Assembly (NCBI GenBank): GCA_016840035.1 | Contig: JAEOTC010000038.1 | Location: 62,001 to 126,000 of the forward strand | DNA: 64,000 nucleotides | From: Candidatus Hodarchaeota archaeon | GTDB lineage: Archaea; Asgardarchaeota; Heimdallarchaeia; Hodarchaeales; Hodarchaeaceae | Reading direction: 5' to 3' | Part shown: positions 1 to 64,000 of the stretch, in pieces | How positions within the stretch are numbered: position 1 is the first letter of the stretch | How the letters are laid out: every line of letters starts with the position of its first letter | Program-made: the position numbers and the translations under genes | The notes under the pieces: model-generated | What the model was told of the DNA's origin: nothing | The model's input: the letters and a program-made list of their open reading frames with translations, nothing else | Databases searched by the model: none

Positions 1-29
1 CAGGTATAACATCGGATTGGAATCATCAT
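1..29 (-). CDS. rpoN: RNA polymerase subunit N (Rpb10), 5' end only
   Basis: Reading leftward, an ATG is followed by codons for M-I-P-I-R-C-Y-T and the first two bases of a TGY/TGG codon, after which the window ends. This is the start of the conserved Rpb10/RpoN N-terminus (MIIPVRCFTCG type), a small zinc-binding subunit of archaeal RNA polymerase. A perfect ribosome binding site (GGGTGAT) lies just upstream, directly after the uS2 stop codon, so the gene is the next member of the uS2 operon. Archaea commonly place rpoN with uS9, uL13 and uS2, which supports the call. Truncated by the window edge only. Confidence 0.8.
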
Positions 30-45
30 GGTTATTGATCACCCT

Positions 46-699
46 TTAGAATCCATCATCACTCATGGGACGGCGGCCGCGTGGAGCTCTAAACAATTCT
101 ACTCGCATTTGAGCATCTTTCTCGGGTGTTAATTCTCCACGTTCACGGAGTATCTCCTTAGTTAATAACCAAAAGATCATTGCTAATGAATTGCGTCCTT
201 TGTTGTTGCATGGAATTGCTAGATCGATATTCTTTATTGTATTATCAGTATCGACCAACGATATCACTGGTATTCCCATTCGATATGCTTCTTTAAGCGC
301 TTGATGATCAAAATGAGGATCAGTGATCAAAATGCTTGTTGGTTCAACGAAATTATAGCGTCCTTTAATATTTGGATTTGTAAAAATTCCTGGAATGAAT
401 CTTCCAGTAATCGGAACGGCACCGGTCACTTTGCAGAACATTTCTACAGGATAAATTCCGTACGCTCTAACGCTGCATGCTGCTACTCGTGACATATCTT
501 GACGAGCAAGGAATTTTGCTGCTGTACGGATTCGATCATCAGTTTTATGGACATCTAATACATATAGACCATCACTTCGTGTCCGATAAATTGCCCAATC
601 CATGCTTTTCATTCCGCTGGAGGTTCCTATATGGACACCAGCCTTCAGATAATCTTCTAGAGGGGTGAGCAACTCTTCTTCTTGTGTAGGGGTTGTCAT
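46..699 (-). CDS. rps2: 30S ribosomal protein uS2 (S2), archaeal type
   Basis: Structural protein of the small ribosomal subunit. The 217 residues carry the archaeal/eukaryotic S2 (SA) pattern: AGVHIGT near residue 20, the YVLDVHKTDDRI segment near residue 50, the GRFIPGIFTNP loop and the DP..DHQALKEA..MGIPVISLVDTD stretch, followed by the archaeal NNKGRNSLAMIFWLL segment. Length is normal for archaea. It is transcribed leftward and rpoN follows after about 17 bases, a typical archaeal ribosomal/RNA polymerase operon. No anomaly seen. Confidence 0.97.
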   Translation of the reverse strand: MTTPTQEEELLTPLEDYLKAGVHIGTSSGMKSMDWAIYRTRSDGLYVLDVHKTDDRIRTAAKFLARQDMSRVAACSVRAYGIYPVEMFCKVTGAVPITGRFIPGIFTNPNIKGRYNFVEPTSILITDPHFDHQALKEAYRMGIPVISLVDTDNTIKNIDLAIPCNNKGRNSLAMIFWLLTKEILRERGELTPEKDAQMRVELFRAPRGRRPMSDDGF

Positions 700-806
700 T
701 TGAAGAAATTCCTTATTTTATCAATCCTTTCTGCGTTTAAGTGACAGTTACCCTAGTAAAAAACGATGTTAAGAAGTTTTGTAGATGTCTTTTTGAGGTG
801 GAACTA

Positions 807-1598
807 TCAAGAAAAGAAATTGAATTCAATCGTTTTTTGCTCTGAATCAGCCCAAGAGGCTTTCTTTGACTTCACCATTAATTTCATTATTATTTGTAAA
901 TCCTTAGGGGGTAGTGATGACCAAGTTTGGTTCATTTTGACCATGTCGTATAGAGTTACCATCTCAAATCCATTTTGGAAGCTGTAATTAAATATTTCTT
1001 CTGCAAAAGAATTTAGGGTCTTCCAATATACTCGAAGGCGCGTTTCGTCTGTGTCCCACCATGTGGCTTTTTCCTGTTCAATCAAATATTCGGAAATGGC
1101 TTTGAGTTGCGGGATCGAGAGTTTTTTATGGAGAATTCCATTTTGAAAGGGATAGACCAAACTAATTTCTTGAAGGTCAAGAATATGCTGATTCAAAACT
1201 CTTGCGAATGCAAGTAAAAAGTCTCCCCATGTGATTAGCCATTGTTGTTTTAACTCTGGATCTTCTGGGATCATCCAACGCCAAGGTTTCGATACCCAGC
1301 CTGGTAATATTGGCTTAACATTTGGATGAACAGTTCCAGGTTTTAACTCTGAGATGGATATTCTCTCTACTGGCTTGGTTACCACTTTTTCGACTGTTAA
1401 TGTTCTAGATGGAACTTGAATTTGTGGTAAAGTATGGGTTATTGTTTCTTTCTCAAACTTTGGTGTTTCAACCTTAGATGGGGCGGAAGAATCCGTAGTT
1501 ACATCTTGAAGGACTTCTTCAAGGACATCAATATTACTTTTTTTCTTCTCGACCTTTTCCTTCTTTCGTTGTAATTCTGCCATCCAAGAACAACTCAA
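807..1598 (-). CDS. vps25: ESCRT-II subunit Vps25-like
   Basis: Probable Vps25 subunit of ESCRT-II, the complex that links ESCRT-I to ESCRT-III. Residues 1-110 are low-complexity and charged, without counterpart in eukaryotic Vps25. The Vps25-like part covers about 120-263: a W-rich segment (WGDFLLAFARVLNQH, YPFQNGILHKKL), then two winged-helix-like repeats, the second with TLYDMV and a closing helix (LQIIMKLMVKSKKASWAD) ending in a beta strand, as in Vps25. The gene is the last of the Vps22-ESCRT-III-Vps4-Vps25 run on the minus strand, 27 bases after vps4. The acidic/serine-rich N-terminal extension (about 110 residues) is the unusual part. Family assignment rests on pattern and context. Confidence 0.82.
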   Translation of the reverse strand: MSCSWMAELQRKKEKVEKKKSNIDVLEEVLQDVTTDSSAPSKVETPKFEKETITHTLPQIQVPSRTLTVEKVVTKPVERISISELKPGTVHPNVKPILPGWVSKPWRWMIPEDPELKQQWLITWGDFLLAFARVLNQHILDLQEISLVYPFQNGILHKKLSIPQLKAISEYLIEQEKATWWDTDETRLRVYWKTLNSFAEEIFNYSFQNGFEMVTLYDMVKMNQTWSSLPPKDLQIIMKLMVKSKKASWADSEQKTIEFNFFS

Positions 1599-1625
1599 AA
1601 TCCGATAAATGTAGAAGGACTCTCT

Positions 1626-2771
1626 TTATCCACCAAATTTATCTCGCCAATCATCATATCGTGCAAGTTCACTAGGAGCTACAGAAGGCCGAATATGTAT
1701 CATTGCATTATGAAAGTCTGTTGCTGTTGGAGCTCGTACTTGAACACTCATGTCTGTTAGTGCTCCCTCTGCATCTAATTCTCTAATTGGCTGCATTAAC
1801 GATTCACGACATAATAGTGCAATATCTGCCGCAGTATATCCTCCAGTGATTTCAGCTAATGCTCTGAAATCCACATCCGTATCTACTGGTACTCCTTTGG
1901 TATGGATTGAAAACATCACTTCCCTAGCCTCCTTGGTTGGAAGTGTCACATAAACACGCCGCTCAAATCTTCTTCGCATTGCAGCATCAATATCCCAAGG
2001 TGTATTTGTTGCTCCAACCGTAACCAGAAGTTCATCCCCTGTAGCAAATCCTTCAACTGCCTGTAAAAGCTGTGTTTTAACTCGTCTCATTGCTTCACCT
2101 TCAGAACTACCACCACGAGTTCCAGCTAGAGCATCAATTTCATCAAAAAAGATAATCGAGGGTGCCTCTTCGACAGCTCGTTCATACAATTCATTAACTA
2201 GCTTCTCAGACTCACCTAACCATTTACTTATTAGATTGGCAGCACTAACAGAGAAAAAAGTTGAATCAACTTCCGATGCGACAGCTTTGCATAGATATGT
2301 CTTTCCACATCCAGGGGGTCCAAACATCAAAATCCCCTTCCATGGTTTCCGTGCACCTTTGAATAAATCAGGTCGTGACATAGGTAGGATAATAGCTTCC
2401 CTTAATGCACGTTTAGCATCTTCCATCCCAGCAACATCTTCCCATTTCACATTGGGTTTTTCTCTTACAATTACGCTTGAGATAGCATCTTCTATTTCAT
2501 TACTTTTTTGGGCTTGGGAGGAAGGAGAGGGTGTAGAGGTTTCAGAAGGTTCAATAATTCCTCTTATTTCTTTCACACGAAGGATGTACTCCATCGCCTT
2601 GTGATAATAGAGATTTTTCATATTTGGATCGTCAGTGAAATTTATAAGTTTCTGTAACTGTTCTGCAGCAGAAACATAGTATTTAACTGCTTGTTGTGTC
2701 TGTCCACTCTGATCCAGCTTGTATGCTAAACTAGCATTCTTTTTAGCTGCTTCAAATAAAGGAGAACCCAT
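1626..2771 (-). CDS. vps4: Vps4-type AAA ATPase with MIT domain
   Basis: AAA ATPase that disassembles ESCRT-III filaments. Residues 1-75 form a three-helix MIT domain that would bind MIM motifs at ESCRT-III C-termini; a proline/serine-rich linker follows; the AAA cassette has Walker A GPPGCGKT (151-158), Walker B IIFFDE (207-212), the pore-loop-like SKWLGESEK, a sensor GATNTPWDID and arginine fingers in MRRRFERR. The C-terminal helix (about 365-381, ARYDDWRDKFG) is the Vps4 signature ending. It sits between the two ESCRT-III genes and Vps25, on the same strand. 381 residues is close to eukaryotic Vps4, with no oddity. Confidence 0.97.
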   Translation of the reverse strand: MGSPLFEAAKKNASLAYKLDQSGQTQQAVKYYVSAAEQLQKLINFTDDPNMKNLYYHKAMEYILRVKEIRGIIEPSETSTPSPSSQAQKSNEIEDAISSVIVREKPNVKWEDVAGMEDAKRALREAIILPMSRPDLFKGARKPWKGILMFGPPGCGKTYLCKAVASEVDSTFFSVSAANLISKWLGESEKLVNELYERAVEEAPSIIFFDEIDALAGTRGGSSEGEAMRRVKTQLLQAVEGFATGDELLVTVGATNTPWDIDAAMRRRFERRVYVTLPTKEAREVMFSIHTKGVPVDTDVDFRALAEITGGYTAADIALLCRESLMQPIRELDAEGALTDMSVQVRAPTATDFHNAMIHIRPSVAPSELARYDDWRDKFGG

Positions 2772-2824
2772 GATTTCATCACATAAATAAATATGCTTTC
2801 TTAAATAAATGCGTGGTCAAAAGA

Positions 2825-3439
2825 TCAGCTTTTCTTGATTTTTTCAAGTTCTTTTTGAAGTTCTTGGGATCGAATATCGGGTGAGGGAAGACCAAAATCT
2901 GCTGTAGCAGCTTTAGAGGCACTAATTTCTCCAAGGATTTTTTCCACCATCTCATCTTCTTCTACATCGGATGTCATCATTTCAAAACCCTCATCCATTG
3001 CCTCTGTCGCAACATCTACACGTTCTGTTTCAATTTCCATTTGTTGAAGAACACCTTCAAGCTGAGGAATTTTTAATTGAGCGTTCATCTGATGCAATGT
3101 GCGAACAAGACCCTTGAGATCTTTCCCGATTGCTTGAGTTGCGGCTGCTTGTTCAAGTTTGAATTTTATGGCCTTTACTCGACTAGCCATCTGTTGACAG
3201 GCACGAGCCATGTTTCGATTTTTGGCCACATCCTTAGCTAATAATCTAGCAGTTGACATATCCCCATCATCTATCGCTTTCTCGACTTCCTTCAGCATGC
3301 TTCGTTCTTCTTTTTGTAATTTTCTTCTTTGACGTAACATGCGTTTTTCGACCATTCTAAGTCGCACAATCCATTTTCGTGTCGAACCTGCACCGCTTCC
3401 TCCACCTTTGAGCCATTGACCAAATTTATCAAAAACCAT
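2825..3439 (-). CDS. ESCRT-III subunit, Vps2/24/46 (CHMP1-3) class
   Basis: Snf7-domain protein that polymerises on membranes. The basic N-terminal helix pair (RKWIVRLRMVEKRMLRQRRKLQKEE), the long Arg/Lys-rich hairpin to about residue 110, then acidic helices from 125 onward are the ESCRT-III layout. The charged pattern resembles the Vps2/Vps24/Vps46 branch. The last residues (LQKELEKIKK) resemble a MIM1 motif (L..xL..I/LK), although the usual arginine before the second leucine is glutamate; this is the expected docking site for the MIT domain of the adjacent Vps4. The stop of the upstream ESCRT-III gene is 2 bases before this start region, so both are co-transcribed. Confidence 0.9.
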   Translation of the reverse strand: MVFDKFGQWLKGGGSGAGSTRKWIVRLRMVEKRMLRQRRKLQKEERSMLKEVEKAIDDGDMSTARLLAKDVAKNRNMARACQQMASRVKAIKFKLEQAAATQAIGKDLKGLVRTLHQMNAQLKIPQLEGVLQQMEIETERVDVATEAMDEGFEMMTSDVEEDEMVEKILGEISASKAATADFGLPSPDIRSQELQKELEKIKKS

Positions 3440-3441
3440 GT

Positions 3442-4116
3442 TTATGACCTCAATCCTTCTTCGATCTGTTTTCGCATTTCATCTAATTTCTTTTTATCTG
3501 CTTCACGTTTACCTGAGGTATCTTCAGATATCGGAGAAGTGGGTGTTGCAGAAACACTTGTGTCACTTGCTGGTAAAGAGCCAGATAATTCAGCTTCTAG
3601 CTCTGCCATTTGCATTGAGATCCGATCATCAGCTTCTACATCCATTCCTATTTCTGTAATCGATGTATCGGTTAATGCTTCTTCCATATCGGACACCATT
3701 TCGATAGAATCTTCAAGAGACATCATAACTTCTTCCGTTTTTTCAGGAGAGGCGGCCTCGATATTACTGTCAATTGCAGTTTGAGCTTGTGAAAGAGTTT
3801 CAGTTAATGTAACATTATCCGCAGATATGTCCAGTGTTTCAATGGTTCTTTGTAAATTAGCTATCTTACTATGAGTACTCGTTATTTGTGTTAAATACAA
3901 TTCACGCCGCTTTAATGCTTGGTGTGCTCCTGGTTTATTTCCAGACTTTAATAATTGACGTGCTAACTCATATTGCTCATCAGATTGTCGTTGATAGTTT
4001 TTTACTTTTATTTCCATTTGATTGATGGTTCTTTTTAACTTCGCTTTCGTCTCAGTTGATGAAGATGGTTTCGATCCTGTTAAGAATCCTTTAAGTCGTT
4101 TCAATTGTGTTTTCAA
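3442..4116 (-). CDS. ESCRT-III subunit, Snf7/Vps20 (CHMP4/6) class
   Basis: Second Snf7-domain subunit of the ESCRT-III machinery. Residues 1-100 form the basic helical hairpin (KAKLKRTINQMEIKVKNYQRQ ... ALKRRELYLTQI), with a bend and acidic helices from about 120. The serine/threonine-rich stretch at 178-200 separates a final helix (KKKLDEMRKQIEEGL) that could serve as a MIM-like element. Two different ESCRT-III paralogues next to Vps4 is the known Asgard arrangement, corresponding to the two eukaryotic classes. Class assignment is from the pattern of charges and would need a tree. Confidence 0.88.
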   Translation of the reverse strand: MKTQLKRLKGFLTGSKPSSSTETKAKLKRTINQMEIKVKNYQRQSDEQYELARQLLKSGNKPGAHQALKRRELYLTQITSTHSKIANLQRTIETLDISADNVTLTETLSQAQTAIDSNIEAASPEKTEEVMMSLEDSIEMVSDMEEALTDTSITEIGMDVEADDRISMQMAELEAELSGSLPASDTSVSATPTSPISEDTSGKREADKKKLDEMRKQIEEGLRS

Positions 4117-4315
4117 CTCGCTTCTAGCTTATCTGAAATGAGTATCTTCTTTCAGTTAAATATCTTAAGCTAGGTAGATGAAGAGTTCTTCTTAAGATTT
4201 ACCATAGAGTTCCTCTATATGTCACCAGAAGTAATTTCTTAAGGAACAGAAGTCATAATCATATCGAATGATACCTAAAAAGCATTAACCATGAAAAAAC
4301 ATATAATATCTGGAT

Positions 4316-5035
4316 TTACCCAACCCCGGGGAATGAAATTAAGACGCCGTCTAGGGTATTAGATTTAATTGCGATTTTTTTACTAATTAATCCCTCTAAT
4401 GATCTTTCAACTCGTTCTATTGTCCAAGCTGTTTTCTGAATTAATTCCGCTGTTGTAATCTGCCCATTAGCAAGTGCTGCAATTTCTAATATCTTTTGAT
4501 GGTCTTTTGTCAATTCTGGATCTGAAAATTCAATAATTTTCATTCCAGCTAGTGTACGTATCTGATGAAGCAATCCATTAGTGGTAAGTAGTTTTAGGGC
4601 TTTATTAACATCTTCTATAGATACAACAATCCCTTTACTTTCATCATTGAGTTTTAAAATCAATTCTGATACGCTAAGGATTCCTCCTGATTGATTTCGT
4701 ACCTGTTTCCCTATTTCAATAATCCTTAGGCCAAGGTAATTGGTGTATTCATCCTTACCTTTCAATCTATCTTTGAATGACGACTTTTTACTAATATCAT
4801 AAATTCCAATTGCGAGAGGAAGCCCTAATTCCTCACGTAATTTCATGACTTTCTGGGCAAGGTCGGGATTCTTCTTAATATCAGTCTTGTATTGGGCTTC
4901 AAGTTTTTGCAATTCTTTATGTAAATTACGAATTCTTTTGCTCATCTCATCGAGAGATTTAAGAGCCAACTGACTACCTTTTACTTTCAGTGCTGCTTCT
5001 TGAGTGATCTTCTCTTCAATTCGTCGTAGGCCCAT
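4316..5035 (-). CDS. vps22: ESCRT-II subunit Vps22/SNF8-like (EAP30 domain)
   Basis: ESCRT-II core subunit. The N-terminus (MGLRRIEEKITQEAALKVKGSQLA, then DEMSKRIRNLHKELQKLEAQYKTDIKKNPDLAQK) closely follows eukaryotic SNF8/Vps22, including the KNPE/D motif and a following helix with GLPLAIG. YLGLRIIEIGKQVRNQSGG matches the start of the EAP30 winged helix, and a second winged helix covers about 165-239. It partners Vps25 encoded 3 kb downstream. An SD-like AGGAAT precedes the ATG, and an upstream TATA-like box is annotated separately. Paralogue Vps36 is not recognised in the window; the neighbouring divergent zinc-finger gene may fill that role. Confidence 0.9.
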   Translation of the reverse strand: MGLRRIEEKITQEAALKVKGSQLALKSLDEMSKRIRNLHKELQKLEAQYKTDIKKNPDLAQKVMKLREELGLPLAIGIYDISKKSSFKDRLKGKDEYTNYLGLRIIEIGKQVRNQSGGILSVSELILKLNDESKGIVVSIEDVNKALKLLTTNGLLHQIRTLAGMKIIEFSDPELTKDHQKILEIAALANGQITTAELIQKTAWTIERVERSLEGLISKKIAIKSNTLDGVLISFPGVG

Positions 5036-5377
5036 CTTATTATTCCTCGAGAGCTCGATATTATGAGGTCACTTTGATCTTGTCAATGTTTATTTATAAT
5101 TTTTTACAATACGATACAAAAAATCAGAGTAGAAGGACTAATTAATCATTTCAAATCATCTATTTGAATCGTTGAACATGAGAAAACAGAGAGAAGAACT
5201 TACTAGGTAATTCTTTGTATTCACAAATAGGTTTGCGATTTCAATATTTTTAGAGTTCAATAGTTTTAAACAAGAAGCACTCCAATTCACTAAGTACTGA
5301 TTCTTTCCTGTCATCTTACTGTAGTGTTATATTCATTTAAATATCAACATTCAGTGTAAACTAGGTAGGGAACGTCT
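5036..5377. promoter_or_regulatory. Divergent promoter region between vps22 and the ZnF/PH-like gene
   Basis: This gap separates two divergent genes. On the minus strand TTATAAATAA (5090-5099) sits where a TATA box for vps22 would lie, giving a leader of about 30 bases. On the plus strand TTTAAATA (5336-5343) is about 27 bases before the expected start of a short leader to the TTG of the zinc-finger gene. The remainder is AT-rich with no open frame or RNA structure that I can recognise. Promoter calls rest on spacing and composition only. Confidence 0.45.
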
Positions 5378-6724
5378 TTGGGTCTAAGTTCATCTTCTTC
5401 TGACTCGACGGGTTACTGTTCTTTTTGCGGATCAGGACTCGTTTCTTCGGAAGTTCACAAGTGTTTAGATTGTGGTGCTACGTTTTGTCAGCAATGTGCA
5501 ACACGATCTCTTATGACTGGTTCCCAACTTAAATGTTCATGTGGTTCACCCAATATTGAAGCGTTTGACCACATCAAAAATGGAAAAGCTGATCTATTAG
5601 AGGAAATTTTCGATCTAAAACGCTCACTTAAGCAGGTAGGTTACCGGCCAGTTATTCTCTTAAAGCGAACAGGCCAGTTAGAGACACGATTACGTTCCTT
5701 CAGAAAGCAGTTTCTTATTCCAGGTAATTTAATTGATAAGATATTCCTAGAGACGAAAAAAATCGAAAATTTTACACTCAATGAGTTTCAAGAATATACT
5801 TCTAAACTCCAACGAATTTATCACAATGTTGTGCGTCATCCCATTACCGAAAATTCATTCCGAAACTCCTCTCTCCAAATTTCTCTATTTCAAAAACACA
5901 TTGCGAGTTTTGATCAAACTGTGCTCTCTAAGCTTGAATCAATCTCTAAGTTAATTGAGCAGGTTGAAAAACAATGCGATCAATTTGATGAAATGAGAAA
6001 AAATCTTGCTCGTTGTATCGATGTCTTTGTATTAATCCCTGGTGAATTAGGCATCGGATATTTTTCGAATTTAGATCTCCATAATGACAGTTTTAGAAAA
6101 TCTATTGTTGATTTTATTATTACAACTGACAGGATTGCCCTGATAAGGAAAAAACGAACAAATGTCCTTGGACATAAGATGATAATTTTTGATGAATTTC
6201 CACCCAAAGCTTTGATGGACGTGCAGAAAAAGAATTCGGGATTCTTAAAACGAGATAAGCTTCTAATCACCGCCATTAAGCGAGATTTCGTTATTCAATC
6301 CGATGAACACACCCTTTTACGGATTTTCGACTCATTAAAACTCAGTTATCTTGGTCGGCCAAGTGATCTCTATATTAATGAGCCTTTTAGGGATTGGTCC
6401 TCCGAGATTTATCAGGAAAAGATCCTATCTGCATTAAATTTTCAAAATAAGAAGAATTCATCTTCTTCTCCTCTCAAAGCAAACACAAAAGTCCCTGAAA
6501 ATCTTCCTGATTTTGTTAACGGTTTTTTAGAAGAAAGATTACGTGATCTGAGGATCCATGAACTTGCTGCTAAAAGAGCATTACAGGAACTTAAAGAGGG
6601 ACGTAAAAAGGTTGCAGGACGAGAATATTTCGAATTACTAAAACAGTTTGAATTTGAACTCGCAAAAATTGCAGAAGAACGAACAGAACTCCTAATTCGG
6701 ACTGGTAAAACTAATCTTCTATGA
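5378..6724 (+). CDS. Unrecognised zinc-finger + PH/GLUE-like + helical-hairpin protein in ESCRT cluster
   Basis: No family recognised with certainty. Residues 14-55 hold eight cysteines as CxxC, CxxC, CxxC and CxC (14, 17, 29, 32, 37, 40, 53, 55), a cross-brace arrangement of RING/FYVE type. Residues 60-215 are helical. Residues about 217-325 alternate strands and end in a helix (VFVLIPGELGIGYFSN, IITTDRIALI, LLITAIKRDFVI, LLRIFDSLK), which looks like a PH/GRAM/GLUE fold. The C-terminus (380-440) is a charged helical hairpin similar in style to the Vps23 steadiness box and the Vps28 N-terminus. It starts with TTG, is divergent from vps22, and converges on vps28 with only 6 bases between stops. 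By context it could be a Vps36-like or Vps37-like membrane-binding ESCRT subunit; this is inference. Confidence 0.7.
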   Translation: MGLSSSSSDSTGYCSFCGSGLVSSEVHKCLDCGATFCQQCATRSLMTGSQLKCSCGSPNIEAFDHIKNGKADLLEEIFDLKRSLKQVGYRPVILLKRTGQLETRLRSFRKQFLIPGNLIDKIFLETKKIENFTLNEFQEYTSKLQRIYHNVVRHPITENSFRNSSLQISLFQKHIASFDQTVLSKLESISKLIEQVEKQCDQFDEMRKNLARCIDVFVLIPGELGIGYFSNLDLHNDSFRKSIVDFIITTDRIALIRKKRTNVLGHKMIIFDEFPPKALMDVQKKNSGFLKRDKLLITAIKRDFVIQSDEHTLLRIFDSLKLSYLGRPSDLYINEPFRDWSSEIYQEKILSALNFQNKKNSSSSPLKANTKVPENLPDFVNGFLEERLRDLRIHELAAKRALQELKEGRKKVAGREYFELLKQFEFELAKIAEERTELLIRTGKTNLL

Positions 6725-6730
6725 GAAGTA

Positions 6731-7351
6731 TTATAGATTCTTTAATTCTCTTCTAAAGTCTGATAGCCATCGTGATGCCTGAAGCTCTAATTTTTTGAGT
6801 TCGTCAGACTTCAATAATTGTCCTGGCTTTTGTTTGTCCATCCAGATTATCCATTGATTAATATCGTTAGTGACCCAGTGATTATCCCCATACATCGGTG
6901 CTCTAATCAGGATATCGTGAATTTCATCTAAGTAGGGTAAAACACGATCAACTGTTGCAATTGATTCTAGATGGAGAAGGTCAAGAAGCTCTATAGCATT
7001 CGCTACGAATTCTGCAGCAATTGTTGGGAGTTTTTTGATATGTGAATAGTCAATCTGGCTATAGGTATTATCATCCGCTCCTTCTGTCATCTTGAGCTTG
7101 GATAACCCTGAAGGAAATAGTTGAGCAATTCCCTCTTCTTCGATAAAACGATCTACATCAAAATTGTATTGTTCTAATTCAGCACGTGTCTCAATAATTC
7201 TCGTAAGAAGAGTTCTATGTTGTTTATGGTAGGTACTTGAATCGATTTCCCCACGATCATAGGTACGCGAAATCAAGTCAAGAGTACCAATATTCGCAAA
7301 TAATCGGGCTTCTAGATCCCATCTGTGTGTTAAGTTCTGGGGGAATGACAT
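6731..7351 (-). CDS. vps28: ESCRT-I subunit Vps28-like
   Basis: ESCRT-I subunit bridging to ESCRT-II. The N-terminal part (residues 10-50, LEARLFANIGTLDLISRTYDRGEIDSSTY) matches the Vps28 headpiece hairpin (ELFAVVKTMQALEKAY...SPSEY). The C-terminal four-helix part (about 110-206) has the Vps28 pattern of VDRVLPYLDEIHDIL, then a tryptophan-rich WVTNDINQWIIWMD and LELQASRWLSDFRREL. The length matches eukaryotic Vps28 (about 220). It lies 9 bases downstream of the Vps23-like gene, so both are cotranslated, and it ends against the convergent zinc-finger gene. Confidence 0.88.
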   Translation of the reverse strand: MSFPQNLTHRWDLEARLFANIGTLDLISRTYDRGEIDSSTYHKQHRTLLTRIIETRAELEQYNFDVDRFIEEEGIAQLFPSGLSKLKMTEGADDNTYSQIDYSHIKKLPTIAAEFVANAIELLDLLHLESIATVDRVLPYLDEIHDILIRAPMYGDNHWVTNDINQWIIWMDKQKPGQLLKSDELKKLELQASRWLSDFRRELKNL

Positions 7352-7360
7352 TGGCTTTAC

Positions 7361-8095
7361 CTAACTCAAGTATTGGAGTTGTTTCCGTAGTAAATACAAC
7401 TCTTTTGTATATTTCTTATACAGTCGTGAATACTCAAAGATTGAGATTTCACCGGCTGCGTAGCGATCTTCTAGGGAGGAGAGTAAATCTGAGATAGCTA
7501 TCCTTTCAGATTCAAGTTCTTCTTGGTCTGAAACCTTCAAACTTCGTGATCTTGATGATTCTTCGGGGTTAATCATAGATCTGGCTCTAAATCTTGCCAG
7601 TTCCTCATCTTTTGCCGTAAGTCGAGCATTCAAAGAAGATAATTCCGTACGTAATGCTTTTGTTTCCACGGCAGATTTAGAAACTCGTTTTTCAACTGTT
7701 GGTTCTGTTAATCTCACCATTGTATCACGAACGGATCTCGCGGTTTCTCCACGGGGTGTAGGCGGTACTCGTGACATGAGATTCTTTAATGCTATGATTA
7801 CTTGGTAAAGGTGAAATTCCGCTCTCCAATTATCCAGAATTCTCAATTGAATGAAACCATCCTTGTCAATATTGGGATGGTCCATCCATCCAATTGCAGT
7901 TACAACTGGAGGAACATTAGGAAAGTATTCTGGGAGAAAAATTTCAAATGTAAACATATTCCTTCCCTTGTTTGTAGTATACGTCAATGTCCCTTGCCAA
8001 CGAGCAAGAGATTCTCCTACTGGATTGAATCCTGATGCAGCGCTATTTGAATATGTTAATTGTGCCTCTCTCGCTAATATAAAATCTCTATCCAT
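7361..8095 (-). CDS. vps23: ESCRT-I subunit Vps23/TSG101-like (UEV domain + steadiness box)
   Basis: E2-variant ubiquitin reader of ESCRT-I. Residues 1-135 form an E2-like fold: FLPEYFPNVPP, HPNIDKDG, then FIQLRIL where active E2s have IxLxIL with a catalytic cysteine; here glutamine occupies the cysteine position and the whole protein contains no cysteine, so it cannot form a thioester. A coiled coil (about 145-170) is followed by a C-terminal helical hairpin (LLSSLEDRYAAGEISIFEYSRLYKKY) that matches the TSG101 steadiness box, which assembles with Vps28 and Vps37. It is the first gene of a two-gene operon with vps28. UEV identity is strong; orthology to Vps23 rests on the domain order and partner gene. 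Confidence 0.88.
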   Translation of the reverse strand: MDRDFILAREAQLTYSNSAASGFNPVGESLARWQGTLTYTTNKGRNMFTFEIFLPEYFPNVPPVVTAIGWMDHPNIDKDGFIQLRILDNWRAEFHLYQVIIALKNLMSRVPPTPRGETARSVRDTMVRLTEPTVEKRVSKSAVETKALRTELSSLNARLTAKDEELARFRARSMINPEESSRSRSLKVSDQEELESERIAISDLLSSLEDRYAAGEISIFEYSRLYKKYTKELYLLRKQLQYLS

Positions 8096-8296
8096 CTAAT
8101 TCACCTGATACTATTGAAATAGGGAGGAAGATACCTTCTCTTCATGGATACTCCACTATCATTTTATCTCTTAGTCAGATTATCAGTACTTGATGTGCTT
8201 AAAAAATCCTCACAATTAGGAAGAGGAAAAACCCGTTCTATCAAGTGATCATCAAATTATACCCTTTTGATGCCCAATGAATATAAAGAGTAATTA

Positions 8297-9511
8297 TTAC
8301 TTCTTTGTTGCTTCAAAAAAGTCCATAACAGCTTCTCCCAACAATTCAAAGGCCAAATTGATATTTAAACCTGTTTTAGCTGATGTAGGAAGATAGTGGA
8401 TTTCAAAACCACGATATTCTTTTGCGACATGTGAAAGTGTCCGTGCAAATTTCCTTGCTTTTGCATCAGAAACCCCGTGAATGCCTTCATCTCGTAAATC
8501 AGCCTTATTTCCTAAAATAATAATAGGTACAGGTCCTCTACCATTCAATTTCCAGAATTCGTTCATCCATCCAACAATGTTTTGGAAACTCTCAACACGA
8601 GTTGTGTCAAAAACTACTATTGCTCCCATGGCAGACATATAATAGGCTTTTCGAACTCCTTCAAAACGTGGTTGACCAGCAAGATCCCAGATGAGATATT
8701 TGACTTGTCTTCCTCCAGAGTACAAAACAGGTGATTCTTTGCTTGCCAAATCAGCTCCAATGGTCATCTGATAATCGTTCCGAAATCCTTCTCCTAAATA
8801 TTGTCTTCTAATTGATGTTTTTCCAACCGCACCATCGCCAATAAGAATAATTTTTAATGTATGATGCTCCTTAACAAAAGAGGATTGATTGGATTCGATT
8901 TGAGTAAGGACTTCCTGTCTAAATTCAGGATTACTTCGTAAAAGATCCTCAGAGTATTTAGCCATAATTGAAACGATTTGTAACGTAAGAGGCGCGATTC
9001 TATCTCTTGTGAATTGCTTTGTAGTTACGATAGCGAAAATGTATTTTTCATCGATTACAAAGAAGTGAATTATCTGAGATTCTAGAGATAATTCTTCGAT
9101 TAATTCTCCAAGCTTATGCCGAACATAATTCTTCATAGCATTTAAAATAAAGCTCAGCGATGTTTGACAACTGGCTTTATCAGAAAGGCAAATTTCAAAT
9201 AAGGGTCGTCCTGAATCACGAAAACATGTTACCATTACGATTTCTTCTGCTTTTTTGGAATGGAATAATCCAAATTGCTTGAATTTTTCTTGTTCCTCCT
9301 CCTCTGTCGGCTGAGAATGAGAATAAACATCTTCTAGGATGTGGAGAAAGTCACCACCATCAGTGAGTGCATCTTCCAGATCAACTTGGACCTTCAAATA
9401 GAATTCTTCCATTTCCATGGCTGCAATGTCTGATTCTATCTGTTTTTCAAGCATCGAAGCATAATCTGGACTATCTTGTGGTGAAGATCTCTTTTCATCT
9501 TCATCCGACAT
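8297..9511 (-). CDS. Rab/Ras-like small GTPase with N-terminal longin-like domain
   Basis: GTP-binding switch, likely in membrane trafficking. Residues 218-404 are a complete small GTPase: G1 GDGAVGKTS (226-234), G2 threonine in TIGAD, G3 WDLAGQ, G4 GNKADL and G5 TSAKTG. Glutamine follows DLAG, so intrinsic hydrolysis should be intact. Residues about 91-192 look like a longin/roadblock-type alpha-beta domain, unusual as an N-terminal fusion to a GTPase; residues 1-80 are acidic and helical. No C-terminal prenylation cysteine is present. It lies upstream of the vps23-vps28 pair in the same direction with a 200-base gap. Rab-like rather than Arf-like is judged from the G3 WDLAGQ and G4/G5 motifs. 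Confidence 0.9.
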   Translation of the reverse strand: MSDEDEKRSSPQDSPDYASMLEKQIESDIAAMEMEEFYLKVQVDLEDALTDGGDFLHILEDVYSHSQPTEEEEQEKFKQFGLFHSKKAEEIVMVTCFRDSGRPLFEICLSDKASCQTSLSFILNAMKNYVRHKLGELIEELSLESQIIHFFVIDEKYIFAIVTTKQFTRDRIAPLTLQIVSIMAKYSEDLLRSNPEFRQEVLTQIESNQSSFVKEHHTLKIILIGDGAVGKTSIRRQYLGEGFRNDYQMTIGADLASKESPVLYSGGRQVKYLIWDLAGQPRFEGVRKAYYMSAMGAIVVFDTTRVESFQNIVGWMNEFWKLNGRGPVPIIILGNKADLRDEGIHGVSDAKARKFARTLSHVAKEYRGFEIHYLPTSAKTGLNINLAFELLGEAVMDFFEATKK

Positions 9512-9658
9512 AATTTATCTCCAAATTAATTTTTGACTATGGTGTAATTGTCTCAGATCCTTAAATATTGTACTAAATTCATCAGAGATTGGAGTTTTTC
9601 TTACGACAATGCCAAATTATTTACTTGTATTTTGAATATCCACACGTTTAAATATTTA

Positions 9659-10663
9659 TTATTCAAGTTTAGAGAATAGTCCGGGGATTAGGAATGCTAT
9701 ACAAAATGCAATGACAAAATAAGATAGAAAGTTAGTCACCTGAGTAATCCATACGAGTTCAGGCTGAAATTCCATCGCAATATTATCAATCCCTTTTGCT
9801 ACAAAATATAGAACTACAACTGAAACAATTCCTATGAGAATACGAATAAAGATATTTTTAGAGCTCTCTCTTTTCGTTGAAAAATTTATATATTTTACTT
9901 CCAAGGGTTGACCAACTACTATGCCTGCTAATAGTCCTGGATAGGTTCCTAAATTAGCGTCAGCCCATACCGTAGGATCAGATAACGAGATTGTTTCATT
10001 GAATGGAATCACTGTCCCTAAAATGAGCATAATCAACCCAAGAATAGCTAATAACAAGCTAGCTAAGAGACCGTATATCATTTTCTGATTGTCTGACCAA
10101 CTCTTGCTACGTTCGCTTAAACTAGGTTCTAGTCTGGTGTACAGCCATGAAAGGAACAGACCAAACATGACACCAATTAGAATATCACTAGGCCAATGAA
10201 CTCCCAGATACGTTCTACTTAAAGGAATTGATACTAAGAATATTAACCCAATAATTAAGAGTGGTACACTTTTTACTTTCGCGAGTACATATCCCCATAT
10301 AGCACCTTGAGTTTGTGAATGTCCCGAGGGAAAAGAATATCCATTTGCACTCCAAACCGTTTCCTGACCTAGTACATTTGTAGTAACCTGAAAATCCTCA
10401 GCGTTATACACAAATGGGCGGGGATTATGAAAGAATATCTTCGCTACATAGTTTAAATGAGCAGAGAAAACAAGTAGATATATCAATTTTGTCATGAACT
10501 CTTTATCTAGGGTATAATAGAGTAATACTAGGATTATTAGAATCGGGAAAGTATTTCCAAGAGTTGTCACAACCCCAAAGTAGATATCAAGGAATTCATT
10601 TGATAATCCCTGAATTAAATCCAAAATACTTTCACCCAATGGGCCAAATAGGAGATCAGACAT
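9659..10663 (-). CDS. PAP2-family membrane phosphatase
   Basis: Multi-pass membrane lipid (or polyprenyl) phosphate phosphatase. The three PAP2 motifs are present in order: a K...RP motif (NPRPFVY near 75), the SGH motif in SFPSGHSQ (about 113) and SRTYLGVHWPSDIL (about 149-162) with the nucleophilic histidine in GVHWPSD. About eight hydrophobic segments span the rest, including four after the catalytic core, so the protein is longer than minimal PAP2 (about 200 residues). Substrate is unknown; undecaprenyl/dolichyl pyrophosphate or phosphatidate are the family options. Flanked by ESCRT-linked and Yip1-like membrane genes. Confidence 0.93.
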   Translation of the reverse strand: MSDLLFGPLGESILDLIQGLSNEFLDIYFGVVTTLGNTFPILIILVLLYYTLDKEFMTKLIYLLVFSAHLNYVAKIFFHNPRPFVYNAEDFQVTTNVLGQETVWSANGYSFPSGHSQTQGAIWGYVLAKVKSVPLLIIGLIFLVSIPLSRTYLGVHWPSDILIGVMFGLFLSWLYTRLEPSLSERSKSWSDNQKMIYGLLASLLLAILGLIMLILGTVIPFNETISLSDPTVWADANLGTYPGLLAGIVVGQPLEVKYINFSTKRESSKNIFIRILIGIVSVVVLYFVAKGIDNIAMEFQPELVWITQVTNFLSYFVIAFCIAFLIPGLFSKLE

Positions 10664-10848
10664 GATTAAACACCAGTTTTGATTTTGAGTAAAAGATTAC
10701 ATTTAAACTTTCTTCCCCAATATTTCTATAATATACCAGATTCTACTGGAAAGCATTCATAGAAATGCAAAATAATTATCAATAAGTTAATTTCTTAACT
10801 CATTATTCGATAATCAGTGGTTTACTTATCTTTTCGATGTGATATTTC

Positions 10849-11598
10849 GTGAGTGAATCAGAATCAATTGTATGTCCAAACTGTAGTGAAAGGAGTCCAG
10901 CTGGTTATATCTTATGCCCTTACTGTGGCTTTGATCTAACAAAAATACTGCGTCAGAGGCAGAAAATTGGAATTACCTTCAAAGAGCGATTTTCACGGAT
11001 TTGGAGAAGTCTTTCAGATCCTCGTGATAGTAAAATTCTATTCAATGAAATTGGAGTAAATCCAGATAGGTTAGGAGTGCTAATTCTATTATACCTTGTC
11101 TCAGTTTCGTATTCAACCGCTACAGTTGGAACTCTTGTAATAAAAGGGAGTAGTTCTTCTTGGCATGATTTTCACTTCTTTTATTTCCTTATTTCACCCT
11201 GGCTTGTTGGGATAGGCTTCCTGTTTTTGGCTTTATTTGGTTGGTTAATTTGCACACTCGTTATTTGGTTAATTGCCAAAACCCTTGGGGGAAAAGCAAG
11301 TTTACGTGACACGTATAGTATAGTGGGATATTCATTTGGCCCACTTATTACAGCTTCGTTGCTAATTTCTGTAGTAATTATTCTGCTTGGGAGTCCTCTG
11401 GAAATCGGTGATACTTTATCTTCCTCTGGTTACGGTATCTTTCATATACTCTATTTACCTTTCATAGCATTCTGTGCATATCATTGTGGGAATGGCCTTC
11501 AGTCTGGACATTTACTAAACCCAACGTACTCCTACATTCTTTCAGGTACAGTGGCAGGAGGATTTGCTATTTTATACCTAATTCCTGTTCTGGGTTGA
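10849..11598 (+). CDS. Zinc-ribbon + Yip1-like membrane protein
   Basis: The N-terminus has a CPNC...CPYC zinc ribbon (residues 9-27), followed by a basic linker and five hydrophobic segments. The membrane part (about 70-249), with an early amphipathic LFNEIGVNPDRLGVLI segment and evenly spaced helices, fits the Yip1/YIF1 superfamily, whose eukaryotic members bind Rab GTPases in ER-Golgi vesicles; prokaryotic Yip1-domain proteins are of unknown function. GTG start at 10849. It is convergent with the E1 gene (9 bases between ends). Yip1 assignment is by topology and pattern, so moderate. Confidence 0.65.
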   Translation: MSESESIVCPNCSERSPAGYILCPYCGFDLTKILRQRQKIGITFKERFSRIWRSLSDPRDSKILFNEIGVNPDRLGVLILLYLVSVSYSTATVGTLVIKGSSSSWHDFHFFYFLISPWLVGIGFLFLALFGWLICTLVIWLIAKTLGGKASLRDTYSIVGYSFGPLITASLLISVVIILLGSPLEIGDTLSSSGYGIFHILYLPFIAFCAYHCGNGLQSGHLLNPTYSYILSGTVAGGFAILYLIPVLG

Positions 11599-11607
11599 TA
11601 AAATAGA

Positions 11608-12642
11608 TTAGGAATCAAAATATACTTGAAATTTTAGTGGTTTAGAAAGTGAGGGATCAATTACACGAAGTATAGCTTCTGAGTCAATAATTTCATTCAA
11701 TCTCTTTGAAGTCTCACTAATCGTCTGTGTTCCAGAGATCATTACCATTTCCTTCCCTAAATTAAATGAATACCGTAATTGGTTCATAAAATCACCTATT
11801 AGCTGATCGATTGCTGATCTTACAGGAATAGCATTTAGTTGGTATTCACTAGAACAAACAAAACAGTCATCACGACGGGAAAGCTCGACAGCAGTAAATA
11901 CACCAGCGGTTCCATCCCAAAATAAGTATTCTTTGAGTGAAGGTAACTCTAAAATAATTTTCAATGTTTCTTGGGCCATCAATCCGCCTATTACAAAGGA
12001 AACACTGGATACTGATGGAATAACGTCATCAACAGGTTTCTTTTTGCGAGATTCTTTTCGTTGGTCCCCAAAAGGAGTACATGCCTTTTGAAGCTCTTCC
12101 TCTGGTATCAATGATTGACACTCTAAACAGGCATTTTCATGTGGGATAATCACCTGGAGATTACCTAAGAAACCAAACATCCCTCCTGACACTAGTGGAA
12201 GATCGTGCTCAACCACGTATGAATTAATCCATCTTCGATCAACGAATGTATCCAATCCTTCTACAATCACAGTCGCAGTTTCTAAATCAGCTTTTGTTAC
12301 ATCTTGAATTTTCATATTTAGAGGGGTAACTCTCAATTCAGGATTAATTTTCGATAACTCTCGTGCAGCTACTTCAACCTTCGATTTACCTACATCTTCC
12401 ATACGGAATAGTAACTGTCGATTTAGATTGCTAATCTCAATTGAATCGAAATCCACTAATACAAGTTCTCCTACTCCGGCCATCGCTAGTGAAACAGCTG
12501 CTACTGAACCCAAAGCTCCCAAACCTACAATTATTACCTTTCCCTTGTGTATTTTCTCTTGATCCCAATTTTCTATGAGTGTTTGCCTATCATACCTGAT
12601 TTTCTGGGATTCGTGAGTAAAATTGTTCATATTGTTCCCCAA
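11608..12642 (-). CDS. E1-like ubiquitin-activating enzyme
   Basis: Adenylates and thioesterifies the ubiquitin encoded just upstream. The ThiF/MoeB/UBA fold shows GLGALGS (40-46), DFDSIEISNLNRQLLFR (64-80) with the conserved Asp, Asn, Arg and Gln, the EGLDTFVDRRWIN crossover and zinc ligands C172/C175 with C260/C263. C188 in KACTP corresponds to the catalytic cysteine, and residues 270-344 form a separate C-terminal region suited to a ubiquitin-fold domain that recruits E2. At 344 residues it resembles single-domain archaeal E1 (Caldiarchaeum type) rather than eukaryotic UBA1. Ubiquitin lies 210 bases upstream on the same strand. Confidence 0.92.
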   Translation of the reverse strand: MGNNMNNFTHESQKIRYDRQTLIENWDQEKIHKGKVIIVGLGALGSVAAVSLAMAGVGELVLVDFDSIEISNLNRQLLFRMEDVGKSKVEVAARELSKINPELRVTPLNMKIQDVTKADLETATVIVEGLDTFVDRRWINSYVVEHDLPLVSGGMFGFLGNLQVIIPHENACLECQSLIPEEELQKACTPFGDQRKESRKKKPVDDVIPSVSSVSFVIGGLMAQETLKIILELPSLKEYLFWDGTAGVFTAVELSRRDDCFVCSSEYQLNAIPVRSAIDQLIGDFMNQLRYSFNLGKEMVMISGTQTISETSKRLNEIIDSEAILRVIDPSLSKPLKFQVYFDS

Positions 12643-12851
12643 ATTGACTGATGAAAGACTTTGTTTAATTTTTTTCTTCAGCTTTATTATATTAAGGACG
12701 ATTTTAAATCATCTTGGAAAGAGTAACCCAACAAACTCAATGCAGCTGTGAATGAATATTGAAAAACGATTGCGTACAATCGCTATGGTATCCATATTTC
12801 AATAGAAAAGAATTACTCAAGAAGAAAAATAAGAAAAAAAGAGAAAGACAA

Positions 12852-13094
12852 TTATTTAACCGTTCCACCGGTTGTTCTCGTAATCATGTATAATTTATCT
12901 AAATCTTCAATACCCGCGGATTTTAATGTCTCGCTCTCATCAAGCTGTTTTCCCTGAAAAACTAAAATCACTGAACGGGCAGGAATACGTTTTTGTTGTG
13001 CAACGCGCTCTTTAATAGATGCTAATGATTCAGTTTTTTCACAAGTAAGCGTTATCTGTCCTCCTCCAATTGCTTGGACAATATTTATCTGCAT
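12852..13094 (-). CDS. ub: Ubiquitin-like modifier with C-terminal precursor tail
   Basis: Beta-grasp modifier. It starts MQI like ubiquitin, has SIKERVAQQKRIP in place of NVKAKIQDKEGIP, FQGKQL in place of FAGKQL (K49 aligns with ubiquitin K48) and the ...LDKLYMITR strand. The C-terminus is TGG at 75-77 followed by T-V-K, so a peptidase must cut after Gly77 before the E1 can act. No JAMM-type deubiquitinase is recognised in the window. The gene precedes the E1 on the same strand. The long T/A-rich gap after it (12643-12851) shows no other gene. Confidence 0.95.
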   Translation of the reverse strand: MQINIVQAIGGGQITLTCEKTESLASIKERVAQQKRIPARSVILVFQGKQLDESETLKSAGIEDLDKLYMITRTTGGTVK

Positions 13095-13273
13095 TTTTGA
13101 TTCCCAGCTAAGTATTTCTTGTTTAATCTAGTGATGTTCTTCATATCAAATTTTGAAGTTACTTCGACTAAGCCCACTAAGATCATAGGCCGAGAGCTTA
13201 TAAAAGATACGAAAGGGGATTATGAAACTCTGAAGAATCATATTGATCTTATGATATTTCAACATAAATGTTT

Positions 13274-14077
13274 CTATTCTTCTTCATCATCCTCGAGAAA
13301 TTCTATTCCTTCATTTGTAATCTGGAATGTTAATGTTTTCGTAGTATGTTTTGTACCTCTCATTTTACTGATTCGGAGGATTCGCATCATTTCTCCTCGC
13401 ACAGATAACATATCCAAATGTATTATAGAATCGGCAATATACTCTTCCCCAAAAATCGATGTGCCCGTATTACTAGGAAGCTCTGATATCGCAAGTGTAG
13501 TTACATTAAGGGAGGCAATATTGGTTAAGAAACCCGTAGTAATTTTTCTCAAGAAGCCCTGGTCATTCCCGTAGTCATAAAACCGAAAAGCCGCAAGTGG
13601 ATCAATAACTATCCGTTCTATCTTCTTTTCCTCGACTACTTGACTGATGTGATAGAAAACACGATGGAGGAATGTAGGTAAAGATGTCTCATCATATGGT
13701 ACTCCTTCGGTTTCCATAATAAATGGTGAGTCTTCTGACATATTGAGACTATCAGGATCCCATAATTCCCAACCTGAAGGTGTAAAATCTAGCATGATAA
13801 TTTTTTCGGGTTCCACATAGTGATTGTGATCAAAAAATAAAAAATTACTCGCATCTCGACGGATAGCCCACGGAGGCTCTTGCATAGCTATAAGTAATCC
13901 ATTTTCATTCTTTAACGCCCCATCTGATAAAAAATGTAGACCAAAAATAGTTTTACCAGCTCCTGCTGGTCCAATAATCAAATTTGTTGAACCTTTGATA
14001 AACCCACCTTGAGTAAGTTCATCTAGATTTGGTATGCCGCTAGTTACACGTATTTTTTCAAACAAATGATGCCACAT
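13274..14077 (-). CDS. KaiC/RecA-superfamily ATPase
   Basis: Single RecA-like domain with GIPNLDELTQGGFIKG at the start, Walker A GPAGAGKT (residues 37-44), the catalytic-glutamate region QEPPWAIRRDA and a Walker B-like IERIVIDPLA. This is the KaiC/RadA-related archaeal ATPase family (ATPase of unknown signalling role; some bind DNA, others archaellum or clock partners). The C-terminus is acidic (EDDEEE). Located between ubiquitin and the Arf-like GTPase on the same strand, but spacing (about 180 and 100 bases) does not demand co-transcription. Substrate unknown. Confidence 0.85.
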   Translation of the reverse strand: MWHHLFEKIRVTSGIPNLDELTQGGFIKGSTNLIIGPAGAGKTIFGLHFLSDGALKNENGLLIAMQEPPWAIRRDASNFLFFDHNHYVEPEKIIMLDFTPSGWELWDPDSLNMSEDSPFIMETEGVPYDETSLPTFLHRVFYHISQVVEEKKIERIVIDPLAAFRFYDYGNDQGFLRKITTGFLTNIASLNVTTLAISELPSNTGTSIFGEEYIADSIIHLDMLSVRGEMMRILRISKMRGTKHTTKTLTFQITNEGIEFLEDDEEE

Positions 14078-14183
14078 TTCCTCTATGGGATTCTAGAGAA
14101 AAATAGCATTTCCTTCTTTATTAGTTAAACTCAATTCGAAATCCGCTTGAATCACACTAATTTGTAGGAAAGTTCATTCTTAA

Positions 14184-14753
14184 CTAGATTTGAGTCTGTT
14201 CAACAACGACTTTTCGATATTTTATCATTTCTTTGACAAGGTATGCGAATGCAGCTTCAAGATTTTCCCCGCTTCTAATTCCTCCGGGATCTGTTGCTAC
14301 CGTTCCAAATATTTGATATGTATACTCTTTTAGATGCGCTTCAACGAATGCTTTCAGGATGAAGTCAGGAGAAAGTGCGATTGGCAAATCCTGTTTATTT
14401 GCAATCACTAAGATAGGTATTTTACCTGGTATCAATCGTAAAGCTTCATCCAACCACTGTTCATCATTTCTAAAATTCCTTTGAGAACTATCGACAATAA
14501 AAACTATCCCATCAGCTGTTCTTACAAATCGTTCATGGTATCGCATATCTAAAAACCGCTTCTGCCCACCCACATCAATTAACCCTAACACAGCAGAATC
14601 TATCTCAACATGAGATACTCCAAAGGCTATTGTTGGTTTAATATTTCTTGGGGCTGGATACCCATGTTCCAAATAGAAAGCGATGGAGGATTTCCCTACT
14701 CCGCTGGTACCAAGAAGTATCACCGAAAATATGTTATCAGATGAAGTCTGCAT
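14184..14753 (-). CDS. Arf/Arl-like small GTPase
   Basis: Small GTPase of the Arf/Sar branch. G1 is GTSGVGKSS, switch I has the KPTIAFG threonine, G3 is DVGGQ (Arf hallmark, with glutamine), G4 NKQDL and a G5-like GTVATD. No prenylation motif. An in-frame TTG 16 codons upstream would extend the protein to 205 residues, but I prefer the ATG giving MQTSSDNIFSVILLG because the extra residues do not look like a typical Arf amphipathic helix. No myristoylation glycine at residue 2 in either version. It may work with the Rab-like GTPase and ESCRT genes nearby; that is inference from context. Confidence 0.9.
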   Translation of the reverse strand: MQTSSDNIFSVILLGTSGVGKSSIAFYLEHGYPAPRNIKPTIAFGVSHVEIDSAVLGLIDVGGQKRFLDMRYHERFVRTADGIVFIVDSSQRNFRNDEQWLDEALRLIPGKIPILVIANKQDLPIALSPDFILKAFVEAHLKEYTYQIFGTVATDPGGIRSGENLEAAFAYLVKEMIKYRKVVVEQTQI

Positions 14754-14982
14754 ATGGAAATGAATCCTAGTATTACTACTAATGGCTGAAATAGTACTCA
14801 AACATTAGAGATATTAGTGTAAGTTAAATCTCCTATACACTAATTGAAAATGGAATCGAAACTTTAAAAGAGATTCCAAACTAAAATTAATATTAAGAAC
14901 TTGGAAAACTAACTAGTTATTTCAATAGAAATTTATGAGGATATTTTCCTATGAAAATTAGTTTTTATTTTTCCCTTTGTGA

Positions 14983-15372
14983 ATGAAAATGAACCAGAAA
15001 TCTCGCGAAATTAAAATTGAATCACTAAAGACTCCGAAAGGAGATGTACCGACTGTAAAAGGATTGGAATTGGTAATGGAACTGTTCTTTTCTGAATATA
15101 ACAAATTGGGATCTGTTATAGATTCCCTTCAGAAGAAAATTGGAGATTTATCAGGTGAGATTTCGAAACAATCAAAGCTAATGACCGATTTTGGAAAAAA
15201 TTTTTCAGATTTGATTGTAATTTTAGGGAACTTTGAACGTAAAATCGAACAACAACAATCTGCTACAGCAAATACCCGTCTCATGGAAACGACTGATTTA
15301 TTAACCTTAAAAAAGGACTTATCTCAAATTTTAACAAAATTAGAGTCATTGCTGACAATTAATGAAAGGTAA
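14983..15372 (+). CDS. Coiled-coil protein of unknown function, first gene of RING operon
   Basis: Not recognised. 129 residues, with a basic N-terminus and an almost continuous helix (about 30-125) rich in L/I/K heptads, predicted as coiled coil or helical bundle. It overlaps or abuts the RING-finger gene downstream (its stop lies after the first possible RING start) so the two are translationally linked. No signal peptide or membrane segment. Possible adaptor or scaffold for the RING protein; nothing in the sequence proves it. Confidence 0.75.
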   Translation: MKMNQKSREIKIESLKTPKGDVPTVKGLELVMELFFSEYNKLGSVIDSLQKKIGDLSGEISKQSKLMTDFGKNFSDLIVILGNFERKIEQQQSATANTRLMETTDLLTLKKDLSQILTKLESLLTINER

Positions 15373-15382
15373 AGGCAATCCT

Positions 15383-15595
15383 ATGAAACAAACTAGTATA
15401 AAACTAATTTCAAGTCCAATTGGATCTTGGAATCCATTTCAGACTCCCTCTAAGTGCATTATCTGTTGGAAACCGATGAAAGAGAGTGAACCTTTGATGG
15501 AGTGTCCCCACTGCCATAGTAGAGCCCACCAAGAGCACATGCTGCGCTGGTTAGCAAAGAAAGGTTATTGTCCTTTCTGTAACAATAAGTGGTAA
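15383..15595 (+). CDS. Small RING-finger-like protein, candidate ubiquitin E3
   Basis: Short zinc protein of about 70 residues. After a basic leader it has CIIC, about 11 residues, CPHCHSRAHQEH, then MLRWL and CPFC, the order and spacing of a RING-H2/Rbx1-like finger (C..C...C.H...H..H/C...WL...CP.C). Asgard and Caldiarchaeum ubiquitin operons encode such small RING finger proteins beside ubiquitin, E1 and E2, so it is the likely E3 of this locus. I chose the ATG preceded by AAAGG; an upstream ATG at 15362 overlapping the preceding gene is possible. The next gene begins 1 base after its stop. Confidence 0.82.
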   Translation: MKQTSIKLISSPIGSWNPFQTPSKCIICWKPMKESEPLMECPHCHSRAHQEHMLRWLAKKGYCPFCNNKW

Positions 15596-15596
15596 T

Positions 15597-16049
15597 ATGA
15601 AGGAACTTATACATCTACCTAAAGTCATTAAAAAATTGGAACAGAACCTAGAAGGTTATTTAGGTAAGCTATTCCCGACACGAGAACGAACTTTACCTGT
15701 AAAAAAAATGAAAAGGGAAAATAATACGATAATGACATGGAATGTGTATCCTAATCCTCCTGAAAAAATTAACAAAATTTTTGTAGACTTAGAAAAAATA
15801 ATTTCGAGAATTCTCAAACATCCTATTGATGGGGAACTAATCTGTTATGAGATTAAGGCTGGTCAAATTCTTGATGGAGGAGTTAATGCCTTTTCAATAC
15901 TTCAAGGATTCAACTGGGATTTATACCTGTACCAACCTGAAATTTTCATATACATTAGGTTACAACATGAATCAGACCTTGATGTAACCAATGAATGGAT
16001 TTCAATTGATATTGACCTAGTTAATAATTCGGCCTGGTTCCTTGACTAG
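15597..16049 (+). CDS. Unknown protein, third gene of RING operon
   Basis: Not recognised. 150 residues: a helical start (KVIKKLEQNLEGYLGK), a basic stretch and then an alternating strand/helix region with a YEIKAGQI segment, a Q-x-N-W-D-L-Y-L-Y strand, FIYIRLQ and ISIDIDL. It has no signal peptide, membrane segment or metal motif. The start codon comes right after the RING stop, so it is translated together with the RING and coiled-coil genes and may belong to the same function. Converges on the MBL-fold gene with 10 bases between ends. Confidence 0.72.
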   Translation: MKELIHLPKVIKKLEQNLEGYLGKLFPTRERTLPVKKMKRENNTIMTWNVYPNPPEKINKIFVDLEKIISRILKHPIDGELICYEIKAGQILDGGVNAFSILQGFNWDLYLYQPEIFIYIRLQHESDLDVTNEWISIDIDLVNNSAWFLD

Positions 16050-16059
16050 AGTTTTCATT

Positions 16060-17004
16060 TCAAACGATTTTCCATCTCTTGGAATGGCTTTCGTATTCTG
16101 TTCGTCCTTCCACCTCCATTTCTTTGAGGAATGCATTTGCAGTTGTGGATCCCACTCCTAGTTCACTAAATGGAGATTCCCAAGATATACCAATTGTATT
16201 CATATATTCTTCTGCAATATATTGTATTTTAGCTTCCCCTTTGCTTACTAATACATCATAGATAGTATCTTTTGTGTGTTTATGTTCAAAAATTAAATTG
16301 TGAATGTACAGATCAAATGGGTGCGGAACTGGACTTTGATGGGAGGGACAAATTACTTCTGTCGTGAGATTAGATAACATTTCAAGAAGTTTCAACCGTT
16401 TTTGGGAACTGCCTGTCCCATCAATGAAGAAGGAGGCTGGTTGTTCTGGGGCAATATTAGCTTCATCACCAATAAAAGTACATTTAGCAGAATAAGCTTG
16501 TATTAAAATTGAATCTTTCGAATGACCCCCAGTAGATTGCAGAATAAGTTCTTCAGATCCAAGATCAATTGATTCACTACCACTAAAGCAAGTTATATGC
16601 TCTTCTTTAACTTTACTAATTTTTGAAAATAATGATGACTTCATTGCGAGACTGAATTTTGATGGATTCGGGAATTGCTCATCTAAAATATACTTCTGAC
16701 CTTCAGTGAGTGCTTTTTTCCCTGATTCATGGATTACAATCATCGGTTTAATTTTTGAAAGAGCACTTACTCCTGCCCAATGATCAGGGTGGGTATGAGT
16801 TAGGACTAAATACTTAATATCTGAAGTATCTCTACCTTCTTTCTTCACAAAAGATATTATATCTTTCCCAACTGATCTTGAAGGTAAATCAATTATTGCA
16901 ATCTTTTCCCCCATGACCAGATAACTGGCAAATTCTTCTTCTTGCTTACCTGTTTTTCCTACAATCCGAAAAACTCCTGGTGCCCATTCTACAAAGTTTC
17001 CCAA
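16060..17004 (-). CDS. MBL-fold metallohydrolase
   Basis: Metallo-beta-lactamase fold hydrolase. The signature THTHPDHWAG (about 68-77) supplies zinc ligands; further metal residues are expected in GGHSKDS (about 155), FIGDEAN with the bridging aspartate, and CPSHQSP (about 216). Residues 230-314 form a C-terminal winged-helix-like extension as in glyoxalase II/lactamase-like archaeal proteins (LACTB2 type). Substrate unknown; hydroxyacylglutathione or thioester hydrolysis are family options, RNA is less likely because no beta-CASP domain is present. Divergent from the TIM-barrel gene. Confidence 0.9.
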   Translation of the reverse strand: MGNFVEWAPGVFRIVGKTGKQEEEFASYLVMGEKIAIIDLPSRSVGKDIISFVKKEGRDTSDIKYLVLTHTHPDHWAGVSALSKIKPMIVIHESGKKALTEGQKYILDEQFPNPSKFSLAMKSSLFSKISKVKEEHITCFSGSESIDLGSEELILQSTGGHSKDSILIQAYSAKCTFIGDEANIAPEQPASFFIDGTGSSQKRLKLLEMLSNLTTEVICPSHQSPVPHPFDLYIHNLIFEHKHTKDTIYDVLVSKGEAKIQYIAEEYMNTIGISWESPFSELGVGSTTANAFLKEMEVEGRTEYESHSKRWKIV

Positions 17005-17177
17005 AAATATTCACCTATTTCAGTTTGATGTGACTTTTTCTGAATAAAACCCTCGTAATTTCTTTATTAATGCTTTTTGGTGGAGGAGGTCGCTTTTCTG
17101 TAAAAGATTTTCTCTGCAACAATAAAGGATAATTTTTAAAAAGAATCTCTAGAATCAAGATCGTATATGAGAGTCCT

Positions 17178-18209
17178 TTGAGGGATACCATATTGAACTT
17201 AGACGAATTAATCGAACATGGTTTTATACCAACCATTGATCCTACTTCCCCGGATTCACTAGCTAGTCAAGGAGCCAATGCTTTTCTTGCTGAATATGGA
17301 GGAGTAGTTGAAGAAGTAGCACTTGTTTGTAAAAAAGAGGACGGTTTAGTTACTTTTCGAAGTGGAGCCGCTCCTAGTGACCGTAATTATGAAAACTTTT
17401 TCACAGACTTTACCGAATTAGCTAATGACCTTGGTATGAAAACCCATGCCTTTTCCTATGCTTTTGGTGATTCTTATCTTGGATCAGATCCAAATTATTC
17501 AATAGGTCGCTCTGATGGGACACTCATGACGACTTATGTTGATCCAAGTATGGAGGGATACTGGAAACATCTTAGTCAAATTTCACGTGAGGTTGCTCGT
17601 AAACCTATTAGGTCATTAGTTCTGCAAGAATTTCTATTTCCTAGACAGGAGTTTTCTTTTTCAAAGAGAGCTGTTCGAAAATTCGCAGAATTATCAGGTG
17701 TAAGCTTAGACACGAGTTACCTTGACATTCAAAAAGACCCTTCAATTCAACGAATGTTTGAAGATTGGCGTACTGATCTCATAAGCAGAGCATTTCGTCA
17801 AGCCGTAGAAAACGCAAGAAGCGAACGTCCAAGTTTAGACATAGGCATGGTCGTACCTGTCGATCCTGAAACAGAATGGCACAACGGATTTGTGCGTCAT
17901 TATGGGATAAATCTGGATAGAATTATCGAAATTTGTGGTTATGTTATTTATCACATTATGCCCTATTCCCCTATGTACCCTGAGCCAGGTTCCCCTAGTT
18001 GGGATACTCTAACGCAAGCCCTCCGTAGTTCCAATCTCTATGAAGAAAGTGGATATAAAAAAGCCCTTTTTGTCTGGGGCTTGGATTCAGAAGACGATGT
18101 CACGTGGTTAGAAACTTTAAAACAAGAAGTTAATGCTGATAAAATATTCGCACGTCTAGAATATCCGGAGAAATATTCTGTGAAGCGTGAAATACACCGT
18201 GGGGTATAA
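17178..18209 (+). CDS. Glycoside-hydrolase-like TIM-barrel protein, function unknown
   Basis: Soluble 343-residue protein beginning at TTG. The sequence has repeating beta-strand/helix units with GVVEEVALV, LANDLGMKTHAFSYAFGDSYLG, RSLVLQEFLFPRQ (a glutamate-bearing strand end) and LDIGMVVPVDPETEWHNGF, and a HIMPYSPMY strand; this resembles glycosidase-like (alpha/beta)8 barrels (GHL family). Two acidic strand-end residues fit a retaining glycosidase, but no family is identified. No signal peptide, so it would act in the cytoplasm. Converges on the E2 gene with 7 bases between ends. Confidence 0.7.
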   Translation: MRDTILNLDELIEHGFIPTIDPTSPDSLASQGANAFLAEYGGVVEEVALVCKKEDGLVTFRSGAAPSDRNYENFFTDFTELANDLGMKTHAFSYAFGDSYLGSDPNYSIGRSDGTLMTTYVDPSMEGYWKHLSQISREVARKPIRSLVLQEFLFPRQEFSFSKRAVRKFAELSGVSLDTSYLDIQKDPSIQRMFEDWRTDLISRAFRQAVENARSERPSLDIGMVVPVDPETEWHNGFVRHYGINLDRIIEICGYVIYHIMPYSPMYPEPGSPSWDTLTQALRSSNLYEESGYKKALFVWGLDSEDDVTWLETLKQEVNADKIFARLEYPEKYSVKREIHRGV

Positions 18210-18216
18210 ATCCCGA

Positions 18217-18669
18217 CTATTTTTGGTTCCAATGCGCATAACGTCGAATATAATCGCCAACCTGATTTTGAAAGACCCTTCGATTTCGCTTCCATTGGCG
18301 CGCAGCAGTCGCATTTAGGGGGTCATCGGGATTGGGACTTGTTAGAAGGAATCGAATTGTCTCCACCACCTGCACTAAACTATAAGCTGGACTCCAATCC
18401 TTCCCAAGAATACCTACACACACTTTTTCTCTGAATATGTTCACATGCCAAATGGGAGTCTTAAACCTGACCTTTGGAGGTTCAAATGGATAACTACGAG
18501 GAATTTTTATTTCAATTACAAACACTCCCCCCTCATATAACCCAGATCCTAAAATTTCACCTTTCCAGAAAGTCAAATCGTTGTTAACTGATCTAAAAGT
18601 TGGTTGTTCCCGAGTCAACTCTTGAGCTTCGATTGCAAGTCGATCTAACCATTCTTCTTCAGTTAACAG
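18217..18669 (-). CDS. E2-like ubiquitin-conjugating enzyme
   Basis: Takes ubiquitin from the E1 and transfers it. It has IKIPRSYPFEPPKVRF, HVN in place of HPN, the catalytic cysteine in KVCVGILG, DWSP and the LLTSPNPDDPLN loop, all canonical. A TTG (18616-18618) would give 133 residues, but the frame stays open upstream and encodes WLDRLAIEAQEL, the expected E2 helix 1. No ATG/GTG/TTG exists there; the best start is CTG at 18667-18669 preceded by GGTGAAAAAGAT, giving 150 residues. ATA and ATT codons lie further up. This is the only active-site E2 seen; the ESCRT UEV is its inactive relative. Confidence 0.92.
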   Translation of the reverse strand: MLTEEEWLDRLAIEAQELTREQPTFRSVNNDLTFWKGEILGSGLYEGGVFVIEIKIPRSYPFEPPKVRFKTPIWHVNIFREKVCVGILGKDWSPAYSLVQVVETIRFLLTSPNPDDPLNATAARQWKRNRRVFQNQVGDYIRRYAHWNQK

Positions 18670-18916
18670 ATCTTTTTCACCCTTATTTTTCTCTATATTA
18701 AAGGACTGGAACTTTGTTAATAAGTATAAGCAAATGAACCTTAATTATTACTTTCAATAGATTGGGTATAAAATTAGGTTTATAGGAAAGATGAATTCTA
18801 GAAAAGACATAATCTGACAATAACATTTTTATTTATTTCAGAAGGCATAAACTTACAATCAAACTTCCCTATACCACAATCTCCGAAAAAAAATACTTGA
18901 AAGGTGACTCTGTTAA

Positions 18917-19213
18917 ATGAGTGAAGCATACTTAGACATCCTCGAGAGGTTTACAAAGATCCAAGAAATTATGATTCTAGATGATAAGGAGTATCGGAAA
19001 AATCCGAAAAAAACCGCCAGAATCGCAAGCATGCTAGTAATGGCGAGTCTTTATTCGAGATTCTCCTTAGATCGTCAATATGCAGTATTCAAAGCCATGA
19101 AACAATCGATGCGTGAGAAGCTTGATAGTTTTAAGGCACTAGGGGATTCCGTTGATGATATTGCAGCAACCCTGATTTATGCATCTGAAGTTAATAAAAG
19201 CAAAACAGGCTAA
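18917..19213 (+). CDS. Small helical protein of unknown function
   Basis: Not recognised. 98 residues, almost all alpha helix (ILERFTKIQEIM, ARIASMLVMASLYSRF, AVFKAMKQSMREKLDSF, DDIAATLIYASE), with four or five amphipathic helices and no cysteine, signal peptide or clear membrane segment. A GGTGA ribosome binding site lies 9 bases before the ATG, which makes it a real gene. Isolated between E2 (divergent) and a long gap. Possibly a small helical bundle adaptor; no function can be assigned. Confidence 0.7.
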   Translation: MSEAYLDILERFTKIQEIMILDDKEYRKNPKKTARIASMLVMASLYSRFSLDRQYAVFKAMKQSMREKLDSFKALGDSVDDIAATLIYASEVNKSKTG

Positions 19214-19447
19214 TGATCAGAATTTCTAGTCAATACAGGTTATTAATCATTAAACCCGATTTCATCCACGATAATTCTTCTTTTCCTTTACTCTTATATT
19301 TGGATTAGATAGCCATTCAGTAGACTAATTCAACAATAGAAGGAATTGGTTGGTATGTCTACAATCTAAGCTGGTATTAGAACTTAAATAGTAATCTACC
19401 AGTTGAAATGCAATCTATACAAAGAAGAATTAAGAGGGGGGAGGGAG

Positions 19448-19495
19448 GGGATCCAGCGCTAATAAAAAACAGAGTTTTTTGGCACGCTGAATCCC
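19448..19495. ncRNA. Strong imperfect hairpin (structured RNA or regulatory element)
   Basis: Arms GGGATCCAGCG (19448-19458) and CGCTGAATCCC (19485-19495) pair in 10 of 11 positions. Inside, AAAAAAC (19464-19470) and GTTTTTT (19474-19480) pair perfectly around AGA. The G-run GGGGGGAGGGAGGGG directly precedes the left arm. A T5 run follows about 15 bases after the right arm. Candidate terminator of the 98-residue gene, a small RNA, or an inactive transposon end; strand unknown. Confidence 0.4.
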
Positions 19496-19749
19496 AAGGT
19501 ATTCTCGTTTTTCTTCCAACCATACTAGAAGTGAATGATTGGACAAGAAAGCTTCCGTTGTAGAACTATATAATATTTTTTGTAAGGTACCCGAAAAAAG
19601 CCCTCTTTCTCTTTGCAGATAATATACTTACTTCGTACTTAGTTCTCTCGAATAGCATTTAGCTTAGATTTCTATCAACTAGTAACAAAATCCTTAGAGA
19701 GTATTTAAGCTCGAAAGAATTTTAAACACTCCCTTATTTGCTTTTTCTG

Positions 19750-19836
19750 AGGCGAAATAACATGTGGGATTGCCAAATGCTTGAATCACTTTGAACTCTT
19801 TTCTGGTCTCTTTCAAGCTAATGTTTTACTTCGCCT
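19750..19836 (+). ncRNA. Two-stem structured element upstream of MetRS
   Basis: Outer arms AGGCGAA (19750-19756) and TTCGCCT (19830-19836) are perfect complements and extend inward to AACAT/ATGTT (19759-19763, 19821-19825) with small bulges. Nested inside, GCTTGAA (19779-19785) pairs with TTCAAGC (19812-19818). The element ends about 100 bases before the MetRS start, so it could be in its leader or be a separate RNA. Not a T-box or tRNA. Confidence 0.35.
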
Positions 19837-19934
19837 AAGCAGAATTGAAACACGGAATTTTGCGGATCCCTCAACTCCTCTCTTAATTATATTTGATAAT
19901 TATAATAGTAGAAGTAAAAATCAGTATTTAGGAT

Positions 19935-22025
19935 GTGTCTTACTTGGAAGATTTAACTGATAAGAAATTTGTTGTGTGTCCCGCGTGGCCTTACGTGAAT
20001 GCTGTTCCTCATCTCGGAACAGTGTTACATTTACTTAGTGCGGATATATATGTTCGTTACTTAAGGCTTCGTGGAGCAAATGTAATCTCAGCTACTGGTT
20101 CAGACTGTCATGGAACACCAATAGAGGTGGCTGCGCTAGCCACTGGAATATCACCTGAAAAATTGGTAGAACAACATCATGCTCAAATTTTAGACTTACT
20201 GCGGAAATGGAATATTGATCTAAATTATTCAAAAACAGAGAGCTCGCACCATTATTCTTGGGTACAGGATTTCTATCATCGATGTTTCGAAAATGGATTT
20301 ATTTTCAGTAAAGAAATTGAACAATTGTACTGTGAGACAGACAAGCGTTTCCTACCCGACAGATTCGTTGAAGGAACCTGTCCTCACTGTGAAACCCCAG
20401 GAGCTCGTGGAGATCAATGTGATTCCCCTTCTTGTGGAAAACCATTAAGTCCTGTTGAGTTAATAAATCCTGTGTGTAAAATTTGTGGAAAACCACCTAT
20501 TACTAAAGTTACAACTCAATGGTATTATGATTTCAGTGCTTTCCAAGAAGAATTGACCGATTTTATTAACAAGAATGAAAATTTCCCTGATAATGCACGT
20601 AAATTCTCAAATCATATCCTTCAGGAAGGATTACAAGCCCGAACTTTAACACGTGATCTCGCATGGGGAATACCTGCTGGGCCCGCAATACCTGGAGCAG
20701 AAGGAAAATCGATCTATGTATGGTTGGAAGCAGTTTTAGGATATGTTTCAGCATCAGCAGAATTAGGATTACGTTTATACAAAGACCCTGATTTTTGGAA
20801 ACAATTTTGGCTTGAACAAGATACTCGGACTATTTTCTTTATTGGAAAAGACAATATTTTCTTTCATACACTTTTATTTCCAGCTCTTTTATTGGGAACT
20901 AAAGATACTTATGGTAAGCCATTTGTTCTTCCATACAATGTTAGTACAACCGAATTTCTTATTTTTGAGGAGGACAAATTTAGTAAATCCAGAGGTATAG
21001 GTGTCTGGATTGATGAAGCTGCCAAGCTCCTTCCTACTGATTATTGGAGGTATTATTTAGCAGCGACACGTCCAGAAATTAAAGATACGTCATTTACTTG
21101 GACTGAATTTGAGCAACGTGTAAACAATGATCTTAATGACGTATTAGGGAACTATATTCATCGTGTCTTTGTACTAATTCACAAGTACTTTGAAGGAAAA
21201 ATCCCAGAATGCCACAGGTTAGATACTACCGATAGAGAATTTGTTTCAGCCATAAATAATGTTCCTGAGGCTGTAGCAGACCATTTTGACAATTTTGAAT
21301 TTAAAAAAGCAGTCGCTGCAATCATTGATTTCGCTCGTGTCGCCAATGGATATCTAAGTACAAAAGAACCCTGGAAATTAATAAAATCTGATCCTACAAC
21401 AGTTGAAACTACATTATACCTTTGTGCTCAATCAGTTGCGACTTTAAGTGTTATTTTATCACCTATTATTCCCGACACTGTGAAAAAAATTTGGGAAATC
21501 CTGAAACAGGATGGAAGTGTCCACGACCAGCAATTAGAGGATGCTGGAAAGCTAAGATTAGATCCAGGATCAGTCATTTTAGAATCAAAACCCCTTTTTG
21601 CTAAGGTTGAAAGCGAAGAATTACAGAAGGAACTCAACGCTATTCATAAAACGGAGTCTAAAAAACCAAAAAAGGTGAAAAAATTGCCAGATAGAGAAAC
21701 AATTCCATTCAAAGATTTTGAGAGACTTGATATCCGAATAGGTACAATCATTAAAGCAGAAAAAGTTCCTAAAGCCAAGAATCTATTGAAACTAAGAGTA
21801 GATCTAGGCGAAGACATCGGAGAAAGACAGCTAGTCGCTGGACTTGCATCTTTTCGTGACCCTAAAGACTTAATTAACCAAAGAATCACGGTTATAGTTA
21901 ATCTGGAACCTACAACAATCAGAGGGGTCAGATCTGAAGGAATGCTCCTCGCTGCAGTCGAAGGTAAGGAATTAGGATTAATAGTCCCTGATAAAAATAT
22001 CGCTAATGGCACTAGAGTTAGCTAA
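19935..22025 (+). CDS. metG: Methionyl-tRNA synthetase with C-terminal tRNA-binding domain
   Basis: Charges tRNA-Met. Class I synthetase: AWPYVNAVPHLGT (HIGH-like, residues 17-30), ATGSDCHGTP, zinc knuckles CPHC...CDSPSC and CKIC, KDNIFFHTLLFP and the KMSKS-like KFSKSRG near 350. Residues about 595-696 are an EMAPII/Arc1-like tRNA-binding OB fold (IRIGTIIKAEKVPKAKNLLKLRVDLG ... GLIVPD). GTG start fits the MSYLEDLT opening. 696 residues, the standard long form. Confidence 0.97.
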   Translation: MSYLEDLTDKKFVVCPAWPYVNAVPHLGTVLHLLSADIYVRYLRLRGANVISATGSDCHGTPIEVAALATGISPEKLVEQHHAQILDLLRKWNIDLNYSKTESSHHYSWVQDFYHRCFENGFIFSKEIEQLYCETDKRFLPDRFVEGTCPHCETPGARGDQCDSPSCGKPLSPVELINPVCKICGKPPITKVTTQWYYDFSAFQEELTDFINKNENFPDNARKFSNHILQEGLQARTLTRDLAWGIPAGPAIPGAEGKSIYVWLEAVLGYVSASAELGLRLYKDPDFWKQFWLEQDTRTIFFIGKDNIFFHTLLFPALLLGTKDTYGKPFVLPYNVSTTEFLIFEEDKFSKSRGIGVWIDEAAKLLPTDYWRYYLAATRPEIKDTSFTWTEFEQRVNNDLNDVLGNYIHRVFVLIHKYFEGKIPECHRLDTTDREFVSAINNVPEAVADHFDNFEFKKAVAAIIDFARVANGYLSTKEPWKLIKSDPTTVETTLYLCAQSVATLSVILSPIIPDTVKKIWEILKQDGSVHDQQLEDAGKLRLDPGSVILESKPLFAKVESEELQKELNAIHKTESKKPKKVKKLPDRETIPFKDFERLDIRIGTIIKAEKVPKAKNLLKLRVDLGEDIGERQLVAGLASFRDPKDLINQRITVIVNLEPTTIRGVRSEGMLLAAVEGKELGLIVPDKNIANGTRVS

Positions 22026-22070
22026 AGTTTAATAAAACCCAGTTCCCATTCAGAGTTTAGGGATGAGTTT

Positions 22071-23204
22071 ATGCCTGAATGGGATTTAATTCTTTACACA
22101 GACGAAAAACAGAAAAATGTTCTGAATAAACTAAAACTTTCTGATAAAACTTTGTCCGCTGCGGGCCAACACGGAAAAGCCACTATTCTCGTGGATCATC
22201 AGGGGAAAGAATGGCTTTTGAAGATTTTCTCTAATATTCTAGATTTAGAGGTAAAAAAAGTATCCGACTTGGATATCGATATTCAAGATACTCCCGAACG
22301 GAGTCGTGACCGACTTCATTTATGGCGAGTATTAAATGAGATTACAGCATCACGACTTGGAAGACGTTTGTACCTAAATGTTCCCGAAACACGGATAATT
22401 TGTTCAGGTAAGGTTGCCAAATTTAAGTTAAAGTCCTCAACAGTCCTTAAAGAAGAAGATGTGGTAGTTTTAGATGAGGAAGAGGAAGAAGGGGAATCAG
22501 CAGAGGAATTTTATTCTTTTTCTGAGCGAGAAATTGGGTCTTTGAAAACTTCTGATCGGTTTGAAGAAATTCTAGCTCAAAAAAGTCCACGGAAAAATCC
22601 CACAGATATTTTAGCTCTTCTCCAAGAAAAAGTTCCAGATTCTCGGAATATTGATGAATACTTAGATGATCATAAGGCCGATTTAGATGCAGCCTTTGAA
22701 AATATTCAAAGCATAGATGATGCTTTTCTCCTTCTGCCTTTTGATATCTGGTTAAACGATCCTGATCGAAATGCTGGCAATTATTTAGTCCAGCTGAACG
22801 AGAAAAATGAAGCTTCACGAATTTGGGGGATAGATTATGAAATGTGGTCCTTTGGAAGCGATATTTGGATGGAAGAAGATAATGTAACCCAAGGAAGAAG
22901 TTATCTTACCGCAATAATCCATCCAAAAAGTCATATTTTCGATTCACGGGTCAATCAAACATTCTACAGAATAAGAATGCTTTCCGATGAGGAAATAGTT
23001 CAAATGACTAAAGCTCCTCAATTGGCTTGTAAGTTTTTCGAATTCCACATAAATACGGGCGATCTACACCCTGATGAGAGAGATAAATTAAAGCAAGTGG
23101 AGATTAACCTTGAAGATTTTCTGATTGAGTCCCGTCCACGTTCAGATAAATTAAGTGAAATCATCACACGTCAAATAGGTTTACCTAAAGACTTTAAGAC
23201 TTGA
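22071..23204 (+). CDS. HipA/phosphatidylinositol 4-kinase-like kinase-fold protein
   Basis: Protein-kinase-like fold of the HipA/PI3-4K branch. WLLKIF supplies a candidate ATP-binding lysine (K51); WRVLNEITASRLGRRLYLNVPET (about 85-106) matches the conserved helix-and-loop of this family; DIWLNDPDRNAGNY (225-238) is the catalytic loop with the Asp...Asn pair; GIDYEMWSF (254-261) is the metal-binding D motif. An acidic insert (EEEEEGESAEE) lies at 136-146. Without a HipB-like partner gene, a toxin role is not supported; a eukaryote-like lipid kinase role is possible but unproven. Converges on ackA. Confidence 0.72.
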   Translation: MPEWDLILYTDEKQKNVLNKLKLSDKTLSAAGQHGKATILVDHQGKEWLLKIFSNILDLEVKKVSDLDIDIQDTPERSRDRLHLWRVLNEITASRLGRRLYLNVPETRIICSGKVAKFKLKSSTVLKEEDVVVLDEEEEEGESAEEFYSFSEREIGSLKTSDRFEEILAQKSPRKNPTDILALLQEKVPDSRNIDEYLDDHKADLDAAFENIQSIDDAFLLLPFDIWLNDPDRNAGNYLVQLNEKNEASRIWGIDYEMWSFGSDIWMEEDNVTQGRSYLTAIIHPKSHIFDSRVNQTFYRIRMLSDEEIVQMTKAPQLACKFFEFHINTGDLHPDERDKLKQVEINLEDFLIESRPRSDKLSEIITRQIGLPKDFKT

Positions 23205-23229
23205 AAATAAATTGGTAAATTTCGGGTCT

Positions 23230-24408
23230 TCATAAAACAGCACTCTCAAGCAAGTTCTTTGTCTTTAAGGCCATCATGTATTCTTCATCGGTAGGAATAA
23301 CCACAACTTCTATTTTGGATTCTGAAGATGAAATAATCACTTCTTCCTCTCCATTAGCTCCCTCGTTCTTTGAGATATCAATGGAAACATCTATACTATT
23401 CAGTCCCTTCACTATCAGTCTTCGAAAGTAAGAAGATCTCTCACCTATCCCACCTGTGAACACAATCGCGTCTAATCCTCCCAAAGCAATAAGGTACGCT
23501 CCAATATATTTCCGAATTCTGTAGGCAGCCATCTGAACAGCTAATTCTGCAGAGTGACTCCCCTTCAGAGCACTTTCCTGGATATCCCGCATATCTCTAA
23601 AATTCCCTGTAATTCCCAATAAGCCACTCCTTGAATTTAATTCTTGATCGATTTGATCAATGGTCAAATTTCCAGAACGCATCATAGCTAGTATTAAACC
23701 TGGGTCTATATCCCCCGATCGCGTGCCCATTATTAGGCCCTCTAAAGGAGTTAACCCCATACTTGTATCAATTGATTTTCCATCATATACAGCTGTTACT
23801 GAAGCTCCATTCCCAAGATGTAAGACGATTAGCTTTTTAGATTTCTTTAAACTAAGTAAACTTCTCGTTCTATTAGTCACATATTCAATAGATGTTCCAT
23901 GAAACCCATATCTCCGGAAAGAATTTTCCTCATACCACTTTCCTGAAATCGCATATCTGTATGCATATTCTGGAATCGTAGCATGAAAAGAAGTATCAAA
24001 AACTGCAATATGAGGAATAGCTGTTAATTTTTTTTTACTAGCTCGGATTCCAATTAGATTAGCGGGATTATGAAGTGGGGCAAGCTTTGATAGTTTTTCT
24101 ATCTGAGATTCAACCTCAGTATCAATGATCAATTCTCTTCGGAACTGTTCTCCCCCATGTACTACACGGTGAGCTACAGCTTTAATCGTATTAATGTCGA
24201 AGAATGTTAAGACATAATCTACAGCCTCTTCATGAGTAGCACAACTTATTACCTTGGTAACTTCCTCCTCCTTGCTTTTATGATATATCTTTGGTTCAGG
24301 GAGGCCTATTCGTTCCACTAATCCTTTAGCTATTAGCTGTTCTTTCTCCATGTTATAGATCGAATATTTTAGAGAGGAAGATCCTGAATTTATCGTTAAA
24401 ATTGTCAA
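23230..24408 (-). CDS. ackA: Acetate kinase, last gene of BMC operon
   Basis: Converts acetyl phosphate and ADP to acetate and ATP. NSGSSSLKYSIY at the start, HRVVHGGE (about 83-90), FDTSFHAT, RRYGFHGTS with the catalytic His/Arg region, HLGNGASV and FTGGIGE are all present. 392 residues is normal. AckA has not been a general archaeal enzyme (most archaea use ADP-forming acetyl-CoA synthetase), which fits lateral gain with the microcompartment genes. It follows the aldolase gene by 10 bases and takes the product of PduL. No targeting peptide seen, so it likely acts in the cytosol. Confidence 0.97.
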   Translation of the reverse strand: MTILTINSGSSSLKYSIYNMEKEQLIAKGLVERIGLPEPKIYHKSKEEEVTKVISCATHEEAVDYVLTFFDINTIKAVAHRVVHGGEQFRRELIIDTEVESQIEKLSKLAPLHNPANLIGIRASKKKLTAIPHIAVFDTSFHATIPEYAYRYAISGKWYEENSFRRYGFHGTSIEYVTNRTRSLLSLKKSKKLIVLHLGNGASVTAVYDGKSIDTSMGLTPLEGLIMGTRSGDIDPGLILAMMRSGNLTIDQIDQELNSRSGLLGITGNFRDMRDIQESALKGSHSAELAVQMAAYRIRKYIGAYLIALGGLDAIVFTGGIGERSSYFRRLIVKGLNSIDVSIDISKNEGANGEEEVIISSSESKIEVVVIPTDEEYMMALKTKNLLESAVL

Positions 24409-24418
24409 AAAGACCCCT

Positions 24419-25867
24419 CTAGTAGGTACCTTTAGGTGTATCAGTCCCTTTTACAATAGCAATGGATGCTGATGCACCAATCCTAGTTGCTCCAGCGTTT
24501 ATCATCTGCTCTGCAATCTCGTGAGTTCTTATCCCTCCAGCTGCTTTTACACCCATTTCTGGACCTACTGTTTTTCTCATCAGAGCAATATCCTCAACTA
24601 ATGCTCCTGCAGTACTGAAACCTGTAGAAGTTTTAACAAAATCTGCTCCACTTAATTTTGTTAACAGACTACCTTTAACTATTTGTTCCTTGGTTAGTAG
24701 AGCAGTTTCAAGAATGACCTTTACTATGGCTTTCCCTGCAGCGGCATTTACTACCGCTTGGATATCCTCCCTAACTAAGTCATCGTTACCTGATTTCAAC
24801 GCTCCCACGTTAATAACCATGTCTACTTCATCTGCTCCATTTGCTACAGCATCTCGAGTTTCAATTGCCTTTACGGTGGGGGTAGTTGCTCCTAATGGAA
24901 ATCCAATTACAGTACATACTTTCACTGAGCTACTTTTCAAATATTTGGCTGCTTTTGCTACATTTGTAGGATTAATACATACTGATGCGAATTTATACGT
25001 TGCAGCTTCTTCACATAGTTGTTTAATCTCTTCTTCAGTTGCATCTGCACGGAGATTAGTATGGTCGATATACTGAGCAAGCTCCATATCATACCCATTT
25101 ATCCCTGTCTCAGAGGTAATTCTTGTTGCTCCTCCATTAACTAATGCTTTAACAGCAGCTTGAGACTTTCCATCTAATCCAATCTCTTTCCCTGAAGTCC
25201 CAATTGTGTATGATCGATCAGAGGTGGTTGGGATATAGGGAGAGGGTTCTTGATCAGTTATCTGATGAACATCAACAATTTTGATTCCCATAGTCCTTAA
25301 TTGATCAATAATTCCCTCAATACGTCTATTCATTGCAGGTGGGACTTGATCTTTCTCAATCTGACAACAGTAGATGGAATCATATGCTGCAATAACTGGT
25401 TTTCCATACATCAATCCAAATACTAGGGTTATAGTTCCCAAGGAATCTGCGTTCAAGGCCGCTACTTTAGCTGCAGTATTTAAGGATAATATAGGCACAT
25501 AAATAACATCTACCCGACTTAAAATATTGTCAAAAAACTGTTCAGAATAATCAGTAATAATTGTGGCTCCTTCAGAGACTTGTCTAATATCAGGTAAACC
25601 AATTATTTTTATTGCTGCACGAGTCATTACGATGTAAGTATTAGTATACGATTTTGAGATTTTTTCTATTTGGTGCATAACTTCATTAATCTCTTTATTC
25701 CCCCCACATAGTAGAATTAAAGCTGAGTTTCCTGAAGCTATTGTATAATTGATTTTCCGATTAGAAGTCTGTAAATTCGAATCGAACTGTTGTTTGGGAG
25801 CGAGATTATCTTGATCAAGCTTCCTCATCACTTCTTCAGTGATTTTCTGTATCATCTCATTACTCAT
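24419..25867 (-). CDS. deoC: Deoxyribose-phosphate aldolase with N-terminal targeting helix and flavoprotein-like domain
   Basis: Cleaves 2-deoxyribose 5-phosphate to glyceraldehyde 3-phosphate and acetaldehyde, the entry step of the compartment. Residues about 262-482 are Deo[15 protein letters not shown] (D349), the Schiff-base lysine K412 in VKTSTGF and K441 in KAAGGIRT. Residues 2-19 ([18 protein letters not shown]) form an amphipathic helix like BMC encapsulation peptides. Residues 40-205 are an extra alpha/beta domain resembling flavoprotein-like domains and the separate flavoprotein of this operon (31261-31980). DeoC is usually about 220-260 residues, so this is a fusion. Located between the BMC-P genes and ackA. 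Confidence 0.95.
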
Positions 25868-25887
25868 TTTCTTTACCCAAAATTATT

Positions 25888-26178
25888 TTAACTTAATTCA
25901 GTTTGTTTTCCATCCACTTCAATATAATCAATAACACCTACTATTAATGCATCCACAGCGGCTTTGTCATTATGCATTATACCTCGTATAGAGTTACCTT
26001 CTCGGATAACAAGGACACAATCCCCGATTCCAGATTTGGCTACATCTAGAGCGATGATAGAAGGCTCAGTGAAATTTCCTTTCAGATCTATCGGACGTAC
26101 CACAAGTATTTTTCCGTTTTCATGACTCTCAGTTTTAATTGGAGCAACTACATTGCCGATTACTTTAGCAAGAATCAT
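25888..26178 (-). CDS. BMC-P shell vertex protein (EutN/CcmL family)
   Basis: Pentamer that caps the vertices of a microcompartment shell. AKVIGNVVAPIK at the start, KILVVRPIDL, ALDVAKSGIGDCVLVI and AVDALIVGVIDYIEVDG are the EutN/CcmL strand pattern. 96 residues is the usual size. Overlaps the start of the next shell gene by 4 bases on the same strand. One of three BMC-P genes here; the others are at 26175 and 30959. Confidence 0.96.
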   Translation of the reverse strand: MILAKVIGNVVAPIKTESHENGKILVVRPIDLKGNFTEPSIIALDVAKSGIGDCVLVIREGNSIRGIMHNDKAAVDALIVGVIDYIEVDGKQTELS

Positions 26179-26717
26179 TCTGTTTCACTTTCTACAATTT
26201 TTGGTTTAATTTCACGAATCTTTTTTGGTTTCTTCTTTCGAGTGGCCCTTTTTCTTGGTTTTGGTTTAACTACGGGCTTAATTTCTTCAACTACTTCGGG
26301 TTCCTCTACTTTCGTTTTCGGGATCGGTTCAAGTATCTCCTCTTTGGGAATTTCCCCGATTTCTTCATCTAGACTTATATCAACTTGTTTTAATGTTGCT
26401 GGAGGGGCCTTCTTCTTCTTTCTCTTCTGAGGTTTGCGTTTTGCACTTTTTGTAACATAATATTCCTCAATATATCCAACTATACACTCATCAATCGGAA
26501 CGAGTTCCTTTGGAAAGACAATAGCTGCCTCCTTTTTACTTACTACATACACAATATCTCCAGGTCCTGCAGTTTCAATGCCATCAGCGGCAACATATGG
26601 ACTTCCCAAGGGTTGAAGATTATCATCTAGACCTTGAACTACTAGAAGTCGGAGAGAATTTAATCCTGGATCTTTTGTTGAGGCAACAACATTCCCTATT
26701 ACTTTTCCAAGTTTCAT
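26175..26717 (-). CDS. BMC-P shell protein with long charged C-terminal tail
   Basis: Residues 1-87 are a EutN/CcmL pentamer fold (KLGKVIGNVVAST, LLVVQGLD, GIETAGPGDIVYVV, IDECIVGYIEEYYV). Residues 88-180 are a low-complexity extension: a basic block (KRKPQKRKKKKAPP), an acidic/proline middle (EEIGEIPKEEILEPIPKTKVEEP) and a second basic block (KPKPRKRATRKKKPKK). Bacterial BMC-P proteins rarely have such tails. It could tether the vertex to cargo, nucleic acid or membranes. Stop codon overlaps the following BMC-P start. Confidence 0.95.
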   Translation of the reverse strand: MKLGKVIGNVVASTKDPGLNSLRLLVVQGLDDNLQPLGSPYVAADGIETAGPGDIVYVVSKKEAAIVFPKELVPIDECIVGYIEEYYVTKSAKRKPQKRKKKKAPPATLKQVDISLDEEIGEIPKEEILEPIPKTKVEEPEVVEEIKPVVKPKPRKRATRKKKPKKIREIKPKIVESETE

Positions 26718-26721
26718 GTAA

Positions 26722-27180
26722 TCACGCTGATTTTAAATATTTCAATTCAATCTCGGAAATCTTATTTACTCTGGTCTCGTGTCTTCCACCACCGAAAGGA
26801 GTAGATAACCAAATCTTAACAATATTTTGCGCAATTCCTGGACCAATTACTCTCGCACCTAAAGTCAGGATGTTAGAATTATTGTGTTCACGAGCGGAAT
26901 TCGCAGTAAATTCATCCGTGCAAGGAGTTGCTCGAATTCCTTTAATTTTATTTGCTACAATTGCGCTAGCTACGCCTGTACCATCGATGAGAATCCCAAC
27001 GGATTCAACTGAGACTGCAACTGTTTGTGCTACTAATAATGCAATATCAGGATAATCCACAGGATCTGTAGAATAACAACCATAGTCCGCAACTTCGTAT
27101 CCTATTCCTTTCAGGAATTTTATCAGATCATTTTTGAGATGGAAACCACCATGATCCGATCCAATTATTATTTTCTTCAT
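26722..27180 (-). CDS. rpiB: Ribose-5-phosphate isomerase B
   Basis: Interconverts ribose 5-phosphate and ribulose 5-phosphate. RpiB/LacAB features: GSDHGGFHLK at 8-17, DYGCYSTDPVDYPDIA, GTGVASAIVANKIKGIRA with the active-site region and TLGARVIGP. 152 residues, normal. RpiB marks the sugar-phosphate-utilising type of microcompartment. It is placed between shell genes (BMC-T and BMC-P) of the same operon. No N-terminal targeting helix is seen, so location inside the shell is not certain. Confidence 0.95.
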   Translation of the reverse strand: MKKIIIGSDHGGFHLKNDLIKFLKGIGYEVADYGCYSTDPVDYPDIALLVAQTVAVSVESVGILIDGTGVASAIVANKIKGIRATPCTDEFTANSAREHNNSNILTLGARVIGPGIAQNIVKIWLSTPFGGGRHETRVNKISEIELKYLKSA

Positions 27181-27205
27181 TTGACTTCAACTTGTAATAT
27201 AAAAC

Positions 27206-27757
27206 TCAAAGCAGAGTTTTTACTAGATCTGGATGAGGAGCAGGAATTACAGCAGTGGATAATACTAATCCTTCTCCTTTTACACGATTAACCCCAGCAT
27301 CTACAGCTGCTCGCACGGCACCCACTTCTCCTGTTAAAACAACAAACGCCTTTCCACCTATTGCGCGACTCATCCGAATTTCGATTAACTGTACCTGCGC
27401 ACTTTTAACAGCTTCGTCACCAACCATGATCGCTGTAGGAGCAGAATAAGTTTCTACTACTCCTATCGCGCCTACTTTTTCAACTCCAGATGTACCCGCA
27501 ATTGCTGGAAAAACCTCAGGATGTATATTGGGAATTACTGTGTAATTTACTAAGGTTTCACCTGCTATTTCACTTCCAGCGATTAGAGAGCTTTGAACAG
27601 CTGCAACTGCTCCTTGAATAATGATTAAATATTTTCCAGGACATACTGGTGAGGCGAATAATAGCTCGACTTCTGCTGTTTTCGCTATTGTATCGGCACT
27701 CAGTATACCTCGAGCAATTACATTTGTTTCTAGAACTCCTATAGCACGCATTTTCAT
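27206..27757 (-). CDS. BMC-T tandem shell protein, PduT-like with pore cysteine
   Basis: Trimer-forming shell protein with two BMC domains (about 4-90 and 93-183). AIGVLETN and AIGVVETY mark each repeat; both end with VIPxxHP. The pore loop of repeat 1 is ASPVCPGKY with C39, matching the cysteine that binds a [4Fe-4S] cluster in PduT (TICPGKF). The second repeat lacks it. This implies an electron relay across the shell with the PduS-like protein. Follows the BMC-H gene and the hairpin at 27797-27820. Confidence 0.96.
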   Translation of the reverse strand: MKMRAIGVLETNVIARGILSADTIAKTAEVELLFASPVCPGKYLIIIQGAVAAVQSSLIAGSEIAGETLVNYTVIPNIHPEVFPAIAGTSGVEKVGAIGVVETYSAPTAIMVGDEAVKSAQVQLIEIRMSRAIGGKAFVVLTGEVGAVRAAVDAGVNRVKGEGLVLSTAVIPAPHPDLVKTLL

Positions 27758-27796
27758 TTTCCTCTAAGATTGTAAACAAAGATGAAAGTAGTGAGC

Positions 27797-27820
27797 ATTA
27801 GCTGCTCTCTTGCAGCTAAT
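27797..27820 (-). promoter_or_regulatory. Perfect 9-bp hairpin just after the BMC-H stop codon
   Basis: ATTAGCTGC (27797-27805) and GCAGCTAAT (27812-27820) pair perfectly around a 6-base loop in the gap between the BMC-H and BMC-T genes, starting 7 bases after the BMC-H stop on the transcript. Position suggests an mRNA-stability or processing element that raises the level of BMC-H, the most abundant shell protein, over downstream genes. No T-run follows directly, so not a typical terminator. Confidence 0.5.
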
Positions 27821-27827
27821 TGTTTAT

Positions 27828-28118
27828 TCAACCTTTCTTTGGGAGAATACTCTCAACTTCATCATGGGGTCGAGGAATTACATGAGCTGAGGTTAGTTCA
27901 CCAACTTTTCGTGCAGCGACTGCACCAGCTTCAACAGAAGCTTTCACAGCACCAACGTCACCTCTAACCATTACAGTAACAAAACCACCGCCAATAACTT
28001 CGCGTCCCATTAAATGAACGTTCGCTGCTTTCACCATAGCGTCAGCTGCTTCAATAGATGCAACTAACCCTTTTGTTTCTATCAATCCAAGTGCTTCTTT
28101 AGCCATTTTTTTCACCAA
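27828..28118 (-). CDS. BMC-H shell hexamer protein (PduA/EutM-like)
   Basis: Main facet protein. The sequence tracks bacterial PduA/Eut[28 protein letters not shown], the pore region [26 protein letters not shown] and [15 protein letters not shown]. Such closeness to bacterial proteins indicates lateral transfer. 96 residues. Pore loop is G-G-G in place of G-S-G of PduA. First of the shell genes after PduS; the hairpin after its stop may keep its message stable. Confidence 0.98.
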
Positions 28119-28130
28119 TTTTTTTGTCTT

Positions 28131-29456
28131 TTATTTTGTCTTTTCAATGACAATTTCTTGTCCAATTTTGCGAATAATTCCGCTAATACTAGCATGAATT
28201 ACTGCACCTAGTGACCCATCTGGAATCTTTCCTATGAGTGCACCTTTTTCAACCGAATCTCCTACTTTTACCGTTGGAATTGCAGGATCTCCGATATGTT
28301 GTTTGAGAGGGATGGAAACTTTTCGAATCTGTAATTTTCGTTTTCGTATTGGACATTCATGATTATAATTCAATAGATCCAATCGTGAAATTAATCTTTT
28401 TACAGGTAATTTTCGATATTCCCTCTCAGGATGAATCGATAATACTTTTCGATTATGAGTATTCTTTAAACCCTCTACCCTCAACTGTCCCTTTACTTCT
28501 GTCATCATTTTACATGGATCCAACCCCATAGGACATCCATAATATGTACAAGCTCCACATTCCACACAAAGGAATGTTCCCGTCATATAATCGGGTCTTT
28601 CTGGAGCACCCCATGCTATTCCTCGCATAACTTTGTCAGGATGTAATTCATGGCCCAATAAGAATCTAGGACAGACATCTGTACATAATTGACATCTTAT
28701 GCATGCTGCTTTGGTAACAATTACTTTGGATGAGATCCGTTCAGTTTTCATTCTGATTACAAAATGATTCTCTGGCAAAACAATTATTCCAGAAGTTAAT
28801 TTGGTAATAGGTTTTTTAGGGGCAATTACTGTACCCATCATGGGTCCATTTATCAATACTTGATAATCATCGATTGTAGCTCCCCCTGCAGCTTTTATTG
28901 CATCCTTTATTGAGGTACCAATTGGAAATTCCATCGTAGAGGGGTTTTTAACAGCGCCTGTTATGGTTACATAACGAGATACTATGGGATTTCCTTCAGC
29001 GGCCTCAGCTAGATTGATCAATGTATAGACATTATTTACTACGACTCCAATGTCAAGAGGGAGTCCACTTTCCGGAATTATTTTACCTAAAGCTTCATAA
29101 ACAAGAACATGTTCATCTCCAGCAGGATAAACATCATCGAGAAGGAATATCTCGATTCTGGAATCAGCTTTGACCACTTGTTTAAGCTTCTTAATTGCAG
29201 TTTTATACTTCCTTTTTACAGCGATTATTCCTCGCTTCGCCCCAGTGGCTTTCATTCCTAGCTGTAATCCAGTTATTAATTTTCCTGGACAGGTTGTCAT
29301 TAATTGCTGATCCACTCTTAATAATGGTTCACATTCAGCTGCATTAACTATAAACGTATCTACTTTCGCAGAAAGCTTCACATGTGTAGGAAAACCAGCT
29401 CCACCAGCTCCAACTATTCCAGAATTTCGTGCCATGTCTGCTATTTCGGAGCTCAC
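28131..29456 (-). CDS. pduS: PduS-like flavo-iron-sulfur protein (RnfC-related)
   Basis: Electron-transfer protein of microcompartments (cobalamin reductase in Pdu systems; RnfC/NuoF-related). GIVGAGGAGFPTHVKL at 13-28, NAAECEPLL, a Rossmann/SLBB-type middle and two cluster motifs CIRCQLCTDVCP and CVECGACTYYGCP for [4Fe-4S] binding; the C-terminus has a biotinyl-like hairpin (VKVGDSVEKGALIGKI). No diol dehydratase or cobalamin gene is present, so here it more likely reoxidises NADH made by the aldehyde dehydrogenase and passes electrons to the Fe-S site of the BMC-T protein. 12 bases before BMC-H. Confidence 0.93.
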   Translation of the reverse strand: MSSEIADMARNSGIVGAGGAGFPTHVKLSAKVDTFIVNAAECEPLLRVDQQLMTTCPGKLITGLQLGMKATGAKRGIIAVKRKYKTAIKKLKQVVKADSRIEIFLLDDVYPAGDEHVLVYEALGKIIPESGLPLDIGVVVNNVYTLINLAEAAEGNPIVSRYVTITGAVKNPSTMEFPIGTSIKDAIKAAGGATIDDYQVLINGPMMGTVIAPKKPITKLTSGIIVLPENHFVIRMKTERISSKVIVTKAACIRCQLCTDVCPRFLLGHELHPDKVMRGIAWGAPERPDYMTGTFLCVECGACTYYGCPMGLDPCKMMTEVKGQLRVEGLKNTHNRKVLSIHPEREYRKLPVKRLISRLDLLNYNHECPIRKRKLQIRKVSIPLKQHIGDPAIPTVKVGDSVEKGALIGKIPDGSLGAVIHASISGIIRKIGQEIVIEKTK

Positions 29457-29483
29457 TTATATTTGCCTCGTTTTCTTTTGATT

Positions 29484-30911
29484 TCAAATGATTCTAAAAG
29501 CATCCACTAGAGTACAACGTCTTTGACGTGTAAAAGTTCTTGCTGAGGTAAGTCCTTCTCCCGTTGGTCCTGCAATTGTCATAGTAGTATAGCCTTCCCC
29601 TCCGAATCCAATCCCAGCAAAGGAGGGGGCATTTTTGACAAAAATTGTAGTTTCGATATCTTTTGCCACAAGACTCATATTTCCAACTGAATCGCTCCAC
29701 ATCATTGCTGTGTGTTTGAATCCATGTTCAGCCTTCTTTGCTTTTTGCAAAGCTTCTTCTATTGATTTCACTCTAACTATTGGTAAGACTGGCATCAACA
29801 TTTCAGATATTACGAAGGGATGTTCATCATCAGGCACCTCTGCAATTATCAACCGGATATTGTCACTAACCTGCACTCCGATTCCCTCAAGAAGTATTTT
29901 GGCATCTTTTCCGATGAAGTCCCTGTTTACTATGGGAAATCTCCCTTTCTTTCCTTTGAAAACGAGATTAGTCAGTTGGACTATCTGATCTCCAACAATT
30001 TCATATGCACCATAATTCTTCATTTCTGCTTTTAATCGATCAGTGATGACATCAAATGCGAATACTTCTTTTTCTACAATACATACAATATTATTATCAA
30101 AACTTGCGCCTTCTACTATTCCTCGGGCTGCTTTTTGAATATTTGCAGTATCATCAACTATTACAGGAGGATTTCCTGGTCCTGCACATATCGCTTTTTT
30201 TCCAGATTGCATTGCAGCTTTTACTACTGCACTTCCTCCTGTTACAACTAGACACCGAATCTTTTTGTGTGTCATTAAAGTCTGGGCTGACTCAATCGTA
30301 GGGGATATGGTTGATGTAAGAACATTTTCTGGTCCCCCCGCTTCGAGAATTGCCCTATTCAATAATCTCACAGCTTCATTACTTGCTCTTTTAGCTGATG
30401 GATGAGGATTAAATACTACGCTATTTCCTGCCGTAACCATTGATATTCCATTGTTAATTATCGTTGCTGTTGGGTTTGTTGAAGGAGTAATTGACCCAAT
30501 TACGCCATAAGGAGCCATTTCAACAAGTGTTAATCCTTTATCACCCGTCCATGTATTTGGTACCAGATCTTCTAAGCCTGGAGTTTTTCGAGCACAGAGC
30601 AAATTCTTTGCTACTTTATCCTCTAATCTCCCTAGACCAGTTTCTTGGATTGCTAATTCAGCTAGATATCGTGCATGTTTAATAGCGGAGTCACGCATCG
30701 ATTGTATGATTTCTTTTCTTCTCTCCAAAGATAAATCCATTAGTGCTACTTGACTCTTTTCCGCAGCCTCTATTGCCTGTTCAATGTCCTGGAATATTCC
30801 TCCACCTGCACTAGTGGGAATATTCTCCAATCCTGAATAGACTTGATAAGCTCTTATTTTCTGTACAACAGAATTGACGATTTTTGCAATTTGTTGTTCG
30901 TCATATGACAT
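29484..30911 (-). CDS. CoA-acylating aldehyde dehydrogenase (PduP/EutE-like)
   Basis: Oxidises acetaldehyde with NAD+ and CoA to acetyl-CoA. ALDH fold: GVIGSITPSTNPTAT (about 136-150), TGGSAVVKAAMQSGKKAICAGPGN (about 224-247), FDNNIVC with nucleophile C277, the PduP/EutE signature. Residues 4-20 (DEQQIAKIVNSVVQKIR) are an amphipathic helix typical of BMC targeting peptides, linked by a Gly-rich stretch (TSAGGG). 475 residues. Catalytic core enzyme of the compartment; no alcohol dehydrogenase is encoded beside it, so NADH is not recycled by ethanol formation here. Confidence 0.97.
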   Translation of the reverse strand: MSYDEQQIAKIVNSVVQKIRAYQVYSGLENIPTSAGGGIFQDIEQAIEAAEKSQVALMDLSLERRKEIIQSMRDSAIKHARYLAELAIQETGLGRLEDKVAKNLLCARKTPGLEDLVPNTWTGDKGLTLVEMAPYGVIGSITPSTNPTATIINNGISMVTAGNSVVFNPHPSAKRASNEAVRLLNRAILEAGGPENVLTSTISPTIESAQTLMTHKKIRCLVVTGGSAVVKAAMQSGKKAICAGPGNPPVIVDDTANIQKAARGIVEGASFDNNIVCIVEKEVFAFDVITDRLKAEMKNYGAYEIVGDQIVQLTNLVFKGKKGRFPIVNRDFIGKDAKILLEGIGVQVSDNIRLIIAEVPDDEHPFVISEMLMPVLPIVRVKSIEEALQKAKKAEHGFKHTAMMWSDSVGNMSLVAKDIETTIFVKNAPSFAGIGFGGEGYTTMTIAGPTGEGLTSARTFTRQRRCTLVDAFRII

Positions 30912-30958
30912 TTATCTACCTTCGTTTCGTTTTTTATTTTCTTACATAAAGGGAAATC

Positions 30959-31249
30959 TTATTTTCGATAAGTTTCTTTTCCATTTATTTGGATAAAATC
31001 TATGATAGCTTGGATCGTTGCATCTGTGGGTTTATCCTTGGTCATTGCAGTTAAACGAGATGAACTTCCAGTAACAACTAGTACTAATTCGTTCTCTCCC
31101 GCACCAACTGCATCAATTGCCACGAAAGGAGAACTCTCTGGTTTTAAATCAGTCATATCCACTGGTTGTACTATCATTAATTTAAAGCCTTTAATACTGG
31201 CATCCTTCTCGGTACTTACTACATTTCCTATTACTTTACACACTTTCAT
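30959..31249 (-). CDS. BMC-P shell vertex protein, third copy
   Basis: EutN/CcmL-type pentamer: CKVIGNVVSTEKD, LMIVQPVD, FVAIDAVGAGENELVLVV and IDFIQINGKE. 96 residues, no tail. Three different BMC-P genes in one locus suggests mixed vertices or special roles. Sits between the aldehyde dehydrogenase and the flavoprotein genes; start is 11 bases after the flavoprotein stop. Confidence 0.95.
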   Translation of the reverse strand: MKVCKVIGNVVSTEKDASIKGFKLMIVQPVDMTDLKPESSPFVAIDAVGAGENELVLVVTGSSSRLTAMTKDKPTDATIQAIIDFIQINGKETYRK

Positions 31250-31260
31250 GTAAATATCTC

Positions 31261-31980
31261 CTAAATCTTAATTATCTTTATATCAAGCATTTTAGCTTTT
31301 TCTTGTGCTAAGGGGGTAATAATAGTTGAATGGGGTACAAATATTTCGTGAATTTTACCTTTTAATCCCTCTAAATAATCCTCGGTAATTAAATCTGGTA
31401 TAGCTGGAGTATGTTTGACAAATTGATCTTCTAAGTCCTCTATGTCAACAAGTCTGAATCCCATTTCGATTAAAGTAGATAAATATCGACTCAGATTATT
31501 AGTTAACATACCCGATGGGCCATAGTCAAATGTTAAATCTGTGGGAGGAAAAGGTGTTACAATATAAACAGGAATTTTAAATAACAACCCTTGAAGTAAT
31601 AAATTAACAGTTGAATTGGAATCTTCAAATTTTGTTATTTTTTTTGCTATTTCAAAACTAAAGGCACCAAACATAATTGATTTAAGATTACTGTAAAAAT
31701 TTAGGCAAAAATCTCCAAAAGGATTAACTAAAACGTCCATTGTGGGAATTGAACCTGCTTTTGTGGTTATTTTCTTAGCCTGGTCAATTTCATCCTTTGT
31801 CCAGATCAGGACTTGCATTTTTTGTTCGGCTAATCTAATTAGGGATTGTAATAATTCATCCAATCCTTGTCCCATATGGGTTAAGACACCTAGGACATCG
31901 TAAGGACCTAGGTTATGCTCATTCTTGAGAACACTCTTAACTTGCTGTGTAACGAGTAATTCGAGCTCTTTCTCATTCAT
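31261..31980 (-). CDS. BMC-associated flavoprotein-like protein
   Basis: 239-residue alpha/beta protein. Residues 1-19 (NEKELELLVTQQVKSVLKN) look like an encapsulation helix. The body (20-239) has VLGVLTHMGQGLDELLQSL, MQVLIWTKDEIDQAK, SIMFGAFSFEIAKKI, GLLFKIPVYIVTPF and HSTIITPLAQEKAK, which resembles flavoprotein (PPCDC-type) domains often found in BMC loci, and shares its layout with the N-terminal domain of the DeoC fusion here. Function of such proteins is not established; FMN binding is predicted by family only. Followed by BMC-P. Confidence 0.7.
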   Translation of the reverse strand: MNEKELELLVTQQVKSVLKNEHNLGPYDVLGVLTHMGQGLDELLQSLIRLAEQKMQVLIWTKDEIDQAKKITTKAGSIPTMDVLVNPFGDFCLNFYSNLKSIMFGAFSFEIAKKITKFEDSNSTVNLLLQGLLFKIPVYIVTPFPPTDLTFDYGPSGMLTNNLSRYLSTLIEMGFRLVDIEDLEDQFVKHTPAIPDLITEDYLEGLKGKIHEIFVPHSTIITPLAQEKAKMLDIKIIKI

Positions 31981-31995
31981 GATGCTTCACTCTTG

Positions 31996-32316
31996 TTAAT
32001 CTCTTCCAGGATCCTCTTCTACGCTTGAAGTTCGACTTCTGACTTTCTCAATAAGATCAACCGTCACCTGATCAGGTCTTGGAATTACATTAGTTAATAA
32101 ACCACAGGAGATCTGACGTAGTTGGACTTTTGCTGCTTCAATTGCTTCACGGACAGCAGCGACCTCTCCCTCAATTATCACAATAACCAATCCCCCTGAA
32201 ACACGTTTTAAGGAAATAAGGCTCACATCTGCGGTTTTCATGGCCGTATCTGTTGCCACAATGGCTCCTATCCGACCGCATGTCTCCATAAATCCTAAAG
32301 CTTTCATTAAAATCAC
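31996..32316 (-). CDS. BMC-H shell protein, second type
   Basis: Single BMC domain: KALGFMETCGRIGAIVATDTAMKTADVSLISLKRVSGGLVIVIIEGEVAAVREAIEA with a C-terminal HIPRP-like NVIPRP and a short acidic tail (SSVEEDPGRD). Diverged from the PduA-like copy at 27828 and with a different pore (VSGG), so it may be a minor facet component or select a different metabolite. The start overlaps the stop of the citrate synthase-PduL gene by 4 bases. Confidence 0.93.
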   Translation of the reverse strand: MILMKALGFMETCGRIGAIVATDTAMKTADVSLISLKRVSGGLVIVIIEGEVAAVREAIEAAKVQLRQISCGLLTNVIPRPDQVTVDLIEKVRSRTSSVEEDPGRD

Positions 32317-34169
32317 CTGAACGGAGAATAAGATCCTTCTTTTAAATCCAAAATCAGACTCCCCATTTCTCCCGTATTCAGTGCAAGAGCATTACCCTCG
32401 TCAAGGTCTAAATGGAGCTCCAAATTATAATCCGGGTGAATTCTAACCATGATCTCGTCTAGGATTCCAGCTCGGGTTCCAGGAAATTGAACAGCAACTA
32501 TCTGTCGATCTGACACATTTAACCTTTGCGCATCTTTTGGTGACATGTGGATGTGTCGCGCTGCGAAAATGACTCCCTTATCCAAAGTGATAGCTCCCTT
32601 TGGACCAATTATGTGTACTCCTGGAGTATCTCTTAAATCTCCTGATTGACGTGTTGGTGGATTAATACCTAATACATAACCGTCACTCCGAGATATTTCA
32701 ACTTGAGTTTCGTCTCTGAAGGGGCCAAGAATACGAACTCCATAGATGGCTCTTTTGGGGCCGATTAGATCAACAACTTCTTTGCATGCATACTGTTTTG
32801 GTTGAGTTAAGGAATTAAGGGGAGTTAAAACTGCTTTTTCTCCAAATAATTTGTGAAAATCGGCTTTTGAAAGGTGGATGTGACGTGCAGATAAGGATAC
32901 TGGAATTAAATGATCATCGAATACTTTAGTCAGCTCATCGGTGACTAATCTCTTCACTAGTTCTCCAGCTGCTGACTGTGTACTTCGTTGTGAAATGGGT
33001 TGATATTCACAACCTAATGGACCGCAATATCTTCCTACATATTCAGCAGAGGGTCTATAAATCACTGGTTTGACGGTAGGAGTTTCGGGATACTTCTCTT
33101 CTAAAACATGAGCAGTCCAACCAGCGACTCTCGATGTAGTAAAAATCGGTGTAAAGAGTTCAACTGGGATATTTAAGCTTGTATATACCGTGGCACCATA
33201 TAGATCCACATTAGGATATATTCCACGATTTTTTCGCTTCTTAAATTCTTTTTGAGTAATCTCAACCAACTTATTGGTAGTTTCATACATCCATTGAGCT
33301 AATCCACCCTTCCTTCTCACAAGATCTGCAGCCATTTCCTTCAATATTTTGGCTCTCGGATCTGTAGTTTTATATACGGCATGTCCCATCCCCATAATTC
33401 GTTTACCTTCATTAAATCGATTTTTGACCCATTCCTCAGCACTTGAGACTTTCTTAATCTCCATTAAGCTTTCATAAACTAAATGATTAGCTCCCCCATG
33501 ATACATCCCTGATAAAGAACCAATGGCACCAGAAATAGATGCATATAGATCCGCTCCAGTAGATGCAATGACCCGAGCTGTGAATGTGGAAGCATTGAAA
33601 GAGTGTTCTGCATGTAGAATTAGTGTGACATCAAAGATCCTTGCTTCTTCATCAGTTGGGATACTCCCATGAAGCATGTAGAGGAAATTTGATGCATATT
33701 TTAGATTCTTATTTGGAGCGATTGGTTCTTTATTGCTACGAATTCTCTCCCATGCGGTCACAATAATAGGAAGCCGAGCTATTATTCTAATTGCAATATT
33801 TCGATCGGATTCTCTTTTTCCAGTCCCGATCTCGTTGTTGTATCCTGCTAGTAAAGCTAATGAAGATTGGAGTACACTCATAGAAGGGGTATTCTTTGAG
33901 GTTTTCTGTAAATGTGAGATTAATTGTGGTGGTAAATCCTGATTTGAAATTATTGCGTTCTTAAAACTCTCCAATTGATCAAAAGAGGGGAGGTTTCCGT
34001 ACAGAAGTAAGTAAACTACCTCTTCGTAGGTTGAATTTCTTGCTAACTCATTAATGTCATAACCTCGGATAAATAGATTGCCTTTTTCACCTTCTATAAG
34101 ACAAATATTTGTATCCGCAACCTCAACACCGCGAAGTCCTGTTGATTTGTGGCTATGTTCTTCAATCAT
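32313..34169 (-). CDS. Citrate synthase-PduL (phosphotransacylase) fusion, first gene of BMC operon
   Basis: One 618-residue polypeptide with two complete enzymes. Residues about 10-395 are citrate synthase with the catalytic triad present: H224 in YHGGAN, H263 in GMGHAVYK and D322 in YPNVDLYG, plus SRVAGW and RPSAEYVG; a methylcitrate synthase is the alternative. Residues about 422-618 are PduL phosphate acyltransferase with the metal-binding HIH pairs (430-432 and 539-541) and HLDLDEGNA. The linker (400-418, AAGELVKRLVTDELTKVF) resembles a BMC targeting helix, as found at the N-terminus of ordinary PduL. Both domains use acyl-CoA and release CoA, so the fusion would recycle CoA by two routes. 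Fusion not known to me elsewhere. Confidence 0.93.
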   Translation of the reverse strand: MIEEHSHKSTGLRGVEVADTNICLIEGEKGNLFIRGYDINELARNSTYEEVVYLLLYGNLPSFDQLESFKNAIISNQDLPPQLISHLQKTSKNTPSMSVLQSSLALLAGYNNEIGTGKRESDRNIAIRIIARLPIIVTAWERIRSNKEPIAPNKNLKYASNFLYMLHGSIPTDEEARIFDVTLILHAEHSFNASTFTARVIASTGADLYASISGAIGSLSGMYHGGANHLVYESLMEIKKVSSAEEWVKNRFNEGKRIMGMGHAVYKTTDPRAKILKEMAADLVRRKGGLAQWMYETTNKLVEITQKEFKKRKNRGIYPNVDLYGATVYTSLNIPVELFTPIFTTSRVAGWTAHVLEEKYPETPTVKPVIYRPSAEYVGRYCGPLGCEYQPISQRSTQSAAGELVKRLVTDELTKVFDDHLIPVSLSARHIHLSKADFHKLFGEKAVLTPLNSLTQPKQYACKEVVDLIGPKRAIYGVRILGPFRDETQVEISRSDGYVLGINPPTRQSGDLRDTPGVHIIGPKGAITLDKGVIFAARHIHMSPKDAQRLNVSDRQIVAVQFPGTRAGILDEIMVRIHPDYNLELHLDLDEGNALALNTGEMGSLILDLKEGSYSPFR

Positions 34170-34225
34170 TGGTAGGCCTTTTTATTTCAAGTAAGATTTC
34201 GGTATCAAAAGGTGAAACTTCCTTC

Positions 34226-34238
34226 CCTTAAAAATCGC
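34226..34238 (-). promoter_or_regulatory. Possible TATA box of the BMC operon
   Basis: On the minus strand GATTTTTAAGG lies about 65 bases before the fusion-gene ATG, a fitting distance for an archaeal TATA box with a 35-base leader. The motif is weak and no clear Shine-Dalgarno site precedes the ATG. No operator or regulator gene was seen at the operon. Confidence 0.25.
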
Positions 34239-34346
34239 TCTTTCAAACGTCTGACGATTCAAAATGGTAATTTCTTCCCAAACTTACTGAATGTTAATCT
34301 GGTTAATATGAGAGAGTTATTTTGTATTATAGATAACCAATAACAC

Positions 34347-34354
34347 TATATAAT
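34347..34354 (+). promoter_or_regulatory. TATA box of YkgJ-like gene
   Basis: TATATAAT, about 27 bases before a likely transcription start that leaves a 25-30-base leader with a perfect GGAGGT ribosome binding site eight bases before the GTG. Confidence 0.5.
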
Positions 34355-34402
34355 AGATAGTAGCTTTTATTAGAAGACTATTCTCTTTGGAGGTTATTAT
34401 CT

Positions 34403-35350
34403 GTGATGATTAGAGGCTTTTCAAAATATACTTCTTTTACTTGTTCGGATTGTCACATGAAATGCTGTGCGACCGAGTTCAATCTTCCAATAAGTGGGTT
34501 AGAAAAAGAATATCTTACCCAAAATTTTCCAGAATATCGACATTACTTACAATCTACAGAAAAAGGATCTTTTATACTCCGAGGAAACTCATGTCCTTTC
34601 TTGACAACCGCTGGATTGTGCCAACTGCATGCTAAATCAATAAAACCTCTTACATGTAGAATTTACCCCTTAATTTTCTGGCGATTCAACCAAAAAGATA
34701 CTTTAGTTTCTATACATCCCTGTCGGGGACATGGATTTCAATGGTATTCTAGAAAGAAATCATCTGTTGGTAATAGCTTTATCAATCAGCTATTATCTGC
34801 TAGTAAGGAGTATTATGACACTTATTGGGGGGAAGAAATCGATGCAAACAATCCTTATGAGGGAATTTCTCAAGCAAGAATTAAAGACCAACTCGAAGCT
34901 TATCGTCATACTTCAAAGGATAAATTGCTAGTAACCAACTTGAAAAACCCTGATTTATCCTCACGAATTCCATTTTCTCAGGCGTTTCAGGAGAAGGCTT
35001 TAGAGATCATCGATGGAGGGAGCATTGGAAATTTTTTAAATTCTGTTTTCAACTGGTTAATTTGGAGTCCAGTAGGCTTGCACTTATCAATAAAAAATGC
35101 TCAAACGCTTTTTACTACCGCTGCATTATGGTTAATTGACCAAACTGAGGTAAATTCGAACATACTTTCCTCTATTCCTCCTGAATCACAGTATTATGAG
35201 CAAACATCCTCGTTCTATGCGAGTTCCTTAACTCCTTCTTTCTGGGAAAATATCCTCGCTCAGAAAACCCTCCCCACTCTAAGTACCTTTGCAGAGAAAG
35301 TCCGCTTAATTCTCATGGGAGAACTTCCACAAGATGATTTACTTAAATGA
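34403..35350 (+). CDS. YkgJ-family Zn/Fe-chelating domain protein
   Basis: N-terminal cysteine cluster typical of the YkgJ (CxxCxxxCC) family: CSDCHMKCC (residues 14-22), then SCPFL, GLCQLHAK and PLTCRIYPLIFW, ligands for iron-sulfur or zinc. Residues 130-315 are helical and not recognised. Function of this family is unclear. GTG start follows a perfect GGAGGT site. Divergent from the BMC operon, no indication of involvement with it. Confidence 0.9.
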   Translation: MMIRGFSKYTSFTCSDCHMKCCATEFNLPISGLEKEYLTQNFPEYRHYLQSTEKGSFILRGNSCPFLTTAGLCQLHAKSIKPLTCRIYPLIFWRFNQKDTLVSIHPCRGHGFQWYSRKKSSVGNSFINQLLSASKEYYDTYWGEEIDANNPYEGISQARIKDQLEAYRHTSKDKLLVTNLKNPDLSSRIPFSQAFQEKALEIIDGGSIGNFLNSVFNWLIWSPVGLHLSIKNAQTLFTTAALWLIDQTEVNSNILSSIPPESQYYEQTSSFYASSLTPSFWENILAQKTLPTLSTFAEKVRLILMGELPQDDLLK

Positions 35351-35450
35351 AATCGTTCTTTTTGAAAAACGTGAACTTGTAGGTAAACTGTTAAGAAGGA
35401 ATCAGAAAAGACTATAGAATGACGAAGAGTCGCTATACGAGTGATTTATT

Positions 35451-35633
35451 ATGGCAGGAAGTCACGGAAGCCTTACAAAAGCTGGGAAAGTTCGAAATCA
35501 AACTCCTAAAGTTGAAGGACGTAAAAGAAAAGGATTAACACCTATCTTACGCAACAAAAAGAATTATATTAAGAGAATTGTTAAAGAGATGCCGGTAGGT
35601 CAACCTGAATATCGTCAAGAACGTCGAAGGTAA
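35451..35633 (+). CDS. rps30e: 30S ribosomal protein eS30
   Basis: Small basic protein of the small subunit. GSHGSLTKAGKVRNQTPKVE matches the eS30 (FAU C-terminal) signature HGSLARAGKVRGQTPKV; the remainder is Lys/Arg-rich. 60 residues, standard. eS30 occurs only in archaea and eukaryotes, so it anchors the DNA right beside the BMC operon as archaeal. Confidence 0.95.
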   Translation: MAGSHGSLTKAGKVRNQTPKVEGRKRKGLTPILRNKKNYIKRIVKEMPVGQPEYRQERRR

Positions 35634-35710
35634 ATTTACCGATTTTTACTTTTAAAATTAACCTTTGAATTAAATTTCTTTTTGCTTCTAAATATCTACT
35701 ATTTTTTAAC

Positions 35711-36232
35711 CTATTTTATTGCTTTCACTACCCCATATTTTCCTCGAGAGTAGGTTAACATTCCTTTATAACCCTCTAATCTCCATTGATTATCTATATG
35801 CAATGCCACAATTCGTGAAAGGAATAAATCGTGTGTCCCAAGGGGAATAATCTGTTCTACCTTGCATTCCATACTCACTGGGCATTCTTTAATCGAGGGA
35901 ATATTAACCATTTTACTTTCTTCTCTGGTGAAATTACACTCCGACCATTTATCTATGTCTCTTCCAGACTGTGTTCCACAAATTTCAACTTGTTTAAGTA
36001 TTGTTTCTGTTGGAAAGTTAATTACAAATTCCTTGGTTTCTTTTATTAGAGAGTATGTGTACCTTCCAGGTCTCACTCCAATGGAAACAATGGGAGGATC
36101 AGAACAACATGTGCCAGCCCATGAAAGTGTAATAATGGATTCTTTTGTACCTTGTTTCGCTGATACTAATATAACTGGATTAGGATAAAAGAAAGTACTA
36201 ATTTTAACTTCATTTTTCATAATGAAACTCAT
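35711..36232 (-). CDS. Flavin reductase-like FMN-binding protein
   Basis: Flavoredoxin-type split-barrel. PNPVILVSA, ESIITLSWAGTCCSDPPIVSIGVRPGRYTYSLI and EFVINFPT are family motifs for FMN binding; followed by the CEVKVEQIIPLGTHDLFLSRIV region. 173 residues. Substrate and electron partner unknown. Confidence 0.93.
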   Translation of the reverse strand: MSFIMKNEVKISTFFYPNPVILVSAKQGTKESIITLSWAGTCCSDPPIVSIGVRPGRYTYSLIKETKEFVINFPTETILKQVEICGTQSGRDIDKWSECNFTREESKMVNIPSIKECPVSMECKVEQIIPLGTHDLFLSRIVALHIDNQWRLEGYKGMLTYSRGKYGVVKAIK

Positions 36233-36367
36233 CCAATGTCGAGAGGTTTCTATTTTGTTACCTTTAGAATGGATAATTTTACGATAATAAAGGAAGTAAA
36301 AAAGGCCTTGGTATATAAATCCCTTCCCAAATTAATAATGTTTCATGCCTCAGGTTGAGAAAACCAG

Positions 36368-36658
36368 CTATCTTTTAATATGATTTCCGCACCTTTCACA
36401 AAATCGTGATTCGGGAGATAATTGAGCTCCGCACTGAGTACAGAAACGAATTTGTTTCATTTTTGGTTTTAAATCACTTTTTGGATCCTTTTTTTTCGCA
36501 TAATCCGCCCAAGCTGATTTATGAGGATCTAATCCCTTTTCCTCAGCATATTTAAACCATACAGACTTTTCTGTTCTCTTTTTTTTCAATTGCGCACCCC
36601 TGGCTGCCACTAGCAATGTTACTCCTTTAGTTAGGAATTCGATTGAATTATGCCTCAA
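36368..36658 (-). CDS. C-terminal zinc-ribbon protein, unknown function
   Basis: Basic 80-96-residue protein ending in CTQCGAQL...CERCGNH, a zinc ribbon. Residues between 25 and 70 are Lys-rich with FKYAEEKGLDPHKSAWADYAKKKD. The TTG start is uncertain: a GTG (36608-36610) preceded by AAAGGAG gives 80 residues and may be the real start. Possible nucleic-acid binding; not assigned. Confidence 0.65.
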   Translation of the reverse strand: MRHNSIEFLTKGVTLLVAARGAQLKKKRTEKSVWFKYAEEKGLDPHKSAWADYAKKKDPKSDLKPKMKQIRFCTQCGAQLSPESRFCERCGNHIKR

Positions 36659-36854
36659 GGACTAAAAAAGGGTTATCATTACGGAATTCATACACTATTT
36701 TCTCGTAGGAATTCCACCTTTGCACAACTAAGACTTGAACAGGTGGAATTGCCCTTTATAGCGGATTATAAAGAATTTAACTCCTTCTATTCACGTATTT
36801 CCTCCCAAAAACAGCAAAGATTTCTTAAAGACAGTTTCAAGGATAAAAATAGAG

Positions 36855-36952
36855 TGGTAGCGGCTGGAGGATTTGAACCATCCGATCTCGGGGTATCGCA
36901 AGAATTCCATCTTTATGAGCCCCGCGGGATAACCTAGCTACCCTAAGCCGCT
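36855..36952 (-). tRNA. Initiator tRNA-Met (CAT) with 19-base intron and encoded CCA
   Basis: Acceptor AGCGGCT/AGCCGCT gives the A1-T72 pair, and the anticodon stem CGGGG/CCCCG has three G-C pairs, the marks of an initiator. Anticodon loop CTCATAA with CAT is interrupted after position 37 by a 19-base intron (36895-36913). The CCA end is encoded (36855-36857). The T stem pairs as GGA-GG/CC-TCC only if the thymidine at 36880 is bulged, which is odd. The D arm is GGGTAGCTAGG...CCC. Confidence 0.9.
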
Positions 36953-37424
36953 AGTCCAATCAGATAAGGAGACTTCCACATATGCAGGGAGAAGGATGTT
37001 TCTTTCTTTAGATGTTCAATACAAGCATCTCCAAGCAAAAGGAAAATACTAACAGATTCAATTTAACTTTTTCTAATAAAATATCCATCTACTATTCTAT
37101 CCATTTTTTATAGTTAATAATCGAACTAGTTCCTATTCTTGATTTTTATCTTCAAATCTGAATTGGTTTAATCATTGTTGCATCTAGATATTCAGGTACA
37201 TTTTTCAACATTCATGACTAATCTTCATAGGCAATCTTGAATATAGGAATAGAATTTTACTGGATTAAAGCTTTCAATAATACTCATAGTAATTATGGAT
37301 GAATCTTATGCTAAAAAGTATATATTATTCCTTTAGTAGCATGATCGATAAATCTTACAAGAATTTAGAAAGAAAGATGGACACTGAAAGAAACTGATAG
37401 AAAAAGTAAAGGAAGGATTAAATC
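36953..37424. other. Gap with promoter for the amidohydrolase gene
   Basis: AT-rich, no gene visible. A BRE-TATA-like AAAAAGTATATATT (37313-37326) would start transcription near 37347, giving a leader of about 80 bases before the proposed start of the amidohydrolase. No RNA fold or repeat noticed. Confidence 0.45.
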
Positions 37425-38393
37425 ATATTTTCTGTCTCAAACCCTCTAATTTATATTGAAAATAATCACCCGATTAAGATTTTCGATTCGCATGTCCATC
37501 TTTGGGGTCTTAGATACTTTAGCGAATATTTAGAATATATTAAGCAATTCGGTATTTGCAAAATAGTGGGAATAGGGGATCGGAAATTAAAACGTAAATT
37601 TGCTTCAAAGGGGCTCAGTGATAATATTGTTTTTTGTAACTACCTGAGCTCTTATGATTTTTTGAAATTTAATATAAAAAAGTTGCTGGATCAGATTGAT
37701 AAGGCTCATGCCACTGGGATTAGCCATCTGAAAATTTTTGTAGGCCCGATGTTTCAATTTTTTACCAGAAATAAATCTTTCTTTAGAATTAATGATTCTA
37801 GATTAGACTCTGTATATTCACAGATAGAAAACTATGATATGACAGTTTTGATACACGTAGCAGATCCAGATATTTCGTACATGAAGAAATACAAGAACAA
37901 ACAAAAATATGGATCGAAAACCGAAAGAATTAATGATTTTTCAGATATGCTCGATAAATTTCCTAAGATTAGAATGATTTCTGCTCATTTAGGATGTTTA
38001 CCAGAAGATGTTGACAAATTAGGAGATTTATTAGAAAGACATCCCCAGCTTTATGTTGATACCGCATCTACTCGTTGGATGATACGTGAGCTTGGAAAAA
38101 ACGTAAGTAGATCTAAAGAATGGTTAGAAAAATATCAAGATAGAATATTATTTGGTTCAGATCTCGGGAATTTCGAATTCAATTTAAAATTCTTCATGAG
38201 TAAGAAGCGTCGTGAATATTACTGGGGTAGTAGGTACTGGTCTCAACGATTATTCTGGGAAACATCTCACCAGACTCCTTTACCCTTTAAGGACAAGGAT
38301 AATCCAGAAGGAACAATTATAAAAGGATTAAATCTGTCAGAATCGACATTAAAAAAATTATATTTTGGAAATGCATCAAAAATTCTAGACTGA
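37425..38393 (+). CDS. Amidohydrolase-2-type TIM-barrel metal-dependent hydrolase
   Basis: Amidohydrolase-related (ACMSD-like) protein. The first ATG/GTG/TTG in frame is GTG 37566 (275 residues), but the frame is open upstream to 37422 and encodes FDSHVHLWG, the metal-binding HxH motif that the family needs. No usual start exists there; ATA at 37425, with GGAAGGA 7 bases upstream, is the best candidate (322 residues), otherwise ATT. Other metal/catalytic sites: LIHVADPD, ISAHLG and FGSDLGN. Substrate unknown; decarboxylases and lactonases belong here. Confidence 0.8.
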   Translation: MFSVSNPLIYIENNHPIKIFDSHVHLWGLRYFSEYLEYIKQFGICKIVGIGDRKLKRKFASKGLSDNIVFCNYLSSYDFLKFNIKKLLDQIDKAHATGISHLKIFVGPMFQFFTRNKSFFRINDSRLDSVYSQIENYDMTVLIHVADPDISYMKKYKNKQKYGSKTERINDFSDMLDKFPKIRMISAHLGCLPEDVDKLGDLLERHPQLYVDTASTRWMIRELGKNVSRSKEWLEKYQDRILFGSDLGNFEFNLKFFMSKKRREYYWGSRYWSQRLFWETSHQTPLPFKDKDNPEGTIIKGLNLSESTLKKLYFGNASKILD

Positions 38394-38533
38394 TTGGATT
38401 CTCTCTAAAGAAAATTCTGAATGATCTGTTTTCATATTCCTTTATCTGTGCTATTACCTTATAATTTCCTTTTATACCCGAAAATTATACATTGATTCTG
38501 AATTACTCGTGATATATCACTTGTTGATAGTAA

Positions 38534-38941
38534 CTAATTCAGGAAACCTATCATAAGTATTCCTAGACCGAAGCATATTAACGCTGCTAATATCGTAGGT
38601 AGGTCTCTCATCTGCCTAGTTATTATTTCATCAGAATACCGTGTGGGACCACTAGGAGCTCGACCCCATTGTGTTGTCATTACTGCAACACTTTTTGTAC
38701 GCTGAGCGGTAAATGATAACGCCAGAAGGACTATGATCCCAGTAAGTGTCAAAATAGTCGCAAAAGTTAGAAACAAGTCGTGTAAATTTGATGAACTTAG
38801 AACATTTGTGAGGTTTGGTGAACCAAACACGATAAAAATAATAATTGACAATGGAATGTCAAATAATAGAAATTTATTTAGTACTTTGACAACAAGTCGT
38901 ACTACGGATCTAAACTCTCCTCGATCAGGTGTTAAATTCAT
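38534..38941 (-). CDS. Small membrane protein, three transmembrane segments
   Basis: Not recognised. 135 residues: cytosolic basic start, hydrophobic segments at about 24-42, 57-78 and 115-133, with a soluble loop (TAQRTKSVAVMTTQWGRAPSGPTRYSDEIITRQMRDLP) between the last two. No motif. Stands alone on the minus strand. Confidence 0.6.
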   Translation of the reverse strand: MNLTPDRGEFRSVVRLVVKVLNKFLLFDIPLSIIIFIVFGSPNLTNVLSSSNLHDLFLTFATILTLTGIIVLLALSFTAQRTKSVAVMTTQWGRAPSGPTRYSDEIITRQMRDLPTILAALICFGLGILMIGFLN

Positions 38942-39042
38942 TTTGACTCACAATACTCAACGGAGAGAAGTATGGTATATATAATGCCTGATACTGGAAT
39001 CCAATGAGTGAAAGATGATTGTATTTGTTAGTATTTGAGTCT

Positions 39043-39411
39043 TTACTCGAAGAAAAATGCCTTGAATTCAGTATCTTGCTGTAATAGTTCTGTCACCTGG
39101 AGACCTAAAGGTGTTAATTGCCACCCTTTCTCTCCCCGTTCGACTAATCCTATATCTAAAAGTGAGCGACTATACTTCCCAGTTCGAATGTGACTTCTTA
39201 TTGTGTCTAAACCGACCCCTATGATTTTACTCAATCTTTTATAGCCAACGGAGTCACGGTATAATTCGATCAAAATACGTTTTTTCGTACGCCCCAATCG
39301 TTCCATGATTTCCTTCGGATCTTGAGCAATTGCTGAATCTTCAGTATGTTTTATATCATTATTAACATCAGAATTCGATAAATCACTTTTAGGGTCTTCT
39401 TTATCCGCCAT
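39043..39411 (-). CDS. Winged-helix DNA-binding protein
   Basis: Residues 35-115 form a winged helix: KEIMERLGRTKKRILIELYRDS, YKRLSKIIGVGLDTIRSHI (recognition helix), LLDIGLVERGEKGWQLTPLG wing. N-terminus is polar (DKEDPKSDLSNSDVNND). Likely transcription regulator, target unknown. It lies 44 bases downstream of the eL42 gene and may be cotranscribed. Confidence 0.82.
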   Translation of the reverse strand: MADKEDPKSDLSNSDVNNDIKHTEDSAIAQDPKEIMERLGRTKKRILIELYRDSVGYKRLSKIIGVGLDTIRSHIRTGKYSRSLLDIGLVERGEKGWQLTPLGLQVTELLQQDTEFKAFFFE

Positions 39412-39454
39412 ATTGAAATCCCAAAGATACCATTAGTAAAGAATGCGAAATAAT

Positions 39455-39757
39455 TTAGGCTCTTTGAAGTTCAGATCTTCTTGCTCTGGGTCGGCTACGA
39501 ATCCATTTTTTCCCGCATTCTTCACATGTAATTCGGATATCAACCTTCTTGGTAGTTTTTGAGGTCATATTTCGTGAAGCGATTGGTCTTCGAGAATAAC
39601 GTCCATGATTTCCAATTCGAGAAGTCCATCGAGCCATACGTCGACTTCCTTGCCCCATTCCACCTCCACGTTGTTTCGCTTTTTCAAGTTTCACTGCTTG
39701 AACTGTATGTTTATTGCAATGTGGACAGAATGTTCGCATCTTTGCGGGAATTTTCAC
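39455..39757 (-). CDS. rpl44e: 50S ribosomal protein eL42 (L44e)
   Basis: CPHCNKHTVQAVKLEKAKQRGGGMG and CEECGKKW form the split zinc ribbon of L44e; ARRSELQ ends. 100 residues, normal. Component of the E-site of the large subunit. A winged-helix gene follows. Confidence 0.96.
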   Translation of the reverse strand: MKIPAKMRTFCPHCNKHTVQAVKLEKAKQRGGGMGQGSRRMARWTSRIGNHGRYSRRPIASRNMTSKTTKKVDIRITCEECGKKWIRSRPRARRSELQRA

Positions 39758-39946
39758 CTTAATTAGCTCCAGTCCGATTACCGTTTTATCCCTTCTGTAA
39801 ATGTAAGAAGGTTGTTAGTAACTCACTTTTTCCCTAATGTTAAAAACTTCTGCTTTTCTGATGACTATTCCCTATATTTTTGTTATTCTGCAGACTCCTG
39901 CGATAGTCCTAAAAAGTTGATGTTGTTCCACTGAATTTGAACTGAC

Positions 39947-41080
39947 TTGCCTTTAGACAAAAAGTACAAAACAATTTTTGAATCAGGGATATTATTAGGG
40001 TCAGCTGTAATCCTAGCGATTATTATATCACTATCATTAGTAGGTTTTCTCGGTAATTCGTCTATGCCCAATGTGGCTGTATCTACATATAGTATGATGC
40101 CGATTTATAAGGGATTTGAAGGTTCAACTACCCTACACCCACTTCAGGGGGATATCCTCTTAGTAAAAAATGTTCCAGCCGAATCTCTGGAAATTGGAGA
40201 TGTGATTGTATTTGATACACCCTCCATTCCTGATCCTGTAGTACATAGGATAATAGCGCGGTGGCAGAATAGTTCAGGTCATTTCTTCTTCAAAACTAAT
40301 GGAGATAACAAAGAAACAAATAAATATCCTGATTCGTGGACTGTTCATGAAAAAGACGTTATTGGCAAGGTTGTCATTCGAATCCCTCATATAGGATGGT
40401 TCCTACTAACTTTACAAACAAATTTAGGTAAAATTTTGATCCTTTCTCTAGCTATTCTGGTTTTATTTGGAGAGGATATCTTTGGTTATCTCGGTCTTAC
40501 AAAGAAAGAGGATAATAACAGCTCTACACGAACCGAACTACAAAAAAATGGGAATTCCGAAGCTAAAAAACCATCCAGATCGTATATTAATATTATAAAA
40601 AGGAAAGAATCAATCTACATATTTTTGGGAACAAGCATATTCCTAATATTTATCTTTAGTAATTTCTTGGCTGGATTCTCGCAGACCCCTTCAATTGATG
40701 TTTTTAAAATCAATGATTCGGCAGAGAGCAATAGTCTTCTAGATTCTTCACCTGATTCACTTATGTCTCTCAATCCTCAAGGGGAATGGACAGAAATAAT
40801 TGAAAATTTTCCACAGAGAGTCTATTTCTATCCAATATTGATTAAGCTTCGATCAGGGGGAATTTTCAATAATATACATTACTTTGAAATTCGTGTTAAC
40901 CAAAATCAAGGTCTTTATAGATGGACAATCGTCAATAATTATATCGGAACCCATACAATAAGCGGGGGAATCATTTCGCAAATAAACGGAACTGTTAACA
41001 TCTCTATTCACTTATATTCAAGAGGTTTGTTTGCAAGCCCAATACAAACGTTTACTTTTCCATTATTTCTTCAAGGTTAG
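39947..41080 (+). CDS. Signal peptidase I, archaeal/ER (Sec11) type, with long C-terminal domain
   Basis: Cleaves signal peptides at the membrane. An N-terminal transmembrane segment (13-34) precedes the catalytic serine in STYSMMP (about 46-52); histidine is in DPVVHRII and replaces the bacterial lysine, as in archaeal and ER enzymes. Another membrane segment follows near 155-175. Residues 190-377 are extra: a basic loop, a third membrane segment (about 225-245) and an external beta-rich domain, twice the usual length. TTG start. Overlaps the region leading to the GPN gene by 0 bases (10-base gap). Confidence 0.88.
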   Translation: MPLDKKYKTIFESGILLGSAVILAIIISLSLVGFLGNSSMPNVAVSTYSMMPIYKGFEGSTTLHPLQGDILLVKNVPAESLEIGDVIVFDTPSIPDPVVHRIIARWQNSSGHFFFKTNGDNKETNKYPDSWTVHEKDVIGKVVIRIPHIGWFLLTLQTNLGKILILSLAILVLFGEDIFGYLGLTKKEDNNSSTRTELQKNGNSEAKKPSRSYINIIKRKESIYIFLGTSIFLIFIFSNFLAGFSQTPSIDVFKINDSAESNSLLDSSPDSLMSLNPQGEWTEIIENFPQRVYFYPILIKLRSGGIFNNIHYFEIRVNQNQGLYRWTIVNNYIGTHTISGGIISQINGTVNISIHLYSRGLFASPIQTFTFPLFLQG

Positions 41081-41090
41081 TGCATTCATC

Positions 41091-41846
41091 ATGGTAAACA
41101 TATGTTATTTAGTTGGTACAGCAGGTTCAGGAAAAACTATGCTGATTTCATCTCTTCAGCAATATCTAAAACAAAAAGGAGCAAGTTTGACAATAGTTAA
41201 CCTTGATCCTGCCGTTCGACATATCCCTTATCAAGCTGATATAGATATAAGAGACTATATTGATTTTGATCAGCTTGTAGATGAATACAAACTTGGACCA
41301 AATGGGGCGTTAATAGCTGCGACTGATCTTGTTGCCGATTACATAAATGATATCAGAGAAAACGTTGAGGAGTTAGGAGAAAGTTCCGATATCGTATTAG
41401 TAGATACTCCGGGTCAAGTGGAACTTTTTGCTTACCGAAACGCGAGTATAAGAATCACCAAGAGCTTTCCAACAGATTCAACTTTACTTGCCTTTTTGTT
41501 TGATTCTGCCTTGGTTTCGAATATTTCAGGCTATTTGTCTGTAAACCTGTTAGCGACTTCTGTACAAATTCGTTTGAACTTACCTATTATTCATGTAATG
41601 TCAAAAACCGATTTACTTAAACCTCATCAAGTTGATGATATTTTGGATTGGAGAGAAAATCCGTATGATGCCATTGATCAGCTATACGGAATGAACCGTG
41701 AATTTGCATTCAAAACTGGCCAAATTTTTGAAGATATGGGCGATATACCCTTAATACCTGTTAGCTCATTGTCTGGAGAAGGATTAGAGCTTCTCAGCGC
41801 TCAATTAAGCAGAACTTTTTCTGCGGGGGATGATTGGTCCATTTAA
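41091..41846 (+). CDS. GPN-loop GTPase
   Basis: GPN family GTPase related to eukaryotic Gpn1-3, which act in RNA polymerase assembly. P-loop GTAGSGKT, VNLDPA, the GPN signature in LGPNGAL, VDTPGQVELF (G3), SKTDL (G4) and PVSSLSGEG. 251 residues. The ATG used here fits the normal start just before the P-loop; an upstream TTG-type start would overlap the signal peptidase gene. Confidence 0.96.
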   Translation: MVNICYLVGTAGSGKTMLISSLQQYLKQKGASLTIVNLDPAVRHIPYQADIDIRDYIDFDQLVDEYKLGPNGALIAATDLVADYINDIRENVEELGESSDIVLVDTPGQVELFAYRNASIRITKSFPTDSTLLAFLFDSALVSNISGYLSVNLLATSVQIRLNLPIIHVMSKTDLLKPHQVDDILDWRENPYDAIDQLYGMNREFAFKTGQIFEDMGDIPLIPVSSLSGEGLELLSAQLSRTFSAGDDWSI

Positions 41847-41857
41847 TCGCTATTTCT

Positions 41858-42259
41858 CTAGTGTATGGGTCCAGGAAGCATCCAAATTAGAGAAGTAATC
41901 ACGATGAATAACAAGGTGAATGTAAATGTCCCCGAAAAGATTAATCGTTTCTGATCAACTTCTTCAGGAGTAATCCTTAAACCTAGTCTGACAAATGTAA
42001 TGCAAATCCCTAAACCAGAAAGCCAGAAGAGAAACCATGATCCAGGAGAAATTGCAGGAAAAAGGACAAATGTGCTTCCAGTTATTATACCACTGATTGC
42101 ACCGAAAATTACTTTTGTATAATACATCTGAGTGTTGGGAGACAGTCCTTTGAAATTGAAGTTTGATCTTTTCACTGGGGCGCTGATAATTTCATCCTCG
42201 GGCTTTTGACTTATCCTCCGGATCTTCCTCTGACTGATATTTCGTCGTTCTCTTGACAT
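41858..42259 (-). CDS. Small membrane protein, EMC6-like
   Basis: 133 residues: a basic cytosolic start (SRERRNISQRKIRRISQKPEDE), then three hydrophobic segments (about 49-64, 70-89 and 104-126). The order and the segments ALSG..G, an R-x-G-L loop and IFSGTFTFTLLF...SLIWML resemble eukaryotic EMC6 ([22 protein letters not shown]), a core subunit of the ER membrane insertase. No EMC3/Oxa1 homologue is in this window. Similarity is by eye. Confidence 0.5.
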   Translation of the reverse strand: MSRERRNISQRKIRRISQKPEDEIISAPVKRSNFNFKGLSPNTQMYYTKVIFGAISGIITGSTFVLFPAISPGSWFLFWLSGLGICITFVRLGLRITPEEVDQKRLIFSGTFTFTLLFIVITSLIWMLPGPIH

Positions 42260-42545
42260 GATTACTTCCTTCTTTATAAAATGTTACAAGTTTCGGTTAA
42301 ATTGAGGAATATTTGAATATACGAATTATGTATACATATTAAGGTCATAAATGACAATAATAGATGATTAGAAACAAAGTTTTAATTTTTGTGAGAGCGG
42401 CTAGTAACTAACTCAGAAGTCAAGAATTAAAGAAATTAAGTTTTAATCTTTAATTATGGATATTCCTTAATACCCATAAAATCACTATTAATATTCGTAG
42501 ACATAATTACTATAATTAGTATGAAATAGTGGGTTGCTTTGAAAA

Positions 42546-43160
42546 ATGAGTTATTCTGGAGAATATTTAGTTAAGCTTGCTAGAAGGACTATTGAGACTT
42601 TTTTAAGAAGCAAAATCAAAATCAAGTCACCCAAAGATGCTCCTTCTGATCTCAAGGATCAATCAGGAGTTTTTGTTACCCTCCACCGTATTGACCAAGG
42701 CGATAAACCAGTTTTAAGGGGGTGTATTGGAAGAATACAGAGCCCAGGAAGTACTCTTATTCAATCTACTATTGATTCAGCAATAGATGCAATAATTCAT
42801 GATTATCGCTTTCCTAATGTCACGTACTCTGAATTAGACAAGATAACCATAGAAGTTACTGTATTATCCATCCCAAAAAAAATCGAAGTAAACGACCCAG
42901 AAGAGTATTTCGACATAATAGAAATTGGTCGTCATGGATTAATTGCGGAGAGGGGTTCAATTCAGCGTGGATTATTGTTACCACAAGTACCTGTTGAACA
43001 GGGGTGGGACATCAAATCATACTTAGATTATGTATGCCAAAAAGCAGGTTTACCATCTAATTCTTGGCAAAATCTCGAAACAGCGATTTCATCCTTCGAG
43101 GGATTTATATTTTCAGAAATTTCTCCCAATGGAGAGATAAAGCCAAAATTAAGTCATTGA
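42546..43160 (+). CDS. AMMECR1-domain protein
   Basis: AMMECR1 family, present in archaea and animals. The hallmark LRGCIGR is at about 58-64; SAIDAIIHDYRFPNVTYSEL and the VLLPQVPVEQGWDIKSYLDYVCQKAGL block follow, all conserved. 204 residues. Proposed to act on RNA or nucleotides but function unestablished. Converges on the ThiI-like gene (7-base overlap of ends). Confidence 0.95.
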   Translation: MSYSGEYLVKLARRTIETFLRSKIKIKSPKDAPSDLKDQSGVFVTLHRIDQGDKPVLRGCIGRIQSPGSTLIQSTIDSAIDAIIHDYRFPNVTYSELDKITIEVTVLSIPKKIEVNDPEEYFDIIEIGRHGLIAERGSIQRGLLLPQVPVEQGWDIKSYLDYVCQKAGLPSNSWQNLETAISSFEGFIFSEISPNGEIKPKLSH

Positions 43161-44266
43161 GCTAAGATAATATCGAGTACTTCCCGAATTTTTTTGAGAT
43201 CAAGGTCTTTAGGGAGGGATATTGCGAGTTTAGTTTGGTACTCACAACAAGGAGTATTTGGTAAATTTTCGCAGGAAGGTTCAACTCCATGAAACCCGAA
43301 TTGCATGGGCCGTAAGGCCGTTATGTCCACCTCAGATTCTAGTGTTCTTAAAGCTTCTAAACTGATAAATTCATCATTAAAATTAAATGACGTTGGACTT
43401 ATGATTGCTTGAACAACTTCATCTGACAAGTATTTTCGACAGATTGTTTCACAAATATATTGGCAATAGAAACAAAGATTCTTTCCAGCCTTAAACACGT
43501 CAAATAATGGTTTTAAATCAACGAATGAAAGTACTGGAGAGAAATTTGATTCTACATATCGAACATACTTTTCTTCCGAGCTTTTCTCAGTTTTAAAGAA
43601 CAGAGGAATGATCTTTACTCCTCTCTTCTTCATAAGCCAAGCTGATAAAATTGAGTTAATATTTGGACGAAGTAAAGCTAATGCAGCTCCCTGAGAAGTA
43701 GAGGGTATCCCGTCGATACCATAATTAATCTCTGAATAAATGAATGCTAAATTTCCACGAATATCAAGGAAAATTTCTGTATCTGGGTTAGTAAGATCTA
43801 CACGAAGTCCAAGGATATCAGAATCTAGAATATCACTCCCTAATTTCGCAGCAATCTCCATGGATGAATAGGCGTGTACGCCTTCACGACGTGCCCTCAC
43901 GGCAAAAGTACTCTGAGGTAATAAGTATTTTTTAACTTCCTTTACTCCATTAACCAGGATTTCCTCTTCACTACTCTCACTCACGAAAACTCGGCTTATT
44001 GACGAAATCCCACTGATTTGGCTGGTAATCGTTTTGTCAATTGCTCGAGGGAAGTCATCAGTACTGAATGCAATCAATAGCCGTCCACGGAAATCAACTA
44101 TCGAATAGGATAAATCAAACCTCTCTAAAAGTGAATTAAGATTCGACCGTAGTAAGCTAATCATTCGCCGTCTGGTTCGACGACTTTTGATACCTAACTC
44201 CCCTCCCAATCTAAGCAATAGAACATATCTACCGATTAGATTAGAGTATGGTTGATTGTGCTCCAA
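43154..44266 (-). CDS. ThiI-like THUMP protein with degenerate PP-loop
   Basis: Related to tRNA 4-thiouridine synthetase. THUMP region (about 60-180) has FAVRARREGVHAYSSMEIAAKLGSDIL and LTNPDTEIFLDIRGNLAFIYSE, and GIDGIPSTSQGAALAL follows as in ThiI. But the adenylating SGGxDS loop is replaced by RPNINS (200-205), so ATP-pyrophosphatase activity is probably lost. A cysteine group (CFYCQYICETIC, about 266-277) is retained. No rhodanese domain. Either a sulfur-carrier/RNA-binding relic or a different enzyme. Confidence 0.85.
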   Translation of the reverse strand: MEHNQPYSNLIGRYVLLLRLGGELGIKSRRTRRRMISLLRSNLNSLLERFDLSYSIVDFRGRLLIAFSTDDFPRAIDKTITSQISGISSISRVFVSESSEEEILVNGVKEVKKYLLPQSTFAVRARREGVHAYSSMEIAAKLGSDILDSDILGLRVDLTNPDTEIFLDIRGNLAFIYSEINYGIDGIPSTSQGAALALLRPNINSILSAWLMKKRGVKIIPLFFKTEKSSEEKYVRYVESNFSPVLSFVDLKPLFDVFKAGKNLCFYCQYICETICRKYLSDEVVQAIISPTSFNFNDEFISLEALRTLESEVDITALRPMQFGFHGVEPSCENLPNTPCCEYQTKLAISLPKDLDLKKIREVLDIILAQ

Positions 44267-44422
44267 TGTTAACCCAATAGTATTTGGATAAGAGACTTCA
44301 AGGAACTACACATATCATTATTTTGAACAGGACATGAGCGATTCAGAGTAACTATAATCTATCATAGCAAAGCTCATACTTGTCAGGTTTCATCATTACG
44401 CTCATAGACTGTTGGGATCTAT

Positions 44423-44839
44423 TTAATCCTCAATATCAGTGTCGTCTTCTTTGAGTTCCTCTGAAGATCTTATTAATTCAGCCATGGAATATTGTTGATC
44501 AAATTTTTTCCAGATTGAGGAGACTATAACTTCGTCTAAGCCTTTTATCTTCTTTGTGACAACTTTTTTAGCTGCATCTCGCTTCTCTGGTAATTCTGTG
44601 AAACCCCACATAGCTGCTGGAACAGCTTCTGGGTTTTTTTCAATTATATATACTGTACCCTCCTGTTGTTGAAAAGAAAAAAACTGTGGTTGAATAAGTG
44701 GACAATCAGATAGCTTATGCAGTCCAGTAACTGTGAATAGGTGATTACATCTTGTTTTCTCAGGGGATGTAGCAGATGACTTAAATGCGCAATGACCTTT
44801 GTCAAGGTATCTCCATGCTGTAATTAATTCAGTTTTCAT
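44423..44839 (-). CDS. Unknown soluble protein
   Basis: Not recognised. 138 residues: N-terminal strand/loop region with cysteines (HCAF, RCNHL, DCPL), PQFFSFQQQEGTVYIIEKN and a helical, Lys-rich middle ending in an acidic tail (EELKEDDTDIED). Only two or three cysteines, no regular zinc motif. Start ATG; monocistronic between ThiI-like and tRNA-Thr. Confidence 0.65.
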   Translation of the reverse strand: MKTELITAWRYLDKGHCAFKSSATSPEKTRCNHLFTVTGLHKLSDCPLIQPQFFSFQQQEGTVYIIEKNPEAVPAAMWGFTELPEKRDAAKKVVTKKIKGLDEVIVSSIWKKFDQQYSMAELIRSSEELKEDDTDIED

Positions 44840-44895
44840 TATTGGTCACTTTTTGTTCTTGAAAGTCGATATAATTTCGTATTTGTTGAGATAAT

Positions 44896-44968
44896 AGCCG
44901 CTGGTGGGACTTGAACCCACGGCCAACAGATTACAAGTCTGTCGCTCTACCAACTAAGCCACAGCGGC
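44896..44968 (-). tRNA. tRNA-Thr (TGT)
   Basis: Acceptor GCCGCTG/CAGCGGC, D arm GCTTAGTTGGTAGAGC, anticodon stem ACAGA/TCTGT with loop CTTGTAA and anticodon TGT, T arm GTGGG TTCAAGT CCCAC. Discriminator is T, as in archaeal tRNA-Thr. No intron, CCA not encoded. Confidence 0.96.
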
Positions 44969-45180
44969 AAACTCTGCAGTTAAATCTATTTTAAATAATA
45001 GATCTTTGTTGATAGGATGATTAAGTTTGTTTAATTCGGCTTAGGTTTGGATAATAATATAGGGGACATCCTATACACTATTCAACCTACAGGTGGCTTC
45101 TATCTCCACTCCTTTAAACTCCTCTTAAATTTGTTTAAAACATTCTCCAATAAGGGCTAGTCAGAAAGAAGCTATTCTTC

Positions 45181-45651
45181 TTACTCAACCATTAAATAGG
45201 TCTGATTTCTGATAAAAACTGTTTGCAACCCTTTTTTTCTAGCTAATCGTTTCAATTGTTTATCATTAGTAGCAATGACCCCATTGTAACGCTCTCCATA
45301 TTCTAGAAGTATAAAATCAATATTCTTATGGTCATAATCTGTATCCCAAATCTCACATTCTTTATCTACGAAAAAAAGAGCAATTTGAGCCTCTTTTTCT
45401 ACCTTTTTTTTACCAGACTTATTTAATTTTGATAACTCATCGAAAACTGGTTTCAATACCACGAGCTTCCTTTTTTCAGGAAAAACACGATCGAGCTCAA
45501 AGGTTAAATTAAAGCCTTTCATTTGACCCATGGCCATAAGAAAGTTAGTATCAAGAAAAATAGTTTTTACAGAATCTCCAAATGACGAGATTATTGCCCC
45601 GCCCGTTGTTCTTTTCCACCTGTGATAGTTCCCCATCCTATCAAACGCCAT
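45181..45651 (-). CDS. PIN-domain protein (Fcf1/Utp24-like)
   Basis: PIN nuclease fold: TIFLDTNFLMAM (first Asp of the active site), VFDELSKLNKSG (acidic), NIDFILLEYGERYNGVIATNDKQLKRLARKKG (second and third acidic residues). Archaeal genes of this type often follow aIF2-gamma and are related to Fcf1/Nob1 rRNA processing nucleases. Only ATG codons inside the 3' end of the aIF2-gamma gene precede the domain, so the two genes overlap by about 60 bases, shown here with the first ATG. Confidence 0.85.
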   Translation of the reverse strand: MAFDRMGNYHRWKRTTGGAIISSFGDSVKTIFLDTNFLMAMGQMKGFNLTFELDRVFPEKRKLVVLKPVFDELSKLNKSGKKKVEKEAQIALFFVDKECEIWDTDYDHKNIDFILLEYGERYNGVIATNDKQLKRLARKKGLQTVFIRNQTYLMVE

Positions 45652-47102
45652 CTCCTGTCAATTTGGCGACTGATCGCAATTCTAATTCCAGTCTCGGCGC
45701 ATACTGGTAACCGTAAGTTCACCGCGATGTTACCTTTTGCAGACATAACAACTTTCCCAACAGTTTTTGCCGTTCCCACGCTAAGCATTAGATTTTCATT
45801 CATCTCGATATTTTGAACCGTACTTTGAGATTCACTCCCCACAACCCTTTCCATGAGGTGTGATTCAAACTCTAGAGTATCCCAACTCGGTGGTAATGAG
45901 TCAGAGTATCCAACAACATGTCCAACTAGCATATCGCTTTTTGTTAGTGCAGGATCAAGATTAGTCCCAATGCCAATTAATCCCCCTGGATGAGCAGTAT
46001 CTAATTCTCCGAAACCAGACCGTAAGCTTACAATCTTCGTATTTAGAAATTTATATTTGTTCCCTCTCCGAACACCTGGTCTAATCTGTATATCATCCCC
46101 CACAGAGAATTTTCCCTGAATTATACTTCCTCCAACAACACCACCTTTGAGTTTTTCAGGTGATTGACCAGGTTTATTGACATCAAATGATCTAGCAATA
46201 AGCATTTGAGGGGATAAATCCGCGTCGCGAGGAGGAGTTGGAAGATTTTCCTCAATACTTTGTATTAATAAATCGATATTTGAGTGGTGAACTGCACTAA
46301 TAGGAATTACTGGAGATTTTTTTGCAGAGGTGGTAGAAATAAACTTTTTTAAATCCTTAAAATTATTGAGGGCTTCTTTTTCAGAGACTAACTCAATTTT
46401 ATTTTGACAGACTATAACCTTCTCCATCCCAATAATGTCCATGGCTGCAAGATGTTCCCGAGTTTGAGGCATAGGCACTCGTTCATTTGTGGCTACAACA
46501 AGGATTGCTCCATCCATGATACTTGCACCAGAAAGCATTGTAGCCATTAATACTTCGTGTCCTGGTGCATCTACAAACGCTACGCGTCTTAGCAGAATAG
46601 TTTCCTTACCACAGTTCGGACATTCTTTTTTTGTTGTATATTTAGTAGGAGCTTTGCAGGTAGGACATTCACGGAATTCTGTTTCTGCGTACCCAAGACG
46701 TATTGAAATTCCTCTTCTGATTTCTTCGCTATGAGTATCAGGGAATTTACCAGTAAGCGCTTGAGTTAATGTGGACTTTCCGTGATCTACATGTCCGATC
46801 ATACCCAAGCTAATCTCTGCCTGATTAGGTGCTGTTTCAACAACTTTCTTTTTTGTAGTGGCTTTTTTCTTAGCTTTACTGGCCGTTTTTGCCTTAGATT
46901 TCTTTGCTTTAGTTGTTGTTGATTTTGCAGTCTTTTTTGTTGCAGCAGGAGCTTTTTTCACCGCGGTTTTCTTCTTTTTTGCTGTAGTTTTCTTTGTAGT
47001 CTTCTTCGTCGTTTTCGACGATTTAGTGGATTCTACCTCTTTTGTCTTGGATGAGGTATCTTCTTTCTTACTTGTAGAAGCTTTCTTCTTTCGCGGTGAC
47101 AT
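45591..47102 (-). CDS. eif2g: Translation initiation factor aIF2-gamma with histone-H1-like basic N-terminus
   Basis: GTPase subunit of aIF2 that delivers initiator tRNA. P-loop GHVDHGKS (103-110), DTHSEEIRRGISI, CPTC/CPNC zinc knuckle, DAPGHEVLMATMLSGA, NKIELV, then beta-barrel domains to 503. Residues 1-92 are a Lys/Ala/Thr-rich low-complexity tail (KKTTAKKKKTAVKKAPAATKK style) like the tails of histone H1 or HC1 proteins; ordinary aIF2-gamma starts right before residue 95. It ends inside the PIN gene. eS6 is 20 bases upstream in the same operon. Confidence 0.97.
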   Translation of the reverse strand: MSPRKKKASTSKKEDTSSKTKEVESTKSSKTTKKTTKKTTAKKKKTAVKKAPAATKKTAKSTTTKAKKSKAKTASKAKKKATTKKKVVETAPNQAEISLGMIGHVDHGKSTLTQALTGKFPDTHSEEIRRGISIRLGYAETEFRECPTCKAPTKYTTKKECPNCGKETILLRRVAFVDAPGHEVLMATMLSGASIMDGAILVVATNERVPMPQTREHLAAMDIIGMEKVIVCQNKIELVSEKEALNNFKDLKKFISTTSAKKSPVIPISAVHHSNIDLLIQSIEENLPTPPRDADLSPQMLIARSFDVNKPGQSPEKLKGGVVGGSIIQGKFSVGDDIQIRPGVRRGNKYKFLNTKIVSLRSGFGELDTAHPGGLIGIGTNLDPALTKSDMLVGHVVGYSDSLPPSWDTLEFESHLMERVVGSESQSTVQNIEMNENLMLSVGTAKTVGKVVMSAKGNIAVNLRLPVCAETGIRIAISRQIDRRWRLIGWGTITGGKEQRAGQ

Positions 47103-47122
47103 ATGAATCCTCGAATTTTATT

Positions 47123-47497
47123 TTAAAGTAATTCTTCTATAGGGCTGCTGCCTCTTTCAGTAATCTTCAGGTTAATCTGATAAATATCTTCACTAATCAG
47201 GGAGCCTCGGACACGTTTCCGTCTTCTCCTTCCTTTCCGTTTAGGTTTGTATCCTACTCCTCTATGACCAATGAGTATTCGTTTTGGCATTGCACCATCT
47301 ACACCAGGAGCCATTGGAAATCCAGAATGATCAGAACCGCCTGTGATCTTGAATTTATATCCTTCAAAACCGATAATTGAACCTTCTAGCTCATCACCAA
47401 CGGACATTCCGATTAGTGGACGAGTCATAGAGTCCTCATCTATTTCTTTCTTGTAGCTCTGTTTCTCATCAGCTAAATTTATTTGAAATCGAACCAT
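47123..47497 (-). CDS. rps6e: 30S ribosomal protein eS6
   Basis: eS6 motif: IGMSVGDELEGSIIGFEGYKFKITGGSDHSGFPM, then RILIGHRGVGYKPKRKGRRRRKRVRGS. 124 residues, archaeal length. Followed by aIF2-gamma; eS6-aIF2-gamma-PIN is a common archaeal gene order. Confidence 0.97.
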   Translation of the reverse strand: MVRFQINLADEKQSYKKEIDEDSMTRPLIGMSVGDELEGSIIGFEGYKFKITGGSDHSGFPMAPGVDGAMPKRILIGHRGVGYKPKRKGRRRRKRVRGSLISEDIYQINLKITERGSSPIEELL

Positions 47498-47736
47498 GTT
47501 ATCATCTCTAACCGTTTTACATTACTACAAGGGCGTGAACTCGTAGTAGCCAATAGTAGTATTGTTAACAGGTCAATGGTGTCATTAGATGTTCTTAAGC
47601 TCCAGATTCTTATTTCTTCTGATGAAAGATTTTAAGTCTTTACCGAGGAGCTTTTTCCTCTTGGTTTGTTTGTTATAGAAGAAAATATGTCATATTAAGA
47701 ATAATGGCATAGTTTTCAGTGTGAAATATTCCTACA

Positions 47737-49587
47737 TTAAAAAGCCCAATATTTATTGACAGTTCGTCGTTTTATTTCTATTAATTCACTTAACGCATCC
47801 ATTTCTGATCCAGAAAGAATTTTATCCGCCAGTATCTTTCGTGCATGAGTCTCGGGAACATTTACCCAGAGCTCATCATCTTCTCTAATTTGTCTACCTG
47901 CTGTAGGGCCTTTTAATGCCACTGCAACTTGATTACTGACCTCTGCTTTAGGTAAATTTTCTCCACGATCTTGGATCTGCAACAAATGTCCGATTATTTT
48001 GTTATCACGATTTATGAGATCAACTTTTGGAGTAAGTACTCCAGAGAGAACTTCAACACCAACAATACAGGGTTTACACTGTCTAAAGATATAGGGGAGA
48101 ACTTTTATCTTACTTGGTCGTATGATATCTTTAAGAGCTTCTTCTTCTTCTTCCTGTTGGACTTTATATTGATATTCTTGATATTCCTCACTTAATTGGT
48201 AGATAATATCACTTTGTAGTATAGGTATTCCTAACCTATTTCCCTCTTCTTGTGCATCCTCAAGAACTATGGTTCTAAACGCAAGAATGATTCCAAATGA
48301 TTTATCCTTTTCCTTAGCAAGAGAGGCTTGATAAATATCCTTTTTTGTAACATCTCCGACAGCAGCAAATCGAATTTGAATACTCGAATCCCTAAGAAAA
48401 TTGACTAACGCTTCTAAAGAACCTAACGCATCAGCTTTTACAATTACCCCTGCATCGTCAGTTTCAACTAAAATACTTGCTAATTCGTCCTCAATCTTTT
48501 TAACAGCTTCATCTTCAGATTCCTCTGAAACAACGTAGAGAGAGGATCCCGCAATTGCATCTTCTAACTCAGGGGCTACTATTTTCACTCCTATCGCAGC
48601 TATTGCTTCATTTACGTTTCCAAATTTATTACGAGGGTCACGAATTTCATCAAGATCTTTCGGTAGCAGAAGTGCCCTAACTTTGGTTGATATAACACCA
48701 TTCTTACCAGCAAGTACAATGTGGGAATTATTTCGTATTATTCCATCGAATAAAATCACATCAAGGGTTGTTCCAAGACCTACTTCCTTTTTGACTTCTA
48801 GAACCACTCCCTTTCCACTATCAAGATGTAGAGCAAGCTGTGTTTTTAAGTACTGTTCCGTTAAAGTTGCTAAAACAAGGAATAATTCAGGGATGCCTTC
48901 TCCTGTGACCGCAGAAGTCGGTATAATGGCAATTTTCTTTGCAAAATTCTTTATCTTGTCGTATCTCTCGGGTTCTAGATTGAAATGACTTAATTCAGCC
49001 ATAATTTCATAAATAACAGTTTGGAGTGCATCCTGAGTTGTGCTAGACTGTTTTTTTAATGATTGAACAAGTGATAATTTTGGATAACTACGCCAACCTG
49101 GTAATCTATCAATTTTATTTGCAGCAATAAGAAAGGGTACTTTATTTCGAACTAAAATTCGTAAAGATTCCACTGTTTGAGGTTGTATACCTCGTCGCAC
49201 ATCAATCACAAGTATTGAAAAGTTGGCTGTGCTTGCTCCTCTTGACCTGAGATTCATAAAGGCAGCATGACCTGGTGTATCAATAATAAGAATTCCAGGT
49301 ATATTAAGACTTTTCTTACCATCTCCCAATAATTTTCCACACAAAGCAGTAACCGTATCGATAGGAAAAAAACTAGCTCCAATATGTTGAGTTATCCCGC
49401 CAGTTTCTCTTGCCTGTACTGCTGTACCTCTCACTTTATCCAGTAAGCTTGTTTTTCCGGAGTCAACATGTCCCAAGATAACTGTAATTGGACTCCTCAT
49501 TAATTCTTTAGAATTATTGTCTTCGGTCAAGATAATCACTCCAGAGTTAATTAATTTTCCATACTCCTCAGAATACTGTTTGATCAC
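47737..49587 (-). CDS. infB: Translation initiation factor aIF5B
   Basis: Joins ribosomal subunits. SPITVILGHVDSGKTSLLDKVRGTAVQARETGGITQHIGA at about 30-72 (P-loop and switch), DTPGHAAFMNLRSRGA, AANKIDRLPGW, and domain II-IV barrels with YIFRQCKPCIVGVEVLSG. 616 residues, archaeal form without the long eukaryotic N-terminus. A leader of about 25 residues precedes the G domain. Single gene. Confidence 0.97.
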   Translation of the reverse strand: MIKQYSEEYGKLINSGVIILTEDNNSKELMRSPITVILGHVDSGKTSLLDKVRGTAVQARETGGITQHIGASFFPIDTVTALCGKLLGDGKKSLNIPGILIIDTPGHAAFMNLRSRGASTANFSILVIDVRRGIQPQTVESLRILVRNKVPFLIAANKIDRLPGWRSYPKLSLVQSLKKQSSTTQDALQTVIYEIMAELSHFNLEPERYDKIKNFAKKIAIIPTSAVTGEGIPELFLVLATLTEQYLKTQLALHLDSGKGVVLEVKKEVGLGTTLDVILFDGIIRNNSHIVLAGKNGVISTKVRALLLPKDLDEIRDPRNKFGNVNEAIAAIGVKIVAPELEDAIAGSSLYVVSEESEDEAVKKIEDELASILVETDDAGVIVKADALGSLEALVNFLRDSSIQIRFAAVGDVTKKDIYQASLAKEKDKSFGIILAFRTIVLEDAQEEGNRLGIPILQSDIIYQLSEEYQEYQYKVQQEEEEEALKDIIRPSKIKVLPYIFRQCKPCIVGVEVLSGVLTPKVDLINRDNKIIGHLLQIQDRGENLPKAEVSNQVAVALKGPTAGRQIREDDELWVNVPETHARKILADKILSGSEMDALSELIEIKRRTVNKYWAF

Positions 49588-49815
49588 CTGAAATACAGGT
49601 TATCTCAATTTCAAACGCGCGTTAAATTAGTGATACCATATTAAATAAGCTATTTCACCAGATTTCTTTGGTAAACTTGCGATCGTTTAGCTTACAGGTC
49701 ATGGAATAGGAAATCCTAACACATTGAATTACTTACCGTTGATTGAAAGCTAAAATTTATGACCATATTGATTGTGTGTTGATATATCGTAGAAAGGTTC
49801 GGAGAATGTAAATTT

Positions 49816-50223
49816 TTGCGCAGAGATAATACCCATTATTTTATATATCCAGAATATTTCGATAAATCTCTTAAACGTCGTGAAGGACGAAGATTACCTA
49901 TTAGTGATTCATTAGAAAATCCCTCATTATTAGAAATTCGATTAGCGGCAGAGAAAATAGGTTTGGATTATGAAATTAGGGAAAATGGAAGTTACCCCCG
50001 TCAATGGTGGAATCCAAAAGGTTTGATTCTTATTGAGAAAAAGGATTCAAAATTGACGACTATTCGGAAGTTAAGCCTTGAAATAGAAAAGAATATCAAA
50101 CCTGCTCTTGAGAAAAAGAGAAAGGAAGTTAAGGAAGCCAAAAAAAAGAAGAGTTCGAAACCTAGATATAAAACCACAAAAAAGAAATCTCAAACAGAAT
50201 TTCGACCTAAGCGTCGTAGATAA
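49816..50223 (+). CDS. srp19: Signal recognition particle protein SRP19
   Basis: Binds SRP RNA. FIYPEYFDKSLKRREGRRLPISDSLENPS, IRLAAEKIGL and NGSYPRQWWNPKGLILIEKK are SRP19 motifs. TTG start. The C-terminus (95-135) is a Lys/Arg-rich tail. 135 residues, slightly longer than typical archaeal SRP19 (about 90-100) because of the tail. Confidence 0.93.
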   Translation: MRRDNTHYFIYPEYFDKSLKRREGRRLPISDSLENPSLLEIRLAAEKIGLDYEIRENGSYPRQWWNPKGLILIEKKDSKLTTIRKLSLEIEKNIKPALEKKRKEVKEAKKKKSSKPRYKTTKKKSQTEFRPKRRR

Positions 50224-50324
50224 CTTTAAACTATTGAATCTATCTATTCTGGAATCTAGATTCAATTTATAAAAGCTAGATTAGGTGTTCAAATATGTTA
50301 ACATCCTACTAAGGGGAGGTACGA

Positions 50325-50966
50325 ATGAGAAAAAAACGTGATGTTTACACCAAACGCGCGAAACAGGAAGGGTATAGAAGTCGAGCTTTCTATAAACTAC
50401 AACAGATCAACAGCAAATTTAAGATCTTTCACTCCAACCAAATCATAATTGATCTCTGTGGTGCCCCTGGGGGATTTTCTCAGGTAGCAAGAGATTGTAC
50501 GCGAGGAAAAGCATCAATAATCCTTGTTGATCTTGCTAGAATTAAACCAATTCCCGGTATTACAGAAATAATTAAAGGAAATATTACTGATGTCTCTACT
50601 GTCTTCAAAATTCGCGAAGTTGTTGAAAAACATCGATCTCGTAAACAGGAAATAGTAGTTCTTGCTGATTGTTCTCCTAATGTTTCGGGAAATTGGCCTA
50701 CCGATCATGCAATACAAATATGGTTATCGAGAGTGGCTCTTGGAATTTCAAATTATTTTTTAGCCGTCAAATTTATTTCTAAAGCTTTTCAGGGAGAATC
50801 ATTCCCAGATTTTCTTGCAGAAATTAAGGAATACTTTCAGGATGTAAAAATTAGTAAACCCCCTACTTCACGAAAAACCAGTGCGGAAGTATATATCGTT
50901 GCACAGAATAGACGAGATTCAAATCTGACATTATTTGATACGAATATACTCCTTAAAGATGAATGA
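50325..50966 (+). CDS. FtsJ/RrmJ-type RNA 2'-O-methyltransferase
   Basis: RrmJ fold: VYTKRAKQEGYRSRAFYKLQQI (K, catalytic), IIDLCGAPGGFSQVA (SAM motif), LADCSPNVSGNW and VKFISKAF with the second catalytic lysine. K-D-K-E tetrad positions look present. 213 residues. Trm7-like (tRNA wobble) or rRNA; no N-terminal extension. Cotranscribed with Trm1 (17-base gap), suggesting tRNA as substrate. Confidence 0.92.
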   Translation: MRKKRDVYTKRAKQEGYRSRAFYKLQQINSKFKIFHSNQIIIDLCGAPGGFSQVARDCTRGKASIILVDLARIKPIPGITEIIKGNITDVSTVFKIREVVEKHRSRKQEIVVLADCSPNVSGNWPTDHAIQIWLSRVALGISNYFLAVKFISKAFQGESFPDFLAEIKEYFQDVKISKPPTSRKTSAEVYIVAQNRRDSNLTLFDTNILLKDE

Positions 50967-50983
50967 TCGGTTAAGGGATAATT

Positions 50984-52162
50984 GTGGATTTAACCAAGAT
51001 TATTGAGGGAAGAAGAGAATATTTTATTCCTTCTCCTATCGTTGATGGTTCAATTCCCAGAAAAGTAGACGATGCATTCTTTAATCCTCATCAAAAGTTG
51101 AATAGGGATTTTTCTGTTCTAATACTGAGAATTTATGCCAAAATAAATAAAAAACTCACACTCAGAATATGCGAACCCTTCGGAGGGGTTGGTGTAAGAA
51201 CTTGTCGTTATGCAGTAGAGGTTCCTTCTGAAGCAATTCACTATAATGATGTCAATTCTGATGCTATTAAGGTAGCTCACCAGAATTTCTCGACTCTATC
51301 AAAGCAGGATCGGAATAAAATCAGTATTTACAATAAGGAGTTTACTGATTTCTTGCATTCACTATATATTGATCATCCAATAATGGATTTCATTGATATA
51401 GATCCATATGGATCTCCAATTCCTTTCGTTTCTAGAAGTCTTAAATTCGTTACATTACGCGGGTTACTTGCTTTTACGGCAACTGATTTGGCTAGCCTAT
51501 CTGGACTATATCCTCGAGCTTTATACTCAAAATATGGTATTGGTATATTTGAGACACGAATTGGGAATGTTCATGAACTTGCTGCACGTAATTTAATCAC
51601 TGGAATTCAAAAAATAGGTTTAACTCAAAATCAATCAGTTCTTCCAGTTTTTACAGTTTATTATCGACATTTCATTAGGACATTTCTGATTAGAGAACGG
51701 GGAGTTGATAAAGTTCTCGATTCAACTGGTTTTCTCCACAAATGCCAAAAATGCAATTGCATTTTCCACACTTCTCTGAAATCCAAAAATGTTAGATGTA
51801 TTTCATGCGATAGTGTTCAGCTTCGGAGTATTGGTCCTTTATATCTGGGAAAACTTCACGATGAGATGTACCTATCATATCTCAAGGAAGAACCTCATCT
51901 TATGGATTTAAATGGCGCTAAGAAGATAAAAAAATTAATTAATTTAATTAATGAAGAAAATAAGCTTGATATTCCTTGGTCATTTGATGTACAGAACATT
52001 GCAAAAGATATTAATGAACCAATTCCTCCTATGAATTTCATTGTTAAAAGAATTATTGATAGGGGTCACAAATGTTACAAAACCCATTTTTCAGGATCTT
52101 GTCTAAAGACAAATGCGAGTTATAACGATTTATGTGAAATTGTGAAGGCTGGTATCGAGTAG
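50984..52162 (+). CDS. trm1: tRNA (guanine26-N2)-dimethyltransferase Trm1
   Basis: Dimethylates G26 of tRNA. CEPFGGVGVRTCRYA (SAM), DIDPYGSPIPF catalytic motif, TATDLASLSGLYPRALYSKYG, KCQKCNCIFH and CISCDSVQ zinc motif. 392 residues, archaeal length. GTG start, coupled to the FtsJ-type gene. Confidence 0.96.
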   Translation: MDLTKIIEGRREYFIPSPIVDGSIPRKVDDAFFNPHQKLNRDFSVLILRIYAKINKKLTLRICEPFGGVGVRTCRYAVEVPSEAIHYNDVNSDAIKVAHQNFSTLSKQDRNKISIYNKEFTDFLHSLYIDHPIMDFIDIDPYGSPIPFVSRSLKFVTLRGLLAFTATDLASLSGLYPRALYSKYGIGIFETRIGNVHELAARNLITGIQKIGLTQNQSVLPVFTVYYRHFIRTFLIRERGVDKVLDSTGFLHKCQKCNCIFHTSLKSKNVRCISCDSVQLRSIGPLYLGKLHDEMYLSYLKEEPHLMDLNGAKKIKKLINLINEENKLDIPWSFDVQNIAKDINEPIPPMNFIVKRIIDRGHKCYKTHFSGSCLKTNASYNDLCEIVKAGIE

Positions 52163-52252
52163 TGTTATTCATCGTTTTTCCGAAAAAAGATTTGTTTAAG
52201 TAGAAATGAAACAAACAAAAACAAATTCATGAACGAAGATAAAAAACAAGAG

Positions 52253-52394
52253 TAGGGACGGCGGGATTTGAACCCACGACCTCTTGGTATTCTGATAACC
52301 AACATCGGTTGGTTATTCCCAAACCAAGAATCATCTAGTCGTTATTTCCGTGTTATTCCAGAGAATAACTAAAACCATGCTAGACTACGTCCCT
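52253..52394 (-). tRNA. tRNA-Pro (TGG) with two introns
   Basis: Acceptor AGGGACG/CGTCCCT, T arm GTGGG TTCAAAT CCCGC, anticodon stem CTTGG/CCAAG, anticodon TGG. Intron 1 after position 37 (52289-52317, 29 bases) has a perfect ATAACCAAC/GTTGGTTAT hairpin. The D loop is interrupted by a second intron of about 38 bases (roughly 52340-52377; exact borders uncertain) with a GTTATTC/GAATAAC hairpin. D-arm halves GTCTAGCATGG and ATGAT match known tRNA-Pro. CCA not encoded. Confidence 0.9.
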
Positions 52395-52683
52395 AATGTT
52401 CACACGAAAAATTTCTGAAGCTCCTGACTAATTGTTTCACCTAAATCTTTCAGTAGAAAGACTCTTCAATTCAGGTTTAATTTTTTTTCTCTCTTTTCTC
52501 CATTTAAAGCTTTTCCAAAAGAAAAAGATTGAAGAAAAATTATTCCATCAAGTCTTGTTACCAAAATCAATTTTGACATTTGTGTCTTTCTGCTCTATTA
52601 GATCATAATAACAGCATCTCATTAGTTCAAAAAAAGCATTCCTTAATTCTCTGGATTTTCCATGGTCATTCTCTTTACCACGT

Positions 52684-53283
52684 TTACTTAGGATTTTTCT
52701 GAGATAATCTTATAGTATCCACTAATTCTTTCTGTTTAACAGGACTGGATTCAATTTCTTGGTAATTAAAAAGTTCCATTTCAAACGATAGCGCTTTTAG
52801 TTCCTCTAAACAAATTTTATTTTGATGTTTCTCTTTTGCAACTTTTACATTCACTTTTCTATTGATTTGAGACTCAGAACGATTTTCAATGTTAAGTTTT
52901 TGATCAACCGTATCATTTAAATCCTTCATATATGTTTCCAATTTCTCTTCTATCTGTCTGTCCTTTGAGTCAGTTTCTTTAAGTTGCTTATCTCTAATGC
53001 AATCTTCAAGGTAATTATGATCTATATTATAATCAATTCTGGATTGTTTTAGGAATTTCTCACAATCCTCCTCATTTTCTTTTACAATTGTCGGTTCTTT
53101 CTCTTCAAAATAAGAAACCTCACTTTTTTTACTATCTTCATTAAAGACCACAATTTGATCCTCATATGGCCCCTCTGCGAGTAGAATTTCCTCTAATTTC
53201 TCAATCTCTTTGTATTTATCTCTAGTTTTCTGTTCTAGTTCCTTATCCTTTTCCTTCCATTTCATAGCTTCCTCTGGTGACAA
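52684..53283 (-). CDS. Acidic/lysine-rich helical protein of unknown function
   Basis: Not recognised. 199 residues, highly charged (E, K, D) with long helices and coiled-coil potential at 1-35, 75-135 and 150-180; no cysteine motif. TTG start, in-frame stop codon two codons upstream fixes it. Surrounded by low-complexity, T-rich DNA without other genes. Possibly a coiled-coil scaffold; no function implied. Confidence 0.55.
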   Translation of the reverse strand: MSPEEAMKWKEKDKELEQKTRDKYKEIEKLEEILLAEGPYEDQIVVFNEDSKKSEVSYFEEKEPTIVKENEEDCEKFLKQSRIDYNIDHNYLEDCIRDKQLKETDSKDRQIEEKLETYMKDLNDTVDQKLNIENRSESQINRKVNVKVAKEKHQNKICLEELKALSFEMELFNYQEIESSPVKQKELVDTIRLSQKNPK

Positions 53284-53628
53284 TTCAGGAGTTCACTCCA
53301 AAAAATTCTTTGAATTACCGATGTTCAATATGGATCAGTTGATCCCCTTAAATATCAAAAATCACAAGTGAGTAAACAATGAGAACTTTTCTTTCGGAAA
53401 TTGGATTTATCCGTTCAGTTTACTACAAATGCATTTTTTCATCACAATGTGCCTAATTTCAGCCAATCAAAAAATATTTTTACCCCACTCTTAATAAAGC
53501 CTATACAGATTGAGAGAGATGAGTAAAAATGAAACCGATATTGAATCCCGTCGTCCCTACTTTTCTAATTATTTTTAAAGTCTAATAAGGATATATTGAA
53601 TACCTAGACAAGTTGGATAGAAGTTAAT
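53284..53628. other. Intergenic gap, promoter region of the SDR gene
   Basis: AT-rich, no open frame. ACTTTTCTAATTATTTTTAAAG (about 53560-53580) could hold a TATA box for the SDR gene, about 55 bases before its ATG. Nothing else recognised. Confidence 0.3.
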
Positions 53629-54504
53629 ATGAAAAAATTGTCAATGAACGGAAAAATCTGTCTTATAACAGGCGCAAATAGTGGAATTGGAAAATTCACG
53701 GCCCTAGAATTAGCGAAATTAGGATCACACGTTGTGATGATCTGTCGAAATTATGAAAGGGGTGTAAAGGCTCAAAAAGAAATTATTGAGCAGTCAAAAA
53801 ATCCTGATATTGACCTTTATATTGTAGATTTGGCTTCTCAATCAGCAATTAAGAATTTCGCCGAGGATTTCAAAAAGAAGTATGATATGTTACACATCCT
53901 AATTAATAATGCAGGTACAATTACCAAAACTTGGACAGCGACAGAAGATGGAATTGAAAGGACTTTTGCTGTTAATCATCTTGGTCCATTCTTAATTACA
54001 AACCTCCTCCTTGATTTTTTAAACGCTGGAGCCCCCTCGAGGATAATTACTATAACCTCAGGAATGCATTCTAAGGATCCTATTTCTATTGATAGTATTC
54101 AATCTCAGGAAAATTACAGTAATTTAAAGGCGTATTCCATCTCCAAACTAGCAAATATTCTCTTTACTTATGAATTGAGCAATCGCTTACTTAATTCAGG
54201 AATTAAGACTGTTACAGCTAATGTTGTTCATCCTGGTTTCACTCGTACGAATTTTGGAAAGGAGGGCCTCTCTTTTCTACAAAAACTAGGTCTTACGCTT
54301 ATTCATCCATTTATGGCTGTGTCTCTGCAAAAAGGTGCAGAAACTCCGATTTTTCTAGCTATTTCCCCCGATGTTGAAGGGATTACTGGTAAATATTATG
54401 TAAACAAGAAGATTGAACAATCAGCTCCAAATACTTATGATCAAGAGAATCAGAACCTGTTATGGAAAATAAGTGAAAAATTAACCGCTATTAAGACAAT
54501 ATAA
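53629..54504 (+). CDS. Short-chain dehydrogenase/reductase
   Basis: NAD(P)-binding SDR similar to retinol dehydrogenase/WWOX group. TGANSGIGKFTA (Rossmann, 14-25), NNAGT, active-site serine in TITSG and YSISKLAN (Tyr/Lys). 291 residues. Substrate unknown. Convergent with the RPA gene. Confidence 0.95.
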   Translation: MKKLSMNGKICLITGANSGIGKFTALELAKLGSHVVMICRNYERGVKAQKEIIEQSKNPDIDLYIVDLASQSAIKNFAEDFKKKYDMLHILINNAGTITKTWTATEDGIERTFAVNHLGPFLITNLLLDFLNAGAPSRIITITSGMHSKDPISIDSIQSQENYSNLKAYSISKLANILFTYELSNRLLNSGIKTVTANVVHPGFTRTNFGKEGLSFLQKLGLTLIHPFMAVSLQKGAETPIFLAISPDVEGITGKYYVNKKIEQSAPNTYDQENQNLLWKISEKLTAIKTI

Positions 54505-54521
54505 GTAGAATTTAGAACAGT

Positions 54522-56657
54522 TTACTCTTGTAATTCTGCGATTAGTTCTTCACTAAGCGTTTTAGGTGAGGGAAAACGAATTCGGTTCACATATAATTCT
54601 TGACGTTGAACTGTTTCTTCTTGTACTTCTTGAGTCTTTAATTGAATACGTCCTTTTAATTGAACAGTTTTACCCTCAGATTCATTCTGCATTTCTTCAA
54701 ATATTTGGTCATCTGTTTTTCCTTCATTAATCATCTGCTCAATATCTCTTTCTTTAAATCCCGTTAGAATTTCACCTGAAATTCCAAAGAAAGTTACTTT
54801 TATTGTACCTGTACCATCATCCAGTAATCCACTTATTCTCACTCGAATCGTAGGTTCAACAATTCCATGTTCACGACAATTCCATTCATTGCCATCTTCT
54901 GTTTGATCAACCTTTTTCTTACAAATAGAGCAACCATGATAGTAAGGAGATTGTTGGAATAGTCTGATTACCTTTCCTACGACCTCAATAGTGTCACCAT
55001 CTGCTTCATTAGATAACTCTGCAAGATGAGTTTTTATATAATCAATCGTTGATTGACTGGTCTCAGTGGTATATTGCTTCTTTTGAATATGCTGTAAGCT
55101 TGAGGGAATTTCACTCTCTTCTCGAACTTCACTCTGAAAGTTTAAGTGAATCTCGACCCGTCCTTCTTGGTTTTCACGGATCCCCCCGTATAATATTTTG
55201 ACATAGTTTGTCTTCTCAGGATCTAAATGATCAAATTTCTCGACATTATCATTCCATGCAACGATACGTATACTATCTGAATCGTCTTCAAGTTCTATAG
55301 ACCTAACTTTTCCAGAAGATCCATCTGATCGATTAAATTCCCTTATATCGGATACAGATTGTAAAATACCTTGAACGCATCCGATTCCCTTTTCTGTTTG
55401 AAGAGATGTAATTTGAGTTACAGGAGGCCCTGAATTGATTTTATTTGTTGTATCTTCTGAAAAAGTTGTATTCGTTGTTGTATGGAGTTCTATTGTATTA
55501 AATTTTGATAGAGAAACTCGTAAATTACTAATTTGAATTGATTGATCATTAAAATTGTCAAATTCAGAATTTCCATCACCCCATAGGACGATAGATACTA
55601 CTCCAGTATTATCAAATATGATTCCACGACGTACGCTCCCAATCGATCCATCTTTTCGAGTAAACTCGCGAATATCACTTATAGGCCCTTTTTTCACTTC
55701 AACTGATATAAAATTATCTTCTGAGCTGATATCTTGAATTTCTTTCACTTTAGAACTTTGAATTTCCCCCTCTGGTCCGATTTTTTCTTCCAATGGTGGT
55801 AAAGAGGTATGTCCAACTTTCGTTACGTTAGTAGATCGATTAGAATGTAATTCTGGTTTTCCATCACGATCCAGCTTTACATTTGCTCCCTGAATCAGGA
55901 GTTCATCCCCACGGGTGAAATTGAATGCATCCTCTGCTCTTTGATCCCAAAAAACTATTCGTGTACTTACTCGATTTCCCTTCAGGAACACATTTGATAC
56001 ACGCCCTTCTGTCCCATCAGCCCTATTAAATGTGACAAGACGACCGAGTTTTGTAACAGTTCCTTTGGTGTCTATTTCTTCCATTTCTTCATCTAGTACA
56101 TCGAGATCAATTATTTCGTCTTCTGGATCAGGGTAAGCTTCTTTTTCTGCATCGATTATAATATTAACAAATCCACGATCTCCTAAGTGTAATTCTAGAT
56201 CCTTATTTCTTCCTAATTTTGTATAACCCTGTTTTAGATTAACTATGGTACCTCGTCTCAGTTGATTCTCTGTGACTTGACGAGCTTTTGTTCCCCAGAG
56301 GAGAGTTCTTATACTATCAGAGCCGTCATGCAGAAGAATCGGGGCTAAAAGACTTTTTCCTCCCTCTCGTGAAAATTCTATTGGATTATATATACGTAAA
56401 ATAACTCCTGTTATATTAACTCCTGATAATCCTGGTTCCATTTGCTTTAATTTCTTTATTGTTAATTCAGGTTTTTTTTGAGATTCTGGTCTCCCAATAG
56501 GGACATTAAAGTCCTTTGCAATGATATGCGCTGCCGCAATATCATTTATGAGATGCTCAAGTTCTTCTTTTTTTGCATCAATCTTTTGCTTTATTTCCGC
56601 TCGTGAAAGCCCTGTATGTTGAGAAATTTTCTGTATCAAGTCTTCAATGTTAGCCAC
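54522..56657 (-). CDS. rpa: Replication protein A-like single-stranded-DNA-binding protein
   Basis: Multiple OB folds (at least four) across 711 residues, each with a G-x-V..RxY/F, W-D-x-R/L pattern such as IRTLLWG, TRIVFWDQRAED, VSIVLWGDG, IRIVAWNDN. A zinc finger CSICKKK...CREHG near 560 and a C-terminal OB region, as in large archaeal RPA. Helical N-terminus (1-65). Long single polypeptide, euryarchaeal RPA style. Start ATG with context. Confidence 0.93.
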   Translation of the reverse strand: MANIEDLIQKISQHTGLSRAEIKQKIDAKKEELEHLINDIAAAHIIAKDFNVPIGRPESQKKPELTIKKLKQMEPGLSGVNITGVILRIYNPIEFSREGGKSLLAPILLHDGSDSIRTLLWGTKARQVTENQLRRGTIVNLKQGYTKLGRNKDLELHLGDRGFVNIIIDAEKEAYPDPEDEIIDLDVLDEEMEEIDTKGTVTKLGRLVTFNRADGTEGRVSNVFLKGNRVSTRIVFWDQRAEDAFNFTRGDELLIQGANVKLDRDGKPELHSNRSTNVTKVGHTSLPPLEEKIGPEGEIQSSKVKEIQDISSEDNFISVEVKKGPISDIREFTRKDGSIGSVRRGIIFDNTGVVSIVLWGDGNSEFDNFNDQSIQISNLRVSLSKFNTIELHTTTNTTFSEDTTNKINSGPPVTQITSLQTEKGIGCVQGILQSVSDIREFNRSDGSSGKVRSIELEDDSDSIRIVAWNDNVEKFDHLDPEKTNYVKILYGGIRENQEGRVEIHLNFQSEVREESEIPSSLQHIQKKQYTTETSQSTIDYIKTHLAELSNEADGDTIEVVGKVIRLFQQSPYYHGCSICKKKVDQTEDGNEWNCREHGIVEPTIRVRISGLLDDGTGTIKVTFFGISGEILTGFKERDIEQMINEGKTDDQIFEEMQNESEGKTVQLKGRIQLKTQEVQEETVQRQELYVNRIRFPSPKTLSEELIAELQE

Positions 56658-56909
56658 AATACTTCATTCCACTGCTTTTTTGAATGATTACTTTGATCGG
56701 ATTCAATACGTTTCCGAATATTTTATCGCTAATAAGTTGGGTTTAGTAATTTCATTAACTTATTTTTGCTTCAATGACTGTTTGCTTGAGATTATCAATC
56801 AACATATATTCTTGATGTAGCTTATATATTCATAAAAATCGGTTAACATTGAAGAATAGACCCAAAATTAGGATATTTCATCATAAAAATGGGTTTTCTT
56901 CTTAAAACC

Positions 56910-57503
56910 CTACCAATTTTGATATTTTACACCCAATTCTTTTACAATTAAATTACGAACCATACTACGGAAATCACGGCATCCATCTTTTGTTTTAAAA
57001 GAAGTAGGAAGAATTTCTATCCTTGGTAACTTATATGTGGAAAGAATATCTACATTTCGGTTAAATAGAACAGTATTAACCTTATCAATCTTATTCATTA
57101 GCACTATGGGAGGGTTCTTTGTCACTTCTCCTAAGAACTGTATCATCTCAATGTCAATTGGGATTATTCCTTTTTTCTCAAGATTTTCTGTGACGATGTG
57201 AAATGTTGAGGAATCGATGACATGTATTCCGAATATTATGGGATTTTCTGGGTTTTCCAGAAAATTGACAATCTGATCCTTAATCTTTTCCTCGAGAGAT
57301 TTAGAGCGTCGTGTAATTCTTCCAAATCCGGGTAAATCTACTAAGAAAACGTCATTAACTAGCTGTACAGGAGCAATTCGAAGTGTAGTTCCAGCTCTTT
57401 TCCCCACGGGACGTTTAGAACGTGCCAGAAAGTTAATTACAGTTGTTTTACCTGCATTAGGTCTACCAGTTACTGGGATATTGTAAGAGTTGTTCATAAT
57501 CAA
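56910..57503 (-). CDS. EngB-like GTPase
   Basis: Ras-like GTPase of the TrmE-Era-EngA-EngB group: GRPNAGKTTVINFLAR (P-loop), GTTLRIAPV (switch I), DLPGFGR (G3), MNKIDKV (G4) and a G5-like TSFKT. 197 residues, single domain. Likely in ribosome assembly. Overlaps the following dolichol-kinase-like gene by 4 bases (ATGA). Confidence 0.9.
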   Translation of the reverse strand: MIMNNSYNIPVTGRPNAGKTTVINFLARSKRPVGKRAGTTLRIAPVQLVNDVFLVDLPGFGRITRRSKSLEEKIKDQIVNFLENPENPIIFGIHVIDSSTFHIVTENLEKKGIIPIDIEMIQFLGEVTKNPPIVLMNKIDKVNTVLFNRNVDILSTYKLPRIEILPTSFKTKDGCRDFRSMVRNLIVKELGVKYQNW

Positions 57504-58150
57504 AACTTTAACAGGAAAGTGAGTAATAAACCAGATAGGACTGGCACGGTAATATTATCGTTTAATTTATCCCCTGTGGTTAATTCGACAAGGGCAGATA
57601 TGAAGCAGACGAGGAAATTGATAACGATAAAGTATATCGTTTGGAGATCTTCAGGTCCTTTAATTCTAAAAAATGTAAGATCAGGTGTAATTTCTGGATT
57701 CAACCCTACAAAAAAGAAAAGAATCGAACTGCTGATGAATCCTGCAAGAAGGAAGGCTAAAAAACCCTCAAAACTTTTATTTTGAAAACGTGGAAATCTT
57801 CTTCGACCGAATCTCGATCCAATGACATTAGCAAAACCATCACCGAAAGCCATTATACAGAAAACAGCAGCTGCAATCCGCAAATCCAAAAGTATTACGG
57901 AGATCATAACCATGAGAATATATAGCAGGGGGCCGTATAAATAACCTGTTTTAACATCCCTTTCACGTGATGCCATAGCTTCAAACCCTCTCTTCCACAT
58001 ATTTGGCCGGGCAATGACTATGATAAAGAACAAAGCAATCAGAGTAATTAAAATCAGTAACATGCGTGGAAATATTGCTATCAAGGGAGTAAGAAACCCA
58101 AATCCGATATGGATTGATTTTCTTTTAGTTTCTTGATCCATCAAGATCAC
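57500..58150 (-). CDS. Dolichol-kinase/SEC59-like membrane protein
   Basis: Integral membrane protein with about seven hydrophobic segments. AFGDGFANVIGSRFGRRRFPRFQNKSFEG (about 103-131) is the CTP-binding signature of the SEC59/DGK1/VTE5 family that phosphorylates dolichol, diacylglycerol or phytol. In archaea a polyprenol or diacyl/dialkylglycerol kinase is likely. Upstream start after the Elf1 operon; ends overlap the EngB gene. Confidence 0.88.
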   Translation of the reverse strand: MILMDQETKRKSIHIGFGFLTPLIAIFPRMLLILITLIALFFIIVIARPNMWKRGFEAMASRERDVKTGYLYGPLLYILMVMISVILLDLRIAAAVFCIMAFGDGFANVIGSRFGRRRFPRFQNKSFEGFLAFLLAGFISSSILFFFVGLNPEITPDLTFFRIKGPEDLQTIYFIVINFLVCFISALVELTTGDKLNDNITVPVLSGLLLTFLLKF

Positions 58151-58183
58151 TTCTTGCTCTGAGAATCAGAGAAGTCTATCCCA

Positions 58184-58480
58184 TTATGATTCATCAGTAA
58201 TGTTGGGACTTTCGTCTGATATTTTAGTTTCCTGTCCTTTTTCAGAGTCTTCTACTAGAGCATCAAGCCAATCTCCAAAAACATCAACGCGTTCTTCAAT
58301 TGGACGGATGGGTTTAGTGGTCTGAACTTTACATTTTCCACAAAATATTACTGCTGTGCGGATTTTTCGATTGATGTCGATATTGATCGAATTTGTAGTG
58401 CCACATATAGGACAATCAAACACAGTAGGTAATGTAGGTATTGGTTTTGTTCTTACTATTCTTTTTCTTTTTCGACCCAT
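58184..58480 (-). CDS. elf1: Elf1-like transcription elongation factor
   Basis: Zinc ribbon CPIC...CGKC and RVDVFGDWLDALVE matching the C-terminal motif of eukaryotic Elf1 (PIDVYSDWIDA). RKRKRIVRTKP basic start. 98 residues with an acidic Ser/Glu tail (DEPNITDES-like). Asgard archaea share this factor with eukaryotes. Follows the GIFT-like gene by 5 bases. Confidence 0.9.
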   Translation of the reverse strand: MGRKRKRIVRTKPIPTLPTVFDCPICGTTNSINIDINRKIRTAVIFCGKCKVQTTKPIRPIEERVDVFGDWLDALVEDSEKGQETKISDESPNITDES

Positions 58481-58485
58481 AAGAT

Positions 58486-59655
58486 TTACTTCCTCCGATC
58501 GCTTTTAGCATGTTTTTGAATCTGACGTAGACGTCTATCACGCTTTGTTTGTTTTGCTGGCGTCTTTCTAACTTTTTCTTCAGAAGAAACATCCTTATCT
58601 TTTTTCTCTTTTGCTTCAACCTTTTCTTTTACTTTTAATACGGTAATTTCTTGACCAGAGCCAACCATGAATATTGCAGCTCCTCCAACTACAAAAATAA
58701 CGGCTATTGTACTCATACCTAGTAAAAACGGATCGTAAAGTTCTTTATTTGGTTGTTGAATTGTCTCTTCTTCTATCTCATCCCCTAACCATCTAACAAC
58801 ATTTCTCCATAATTTTGCATTATCACCCGCTTCATACCATGAAGTTGCAAGTAAGGGATCCACAAGATCACTAAACATCGTTGTAGATCCACCCAGAGCC
58901 ACTTTTGCGTCGAAGGTTTCCGACGTTCCAGCAAGAGCAAATAAAACGATATTAGTTGAATATGTATGAGGATCACCCACTGGTGGATCTGCATAAGCCT
59001 GGGTTGAACCAATGATTATTTCATTTCTCGAGTTTTTAATTGAGCAACTTGTTGTAACTATCGTACTCACATTTTCGTGGTTAGAGAGGATCTCGTGATT
59101 TGTCGCATTTATGTCTAAAATTAAATATTCGGGTTTTCCTGCATTGTGGAAATCATTCTTAACTATATCAGTAGGCTTCTTTGGTTGTGCTGAAGTTTCA
59201 TCTGTCCAGAAACTTGATACAATTCCAAACTCTTGCGCATCTAAGACAAAATTAAGATAGTCACTGTGTCCGTCAAGAGTATCATTTGTCTCTGTTAAGG
59301 GATTTGCTAAAACGAGCATTGAATTTTCTGCTAGGAGAAAATCTCGAACATGGATCCTTTCATCAAAGCTTATCTTCTCCTGTGGATCAGTTAGAATGAG
59401 TAGGTCAACACCTTCAAAAGTAGTCTCATTAAATTCTTCAGTATTAAATTCAACTCGTAAACCTAAATCTTCAAGATCAGCAATGGCCTTACTATATAAG
59501 GTTCGATTAAAAAACTGTCCGTGACCTTCGTCAAATAATACAATCATTGGATCTTCATCTGCAAGAATTGCACCATTAACTTCAACGACGAAGGTAACAC
59601 TGACTAAAACACATAGAAGAGAACAAAGTAACAAATGTTTAATGCTAACTGACAA
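58486..59655 (-). CDS. Secreted/membrane protein with GIFT-like (OST48/DUF4350-like) domain
   Basis: Signal peptide (residues 1-28), a GATase/GIFT-like alpha-beta domain (about 35-280; IVLFDEGHGQFF..., ALAN...VLV, IIGSTQAY), one transmembrane segment (about 310-330) and a Lys/Glu-rich cytosolic tail. The layout (lumenal domain, single C-terminal TM) resembles eukaryotic OST48/Wbp1 and other GIFT-domain proteins; sequence similarity is modest, so orthology is only a possibility. 389 residues. Confidence 0.65.
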   Translation of the reverse strand: MSVSIKHLLLCSLLCVLVSVTFVVEVNGAILADEDPMIVLFDEGHGQFFNRTLYSKAIADLEDLGLRVEFNTEEFNETTFEGVDLLILTDPQEKISFDERIHVRDFLLAENSMLVLANPLTETNDTLDGHSDYLNFVLDAQEFGIVSSFWTDETSAQPKKPTDIVKNDFHNAGKPEYLILDINATNHEILSNHENVSTIVTTSCSIKNSRNEIIIGSTQAYADPPVGDPHTYSTNIVLFALAGTSETFDAKVALGGSTTMFSDLVDPLLATSWYEAGDNAKLWRNVVRWLGDEIEEETIQQPNKELYDPFLLGMSTIAVIFVVGGAAIFMVGSGQEITVLKVKEKVEAKEKKDKDVSSEEKVRKTPAKQTKRDRRLRQIQKHAKSDRRK

Positions 59656-59913
59656 CGTTTTTTCCTCAATACCAGAAACACCACTAGAATTGCTAAAACT
59701 AGCAAAGTGAAGAGAATTTTCAAAAAAGAGGGAATTTGTGAATATCTTTTGTGTCTTTCCTGAACAACGCTACAACTAAAAACCTCAACTAATTTCTTCC
59801 TAGTTGGTTTAAGATAAGAATTCAATCCGAGTATGTGTATCTTATTAGAAATAAAGATATTCCTTTACTATTAAACACATCTTATCTGAATTTCAATTAT
59901 TGGAGAACAAACA

Positions 59914-60360
59914 ATGGTTTCAGCACAGATGGTCCCCAGTGAGTTATTAATAGAAGTCATTGCTGAGGAACTAAGATCGAATGAAAAAGTATTCCAACCC
60001 CCGAATTGGGCAGACTATGTAAAAACCGGAGTCTCACGTGAGAACGCTCCAGAAAACCGAAAAGACTGGTGGTATACTCGTGTAGCCTCTATATTAAGAA
60101 AAATTTACCTAAAAGGTCCAATAGGAGTTATCCATCTAAGGAAATCATACGGGGGGCGAAAAAATAGGGGTAGTAAACCTGAACATTCAAGAACTGGATC
60201 AGGTGCCATTATTAGACTTGCTATTCACCAACTTGAAAAAGCTGGGTACGTTACTATTGCCAATACTAGTGGTAGAATAGTTACACCTGCTGGAAGAAGT
60301 TTTGTTGATAAATTAGCGATGAAAGCGAAGGAAGAGCTTCCAGAACTTGCCAACTACTAA
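59914..60360 (+). CDS. rps19e: 30S ribosomal protein eS19
   Basis: eS19: FQPPNWADYVKTGVSRENAPENRKDWWYTRVASILRKIYLKGPIGVIHLRKSYGGRKNRGSKPEHS, GSGAIIRLAIHQLEKAG. 148 residues, normal. ATG with an upstream GGAG site. Followed by PDCD5-like and a membrane protein. Confidence 0.97.
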   Translation: MVSAQMVPSELLIEVIAEELRSNEKVFQPPNWADYVKTGVSRENAPENRKDWWYTRVASILRKIYLKGPIGVIHLRKSYGGRKNRGSKPEHSRTGSGAIIRLAIHQLEKAGYVTIANTSGRIVTPAGRSFVDKLAMKAKEELPELANY

Positions 60361-60487
60361 TTCAGTTCCTATTTCGAGAAAATAATTAATTTGATTAAGA
60401 ATTTGGGGATACAAAGATTGACTGTTCTTATCACGTAAAATTTAATAATTAAGTTTCCTAATATCTCCTCAATAAGGGGTATAATCA

Positions 60488-60841
60488 ATGGTTGATGATG
60501 ATCGTGAATTGGAAGAACTTCGAAAAAGACGTGCTGCCCAACTCCAAAATGACCAATTAGAGCAACAACAATTACAAAAACAGCAAGAAGAACAGCTTCG
60601 TCAGATTGAACAGCAGCGTCAAATAGTTTTGAAAAGTATTTTGACTGACGAAGCACGCGAACGTCTTGGTCGGATAAAATTAGCAAAACCTGACTATGCC
60701 ACATCTTTAGAGAATCAATTAATTCAGCTCGCCTCATCTCGTAGAATTTCAGAGAAAATCACAGATGATCAATTAAAATCTCTCCTGCAACAGATGACAA
60801 AATCTAAGAGAGAAAGCAAAATCACTTTTAAAAGACGTTAA
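60488..60841 (+). CDS. PDCD5/TFAR19-like DNA-binding protein
   Basis: ELEELRKRRAAQLQ start, Gln-rich coil, then ILTDEARERLGRIKLAKPDYATSLENQLIQLA, RISEKITDDQLKSLLQQMTK; the PDCD5 family signature. 117 residues. Typical archaeal partner gene of eS19. Proposed DNA/nascent-chain binding; role uncertain. Confidence 0.95.
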   Translation: MVDDDRELEELRKRRAAQLQNDQLEQQQLQKQQEEQLRQIEQQRQIVLKSILTDEARERLGRIKLAKPDYATSLENQLIQLASSRRISEKITDDQLKSLLQQMTKSKRESKITFKRR

Positions 60842-60851
60842 TGGGTTTAAT

Positions 60852-61301
60852 ATGAGTACTATATCAAAGTTTTCTTGGAAACGTACGGAGGGTATAGGTC
60901 TAATAGTTTCATCACTTGGGATTGCACTTATCTTACAGATTCCTCCAACATTCTTCACTCTTCACTTATTAGAATTCAATCTTGAAATAGATTTCTTAAT
61001 AATGATAGGTGTAATTTTTGGTACAATGATTCTAATATCAGCGATTTCTTGTTCACTTACAGAAGATTGGGATAACAAAAAATCACCCACTTTAAGATCA
61101 ACCGTTACTGTATCTTTCTTATTGAGTATTATATTCATTGCTGGATTCTTTGTGTTTTTTGTACTTCAACCGAACTTTCCTCCAGAAATGCGGGATCTTG
61201 AAACAAATCAACGATATCTAGCTGCCTATACAACCGGTTTAAGCTTGATCGGGATCCTTGTAGTAATTTTCTATAAAGGTAGGGCATTTTTTAGTAGATA
61301 A
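60852..61301 (+). CDS. Small four-transmembrane-segment protein
   Basis: Not recognised. 149 residues with hydrophobic segments at about 13-33, 42-62, 81-101 and 121-142, soluble loops short. Ends in a cytosolic basic tail. Follows the PDCD5-like gene by 10 bases and is probably cotranscribed. Confidence 0.6.
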   Translation: MSTISKFSWKRTEGIGLIVSSLGIALILQIPPTFFTLHLLEFNLEIDFLIMIGVIFGTMILISAISCSLTEDWDNKKSPTLRSTVTVSFLLSIIFIAGFFVFFVLQPNFPPEMRDLETNQRYLAAYTTGLSLIGILVVIFYKGRAFFSR

Positions 61302-61427
61302 ATTATTATAACGGGAGAAACAGATTAAATCCCAATTCTACATTTTCTGCTTATTGATCGTTTATCCTCCAGTATTCGTTACTAATAATTGTAACTTAAA
61401 CGATTAATTATTTTGGAGAAACAGTCA

Positions 61428-62204
61428 ATGTCTGGTTTACTAAGAAAAACATACTTAGATTCAGATCTTATCTCTACAGTTTTCCACTTTTCAGAGGTGG
61501 GGTCAACAAATAATATTGCGAAAAAGATGATCTTAAAGGAAAAAGAGGGGGGTTTCGCAGTTATTTCAGATATTCAAACTGCTGGATATGGTCGACGGGG
61601 AGATTTCTGGGAATCTCCTAAAGGTGGTTTATGGTGTTCTTTAGCGATTAAACCAGACATAAATCCTAGTATAATTGGTCTAATCCCCATCATATGTGCT
61701 TTAAGCGTATCTAAAGCTCTTGAATCGCATGATATTAAAACACGACTGAAATGGCCTAATGACATCTTACATTCCAGGGATGAAGCAAAAATTGCAGGTA
61801 TAATCGTTGAGGGCAAAGTATCATCAAAAATGGTTGAGTACATCATTATTGGTATTGGTATCAATGTGAATATCGAATTAGAGCAATTTTCACCCCCCTT
61901 GCGAAATCACATTACTTCAACCTTGAAAATTAAACGAACTAAGATCTCTTTGGAGGAACTGCTACACACAATCATATTCTATCTTGAAGAAGGATTTGAC
62001 AAGATGAAGAAGGGAGAAGAGAATCACATTCTTTCACAATGGAAACAAAGAGATAATATTTTGGGGAGAAAAATTGTAATAACATCAAATAATATTGAAT
62101 ATGAAGGAATTGCAAAAGATCTTACATTATATGGACAAATGATATTGGAACTTGTAGATGGAAGGAAAATTACTTTTTCTTCAGGAAATGTTAAACTATT
62201 ATAA
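61428..62204 (+). CDS. birA: Biotin-protein ligase (BirA)
   Basis: Attaches biotin to carboxylase subunits. STNNIAKKM, SDIQTAGYGRRGDFWESPKGGLWCS (biotin/ATP site), RLKWPNDIL and GIGINVN; C-terminal SH3-like domain. No N-terminal DNA-binding domain, so not a repressor. The ATG used has GGAG about 9 bases upstream; an in-frame TTG 15 bases earlier is less likely. Confidence 0.96.
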   Translation: MSGLLRKTYLDSDLISTVFHFSEVGSTNNIAKKMILKEKEGGFAVISDIQTAGYGRRGDFWESPKGGLWCSLAIKPDINPSIIGLIPIICALSVSKALESHDIKTRLKWPNDILHSRDEAKIAGIIVEGKVSSKMVEYIIIGIGINVNIELEQFSPPLRNHITSTLKIKRTKISLEELLHTIIFYLEEGFDKMKKGEENHILSQWKQRDNILGRKIVITSNNIEYEGIAKDLTLYGQMILELVDGRKITFSSGNVKLL

Positions 62205-62255
62205 TCAAGTAATTCTTGGAGTTTAAGTTGTTGTAACAGAATGAGGTGAAAAATC

Positions 62256-62813
62256 ATTGTCTACAATATCAAGACTGGATCTAATACTGTTCTACGAGGA
62301 TTAATTGCGGAAGAGTTTGCTCGTTATACTCTTAGCAAACGTTATTCATTATTAATACTTAGACCGACGAAAGTTATAGAATTTTTGTCCGATTATCAAA
62401 TTAAGGGATCACATTATAATTTTTTAGTCCAATACCAGCAAACGATGGATTTTATAGGATTTGGACCAATAAAAAATAACGAAACGTCTCTCCCAGAGCT
62501 AGGGAGTGGATTGGTTAGGAATTACTTCTATGAACAAGATGGATTAACACCCTTCTTGCCATCCAACTCGGAACAGACCAAAATTAACGGATACATTATT
62601 GAGGTCAAGTCTCGGACAACAAAAAATCATTGGAAGCCATTTACTTATTCATTTTCAATAAACCAAGAGAAAATGTTCTCAAAATCCGTGAAATATAAGT
62701 TTAAAGTAGTTTTATGTGGAGTATCGTTTGCAGAGGATTGGGAACTATCGGTAGTTCTCACAAATCCTCAAGGAAAAATCCTCCCAGAAGATTATTTTAA
62801 TTCAGATCAATAA
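62256..62813 (+). CDS. Unknown protein, possible PD-(D/E)xK-nuclease fold
   Basis: The first usual start in frame is TTG 62385 (142 residues), but coding continues upstream to a stop at 62247. An ATT at 62256, 6 bases after AGGTGA, is the best start (186 residues; ATC 62253 is the alternative). The N-terminus GLIAEEFARYTLSKRYSLLIL and a later GYIIEVKSRT (E-x-K) fit a PD-(D/E)xK nuclease core. No family recognised. Converges on the M24 peptidase gene with overlapping ends. Confidence 0.6.
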   Translation: MVYNIKTGSNTVLRGLIAEEFARYTLSKRYSLLILRPTKVIEFLSDYQIKGSHYNFLVQYQQTMDFIGFGPIKNNETSLPELGSGLVRNYFYEQDGLTPFLPSNSEQTKINGYIIEVKSRTTKNHWKPFTYSFSINQEKMFSKSVKYKFKVVLCGVSFAEDWELSVVLTNPQGKILPEDYFNSDQ

Positions 62814-63957
62814 AAATGGGTTCTGCGTTTGTAAGGACTTTAGGACCATTACGAGTCATAAGAACATCATTTTCTAACCTAAATCCTCCAACATCCTTTT
62901 CGTATATGCCAGGTTCAATAGTAAAGATCATTCCTTCTTCTATACGCGTAGGTGTCCAGTGTTTGAGCAGAGATTCATGTGATGGTTTCTGTCGCAACAG
63001 GGGGGAGTCATGCACCGTCAACCCAATTCCATGACCCAAAGAATGAGGCATCTTGTATCCTTGCTTTTCAATGATATTGTGAGCGATCTCTGCAACTTCA
63101 TGTAAATATTGCGACTCTGAGATTGCATCAATTGCACTATCATGAGCAGATTTAACTGTTTCAACAATCGTTTTCATTTTCTCGTTCATTGAACCCATTA
63201 TAAAAGGGAGAGTGACATCTGAAGTTAATGCTTCAGCTTGTACACCAAAGTCGATCAGTGCAAGTCCTTTTTGAAATAGTGATTGATTTGGATCTGCTCG
63301 TGGATATGTATGTATCTGCCAAGATCGGGCACTACTAGCTACAAGAGATTCAAATCCAACAGCAAAAGCCCCTAATTCTCGCATTCTGCTCTCAACAAAA
63401 ACTGCAAGATCCATTTCCGTTTTAATCTTTGATTGAGAGATAACTACCTCTTCAATTTCCGTAACGAGTTGATTACTAATCTCGATAGATTTTTTCATCA
63501 TAGTGATTTCTTCTTTTGATTTTGTGGATCTTAAGTCTGCTAACAGACTATCAATTATCGTGGGATTATAGATAATCTCTGCACTCGGAACTTTATCTAA
63601 TATTAGTTGTACATTATCATATGGAATCCCTCTTGGAATTCCAACCTTCGGATTAGATGTAGATGATTCAGAAAATACTTCAACCGTAGCAGCAGTTACT
63701 CCTTTGTATTCTGCCATATTAATGATTCTATCAGCTTCTGAATACATTTTCGCTAGCTGATAATCCCATGGTATAAGTGTAGTCTGTCGATTCTTCACAT
63801 CGATAAATAAAGTAGCGTCCTCTGGATGACCAGTAAGGTATTTCACGTTAACATCTCTATGTGCCTCTGAATCGGTAAGATAGAGAAAATCTAGATTGTG
63901 GGTAGTTAAGGAGTCATACAACTTTGTTAATTTATCTTGAGTAATATAACGTGCCAC
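62797..63957 (-). CDS. pepQ: M24 peptidase, Xaa-Pro dipeptidase type
   Basis: Metallopeptidase. N-terminal creatinase-like domain, then the pita-bread domain with ALIDFGVQAEALTSDVT (first metal Asp), HSLGHGIGLTVHDSP, GMIFTIEPGIYEKD and the final FRLENDVLMT. 386 residues, intact metal ligands. GTG start with AGGTGA 9 bases upstream. Confidence 0.95.
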   Translation of the reverse strand: MARYITQDKLTKLYDSLTTHNLDFLYLTDSEAHRDVNVKYLTGHPEDATLFIDVKNRQTTLIPWDYQLAKMYSEADRIINMAEYKGVTAATVEVFSESSTSNPKVGIPRGIPYDNVQLILDKVPSAEIIYNPTIIDSLLADLRSTKSKEEITMMKKSIEISNQLVTEIEEVVISQSKIKTEMDLAVFVESRMRELGAFAVGFESLVASSARSWQIHTYPRADPNQSLFQKGLALIDFGVQAEALTSDVTLPFIMGSMNEKMKTIVETVKSAHDSAIDAISESQYLHEVAEIAHNIIEKQGYKMPHSLGHGIGLTVHDSPLLRQKPSHESLLKHWTPTRIEEGMIFTIEPGIYEKDVGGFRLENDVLMTRNGPKVLTNAEPIFIDLN

Positions 63958-64000
63958 TTAGTTTCACCTAAAAAATTCTTCGAGTTGTTAGGAAAATCAA

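Follow-up and report, generated by a model that had tools for sequence, protein, structure and literature searches.

The gene at positions 5378-6724 of the window (the whole 64,000-nucleotide stretch of DNA that was analysed) encodes a 448 aa protein, Znr-CC-PH-SB, which profile comparisons identify as a divergent member of the Znr_PH_CC_SB (Znr_CC_PH_SB) family. We propose, with a probability of about 60%, that this protein is a membrane-binding subunit of ESCRT-I, whose C-terminal hairpin would join Vps23 and Vps28 in the headpiece at the position of Vps37. Eukaryotic ESCRT-I has three hairpins, contributed by Vps23, Vps28 and Vps37, and the Hodarchaeales are considered among the groups closest to eukaryotes. 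Both Vps37 and Vps36 have been reported missing from Asgard archaea, with no full-length Vps36 found (PMC9192718), which leaves open how ESCRT-I contacts the membrane and how its headpiece is completed. A protein with a PH domain and an ESCRT-I hairpin in nearly all Asgard families, Hodarchaeales included, makes this question directly testable with recombinant proteins.

The family itself is not new. Makarova et al. 2024 (PMC10936438) described Znr_PH_CC_SB (cog.011556) as an Asgard-specific family with three zinc ribbons, a PH domain, a coiled coil and a steadiness box, and regarded it as a likely part of ESCRT-I. The original prediction of a new subunit therefore gives way to a divergent member of a published family, linked to it by profile searches and hhalign, and the ESCRT-I idea is likewise published. 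New are the two-zinc Hodarchaeal variant within the ESCRT cluster and the evidence that ties it to the family, as well as the near pan-Asgard count and a testable contrast with Odinarchaeota.

The gene and its surroundings are composed as follows:
807-1598, minus strand: Vps25 (Pfam)
1626-2771, minus strand: Vps4 (Pfam)
2825-3439 and 3442-4116, minus strand: two ESCRT-III proteins of the Snf7 family (Pfam)
4316-5035, minus strand: Vps22 (EAP30), ESCRT-II (Pfam, E 1.1e-21), divergently transcribed from the Znr-CC-PH-SB gene
5336-5343, plus strand: putative archaeal TATA-box-like site, TTTAAATA, about 35 nt upstream of the start, read from the sequence
5363-5370, plus strand: putative ribosome-binding-site-like AGGTAGGG, likewise read from the sequence
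5378-6724, plus strand: Znr-CC-PH-SB gene of Hodarchaeales, a single open frame of 448 codons with a TTG start
6731-7351, minus strand: Vps28, ESCRT-I (Pfam, E 2.5e-11), convergent with the Znr-CC-PH-SB gene at a distance of 6 bases
7163-7330, minus strand: hairpin of Vps28 (profile alignment)
7361-8095, minus strand: Vps23 (UEV/E2 fold), ESCRT-I (Pfam)
7364-7528, minus strand: steadiness box of Vps23 (profile comparison)

The frame is a genuine gene, conserved far beyond chance, with orthologues of 56-89% identity in eight other genomes of the genus. Its long start is supported by three of these orthologues (L004, L007 and L009), in which an ATG start takes in the zinc module, and A/T-rich TATA-like sites are found at comparable positions in relatives of the gene. 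The predicted location between the ESCRT-II and ESCRT-I genes was borne out, with Vps22 on one side and Vps28 and Vps23 on the other; not mentioned in that prediction was that the gene runs on the strand opposite to all neighbouring ESCRT genes. A membrane protein with a Yip1 domain and a zinc ribbon at its N-terminus is also encoded near the window's ESCRT cluster (10849-11598, plus strand), and a similar protein lies directly upstream of Vps23 in two other genomes, G013 (L056 2402-3142) and G028 (L057 7553-8392).

The gene occupies the same place in all nine genomes of the genus in which the ESCRT cluster is assembled, and a fragment of an orthologue was found at a contig end in the related genus g3 (L010). 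Three further genomes of the genus lack both the gene and Vps28. We dropped this co-loss as evidence, since true orthologues of Vps4 and Vps22 are missing from them too and the cluster as a whole has probably failed to assemble there. Other genes occur between Vps22 and Vps28 elsewhere. Those found in another family of the class, f3 (L067 7878-9248, plus strand; L091 7581-8906, plus strand), are on the opposite strand and resemble RsmB/NusB-type methyltransferases; they were rejected as relatives, and the presence of such an unrelated gene suggests that the gap is prone to insertions. In several lineages the gap holds a gene of about 100 codons (L066 8835-9173, minus; L058 9042-9350, minus; L068 7869-8165, plus), which resembles a separate Vps28 C-terminal domain and is missing from the window's cluster. 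Family f7 has, next to its ESCRT genes, a Vps4-matching protein of 734-736 aa (L060 12148-14358, plus; L061 4798-7002, minus), a length sufficient for two AAA modules.

Within the 448 aa, six segments can be distinguished, all on the plus strand:
5414-5566 (residues 13-63): zinc module with four Cys pairs, lacking the third zinc ribbon seen in the wider family
5570-6013 (residues 65-212): helical region of four long helices (AlphaFold, pLDDT about 90)
6041-6355 (residues 222-326, approximately): PH-fold domain (AlphaFold, structure matches)
6356-6448 (residues 327-357, GRPSDLYINEPFRDWSSEIYQEKILSALNFQ): conserved segment following the PH domain, mean identity 0.81, 61% invariant
6449-6508 (residues 358-377): variable linker, mean identity 0.23, pLDDT below 50
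6509-6703 (residues 378-442): steadiness-box-like helical hairpin (AlphaFold and profile comparison)

The helical region had not been listed among the predicted domains. AlphaFold modelling with nine close sequences produced the helices and the hairpin, while the PH region stayed at a pLDDT of about 30 and gave no useful Foldseek match. Modelling with 53 family members raised the mean pLDDT from 60.9 to 81.6 and brought the local value in the PH region to about 90, with seven strands in residues 225-308 followed by a helix at 310-325.

For the comparison with the wider family, reference members were picked by architecture and not by asCOG accession. A typical member encoded elsewhere in the class (L057 6013-7416) has exactly the Znr_PH_CC_SB architecture and lies near Vps23-Vps28; as a single-sequence query it matched 167 of 227 Asgard genomes and none of the 12 genomes of the window's genus. 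When 21 members from other lineages were combined into a profile, with the Hodarchaeal genus left out, this did find Hodarchaeales orthologues, each as the top match of its genome (E 1.3e-14 in G010 and 1.6e-7 in G002); a match in G012 (C390) was rejected as a chemoreceptor-like protein. Alignment of the Hodarchaeal with the wider family by hhalign gave 99.2% (E 1.7e-19) over 320 colinear columns, which cover the helical region, the PH domain and the hairpin, whereas seven ESCRT families used as controls, covering Vps28, Vps23, Vps22, Vps25, ESCRT-III and Vps4, gave at most 1.7%. The family's domain order, from zinc module through coiled coil and PH domain to steadiness box, is present in the protein, and the shared alignment revealed a common PH motif and showed that Hodarchaeales have lost the third zinc ribbon. 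As the protein has four Cys pairs (two putative zinc sites) compared with six pairs in other members, we file it as a Znr_PH_CC_SB variant.

The C-terminal charged hairpin had been likened to those of the Vps23 and Vps28 headpiece, and the family profile and the predicted hairpin both agree with this. Residues 378-442 are 41-43% charged and show a mean identity of 0.79, compared with 0.58 in the zinc module. A combined hairpin profile matched Vps23 (97.6%, E 3.7e-12) and Vps28 (95.3%, E 2e-8), in register across the turn and the following tyrosine, while controls with reversed alignments and with ESCRT-III, Vps22, Vps25 and Vps4 gave 16% or less. Searched against the PDB, the profile matched in register TSG101 (E 2.7e-4) and yeast Vps23 (E 4e-4 to 2e-3), structures 6vme, 2f66 and 2p22 being among those in register, and VPS37B came up at E 0.059; designed coiled coils and tropomyosin matched as well, some above TSG101, so the score is in part compositional. 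The Hodarchaeal rows, too few and too alike, matched Vps23 weakly on their own (8.8%, E 0.0038), and the assignment thus leans on the whole family, in which 11 of 53 members also match Pfam Vps23_core. The turn is 1-2 residues shorter than in Vps23. By these profile comparisons, the family hairpin is homologous to the Vps23 steadiness box and, less strongly, to the hairpin of Vps28.

A PH-like domain had also been predicted, its absence being named as grounds to discard the idea; the model contains the fold, a barrel of seven strands with a C-terminal helix as its cap, as in the PH superfamily. PH-GRAM, PH and GLUE structures all matched it at Z 12-13.5, including the PH-GRAM domain of MTMR2 (Z 13.5, 108 residues, 2.6 Å) and the GLUE domain of EAP45 (Z 12.7, 108 residues, 3.0 Å), the latter tied with many others. 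Matches spread over so many PH domains indicate a PH fold, no nearer to GLUE than to numerous other PH domains. Pfam bPH_3 was matched by 14 of the 53 relatives, and a PH-only sequence profile retrieved from the PDB just bacterial PH proteins (E about 1e-3). DH-PH Rho exchange factors, which headed the Foldseek list, were rejected, as their helical parts superimpose at an rmsd of 7-20 Å and the match amounts to a PH domain plus any helical bundle.

The alignment with EAP45 GLUE could be taken to mean that Znr-CC-PH-SB acts in place of Vps36, with a PH domain that stands in for GLUE and, together with the zinc module, bridges ESCRT-I to ESCRT-II (Vps22/Vps25). The gene adjoins Vps22, a full-length Vps36 has not been found in Asgard archaea (PMC9192718), and the Pfam Vps36 model touches 4 of the 53 relatives (best E 0.0011). 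We consider this role improbable, because other PH domains such as that of MTMR2 match as well or better, bPH_3 and GRAM are matched by more relatives than the Vps36 model, and a winged-helix pair is lacking: the EAP30 winged-helix core had no Pfam match in the 448 aa protein and is not one of the families that its relatives match most often, and the model consists of helices and a PH domain. The earlier suggestion that the protein may do the work of two eukaryotic subunits thus stays an analogy, given a PH fold as near to many other PH domains as to GLUE and neither a Vps36 winged-helix pair nor a Mod_r domain. A possible Vps36-like candidate is a second, divergent Vps22-like protein of 333 aa (about 36% identical; L162, G000:C112, 1479-2480, plus strand). 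The gene directly after it (2490-3383, plus strand) resembles SPFH/prohibitin proteins and has a SHOCT-like C-terminus; similar paralogues of Vps22 are present in almost every genome of the genus, even where the ESCRT cluster is missing.

Two other readings start from the N-terminus, where the predicted zinc finger was recovered as a module of paired cysteines (C14/C17, C29/C32, C37/C40 and C53/C55) whose eight ligands have the cross-brace spacing of RING and B-box fingers, an assignment also suggested by profile matches. The four pairs are common to eight orthologues, with one ligand substituted in L007, and these orthologues also have the helical and PH-like regions, the conserved segment 327-357, the variable linker and the hairpin in common. 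Were this module the RING-type domain of an E3 ubiquitin ligase, with the hairpin recruiting it to ESCRT-I, the matches of the zinc profile to the RING fingers of RNF4, BRE1 and Polycomb proteins (E 5e-9 to 1e-3) would fit, as would two nearby genes, one for a ubiquitin-like protein and one for an E1-like enzyme. The Hodarchaeal finger stays below every Pfam cut-off, however, and the Pfam family matched by most relatives (26 of 53) is the B-box; B-boxes are not generally known to recruit an E2. A ligase is accordingly the remotest of the readings considered here. The ubiquitin-like protein (12852-13094, minus strand) ends in Gly-Gly followed by TVK and would thus need trimming before conjugation; the E1-like gene lies at 11608-12642 on the minus strand. 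Alternatively, Znr-CC-PH-SB might act as an ESCRT-0-like, membrane-side adaptor, its PH domain and RING/B-box-like zinc module recognising the membrane and ubiquitinated cargo and its hairpin docking transiently on ESCRT-I, not as a stoichiometric headpiece subunit. Such an adaptor would agree with the gene's putative promoter of its own on the opposite strand, with the separation of the orthologue and Vps28 on different contigs in many lineages and with the lack of a recognised Vps27-type ESCRT-0 in Asgard archaea (PMC10936438). Against it stand the homology of the hairpin to those of the headpiece itself and its conservation, which with that of segment 327-357 is the highest in the protein, and we regard an adaptor as unlikely.

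The distribution of the family bears on the proposed ESCRT-I role. With the combined profile, strong matches (E <= ~1e-31) were obtained in 199 of 227 Asgard genomes; the family is missing or weakly matched in families f8, f21-f25 and f29, and in five such genomes (f8, f23, f25 and f29 were checked) the top match of the profile is a steadiness-box region. The gene is linked to ESCRT genes in families f1, f5, f6, f10 and f11 alike, and members of the last four have it at most about 14 kb from Vps28, a pattern that favours an ESCRT role but says nothing on stoichiometry. In an Odinarchaeota genome (G173), whose Vps25 matches PDB 7pb9 over 170 residues, Vps23 and Vps28 are present and the combined profile found no Znr_PH_CC_SB; the best match of the hairpin-bearing profile there is Vps23, with Vps28 next but one.

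Odinarchaeal ESCRT-I has been measured as two Vps23 and one Vps28 (PMC9192718). A zinc module, a fold of lipid-binding type and an ESCRT-I assembly hairpin in one protein suggest that Znr-CC-PH-SB may fill the place of Vps37. As a membrane-binding ESCRT-I subunit, it would contribute the third hairpin of the headpiece, with its C-terminal hairpin packed against those of Vps23 and Vps28; segment 327-357 and the flexible linker would tie this hairpin to the PH domain, which would hold the complex on the membrane, and the zinc module may contact ubiquitin, ubiquitinated cargo or another ESCRT component. A second Vps23 would take the third place in Odinarchaeota, whereas lineages with Znr_PH_CC_SB could use its hairpin and gain a PH anchor. 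Besides the weak match of the Hodarchaeal rows, the shorter turn and the compositional share of the hairpin score, two further observations count against the headpiece proposal. The gene lies outside the Vps23-Vps28 operon and on the other strand, and a fused Vps23-Vps28 protein of Heimdallarchaeota reportedly self-dimerises in vitro (PMC9192718), although the Znr_PH_CC_SB protein was not in that assay; genomes with the fusion carry the family. A broader version, which we hold tentatively and at somewhat less than even odds, is that in most Asgards Znr_PH_CC_SB supplies the third headpiece hairpin as a forerunner or functional equivalent of Vps37 and also anchors ESCRT-I to the membrane, the two-Vps23 trimer of Odinarchaeota being derived.

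Compared with other members of its family, the Hodarchaeal form shares the domain order, the 320-column homology, a copy number near one per genome and the frequent proximity to ESCRT genes, but differs in the missing third zinc ribbon, the shorter hairpin turn, its escape from single-sequence searches and its opposite-strand position between Vps22 and Vps28. Like Vps36/EAP45, Znr-CC-PH-SB combines a domain of PH fold with zinc fingers in a single ESCRT protein; its zinc module, however, is N-terminal and not inserted in the PH domain, and the hairpin stands in place of the EAP30 winged-helix pair. Vps37 is without a zinc-PH module of this kind, and Pfam Mod_r, unmatched by the 448 aa protein, is also missing from the 25 Pfam families that its 53 relatives match most often; the likeness to Vps37 lies in the proposed third headpiece hairpin and in the reach of the family hairpin profile to VPS37B. 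With Vps23/TSG101 the protein has the C-terminal steadiness-box hairpin in common, as a homology at the profile level, and in place of the UEV domain it carries the zinc module and the PH fold.

Follow-up and report, generated by a model that had tools for sequence, protein, structure and literature searches.

Hodarchaeota form an order that some analyses place next to the eukaryotes, and a stretch of DNA from this lineage (64,000 nucleotides, hereafter the window) raises the question of whether an archaeon can possess a protein organelle of a bacterial kind and, if so, what chemistry it would house. Bacterial microcompartments (BMCs) have been stated to occur only in bacteria, and not in archaea or eukaryotes (PMC6620236, 2019), and a search of open-access papers returned no report of a BMC from any archaeon, Asgard or otherwise. 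Our main reading, to which we assign a probability of about 0.7, is that the window carries a functional metabolosome of the sugar phosphate utilization (SPU) type, bacterial in kind, with a proposed extra citrate branch and housed by one Hodarchaeota genus. Should that branch, made by a citrate synthase (CS), be real as well, the organelle would be without precedent twice over, as a BMC of an archaeon and as a BMC that makes citrate.

An earlier note, made from the DNA letters, had described thirteen co-directed genes on the minus strand between positions 23230 and 34169 as a complete BMC operon. All thirteen open reading frames are present there with spacings of -4 to +70 nt, and the gene set agrees with that of the note; one gene (32313-34169), which it had called a PduL fusion, was incompletely named and proved to be a fusion of full-length CS and PduL. 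The genes, beginning with the first of the operon and followed by the two flanks, are:

32313..34169, minus strand: CS-PduL fusion (first gene), with CS at residues 11-373 (E=1e-122) and PduL at residues 423-597 (E=2e-70)
31996..32316, minus strand: BMC-H, first hexameric shell protein (PF00936, E=4e-21)
31261..31980, minus strand: 239-aa flavoprotein-like, possibly UbiX-like, protein with an N-terminal encapsulation-peptide (EP)-like helix (weak TIGR02536 match; weak, non-significant fold match)
30959..31249, minus strand: BMC-P, pentameric vertex protein (PF03319, E=2e-29)
29484..30911, minus strand: CoA-acylating aldehyde dehydrogenase (AldDH) with an N-terminal EP-like helix (NF011927; C277 invariant; relatives in PDB)
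28131..29456, minus strand: PduS-like (RnfC-related) flavin/Fe-S NADH oxidoreductase (eight invariant cluster cysteines)
27828..28106, minus strand: second BMC-H, probable major shell protein (PF00936, E=8e-29; start corrected to the ATG at 28106)
27206..27757, minus strand: BMC-T, PduT-like (pore-loop cysteine in CPGKY, invariant in 7 genomes)
26722..27180, minus strand: RpiB-like isomerase (Asp at the catalytic Cys position)
26175..26717, minus strand: BMC-P with a Lys/Arg/Pro-rich C-terminal tail of ~92 aa (basic in 7/7 genomes)
25888..26178, minus strand: third BMC-P (PF03319, E=5e-20)
24419..25867, minus strand: DeoC deoxyribose-phosphate aldolase (residues 262-472), with an EP-like helix and an N-terminal domain of ~240 aa with no family assigned
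23230..24408, minus strand: acetate kinase, AckA (PF00871, E=3e-133; TIGR00016), absent from the G051 locus
22071..23204, plus strand: left flank, conserved 377-aa gene, syntenic in relatives with and without the BMC
34403..35350, plus strand: right flank, CxxCxxCC-domain gene, syntenic

Pfam models assigned 12 of the 13 genes, all far over cut-off, the exception being the 239-aa gene. PF00936 marks three genes (BMC-H and BMC-T) and PF03319 another three (BMC-P), so that both kinds of shell component occur together, and the other assignments are DeoC, RpiB, Aldedh, Complex1_51K/RnfC_N (the PduS-like protein), acetate kinase and, in the first gene, PF00285 with PF06130. Given these high scores, and since six further genomes arrange the entire operon in this order, a chance match is excluded.

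The setting is archaeal, as the earlier note had held: MetRS, eS30 (PF04758) and E2 (PF00179) were identified around the operon, and the flanks also hold eL42 and an archaeal-type IF-2. A PF00936 profile search of 228 Asgard genomes recovered eight positives, all inside the window's own genus of Hodarchaeota/Heimdallarchaeota, in which 8/12 genomes carry the locus; it was found in none of the 216 remaining Asgard genomes searched. PF03319, sought in 393 relatives, some from outside the phylum, was recovered only in seven carrier genomes and in a 39-aa fragment elsewhere, and among the archaeal relatives searched PduL scored over cut-off in exactly the same eight genomes as PF00936 (about 224-393 relatives were covered by these searches for shell domains and PduL). 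The carrier records include Candidatus Hodarchaeota YT2_004, YT2_065 and YT5_056 and Candidatus Heimdallarchaeota bin272, bin6 (a 'chromosome' record) and B3_Heim; they span several isolate series, two are entered as 'chromosome', and three of the eight carriers are single-contig assemblies. Six further genomes show this operon order between the same two flanking genes, with acetate kinase missing from G051. The shortened locus of G050 was considered as a deletion, which was rejected upon finding that a run of N, i.e. a scaffold gap, interrupts it.

Most operon genes, like MetRS, approach saturation at synonymous sites when the window is compared with close relatives, and dN/dS lies at about 0.02-0.08 for the shell and core genes. 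A deep split is common to the BMC tree and to the tree of MetRS with the 377-aa gene, and codon usage in the operon closely follows that of the flanking genes (r=0.976). The locus has thus been inherited vertically over a long period under purifying selection. Such a complete, conserved and codon-adapted set indicates that the genes for a protein organelle crossed the domain boundary and were retained, and it makes the assembly of a shell in archaeal cytosol testable.

The four genus members that lack the BMC retain the 377-aa and CxxCxxCC genes at the same chromosomal site. Two of them (G048 and G044) have DeoC and an aldehyde:ferredoxin oxidoreductase (AFOR) in place of the BMC, the AFOR domains PF01314/PF02730 having been identified in G048; the third (G052) has an AFOR at a contig end, and the fourth (G042) has a lone BMC-type DeoC, 77% identical to the BMC DeoC and devoid of its first 260 residues, which looks like a loss scar. 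G048 and the BMC-positive G043 are sisters with ~95% nucleotide identity on both sides of the site, at which G043 has a BMC segment of ~12.2 kb and G048 a DeoC-AFOR segment of ~4.0 kb. Given that G048 is nested with full support within the BMC-positive clade, the parsimonious explanation is that the BMC was replaced there through homologous recombination. Through this in-place swap, disposal of acetaldehyde within a compartment can be compared with its soluble counterpart in naturally occurring relatives.

These observations bear on two ways in which the locus could be misleading. All genomes compared are MAGs and a scaffold gap breaks the locus in one of them, as would suit an assembly artefact in which a bacterial contig was joined to archaeal DNA; the earlier note had named such a chimera as the result that would undo its reading. 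Nevertheless, eight genomes, three of them single-contig assemblies, share the same flanks; relatives lacking the locus have intact syntenic sites that are empty or hold alternative content, one being a sister with 95% identical flanks, and the deep split is congruent and the codon usage ameliorated. Hence, chimerism or contamination is ruled out for practical purposes. A decaying, non-functional relic might be suspected from the loss or replacement of the locus in 4/12 genomes, from the missing AckA of G051 and from the separation of PduL from CS in G049, but the intact frames and the low dN/dS of the shell and core genes render this very improbable. We accordingly regard the locus as almost certainly a real and conserved archaeal BMC locus.

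Turning to the shell genes, the most likely start codon of the second BMC-H is the ATG at 28106 rather than the TTG at 28118, since a stop codon lies just upstream in two relatives. Its synonymous divergence (0.26-0.44) resembles that of eL42/eS30 (0.22-0.45), whereas the rest of the operon lies at about 0.4-0.75; the simplest reading of these values is codon selection on what would be a highly expressed major shell gene, with recent gene exchange as the alternative. The BMC-T is closest to PduT and has the CPGKY loop in 7/7 genomes. The basic tail of the one BMC-P appears disordered and holds 19-30 Lys/Arg in each of seven genomes.

The assignment to the SPU type proposed in the earlier note is borne out by the joint presence of a DeoC-type aldolase (pfam01791), RpiB (pfam02502) and AldDH, which matches the published definition (PMC8217296). 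The core pair of a metabolosome, an acylating AldDH and a phosphotransacylase, is present: AldDH scores 660 bits against NCBIfam NF011927 (cut-off 403) with C277 invariant across the carriers, and PduL scores 246 bits against NF011652 (cut-off 209), with invariance of the histidines and glutamate of its presumed zinc site. DeoC scores 287 bits against TIGR00126 (cut-off 117), and its lysines K412 and K441 lie within invariant blocks. The RpiB-like protein has IDGTG in 7/7 genomes in place of the (I/L)CGTG motif with the catalytic cysteine, even as its family score stays over cut-off. Amphipathic EP-like helices of DeoC and AldDH exceed the 99th percentile of amphipathicity, with weaker ones on the flavoprotein-like protein and before PduL. 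The 13 genes of the locus include no alcohol dehydrogenase, as is the case in some metabolosome loci (PMC4207490), and do include a PduS/PduT-like pair, with eight invariant cysteines in the PduS-like protein. Since the alcohol dehydrogenase is missing, NAD is likely to be recycled, by analogy with Pdu systems, through electron flow from NADH via PduS and the PduT cluster to the cytosol.

On this basis a function in deoxyribose-phosphate and acetaldehyde breakdown appears quite probable. 2-Deoxyribose-5-phosphate from the breakdown of DNA or nucleosides would enter the shell and be split by DeoC into glyceraldehyde-3-phosphate and acetaldehyde; the acylating AldDH would convert acetaldehyde to acetyl-CoA and NADH; PduL and AckA would then yield acetate and ATP, while PduS would reoxidise NADH, its electrons being taken through the shell by the PduT-like BMC-T. 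Nucleoside phosphorylases and aconitase are encoded in the genus. Independent support comes from the module that replaces the BMC, in that in both DeoC comes first and an acetaldehyde-oxidising enzyme last, the AFOR substrate being suggested by its family.

With its CS, the locus goes beyond an SPU set simply moved into a new host. Fused to PduL, it would provide a second exit for acetyl-CoA, which with oxaloacetate would give citrate, and this step would also regenerate a private CoA pool and tie the organelle to biosynthesis. H224, H263, D322, R272, R347 and R372, the catalytic His/His/Asp and the substrate-binding Arg residues, are invariant in 8/8 BMC CS copies. CS and PduL are fused in seven genomes and are two adjacent genes in G049, where CS has its own stop about 75 nt upstream of the PduL start. 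In G049 the free-standing PduL opens with a helix of the encapsulation-peptide type. In the fusions this segment makes up the junction, where an amphipathic EP-like helix lies at residues ~402-417; hence CS may have been joined onto the targeting helix of PduL. A 43-sequence CS tree places the BMC copies as the sister group of the CS of Asgard family f25 (G173/G174), with 100% support; a C-terminal insert is common to both groups and occurs nowhere else among the sequences sampled. The bacterial sampling of this tree is thin, comprising six sequences from plasmid records and Thermus, and a bacterial source outside it is possible; the affinities nonetheless suggest that an Asgard-lineage CS was probably added to the bacterial organelle by the archaeon or a close relative. 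The best NCBIfam model for this CS is TIGR01800, which is mixed as regards acetyl-CoA or propionyl-CoA as substrate and scores just below cut-off (411 versus 421), and the AlphaFold model of the fusion, built on a shallow alignment, is poor (pLDDT 49). No other canonical full-length CS was found in the 87%-complete assembly G000, nor any other canonical CS in several BMC-positive assemblies; G043 and G051 do encode a second one, so that the BMC version is not always the sole CS. A 630-aa gene with a CS domain is also present and is probably an ATP-citrate lyase.

What the CS does within the organelle can be read in several ways. We tentatively favor the proposal that acetyl-CoA made from deoxyribose inside the shell is turned into citrate there by the captured Asgard CS fused to PduL, thereby serving both biosynthesis and ATP formation; judged from conserved residues and gene fusion, citrate as a physiological product stands at slightly under even odds. 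The locus might instead be an ordinary, horizontally transferred SPU metabolosome in which CS serves only as an additional means of freeing CoA or as a structural scaffold, without citrate as a physiological product. Both CS and PduL free CoA from acetyl-CoA, the standard pathway is complete with PduL and AckA, and a BMC-specific CGPLGC motif at the CS C-terminus could be structural; however, the invariance of the catalytic CS residues in eight genomes despite saturated synonymous divergence, the upkeep of CS as a separate gene beside PduL in G049 and the several BMC-positive assemblies with no other canonical CS make this unlikely. The pathway could also run in another direction, with AckA and PduL converting acetate to acetyl-CoA that then feeds citrate synthesis, or with CS acting in reverse to split citrate and PduL and AckA then yielding ATP. 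Fusions often link consecutive steps, and PduL/CS are consecutive in the acetate version, as are CS/PduL in the citrate-splitting one; aconitase and the probable ATP-citrate lyase could be enlisted too. Yet neither version accounts for DeoC, AldDH, the shell or the DeoC-AFOR replacement, and citrate cleavage by CS is thermodynamically unfavourable, so that we hold this direction to be quite improbable. The deoxyribose-to-citrate proposal would widen the known chemistry of metabolosomes by way of the CS-PduL fusion; the open-access search returned no paper that joins microcompartment, citrate synthase and PduL.

As to provenance, the best reading is an SPU-type metabolosome acquired from bacteria. 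SPU loci occur in 26 bacterial phyla, with DNA breakdown products as the proposed substrate (Sutter et al. 2021, PMC8217296); the Hodarchaeota locus shares with them the DeoC-type aldolase, RpiB, AldDH and BMC-H/-T/-P, and differs in its archaeal host, its CS-PduL fusion and its basic BMC-P tail, the word 'citrate' being absent from the main text of that survey. The most similar enzyme list is that of an SPU-like locus in Latescibacteria (Axen et al. 2014, PMC4207490), which likewise has AldDH, PduL, PduS, an RpiB-like protein, an aldolase and acetate kinase, but its aldolase is of class II rather than DeoC and no citrate synthase is mentioned. Pdu metabolosomes share the relay of a PduT-type BMC-T with pore cysteine and an RnfC-related Fe-S flavoprotein (PDB 3n79, 3nwg); unlike them, the Hodarchaeota locus has neither alcohol dehydrogenase nor B12 enzymes.

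A search of genome contigs with AldDH returned only two bacterial loci, and the closest donor was not found among them, the best AldDH outside the genus being 53% identical. This AldDH belongs to a Krumholzibacteriia SPU locus (JAQULN010000005.1), which resembles ours in its RpiB, DeoC, BMC-H, BMC-T and three BMC-P and even in the Cys-to-Asp change of RpiB. It differs in encoding RpiB and DeoC as a fusion by a single ORF, in a pore loop of HPGRY as opposed to CPGKY, and in lacking any match to PduL, PduS, AckA or CS within the locus; PduL was found in none of 80 Krumholzibacteriota genomes. In Planctomycetota (294 genomes) the most similar PduLs are mostly AckA-PduL fusions with no BMC genes nearby, the rest being separate PduL genes next to BMC-H genes; among the PduLs retrieved, no fusion to CS was found. 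None of 289 plasmid records covers 80% of CS-PduL, and viral contigs gave no match to it.

Finally, the 239-aa protein has no Pfam match, and its model (pLDDT of 64, moderate; non-significant matches to UbiX-like folds) suggests with low confidence a flavoprotein-like alpha/beta fold. The N-terminal domain of the BMC-type DeoC, for which no relative was found in PDB, shows a weak relation to this protein (hhalign probability of 60%).

The site of the bacterial microcompartment (BMC) locus was compared with the same site in four BMC-negative relatives from the same genus:

L081:4813-8795, relative G048, DeoC and aldehyde:ferredoxin oxidoreductase (AOR)
L083:8630-12283, relative G044, DeoC and AOR
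L082:1-1426, relative G052, AOR alone visible, at the contig end
L084:5487-6188, relative G042, a single DeoC

At this site the DeoC-AOR pair has been exchanged in as an alternative module, and the flanks on its two sides are nearly identical. The lone DeoC of G042, which is 77% identical to the BMC-encoded DeoC and lacks its N-terminal domain and encapsulation-peptide-like helix, is a probable scar left by loss of the BMC.

Among the shell genes, one BMC-P carries a 92-residue C-terminal tail (26175-26441) with 29 Lys/Arg and 12 Pro, and basic BMC-P tails, 49-98 aa in length, are found in all seven genomes; a possible role of the tail is binding to nucleic acid or some other polyanion. Synonymous divergence of the BMC-H gene at 27828-28106 is as low as in genes for ribosomal proteins, which points to high expression.

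In RpiB (26722-27180) the catalytic Cys is replaced by Asp, as in every Asgard copy, and the sugar phosphate utilization (SPU) locus of a Krumholzibacteriia genome shares the change. Hence, the SPU "RpiB" may differ in substrate or mechanism. In that bacterial locus RpiB and DeoC form one fused 432-aa ORF (L045:3858-5156).

Acetate kinase-PduL fusions of about 600-800 aa occur in many Planctomycetota; in the loci retrieved (L086-L098), no BMC genes lie close to them. The genome studied here encodes two further citrate-synthase-domain proteins (C196:4223-4930 and C281:7996-8652), one citryl-CoA-lyase-like (~260 aa), the other, of ~630 aa, probably an ATP-citrate lyase. Close to the BMC locus lie eukaryote-like genes of kinds typical of Asgard archaea:

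14184-14801, Arf/Ras-like small GTPase
18217-18618, ubiquitin-conjugating enzyme (E2)

Follow-up and report, generated by a model that had tools for sequence, protein, structure and literature searches.

The closest described relatives of the locus analysed here are the sugar-phosphate-utilising (SPU) microcompartments, whose loci combine a DeoC-type aldolase, RpiB, an acylating aldehyde dehydrogenase (AldDH), PduL, a PduS-like protein and BMC-H, BMC-T and BMC-P shell proteins, with acetate kinase in some of them (PMC8217296, PMC4207490). The SPU isomerase is catalogued as RpiB-type, pfam02502 (PMC8217296), and the word citrate is absent from the main text of both catalogue papers. Metabolosomes are described as freeing CoA through a phosphotransacylase (PMC4784909, PMC4207490), and the encapsulation peptides (EPs) described so far sit at protein termini (PMC11157265). 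A survey of 2019 reported BMCs to be absent from archaea (PMC6620236), and we found no papers on BMCs in Asgard archaea in a literature search whose coverage excluded subscription journals for the most part and bioRxiv preprints altogether.

The window, a stretch of 64,000 nucleotides, comes from a Hodarchaeota (Asgard) archaeon, and the relatives compared are MAGs of Candidatus Hodarchaeota or Heimdallarchaeota. The order Hodarchaeales has been put forward as the sister group of eukaryotes (PMC10307638). The window carries an operon of 13 genes on the minus strand, headed by a fusion of citrate synthase (CS) and PduL and running down to position 23230. Its features are as follows.

32313-34169, minus strand: CS-PduL fusion (CS about residues 11-391, linker 392-421, PduL 422-618); PF00285 and PF06130 over cut-off
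32907-32996, minus strand: interdomain linker of the fusion, residues 392-421, an internal helix like a PduL-type EP (helix 400-420 in the model)
31996-32316, minus strand: BMC-H shell protein 1 (PF00936, E 4e-21), overlapping CS-PduL by 4 bp
31261-31980, minus strand: conserved 239-aa protein with EP-like N-terminus; weak TIGR02536 ethanolamine-utilisation match
30959-31249, minus strand: BMC-P vertex protein 1 (PF03319, E 2e-29)
29484-30911, minus strand: AldDH with EP-like N-terminal helix (NF011927, 660 bits, over cut-off)
28131-29456, minus strand: RnfC/PduS-like flavin iron-sulfur protein (TIGR01945 rnfC over cut-off; PF01512, Fer4, SLBB)
27828-28118, minus strand: BMC-H shell protein 2 (PF00936, E 8e-29)
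27206-27757, minus strand: BMC-T shell protein, PduT-like (two PF00936 domains; TIGR02526 below cut-off)
26722-27180, minus strand: RpiB-type sugar-phosphate isomerase (TIGR01120 and NF004051 over cut-off)
26175-26717, minus strand: BMC-P vertex protein 2 with Lys/Arg-rich C-terminal tail (PF03319, residues 1-83)
25888-26178, minus strand: BMC-P vertex protein 3 (PF03319)
24419-25867, minus strand: DERA-type aldolase with EP-like N-terminus and an extra N-terminal domain (PF01791, residues 264-465, E 1e-17, over cut-off)
23230-24408, minus strand: acetate kinase, AckA (PF00871, E 3e-133)

The operon thus holds DERA, RpiB, AldDH, an RnfC/PduS-like protein and AckA together with two BMC-H, one BMC-T and three BMC-P genes. 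Judged by its gene content, it encodes a microcompartment of SPU type, since the defining pair of DeoC and RpiB is present. It differs from the described SPU systems in its archaeal host and in having PduL fused behind CS. The 239-aa protein is found in all seven readable loci; it has no Pfam family match, and its hhalign comparison with the N-domain of DERA gave a weak result. The tail of BMC-P 2, of about 90 residues rich in Lys/Arg, is shorter in genomes G045, G049 and G051, and nucleic-acid or cargo binding is a possible role for it.

The fusion is a single open reading frame of 618 aa, and the plus strand across the same interval is crowded with stops. The sequence-only reading had given exactly these coordinates, with no strand, and had described a polypeptide, encoded at the start of a BMC operon, in which both enzymes look intact; the near full-length profile matches and the overlap with the BMC-H gene bear this description out. 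The CS half is complete (PF00285 Citrate_synt, residues 11-373, profile positions 1-356 of 357, E 1e-122), as does the PduL half (PF06130 PTAC, residues 423-597, profile positions 1-175 of 176, E 2e-70). No NCBIfam citrate synthase cut-off was reached by the CS half. The catalytic residues named earlier were correct: the triad H224, H263 and D322 is kept in all eight copies of the genus, and the two HIH motifs lie at residues 430-432 and 539-541. The CS residues H189, H224, H263, R272, D322, R347 and R372, whose roles are assigned from known CS structures and by aligning the sequence to 1iom and 1aj8, are invariant in the seven fusions and present in the split copy of G049.

On the PduL side, compared with the R. 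palustris PduL structures 5CUO/5CUP (sites from PMC4784909), the zinc ligands H48, H50, E109, H157, H159 and H204, as well as Gln107, Glu109 and Ser127, are present in 8/8 archaeal copies. The phosphate-contacting Arg103 is found in the window copy and five others (6/8). The archaeal proteins differ from R. palustris PduL in that the N-terminal helix lies inside the fusion and in that G050 and G051 lack Arg97 and Arg103. An AlphaFold2 model built from a 46-row alignment (mean pLDDT 86.6, pTM 0.61) shows two confident domains with a low-confidence join that contains the helix 400-420. Its best PDB matches in Foldseek are citrate synthases; for the PduL half, 5CUO is matched at the sequence level. 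Purifying selection acts on both halves, with NG86 omega of about 0.03-0.16 for CS and 0.06-0.19 for PduL in pairs with unsaturated dS, NG86 being a crude method and many pairs being saturated.

Within the phylum, the BMC shell family and PduL matches above the PF06130 cut-off were each found in the same 8 of 228 genomes, all belonging to one genus of 12 genomes; in the rest of the 228, no PduL above cut-off and no BMC shell gene was found. All genomes compared are MAGs and incomplete. Seven of the eight BMC-bearing genomes, that of the window included, carry the fusion, and in G049 the two enzymes are split into adjacent genes. Because the same frame of about 610-620 aa recurs in seven genomes, we ruled out a stop-codon or assembly accident. 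The synteny of the operon is kept across the genus together with its neighbours on both sides, and contamination is unlikely, since independent MAGs have these neighbours around the locus. The operon is interrupted in G050, whose record contains runs of N. The records of G049, G050 and G051 (CP070760.1, CP070665.1 and CP070695.1, respectively) are single 'chromosome' records with runs of N, and they therefore look like contigs joined in silico.

In G049, a gap of 47 bp separates a CS of 406 aa from a PduL of 234 aa; each of the three forward frames is closed by stops in this gap, and the locus is free of N. Accordingly, fusion is not required, given that this genome keeps the enzymes as separate proteins. 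In the PduL phylogeny, G049 is nested with the fused G045 copy. The split as the ancestral state is disfavoured by PduL, for which a single clade of all fused copies fails the AU test (p 0.0115); CS alone leaves such a clade standing (p 0.25) and does not decide, and the concatenated operon tree is unresolved. The simplest reading of these trees is that the G049 split is most likely, though not provenly, a secondary fission. Neither this split version nor the strand nor the archaeal host had figured in the sequence-only reading.

That reading knew of no such fusion, and our searches agree: the CS-PduL pair was found only in this genus, among the 228 phylum genomes and about 1,240 bacterial genomes from four phylum samples (297, 399, 297 and 247) searched with PF06130. 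No CS-PduL fusion occurred among the long frames examined in the bacteria (G307, G325 and G397 left out; for Bacillota, among the matches listed). Instead, the partners of bacterial PduL in long frames, named by eye, are AckA, cNMP-AckA or a GspE_N-like domain. Frames of the AckA-PduL or cNMP-AckA-PduL kind were seen by eye in L228 (5013-7343), L229 (5489-7312), L231 (872-3175), L105 (8234-10648), L232-L234 and L239-L241, and in L235-L238 PduL follows a domain that spans about 240 residues and by eye is GspE_N-like. The AckA fusions resemble the archaeal one in that PduL is the C-terminal half and the partner is an enzyme of acetyl metabolism. They differ in that AckA catalyses the step that follows PduL, whereas the archaeal partner is a competing CoA-releasing enzyme. 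Among 80 loci, a CS match stood beside PduL only in seven archaeal loci. The sample of bacterial SPU loci is thin, and since only one bacterial locus (L094) is clearly SPU, the absence of CS beside bacterial PduL says little about bacterial SPU BMCs. The CS half groups in the tree with type II citrate synthases of Desulfobulbus and Desulfoluna, which are 45-46% identical to it and share its YCGxxGC C-terminal tail. These differ in being free-standing, with no BMC gene noticed alongside; the Desulfoluna CS adjoins an ORF resembling aconitase by eye. The tree gives no support to an origin of the CS half from the genus' own PrpC-type enzyme.

We consider that the fusion is probably a bifunctional lumen enzyme of the SPU-type microcompartment, with two competing exits that would free CoA. 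The linker aligns with the EP-like N-terminus of the free-standing G049 PduL and with the N-terminal helices of bacterial PduLs. On the other hand, this EP-like helix is internal rather than terminal and moderately amphipathic, with a hydrophobic moment of 0.43-0.60 that is only moderately above background; the EP-like N-termini of AldDH and the DERA-type aldolase reach 0.68 and 0.67. The fusion might instead lie outside the shell or at its face, tying acetyl-CoA to two cytosolic fates with the linker as a spacer. The moderate amphipathicity, the low confidence of the helix in the model and the terminal position of EPs in the literature (PMC11157265) would fit such an arrangement, but we regard it as unlikely, considering that the fusion heads a BMC operon, overlaps a shell gene by 4 bp and has a linker positionally homologous to PduL EPs.

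In the proposed lumen, AldDH would convert acetaldehyde and CoA to acetyl-CoA and NADH, and electrons may exit via the RnfC/PduS-like protein and the PduT-like BMC-T, whose VCPGKYL cysteine is kept in 7/7 loci. The acetaldehyde-derived acetyl-CoA proposed in the sequence-only reading agrees with the operon, which should make acetyl-CoA through DERA and the acylating AldDH. By the PduL exit, acetyl-CoA and phosphate would give acetyl-phosphate and free CoA, followed by acetate and ATP through AckA. By the CS exit, the same acetyl-CoA would condense with imported oxaloacetate, whose entry through the shell is an assumption, to give citrate and free CoA, so that the acetyl unit would leave the shell as citrate while CoA stayed behind.

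A CS half that runs in reverse, cleaving citrate to supply PduL and AckA and so yield ATP, or that acts mainly on another acyl-CoA, such as propionyl-CoA to 2-methylcitrate, seems to us quite unlikely. The TIGR01800 subfamily spans citrate and 2-methylcitrate synthases, and Salmonella PduL prefers propionyl-CoA (PMC4784909), which would suit another acyl-CoA. However, acetaldehyde is the expected operon product, and G043 and G051 hold a separate PrpC-type enzyme: the other CS of G043 sits in a prpB-prpC-prpD cluster, and that of G051 clusters with it and has 2-methylcitrate synthase as its best model match. Against the reverse direction, the CS equilibrium lies strongly towards citrate, and no AckA was seen in G050/G051.

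This sister pair bears most directly on the two exits. In the G050/G051 PduL, Arg97 is replaced by Cys and Arg103 by Lys, and 6-9 residues are deleted, while the CS catalytic residues are intact; Arg103 is kept in 24/24 bacterial PduLs compared. Acetate kinase was found in exactly the six genomes with PduL Arg103, and no AckA match was found in G050 or G051 (MAGs 71% complete with N joins, and 96% complete, respectively). Because the pair forms one lineage, the pattern counts as one event. The altered PduL continues to show purifying selection (omega about 0.10) and is thus not simply decaying; its function may have changed rather than been lost. These genes suggest that the acetyl-phosphate exit has been lost or changed in this lineage while CS remains. 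Since AckA was not found, Arg103 is gone and CS is intact there, CS may be a working alternative CoA recycler, which strengthens the earlier proposal of a second CoA-releasing route. A broader reading, which we hold tentatively, is that CoA is recycled by condensation, the acetyl unit leaving as citrate via an encapsulated CS, with the phosphotransacylase exit having become optional and, in one lineage, having been left without its acetate kinase and the key arginines of PduL.

Both CS and PduL form oligomers, and CS dimers joined to PduL could have a mainly structural role, cross-linking cargo into a core for shell assembly. The selection that maintains the G050/G051 PduL half despite its altered active site would agree with this, but no CS catalytic residue varies within the genus and the pair is split in G049, and we consider a mainly structural CS very unlikely.

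Outside the shell, citrate from the CS exit could be used by aconitase, or ATP-citrate lyase (ACL), where present, would return acetyl-CoA and oxaloacetate. Aconitase matches occur in all 12 genomes of the genus, partial in G050. In G046 C153, an open frame of 24,317 aa is reported around the aconitase match, possibly a masked or N-filled stretch. Domain content confirmed ACL in G000 and G051. Matches resembling ACL or citryl-CoA lyase, some of them looked at individually, occur in the other BMC genomes, and no ACL was seen in G043 or G047. The eight BMC-bearing genomes yielded no further canonical full-length CS, with the additional copies of G043 and G051 classed as PrpC-type and that of G049 interrupted by N. 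Because no other canonical CS was found and ACL-like or citryl-CoA-lyase-like genes occur in all BMC members, a citrate export shuttle is plausible. Overall, the sequence-only interpretation is partly supported.

The BMC-less relatives G048 and G044 have DERA with aldehyde ferredoxin oxidoreductase at the chromosomal site of the BMC, and G042 has DERA alone (L223 5895-8564, L225 3630-6282 and L226 4487-5188 are the BMC-less DERA loci). DERA at the same site fits acetaldehyde as the intermediate, and the BMC operon and the DERA/aldehyde ferredoxin oxidoreductase pair are perhaps two alternative ways of dealing with acetaldehyde.

In summary, the locus breaks, in sequence, both of the patterns described for metabolosomes and for archaea: it is an archaeal BMC, and its head gene adds a second CoA-releasing enzyme. 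The G050/G051 lineage offers a natural comparison through which the roles of the two halves can be tested. If the proposed route is true, then together with cytosolic ATP-citrate lyase it would form a prokaryotic counterpart to the citrate shuttle of mitochondria, in the order proposed as the sister of eukaryotes.
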